Of a stretch of 7,904 bases of DNA, positions 1-7,904 are shown piece by piece. The stretch comes from a bacterium (GTDB taxonomy: Bacteria; JAJVIF01; JAGGVT01): NCBI GenBank assembly GCA_021157815.1, contig JAGGVT010000188.1:1-7904 (forward strand). Reading direction: 5' to 3'. The position numbers were made by a program, and so were the translations under genes. The notes below the pieces were generated by a model. It saw nothing but the letters and a program-made list of their open reading frames with translations. It searched no databases and had not been told where the DNA came from. Numbering within the stretch: the first letter of the stretch is position 1; the number at the start of each line of letters is the position of its first letter.

Positions 1-188
1 GTTAGTAGGTTAGTAAGTTAGTAGGTTAGTAAGTTAGTAGGTTAGTAAGTTAGTAGGTTAGTAAGTTAGTAGGTTAGTAAGTTAGTAGGTTAGTAAGTTA
101 GTAGGTTAGTAAGTTAGTAAGTTAGTAGGTTAGTAAGTTAGTAAGTTAGTAAGTTAGTAGGTTAGTAAGTTAGTAAGTTAGTAGGTTA
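1..188 (+). repeat. Tandem array of an 8-bp unit, GTTAGTAR (23.5 copies)
   Basis: The unit GTTAGTA(G/A) repeats head to tail 23 times from base 1 to 184, plus a half unit, and is cut by the window edge. Only the last base of the unit varies. It alternates G,A strictly over the first 14 units (a 16-bp super-period), then runs A,G,A,A,A,G,A,A,G. Because 8 is not a multiple of 3 and every unit carries TAG/TAA on the top strand and TAA on the bottom strand, all six frames are closed, so the array cannot code. Seven diverged copies in the opposite orientation lie at 523-578. The function is unknown. The clean repeats suggest slippage or unequal exchange. No spacers are present, so it is not a CRISPR array. 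Confidence 0.97.
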
Positions 189-191
189 AAT

Positions 192-421
192 AATAGCAGA
201 GGGTTTAAGAGCATCTCGGGAAAGGCATGTCGATTCTTAAACATACCATTTTCCTAATAACTCTCGGGTGCCGCCCACACATCACGTCTTTTTGTGATTT
301 GTGGGTGAAATGCATAACTTCGCAACATGTCACCCATAAAGACGAGACGGCTGTATGAGCACCCGACGTTATAAAATAGGTTTGGCGCCTTTCTCGACAA
401 TCTCTTAAACCCTCTGATATT
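192..421 (+). other. Long imperfect palindrome; candidate structured RNA or palindromic mobile element
   Basis: The two halves pair as follows: 192-195 with 418-421; 197-211 with 402-416 (15 bp perfect); 216-226 with 387-397 (11 bp including one G-T); 257-261 with 368-372; 264-271 with 359-366 (8 bp perfect). The apical part holds a strong hairpin, 274-285 with 294-305 (11 pairs, one mismatch, 8-nt loop). An exclusive alternative pairs 303-308 with 330-335 and 285-291 with 338-344. The G219/T394 pair is G-U only if the + strand is transcribed; on the - strand it would be C-A, which weakly favours a + strand RNA. An 80-codon open frame on the minus strand (447 to 205, GTG start) matches nothing I recognise and is probably a by-product of the palindrome. 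The element could be a MITE-like sequence, a structured ncRNA or a replication/recombination structure; I cannot separate these. Confidence 0.75.
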
Positions 422-458
422 TTTTCCAATTTTTTAAAGAGATTCACTTTTACAGACG

Positions 459-474
459 GGGTGTTGATGCACCC
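459..474 (+). other. Small hairpin, GGGTG / CACCC
   Basis: Bases 459-463 pair with 470-474, and T464-G469 can add a G-U pair, leaving a 4-base loop. The hairpin repeats the GGGTGC/GCACCC theme found in the neighbouring palindrome (266-271 and 359-364) and at 488-493. The wobble again favours a + strand RNA. Confidence 0.45.
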
Positions 475-483
475 AACTTTCCG

Positions 484-520
484 GCAAGGGTGCCGAATCT
501 CCCGGCTGATGCTTTTTTTT
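484..520 (+). terminator. Possible rho-independent terminator, + strand
   Basis: GCCG (492-495) pairs with CGGC (503-506) and GCA (484-486) with TGC (510-512), directly followed by eight T (513-520). An alternative hairpin pairs 482-486 with 491-495 (CGGCA/TGCCG). The stem is short and interrupted, so its strength is doubtful. Its direction is wrong for purH, which arrives on the minus strand. If real, it would end a + strand transcript of the palindromic element at 192-421. Confidence 0.4.
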
Positions 521-522
521 AC

Positions 523-578
523 CTTCTAACCTGCTAACCTTCTAACCTGCTAACCTGCTAACTTACTAACTTACTAAC
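523..578 (-). repeat. Inverted, diverged copy of the 8-bp array (7 units)
   Basis: Read on the minus strand from 578, the units are GTTAGTAA twice, GTTAGCAG twice, GTTAGAAG, GTTAGCAG and GTTAGAAG, with partial units at both edges (521-522 and 579). The core GTTAG-A- is constant while positions 6 and 8 vary. The orientation is opposite to the array at 1-188, so the two arrays bracket the palindromic element as a large inverted repeat. The array starts 6 bp past the purH stop codon. Confidence 0.93.
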
Positions 579-584
579 CGTTTT

Positions 585-2141
585 CTAATGCCTGAAGTGA
601 CGATTTCCAGTAAACACCATCGCAATTCCCAACTCATCGCATTTTGTTATTACGTGCTTGTCGCGGATTGAACCGCCCGGTTGGATTATCGCTGTGATTC
701 CCGCTTGATGCGCTATCTCGACATTATCCTCAAACGGAAGGAAAGCGTCCGATGCCGCTACCGAGCCTTGCACATTATCGCCGGCTTTTTCAATTGCGAT
801 TTGGAAACTGTCGATACGGCTCATCTGTCCGGCGCCTGTTCCGATTGTCCTGTGGTCTTTCGCAATAAGAATAGCGTTGGATTTGACATGCTTCACGACT
901 CGCCATGCCAGCCATAAATCGCGGGTTTCATTCTCGGATGGTTCACGTTTTGTAACAATCTGCCACTGGTCAACCGGAGTGAAAAGTTCATCCCATTCCT
1001 GCATAAGAATTCCGCTTCGCAGCACTTTTATTTCCTTTGGCGGCAGGTCGGCATCGCGCCAACCCTTTGCGAGTTTCATTATAATGCGGCTTTTTTTCTT
1101 CGAGAGGAGTTTTAGTGCGTCCTCATCATAGTCATCCGCCATTATTATATGGAACATGACTTCCTTGATTGTCTGCGCGAGCTCGATATTCACTTTGCCA
1201 TTAATTCCGATGATACCCCCGAATGCGCTCATTTCATCGACTCCGCGAGCGTGTTTGAAAGCGTCAAGTTCGTTGTCCGCTCTCGCCGCTCCGATTGGAT
1301 TCGAGTGTTTGACAACAACAGCGAACGGATTGCCAGCCTCGAATTCACGCATGATATTCAACGCGCCGTTAGCATCAAGATAATTGCAATATCCAATCTC
1401 CGAGCCACAGAGTATTTTGGCATAATCGGGGAACAGTTGCTTTTTATCGAGGCGCCTGTATAAATTCCCGCCCTGATGCGGATTTTCACCATACTTTAAT
1501 GTTTCAACGCGCTCGAATCCCACTAGGAATTCATCATCCTCGTACGGATTATGGTTAAGCGACTGGTTGAAATAATCATAGATGCAGAAATCATACAGAG
1601 CGACTTTTCTGAAAACTTTCGCTGCGAGGTTACGCCTGGTTGTATTGCTTACTTTTCCGCCAAGCTCTGACAGTTCCTTTATTACAGGGTCATAATCGGA
1701 TGGGTCGCAAAGAACAATGACTCTGCCGTGATTTTTGGCTGCCGCGCGAACGAGTGTTGGTCCGCCGATATCAATCATCTCAATAAGTTCATCATCGGAA
1801 GCGCCTTCTTCTTTACGGGCGTCCCGGAAAGGATAGAGATTACATACGACAATATCAATGGACGGAATATGCAGCGATGCCATCTCCTCATAATGTGCCG
1901 GATTATCCTTATGGAGAATGCCAGCGTGAATTTTCGGATGAAGCGTTTTTACCCGCCCCTCGAACAGTTCAGGAAAATCCGTGTATTCGGAAACCTCCAT
2001 GGAATCAATTCCGCCTTCCTGCAGGGCTTTGTGGGTTGTTCCGGTCGCGACGATTCCAAAATCGAGCTGTTCCAGATGGCGCGCGAAATCAACAATTCCG
2101 GTTTTGTCATAAACGCTTATTAACGCAAATCTTGATGCCAT
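585..2141 (-). CDS. purH: Bifunctional AICAR transformylase / IMP cyclohydrolase
   Basis: This enzyme catalyses the last two steps of de novo purine synthesis in the cytoplasm: formyl transfer from 10-formyl-THF to AICAR, then closure of FAICAR to IMP. The 518-residue length is normal for the family. The N-terminal MGS-like cyclohydrolase domain (about 1-200) shows SVYDKTG (9-15), ATGTT (32-36), GRVKTLHPKIHAG (62-74), NLYPF (101-105) and IDIGGPTLVRAAAKN (123-137). The transformylase part shows KYGENPHQ (216-223), the catalytic Lys-His pair K278-H279 in VVKHSNPIGAA, SNAI (421-424), GAGQMSR (436-442), ASDAFLPF (463-470) and the terminal GNRHFRH. The family's frequent Cys in 'KHxNPCG' is Ile here, while K-H is kept. 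The ATG at 2139-2141 follows a strong GGAGG (2148-2152) by 6 bases. It is the second gene of an operon, 21 bp after the nucleotidyltransferase stop. No terminator is visible before the downstream repeat array. Confidence 0.97.
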   Translation of the reverse strand: MASRFALISVYDKTGIVDFARHLEQLDFGIVATGTTHKALQEGGIDSMEVSEYTDFPELFEGRVKTLHPKIHAGILHKDNPAHYEEMASLHIPSIDIVVCNLYPFRDARKEEGASDDELIEMIDIGGPTLVRAAAKNHGRVIVLCDPSDYDPVIKELSELGGKVSNTTRRNLAAKVFRKVALYDFCIYDYFNQSLNHNPYEDDEFLVGFERVETLKYGENPHQGGNLYRRLDKKQLFPDYAKILCGSEIGYCNYLDANGALNIMREFEAGNPFAVVVKHSNPIGAARADNELDAFKHARGVDEMSAFGGIIGINGKVNIELAQTIKEVMFHIIMADDYDEDALKLLSKKKSRIIMKLAKGWRDADLPPKEIKVLRSGILMQEWDELFTPVDQWQIVTKREPSENETRDLWLAWRVVKHVKSNAILIAKDHRTIGTGAGQMSRIDSFQIAIEKAGDNVQGSVAASDAFLPFEDNVEIAHQAGITAIIQPGGSIRDKHVITKCDELGIAMVFTGNRHFRH

Positions 2142-2162
2142 TACTATCCTCCGAACGGATGG

Positions 2163-3209
2163 TTATTCTCCTGAAAATACTCCTGCTGATTTAATCTTTA
2201 CACCCTCAAGCAGTTCAGTCTTGTAATGGACAATTGAGTCCTCGATCTCAACTTCGCCATGCGCGCTTGCAAAATCCATGAAAATCGCGCGACTGATTTT
2301 TGCTGGCCCGCGCAATTTTACCATGCGATTTAAAACAACATAAGGGCCAACCTCGGCGTTGCCATCCATCTGCGCTCCGGATTCGATATAAATTGGCGGT
2401 TTGATATTCGAACGCTCCAGAACATCCTCTTGGCCGGGTACGAGGTCGCGTGATGTCCATATCCCCGGCTTTACCTCAACTCCACCGACTTTCAGATTGA
2501 GCTTTGAATCCATCAAATCCCAGTGCGCCTTTAGAAATTTCTCGGGAGTTCCAATATCCAGCCAGTACTTTTCAGTTTTGAAACCGTAAAGCGGCTGGTT
2601 GTTCTCAAGCATTTTTGGATACAAGCCACGCTCGACGGAGTAATTAACTCCGGGTGGGATTTCATCGAAAACATCACGCTCATAAATATAAATTCCAGCG
2701 TTGATTGTGTTTTGCGTAGCTTCCTCACGTTTTGGTTTTTCGAGGAATTTCAGGATATGGCCATCCGGCTCTGTGAATATAACTCCATAAGGGGTGGGGT
2801 CCTCGACTGGAGTCATCGTGATTGTAATCTGCGCCTTTCTCTTTTTGTGAAAGGTGATGACGTCATTCAAATCGAGGTCGGTTAGAACATCGCCGTTGAA
2901 AATCACAATCGGGTCATCGTTCAGAAACTCCTCGCAGTTCTTGATCCCACCGCCCGTTCCGAGAGGTTCATTCTCGATTGCGTAGAAAAACTCCATGCCG
3001 TACTGGGAGCCGTCGCCGAAAATATCCTGTATTTTATCCGCCAGATAATGCAGGCTGAACGTAACGCGTGTAACGCCAATCTGCTTTAGAAGGTCGAGCT
3101 GGTATTCGAGAAACGGCCGACCCATGATTGGCAACGCCGGTTTGGGGCATGTGTCAGTAATTGGTTTGAGCCTTGTTCCGAATCCGCCAGCTAGTATTAT
3201 CGATTGCAT
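2163..3209 (-). CDS. Sugar-1-phosphate nucleotidyltransferase (mannose-1-phosphate guanylyltransferase-like)
   Basis: It should activate a sugar 1-phosphate with an NTP to give an NDP-sugar for cell-surface glycans. The 348-residue protein has an N-terminal NTP-transferase (Rossmann-like) domain with the signature LAGGFGTRLKPITDTCPKP (6-24), ENEPLGTGG (79-87), the metal-binding NGD (105-107), EKP in the middle and a TINAGIYIY stretch. From about residue 265 the chain fits short left-handed beta-helix (hexapeptide-like) repeats, as in COG1208 enzymes related to GDP-mannose pyrophosphorylase. Substrate specificity (GDP-mannose versus other NDP-sugars) cannot be read from the sequence. The ATG at 3207-3209 follows AAGGAG (3217-3222) by 7 bases, and a TATAAT box lies upstream at 3245-3250. 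It is the first gene of a two-gene unit with purH. A link through GTP supply would be speculation. Confidence 0.85.
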   Translation of the reverse strand: MQSIILAGGFGTRLKPITDTCPKPALPIMGRPFLEYQLDLLKQIGVTRVTFSLHYLADKIQDIFGDGSQYGMEFFYAIENEPLGTGGGIKNCEEFLNDDPIVIFNGDVLTDLDLNDVITFHKKRKAQITITMTPVEDPTPYGVIFTEPDGHILKFLEKPKREEATQNTINAGIYIYERDVFDEIPPGVNYSVERGLYPKMLENNQPLYGFKTEKYWLDIGTPEKFLKAHWDLMDSKLNLKVGGVEVKPGIWTSRDLVPGQEDVLERSNIKPPIYIESGAQMDGNAEVGPYVVLNRMVKLRGPAKISRAIFMDFASAHGEVEIEDSIVHYKTELLEGVKIKSAGVFSGE

Positions 3210-3244
3210 ATTAAAGCTCCTTTTTTCAATTTTGCTACCCTGGC

Positions 3245-3250
3245 ATTATA
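3245..3250 (-). promoter_or_regulatory. -10 box for the nucleotidyltransferase-purH operon
   Basis: On the minus strand the hexamer reads TATAAT, 35 bp before the ATG. The best -35 at 17-bp spacing is TTAATT (3268-3273), which is weak. The leader is short and shows no purine riboswitch. The rest of the 234-bp divergent spacer (3210-3443) is A+T-rich. For the mrp side the only hint is TATAAC at 3391-3396, without a clear -35. Confidence 0.5.
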
Positions 3251-3403
3251 GCCGATTGTAAGCAAAGAATTAATACGATTAAATTACACTTTTTAACTAG
3301 TTATCGGCTCAGTTTTAATATTGATTTATGCAAGATGGTTGCAAATTTCATCTCCGAGTGGCAAAATCAAATCGATAACATTACGCAATTTATAACATTC
3401 ATT

Positions 3404-3430
3404 CCTCGCGATGCGGGGCGTGTTGTTTTT
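3404..3430 (+). other. Hairpin plus T-rich tract just before mrp
   Basis: CCTCGC (3404-3409) pairs with GCGGGG (3413-3418) around a 3-base loop, with one T-G pair. A T-rich run (3421-3430) follows and lies directly before the mrp ribosome-binding site. It could act as a leader terminator/attenuator or an mRNA 5' stabiliser, but nothing else supports either role. Confidence 0.3.
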
Positions 3431-3443
3431 CAGGTGATTTGAT

Positions 3444-4292
3444 ATGGCAGATGAAGGAAAAAAAGAACAGGCAACGAATCTGGATTCGAAGAATCTGGAT
3501 TTAACATCCGAGGAAAGGCTCAAGGATGTAAAACGAATTATCGCTGTCGCCAGTGGTAAGGGTGGAGTAGGGAAGTCAACCATCGCTGTTAATATCGCTG
3601 CGGCTCTTGCGGCTGATAAACACAAAGTCGGAATTCTGGATGCCGATATCTACGGTCCCAGTATCCCCATGATGCTCGATATCACGGAGATGCCCAAATC
3701 CGATGGGAAGAAAATCTACCCGTCTGAAAAATACGGCATGAAAGCTGTCTCGATGGGAATGTTCGTAACCGCCGGTGAGGCGCTTATATGGCGCGGTCCC
3801 ATGATTATGAAAGCAATCCAGCAGTTTTTCGATGATGTCGAATGGAACGAACTGGACTATTTGGTCATCGACCTCCCCCCTGGAACAGGCGATGCGCAAC
3901 TATCAATGGCGCAATTGGTAAAAGTAAACGGTGCGGTGGTGGTAACTACACCGCAGGACGTTTCATTCCTCGATGTCACTCGCGCGGTTGGTATGTTCAA
4001 GCGAGTCGAGGTTCCCATTCTCGGAATCGTGGAAAACATGAGCTATTTCAAATGCCCTCATTGCGGAGAGGAAACGGAAATTTTCAAAAAGGGCAGCAAT
4101 TATATAAAAGCCGGACAGCTTGGATATCCTCTACTGGCTCAACTGCCAATAGACATGCAACTTCCGGTGTCAACCGATGTGGGCAAGCCGATTGTGCTTG
4201 AGGACCCGCCATCAGAAATAGCGACACGCCTGATTAATCTGGCGAGAAAAGTACACGGCCAATTAAACGAAATGGAAGAATCAAAAAGTTAA
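3444..4292 (+). CDS. Mrp/NBP35-family P-loop ATPase, Fe-S cluster carrier
   Basis: This family holds a 4Fe-4S cluster at a dimer interface and passes it to apoproteins in the cytosol. The 282-residue protein shows the deviant Walker A SGKGGVGKST (37-46), the LDADIYGPSIP segment (65-75), the Walker B-like DYLVIDLPPGTGD (138-150), TTPQD (168-172), ENMSYF (197-202) and the cluster-binding pair C204-P-H-C207. It begins with about 30 charged, probably flexible residues rather than the DUF59/MIP18 domain of E. coli Mrp (also called ApbC), so it is the short NBP35-like form. There is no N-terminal cysteine cluster as in eukaryotic Nbp35. The ATG at 3444 follows AGGTGA (3432-3437) by 6 bases. Downstream it converges on a tRNA pair, with a hairpin between them. 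Confidence 0.93.
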   Translation: MADEGKKEQATNLDSKNLDLTSEERLKDVKRIIAVASGKGGVGKSTIAVNIAAALAADKHKVGILDADIYGPSIPMMLDITEMPKSDGKKIYPSEKYGMKAVSMGMFVTAGEALIWRGPMIMKAIQQFFDDVEWNELDYLVIDLPPGTGDAQLSMAQLVKVNGAVVVTTPQDVSFLDVTRAVGMFKRVEVPILGIVENMSYFKCPHCGEETEIFKKGSNYIKAGQLGYPLLAQLPIDMQLPVSTDVGKPIVLEDPPSEIATRLINLARKVHGQLNEMEESKS

Positions 4293-4300
4293 TTACAATT

Positions 4301-4326
4301 ATCCCATATGCTTGTGCAAATGGGAT
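4301..4326. terminator. Hairpin between convergent mrp and tRNA units, possible bidirectional terminator
   Basis: ATCCCAT (4301-4307) pairs perfectly with ATGGGAT (4320-4326). After one A-A mismatch, TGC (4309-4311) pairs with GCA (4316-4318), leaving a 4-base loop. It starts 8 bp after the mrp stop and ends 6 bp from the tRNA-Ser 3' end, where a shared terminator is expected. Neither side has a strong U tract: the + side has none, and the - side is only A+T-rich, reaching five T after about 13 bases. Confidence 0.5.
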
Positions 4327-4332
4327 AGCCAT

Positions 4333-4424
4333 CGGAGAGGGTGGGATTCGAACCCACGAAAGACCTTTAACAGCCTTTACTCGATTTCGAGTCGAGCGCG
4401 ATCAACCATCTCTGCCACCTCTCC
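4333..4424 (-). tRNA. tRNA-Ser (anticodon CGA)
   Basis: The minus strand folds as a class II tRNA of 92 nt. The acceptor arm GGAGAGG/CCTCTCC has discriminator G. The anticodon arm CTCGA-CTCGAAA-TCGAG gives anticodon CGA, reading UCG. A long variable arm and a T arm with GTGGGTTCGAATCCCAC follow. The 3' CCA is not encoded. It lies 16 nt behind tRNA-Arg, so the two are probably one transcript. Confidence 0.95.
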
Positions 4425-4440
4425 ATCCCCGAAGTGGATT

Positions 4441-4512
4441 CAGCCCCACCCGGAATCGAACCAGGATCAATAGATTAGGAATCTACTGCACTATCCATTG
4501 TGCTATGGGGCC
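4441..4512 (-). tRNA. tRNA-Arg (anticodon CCU)
   Basis: The minus strand gives a 72-nt tRNA. The acceptor is GGCCCCA/TGGGGCT (first pair G-U) with discriminator G, followed by TA at positions 8-9. The D arm is GCAC...GTGC. The anticodon loop TTCCTAA gives CCU, which reads the rare Arg codon AGG. The T arm is CCTGG-TTCGATT-CCGGG. CCA is not encoded. The ends could be off by one base. It is the promoter-proximal gene of the tRNA pair. Confidence 0.93.
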
Positions 4513-4528
4513 ATCCCTTAAGCCAATC

Positions 4529-4557
4529 ATTATATCGAAACCGGCGCATTATGAAAA
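4529..4557 (-). promoter_or_regulatory. Promoter of the tRNA-Arg / tRNA-Ser unit
   Basis: On the minus strand, TTTTCA (4552-4557) and a perfect TATAAT (4529-4534) are separated by exactly 17 bp. The -10 ends 16 bp before the tRNA-Arg 5' end, which is the expected distance for a short 5' leader. Confidence 0.65.
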
Positions 4558-4594
4558 GCACAATAACATCCCCAAAATCCGCGATTGATTTTGA

Positions 4595-4669
4595 TGTCAT
4601 TCCGGGCTTGACCCGGAATCCATCTAATGACCGAAAAAGCATGGATTCTGAATCAAGTTCAGAATGACA
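4595..4669. repeat. Interspersed palindromic repeat: two hairpin arms in inverted orientation
   Basis: A 29-bp arm at 4595-4623 is matched by its inverted copy at 4641-4669, identical at 23 of 29 positions, with a 17-bp spacer. Each arm is itself a perfect 8-bp hairpin with a 5-base loop: ATTCCGGG/CCCGGAAT on the left and ATTCTGAA/TTCAGAAT on the right. The core TGTCATTCCGGG...CCCGGAATCCA resembles intergenic palindromes seen in many bacterial genomes. It sits in the 210-bp spacer between the tRNA unit and thyX. Whether it is a mobile relic, an mRNA stabiliser or a protein-binding site is unknown. Confidence 0.85.
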
Positions 4670-4722
4670 ATTGGATTTATGATAAAATGCCGTGGAAATT
4701 TATCAGCAATGAGGTATGAGCA

Positions 4723-5559
4723 ATGGCACATGTAATTTCAGATGACGCGGAAAAAATTCTCGATGAACAATTCGATGTACTCGATAAAGGCTTCGTCCGT
4801 CTGGTCGATTACCTCGGCGGCGACACCCGTATCGTGCAAGCGGCGCGAGTCTCGTACGGCAAAGGCACGACATCAGTCCGTCGCGACAAAATGCTGATCG
4901 AATACTTGTTGCAGCATGAGCACACATCGCCGTTCGAGCAGGTCGTTTTAACCTTCCACTGCAAAATGCCGATTTTCGTCGCAAGGCAGTGGATACGCCA
5001 TCGCACGGCGCGGGTAAACGAAATCTCCGGACGATACAGTGAAATGGCAGATGAATTCTATATCCCCGACAAAAGCGTAATCCGCCAGCAGAGCAAAAAG
5101 AACCTGCAGGGCCGTGATGATCTCACCGATGTCCCCGCTGAAATTCAAAAAAAGGTGCTCGAAATCCTCAAACGCGACCGCGAAACCGCATTCTCCGGCT
5201 ACAAGGAAATGCTCGATGATGAAATCGCTCGCGAACTCGCGCGAATCAACCTCCCCCTAAGCCTCTACACCGAATGGTACTGGCAGATTGACCTCAGCAA
5301 CCTCTTCCGCTTCCTCAAACTCCGCCTCGACTGGCATGCGCAATACGAAATCCGCTGCTACGCCAGGGTAATTGGAAACCTCACAAAAAGGGTCGCCCCC
5401 CTCGCATACTCAGCATTCGAAAACACCATACTAGGTACTCGCAAAGTAACCAAATCCCAAGCACAAAGAATAGCCAAACTGTTAAAAGAACACGATCCCG
5501 ATTTACTGGTTGAGGTGGACTGGTTGGATTTGGAGAGTCCGGAGGGGGATGTTTATTAG
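4723..5559 (+). CDS. thyX: Flavin-dependent thymidylate synthase
   Basis: ThyX makes dTMP from dUMP using methylene-THF as carbon donor and FADH2/NADPH as reductant, replacing ThyA. The family signature RHRx7S is intact (R92-H93-R94 to S102, within RQWIRHRTARVNEISGRYS). ARVSYG (41-46) and HTSPFEQ (67-73) are typical of the N-terminal half. The nucleotide/flavin-site segment NLFRFLKLRLDWHAQYEIR (193-211) is also present. The 278-residue length is at the upper end for the family, with an acidic tail. The ATG at 4723 follows GAGG (4711-4714) by 8 bases. An overlapping ATG at 4716 opens only a 9-codon frame. A TAAAAT at 4683-4688 is a weak -10 candidate. The gene is G+C-rich (40 of 60 bases at 4801-4860), in sharp contrast to the next gene, which ends 14 bp away in convergent orientation. 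Confidence 0.97.
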   Translation: MAHVISDDAEKILDEQFDVLDKGFVRLVDYLGGDTRIVQAARVSYGKGTTSVRRDKMLIEYLLQHEHTSPFEQVVLTFHCKMPIFVARQWIRHRTARVNEISGRYSEMADEFYIPDKSVIRQQSKKNLQGRDDLTDVPAEIQKKVLEILKRDRETAFSGYKEMLDDEIARELARINLPLSLYTEWYWQIDLSNLFRFLKLRLDWHAQYEIRCYARVIGNLTKRVAPLAYSAFENTILGTRKVTKSQAQRIAKLLKEHDPDLLVEVDWLDLESPEGDVY

Positions 5560-5573
5560 TAGCATTCGAATTA

Positions 5574-6631
5574 CTACAAGCCATAGTACTTATCTAATTC
5601 TTTTAACTTACCTTTTGGTATTTTTTCCCTCATTTTTGGTAACCGAAGATGCGAACGATTTATACGTTGACGATGGCGTTTGTTATTTATACAACGCCAA
5701 GCTGGTTTGCCTCCCCATTCACCAAACTCAACATCACTCCCACAGTTAAAACATTTTATAATTCCATCTTTCAACAGTGGTTGATCAATACTTCGAGTAT
5801 AACAATCTTTCTGAATACATCGCCAGTAGAATGGTTCATTTTTACCTTCGCTTGCGACAACCTCTGAATTGCATATTGGACAGATAGGTGTTCCTTCGTT
5901 ATAACCTCCAATTAAGTCATCTAGTCTAAGGGTACCAGCGAAATCTTCTATGACTGTCTTATTTTTTCGACGTTCCATGATTTCACGTGTATTACTATAA
6001 CTAAGTGGATTAAGAGATCCAGACCATAGAATATCATTATCAATGAATATTAATTTTTCATGCATTCCTCTTTTATGAACAACGGTAATCCCCCAAATAT
6101 CAAAAGATGATTCAAATTTCTCATAATTATCTTGCTCGCGTTTCTTGCGTTCTGTTATGGGTTTAGTTATCACGTAGATTGATATTCCCCGCTCTCTCGC
6201 TGCACGGAGAGGTGTCTCGAGCATACCGAGTCTTGATTCTGAAATGAAAGCAGAATAAATGACAATTCGATGTTTTGCATCATTCAAATCTTTCACAAAC
6301 ATACCGTAGAAGGAATCTTGAGTAACCACAATTCGATCTGAGTGTGGTTCAGTTTCACCACCGTAGATTATCTTATGGGTTTTAGAAGCACGGGTAGCAA
6401 ATCCATATGGTAAAATATCTAATGGGTTTGCACATGGGTAATTCTCAAGAAGAAAGGGAATAAACTTTGCGCCTATGAAAGCTTTTTTTGCTTTCGCTTG
6501 AATAAATGAAAAATCCCCCACTATTATTAAACGATGACGCGCTCTAGTTAATGCAACATTTAACAATCGTATATACTGATCATCCCATTCTGGATTGAAA
6601 ATACCAGCACGCCAATGTGGTTCACCAATTA
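5574..6631 (-). pseudogene. 3' part of SF1 helicase - PLD nuclease - zinc ribbon protein (Mokosh type II-like), cut by an IS
   Basis: Only the C-terminal part remains in the window. Residues are numbered from a TTG inside the IS end (6642-6644); M1-Q-R-Y4 and the first base of codon 5 are IS-derived. RLLNVALTRARHRLIIVGD (26-44) is motif VI of a superfamily 1 (Dna2/Upf1, COG1112-like) helicase. Residues 105-226 form a phospholipase-D domain with the full HKD motif H195-x-K197-x4-D202-x6-G209-S-x-N212. Two zinc ribbons follow: C255/C258/C276/C281 and C298/C301/C318 with H324 as a likely fourth ligand. The tail is basic. Helicase plus PLD in one chain is the architecture of MkoC of type II Mokosh anti-phage defence, which is the best fit and an inference. 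All ATPase motifs I-V are absent, so this piece cannot be an active helicase. It is very A+T-rich (16 G+C in 60 bases at 6001-6060), suggesting transfer. Confidence 0.82.
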
Positions 6632-6646
6632 GGTACCGTTGCAAAA
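6632..6646 (+). repeat. Left terminal inverted repeat of the IS
   Basis: GGTACCGTTGCAAAA is the exact reverse complement of 7889-7903. The match stops after 15 bp. The outer six bases are a palindrome (GGTACC). Confidence 0.93.
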
Positions 6647-6659
6647 GTAACAGGAATAG

Positions 6660-6688
6660 TTGATTTAGGCGGGATATTGAAATATAAT
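6660..6688 (+). promoter_or_regulatory. Transposase promoter
   Basis: TTGATT (6660-6665) and a perfect TATAAT (6683-6688) are 17 bp apart, 40 bp before the transposase ATG. Spacing and boxes fit a sigma-70-type promoter inside the element. Confidence 0.7.
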
Positions 6689-6728
6689 CAGGTTTTACAG
6701 AACACTATCCACCCCACGGAGAGACAAG

Positions 6729-7742
6729 ATGTTCACAAAGCCTGATAAACAAATAAAGTTCGAGGATCAGATATACGAATTAATCACCGAGGACAATTTC
6801 CTCTGGCAGTTAAGAGAGGTAATAAACTGGGGATTTGTAAACAAACACTGCCGCCATGTATATTCTGACAAGGGACGTCCTGCATATCCGGCTGTGATGA
6901 TGTTCAGGCTTCTTTTGATACAGTTTCTGTACGACCTGTCAGACCGCCAGTTAGAGGAGGCGGTGCGTTACAGGATAGATTTCAGGTGGTTTGTTGGGAT
7001 AACCGGCACGGAGCCCGGTCCGGACCACACTGCGTACTGCCGGTTCAGGGATCGCCTCGGAATGGGGACAATTACACGCATGTGGAATGAGATTGTGGAA
7101 CAGGCATCATCAGCGGGATTGATAACGGATCGCTTGTCAGTCGTGGATTCCACGCATGTTAAGGCAAAGGTAAATGTATATCGGTGGAAGGATGATGATG
7201 AGAATCCAGGTGGAAAGCATGGCCCTGACCCGGATGCCCGGTTTGGTCGCAAGACAAAGAACAAAAAGTTTTTCGGCTATAAATGCTCGATTGGAGAGGA
7301 TGTAGATTCGGGATTAATAACGATGGTGGATGTCAGTCCGGGAAACGAGAGCGACATAATGCTGTTTGAGCCTGTGGCTGATCCCTGTGCTGATGCGGTT
7401 ACGGCGGACAAGGGTTATGACGCCCAAAGGAATTATGATTTGCTTCACGGGCGCGGTCAGGAGGCTGCTATTATTCCGAAGCATCTCAAGGGCAAAGATA
7501 AAGGGCATGTCGCAGCCAGATATCCTCAGGGTGGCGAGAAGGCGCGTTATTACAGGCGAAAGAAGAAACGTCCGATTGTGGAGGGCAAATTTAATGAGAT
7601 GAAGAATATTCATGGATTTATTCAGGCACGTTATTGCGGAATTGGCAAAGTAAGAATTCAGGCTTATTTAACGGCGATGGTTATCAACATGAAGCGCATG
7701 GTTACACTGCTTACGGGACGTCCCAGATGGGCAAGAGTGTGA
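6729..7742 (+). CDS. IS5-family DDE transposase
   Basis: The 337-residue protein moves the element by cut-and-paste-type DDE chemistry. The N-terminal region (about 45-125) is DUF772-like, with YPAVMMFRLLLIQFLYDLSD and PDHTAYCRFRDRL. The catalytic triad is visible: D140 in VVDSTH, D227 in TADKGYD, and E285 in RPIVEGKFNEMK, which matches the R(3)E(6)K signature of the IS4/IS5 group. The length and single open frame are normal, so no frameshift is needed for expression. The ATG at 6729 follows GGAGAG (6718-6723) by 5 bases. The subgroup within IS5 was not determined. The gene is transcribed against the interrupted helicase-PLD gene. Confidence 0.95.
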   Translation: MFTKPDKQIKFEDQIYELITEDNFLWQLREVINWGFVNKHCRHVYSDKGRPAYPAVMMFRLLLIQFLYDLSDRQLEEAVRYRIDFRWFVGITGTEPGPDHTAYCRFRDRLGMGTITRMWNEIVEQASSAGLITDRLSVVDSTHVKAKVNVYRWKDDDENPGGKHGPDPDARFGRKTKNKKFFGYKCSIGEDVDSGLITMVDVSPGNESDIMLFEPVADPCADAVTADKGYDAQRNYDLLHGRGQEAAIIPKHLKGKDKGHVAARYPQGGEKARYYRRKKKRPIVEGKFNEMKNIHGFIQARYCGIGKVRIQAYLTAMVINMKRMVTLLTGRPRWARV

Positions 7743-7750
7743 TTGTCCGT

Positions 7751-7785
7751 GGGCGTATTGTCTCCCGATTCCGGGATATGCGCCC
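7751..7785 (+). other. Hairpin after the transposase gene
   Basis: GGGCG (7751-7755) pairs with CGCCC (7781-7785), and TCCCG (7763-7767) with CGGGA (7772-7776) around a 4-base loop. It begins 8 bp past the stop codon. A-rich rather than T-rich sequence follows, so a standard terminator is doubtful. It may instead limit read-through or fold the IS transcript. Confidence 0.45.
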
Positions 7786-7888
7786 AAAACGGTAGATTTA
7801 AAGCGGAATACAACATAAACCACAGGTGAAATACGGCTTTTTATTGGGGACTTTTGTGAAAGGAGCATGAATGCTTGTTAAGTCAGGT

Positions 7889-7903
7889 TTTTGCAACGGT
7901 ACC
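7889..7903 (-). repeat. Right terminal inverted repeat of the IS
   Basis: TTTTGCAACGGTACC is the exact inverted copy of the left end. It lies one base from the window edge. Confidence 0.93.
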
Positions 7904-7904
7904 A

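Follow-up and report, generated by a model that had tools for sequence, protein, structure and literature searches.

Octamer tandem arrays in sense orientation behind stop codons: a possible 3'-end element of bacterial transcription units

Tandem arrays of the octamer GTTAG(C/T)A(A/G) form a genome-wide family in the bacterium analysed here, and they are strongly concentrated just behind stop codons, in the sense of the gene that ends there, at the ends of transcription units. We posit that the family may contribute to the structure of transcript 3' ends, a reading to which we assign a probability of roughly 0.4. The window, i.e., the whole stretch of 7,904 nt that was analysed, is one entire contig (G000:C155:1-7904) of a draft genome of 3.2 Mb in 221 contigs, and carries two such arrays facing each other next to purH (Table 1). 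The contig further encodes a nucleotidyl transferase, an Mrp/NUBPL-type ATPase, thyX, two tRNAs and one insertion sequence; an Rfam search over the window returned the two tRNAs and nothing further. The insertion sequence (6641-7904; DUF772/DDE transposase, ORF 6729-7742; ends GGTACCGTTGCAAAA...TTTTGCAACGGTACC) reaches the contig edge, and a PLD/AAA_12 gene (5574-6644) appears to be broken by it.

Table 1. Features at the left end of the window, with positions in the window and strand.
Feature	Position	Strand	Remarks
Octamer array, 23 units GTTAGTAG/GTTAGTAA plus partial unit	1-187	+	truncated by the contig edge (base 1)
Family A dispersed palindromic element	188-425	.	terminal inverted repeats CAGAGGGTTTAAGAG (197-211, 402-416); no recognised gene
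Family A central hairpin GGGTGCCGCCCACACATCACG...TGTGATTTGTGGG	266-306	+	23-nt centre with 65 copies in 1.71 Mb
Family F dispersed palindromic repeat, GCCGGGAGATTCGGCACCCTTGCCGG	481-506	-	21 copies in 1.71 Mb
Octamer array, 7 units, purH sense	521-579	-	
A-rich hexamer AAAACG, gap between purH stop and array	579-584	-	A/purine-rich stretch before arrays genome-wide
purH (AICARFT/IMPCHase bienzyme)	585-2141	-	stop codon TAG at 585-587; array begins 6 nt beyond

Arrays were called from four units upwards in a sample of 1.71 Mb of the genome, taken in stretches, which yielded 77 arrays, none of them overlapping a gene. Extrapolated from this sample, the whole genome would hold roughly 140. A tandem-repeat scan identified 8 bp as by far the most frequent period, with nearly all 8-bp arrays built of GTTAGYAR and other short tandem units occurring only once or twice each. 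When up to two mismatches are allowed, the 21-mer GTTAGNARGTTAGNARGTTAG has 944 matches on one strand of the genome and 1,154 on the other, 2,098 in total versus 2 for the reversed control, and the arrays are thus not due to chance.

The strongest feature of the family, its position on the sense strand at the stop codon, had escaped the original prediction. For 39 of the 77 arrays, the distance between the stop of a same-strand gene and the first unit is at most 20 nt, compared to 1.6% expected from random intergenic positions (P ~7e-49), and 2 of 77 start within this distance of the stop of an opposite-strand gene (expected 1.6%). On contigs chosen without regard to repeats, 22 of 50 arrays lie at a sense stop. 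The contact can be as close as overlap: 11 arrays show a gap of -5, in which the TAG of the first GTTAG is the stop codon itself. Among other dispersed repeats of the genome, stop adjacency was seen for none of 65 family A centres, 2 of 64 copies of family E and 19 of 91 copies of family B, the latter equally on both strands; the terminal sequence of family A is partly stop-adjacent (12 of 59). About half of the octamer arrays have no called sense stop next to them. Some of these lie directly behind a terminator or a tRNA, and some arrays away from stops may follow genes overlooked by the simple gene finder.

The neighbourhood of the arrays places them in relation to operons. A codirectional downstream gene at less than 50 nt was found for 1 of 43 arrays versus 191 of 760 ordinary gene pairs (25%), which argues that arrays sit at the ends of transcription units and not at junctions within operons. 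Terminator-like hairpins follow the array in 7 of 37 stop-adjacent cases and precede it in 0 of 39, and the arrays should therefore be transcribed. The location after an operon, which had been suggested for the window alone, is thus supported across the genome by both neighbour spacing and terminator counts. A role as back-up stop codon was considered and rejected on account of the strand bias, since antisense arrays, judged by their sequence, would close all frames as well.

We infer both that the arrays are transcribed and that they affect the mRNA 3' end, and propose the following course. Beginning at the stop or a few bases past it, in gene sense, an array would become part of the 3' untranslated region. 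The common repeat phase at both array ends would reflect spread from one founder, after which each array would gain or lose 8 or 16 bp at a time by local change. Roughly one array in three has an inverted copy downstream, usually around palindromic repeats, and could fold in the RNA into a stem with the palindrome inside. Since the other two thirds lack an inverted partner, the stem is not a general mechanism. Placed between the last ribosome and the end of the transcript, the array may act as a barrier that slows 3'-to-5' decay and limits read-through into the neighbour. In the window, the right array would be carried by purH and the left array by an unseen gene or transcription unit to the left of the contig edge; the core between them belongs to a palindromic repeat family that is independent of the arrays.

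The edges of the arrays follow a common pattern. Adenine occupies positions -3 to -6 before the array in 40-46 of 74 cases (about 54-62%) versus about 31% after ordinary stops. At the 3' side, the most frequent edge falls after GTT: in 42 of 74 arrays the match continues into one more unit for exactly three or four bases, which is what a GTT edge followed by a chance A in a third of cases would give. This fixed phase at both ends of independent loci argues that the arrays spread from one founder and did not originate independently many times. Two-unit variant patterns (4343..., 2121..., 3131...) are frequent within arrays, and we regard these 16-bp patterns as the mark of local duplication. 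Polarity of decay along the arrays is weak in this genome (degenerate units 81 of 356 vs. 50 of 356) and absent in other taxa.

A second assembly of the same species allowed array lengths to be compared. It is a contig from a viral collection (L187, IMGVR_UViG_3300016457_001200 in IMG/VR) that is 99-99.9% identical over 11.6 kb to a stretch of the bacterium (L237), which makes it either bacterial sequence wrongly entered as viral or a shared region. Relative to G000:C167 it shows 30 substitutions over 11.6 kb and only two internal indels, one of 120 bp (15 units) and one of 40 bp (5 units), each of them within an array, differences that may stem from assembly collapse. The array renewal postulated for the window is indirectly supported by these copy-number differences and by the local 16-bp patterns.

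Octamer arrays are not confined to this genome. When one genome per species was searched for runs of four units, at least 56 loci were found, with many Pseudoalteromonas species, Moorena, Bacteroidota, Proteiniphilum, Glaciecola, an Anaerolineales bacterium and others among the matches listed. Considering 63 arrays (the matches listed and those of three viral contigs), 27 lie no more than 20 nt from a sense stop and 6 no more than 20 nt from an antisense stop; with orthologous loci counted once, a manual count gives about 21 versus 6 (P ~0.006, among the matches listed). Most of the array-bearing foreign genomes hold few arrays and one Bacteroidota genome holds many short ones: Bacteroidota bacterium USDE_metabat.41 (G052), with dozens of dispersed short GTT(A/G)G(C/T)AA arrays, is a second octamer-rich genome. 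Three perfect units were found in 0 of 384 sampled genomes of other taxa. The host class is poorly sampled; octamer arrays were absent from the three further genomes of the class that were compared, which are distant from the host (PurH identity of 45-46% to the two with a full-length match). In Pseudoalteromonas, orthologous lipase genes were located in 42 of 80 genomes, and unit number varies between orthologous loci. Five Pseudoalteromonas loci (L141, L150, L154, L171 and L184) share about 150 bp downstream, with a different upstream flank in L141, and the array there may form one of the termini of a longer dispersed element. Array end phases and cores in other phyla look different from those of the host genome. 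The differing end phases make descent from one founder across phyla unlikely, with convergence or a common targeting process as the alternative, and together with the differing cores they weaken the case for one shared function.

The strongest rival, which we consider well possible, is a short tandem element without cellular function, selfish or neutral, that would insert at A-rich sites around stops and unit 3' ends, where harm is smallest, and then vary in length by replication slippage. The phase-locked ends and the A-rich hexamer indeed resemble an inserted unit with a target preference, the arrays are confined to non-coding DNA, their distribution among genomes is very uneven (0 of 384 in the sample above), and other repeat families crowd the identical intergenic regions. 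Tolerance, however, predicts spread over all intergenic DNA and on both strands, so that the clustering at stops and the 39:2 strand bias would require targeting, and no mobilising enzyme was identified; retro-insertion was discarded as no reverse transcriptase was found in the genome. The identical placement in unrelated phyla likewise speaks against a neutral repeat. Because the rule of stop codon and strand recurs across phyla, we hold a functional element of the 3' UTR to be slightly more probable than a neutral repeat with an insertion preference, although the evidence does not decide between the two. Binding of Hfq, prompted by two ARN triplets in the unit (AGY ARG UU), was also considered and set aside, as no Hfq was found in the genome, which is about 91% complete.

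Two further explanations were considered. It is conceivable, but rather unlikely in our view, that a previously undescribed process places or selects the octamer at stops, in sense, in several unrelated phyla, through a conserved factor that acts either on the 3' ends of genes or on transcripts during translation or termination, for example by targeted insertion, by templated addition at stops or as a 3'-UTR system that reads GTTAGNAR. We find it still more doubtful that the array serves as a binding platform for Rho or another protein: read from the other strand it is C-rich, G-poor and unstructured, as is a Rho entry site, and it might block antisense transcription that runs into the gene from its 3' side. 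Unit composition and the strict sense orientation at gene ends would suit such an antisense-side signal; yet the A/G variation at position 8 alters a base behind the antisense C-richness, and closeness to the stop codon is not something that it requires.

Returning to the window, the inverted pair of 8-bp arrays that had been described there was recovered. GTTAGTAR is repeated 23.5 times at 1-188 and the same octamer 7.4 times on the opposite strand at 521-579, and the inverted arms 128-193 and 514-579 are 85% complementary across 66 nt. Since the left array starts at contig base 1, neither its actual length nor the gene on its left is in view. It mixes GTTAGTAG and GTTAGTAA, strictly alternating at first, in a homogeneous 16-bp (two-unit) pattern. 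Read in purH sense, the right array runs TAG, AAAACG, GTTAGTAA GTTAGTAA GTTAGCAG GTTAGCAG GTTAGAAG GTTAGCAG GTTAGAAG, that is, five canonical units and two GTTAGAAG. As GTTAGCAG is the most frequent unit genome-wide, this array is not merely decayed, and the contrast between a young left and a decaying right array was overstated.

The segment between the arrays had been taken for one non-coding palindrome. It contains no recognised gene, but the palindrome extends only over 188-425, where the arms 188-226 and 387-425 are 85% complementary, and is followed by a separate sequence (426-520) that includes family F. The palindrome is a copy of family A, a repeat of roughly 230 bp whose centre lies inside an ORF in 1 of 65 copies within the 1.71 Mb; the other intergenic families count 91 (B), 23 (C), 29 (D), 64 (E) and 21 (F) copies there. 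One of the family E copies lies in the window itself, where the dispersed repeat TCATTCCGGGCTTGACCCGGAATCCAT...GATTCTGAATCAAGTTCAGAATGACA at 4587-4670 has family E as its core. Between 18 and 29% of the copies of families A, B, C, D and F lie within 350 nt of an array, versus 5% of intergenic DNA, and for family E only 3 of 64 copies do. The repeat families and the arrays thus occupy common long intergenic regions. Only 12 of the 65 family A centres are that close to an array, which indicates that arrays and core are separate families sharing one niche.

Family A itself, with many copies, terminal inverted repeats and no gene, is MITE- or REP-like. The core resembles REP/BIME sequences with HUH (Y1) transposases and MITEs in being a multicopy, geneless, extragenic inverted repeat, a likeness that holds for the core and not for the arrays, and it may differ from them in two respects: no full-length, autonomous parent with the same ends as family A was seen, and in six complete copies, whose flanks are partly palindromic themselves, no clear and consistent direct target duplication was apparent. 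The genome carries nine Y1_Tnp (Y1/HUH transposase) genes, and one of four inspected, at L212:16500-17200, has inverted family A centres on both sides. This enzyme is a possible mobiliser of family A in a REP-like system, which we note as a lead. Outside the conserved ends of family A, the bases vary between copies (L080:667-914, L204:18086-18332 and others) and are complementary within each, e.g., AAAGAATAG...CTATTCTTT, a pattern suggestive of either a maintained stem or a palindromic target. Scans of viral contigs for the core and for hairpin B returned the same-species contig or no match.

Facing pairs recur in the genome, and the inverted pair of the window is therefore a recurrent structure. 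The recurrence that had been proposed as a check was found in part, in that several loci carry inverted arrays: 10 of 14 pairs of neighbouring arrays less than 700 bp apart in the 1.71 Mb face each other (+ then -), the others being two ++, one -+ and one -- (P ~3e-4). Within 500 nt downstream, opposite-strand units accompany 22 of 68 arrays and same-strand units 4 of 68, versus 0 of 2,938 background windows; upstream, opposite-strand units accompany 2 of 68. Folding of 1-584 in purH sense predicts that both arrays pair and form one long stem around the palindrome (z = -12.7). Convergent genes that each contribute one array were considered as a general origin of facing pairs and dismissed, as only three or four of the ten pairs fit.

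A foldback-like composite element, in which two inverted arrays and a palindromic core move together, had been among the original explanations of the window, and the over-representation of facing pairs (10 of 14 close pairs) agrees with it. Foldback transposons such as the Drosophila FB elements are inverted repeats of tandem subrepeats, and the window resembles them in its inverted arms of short tandem units around a core; the octamer arrays differ in that their cores vary by locus, their arms are mostly single and there is no sign of joint movement. The cores of the ten pairs are not alike (A+F in the window, B, C+B, D, F+A+B, or none of the tested families), most arrays have no partner, and 53 of 65 family A centres have no array within 350 nt, all of which makes a single mobile unit improbable. 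The window is rather a stack of several repeat families at a transcription-unit end. An assembly artefact at the contig edge, suggested by the start of the left array at base 1, can be dismissed almost entirely, as most of the 77 sampled arrays lie inside contigs, only 7 of 247 contig ends examined have an array within 150 nt, and the separately assembled same-species contig has the same arrays in the same positions, even if short-read array lengths may err.

Short tandem repeat arrays that are over-represented in some genomes are known, among them the STRR heptamers of Cyanobacteria. Tandem arrays with units of 5-11 nt that are over-represented in some genomes have been described as LSSR (Mrazek et al., 2007, as cited in PMC4679880). 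The octamer arrays, with a unit within 1-11 nt and lengths beyond chance, resemble both and add a position rule at the stop codon. Their nearest described case is the heptamer TAACTGA, which forms direct repeats in marine Beggiatoaceae, Cyanobacteria and Bacteroidetes (MacGregor, 2015, PMC4679880). In both, one short unit that contains stops in all three forward frames occurs in many intergenic arrays per genome and in unrelated phyla, and strains differ by whole units. TAACTGA, however, has 7 nt and 2-6 copies in its type genome and lies just before start codons, whereas GTTAGYAR has 8 nt and forms long arrays just after stop codons, in sense and with facing inverted partners; accordingly, a codirectional gene follows within 50 nt in 1 of 43 cases and a sense stop precedes within 20 nt in 39 of 77. 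A literature search for the octamer and related descriptions, covering few subscription papers, returned nothing on this family. To our knowledge, no single octamer family with a position rule at the stop codon has been known.

Tandem repeats in bacteria are usually treated as phase-variation switches within or before genes. At about half of its sites, and in other phyla as well, the octamer family is tied to the other end of the gene, namely the stop codon, with a single orientation. The arrays, whose lengths differ between the two assemblies of the species, might also be used as strain markers. The placement raises the question of whether the array acts in the mRNA 3' end or whether an enzyme or repair process inserts it at stops, and either answer would be new.
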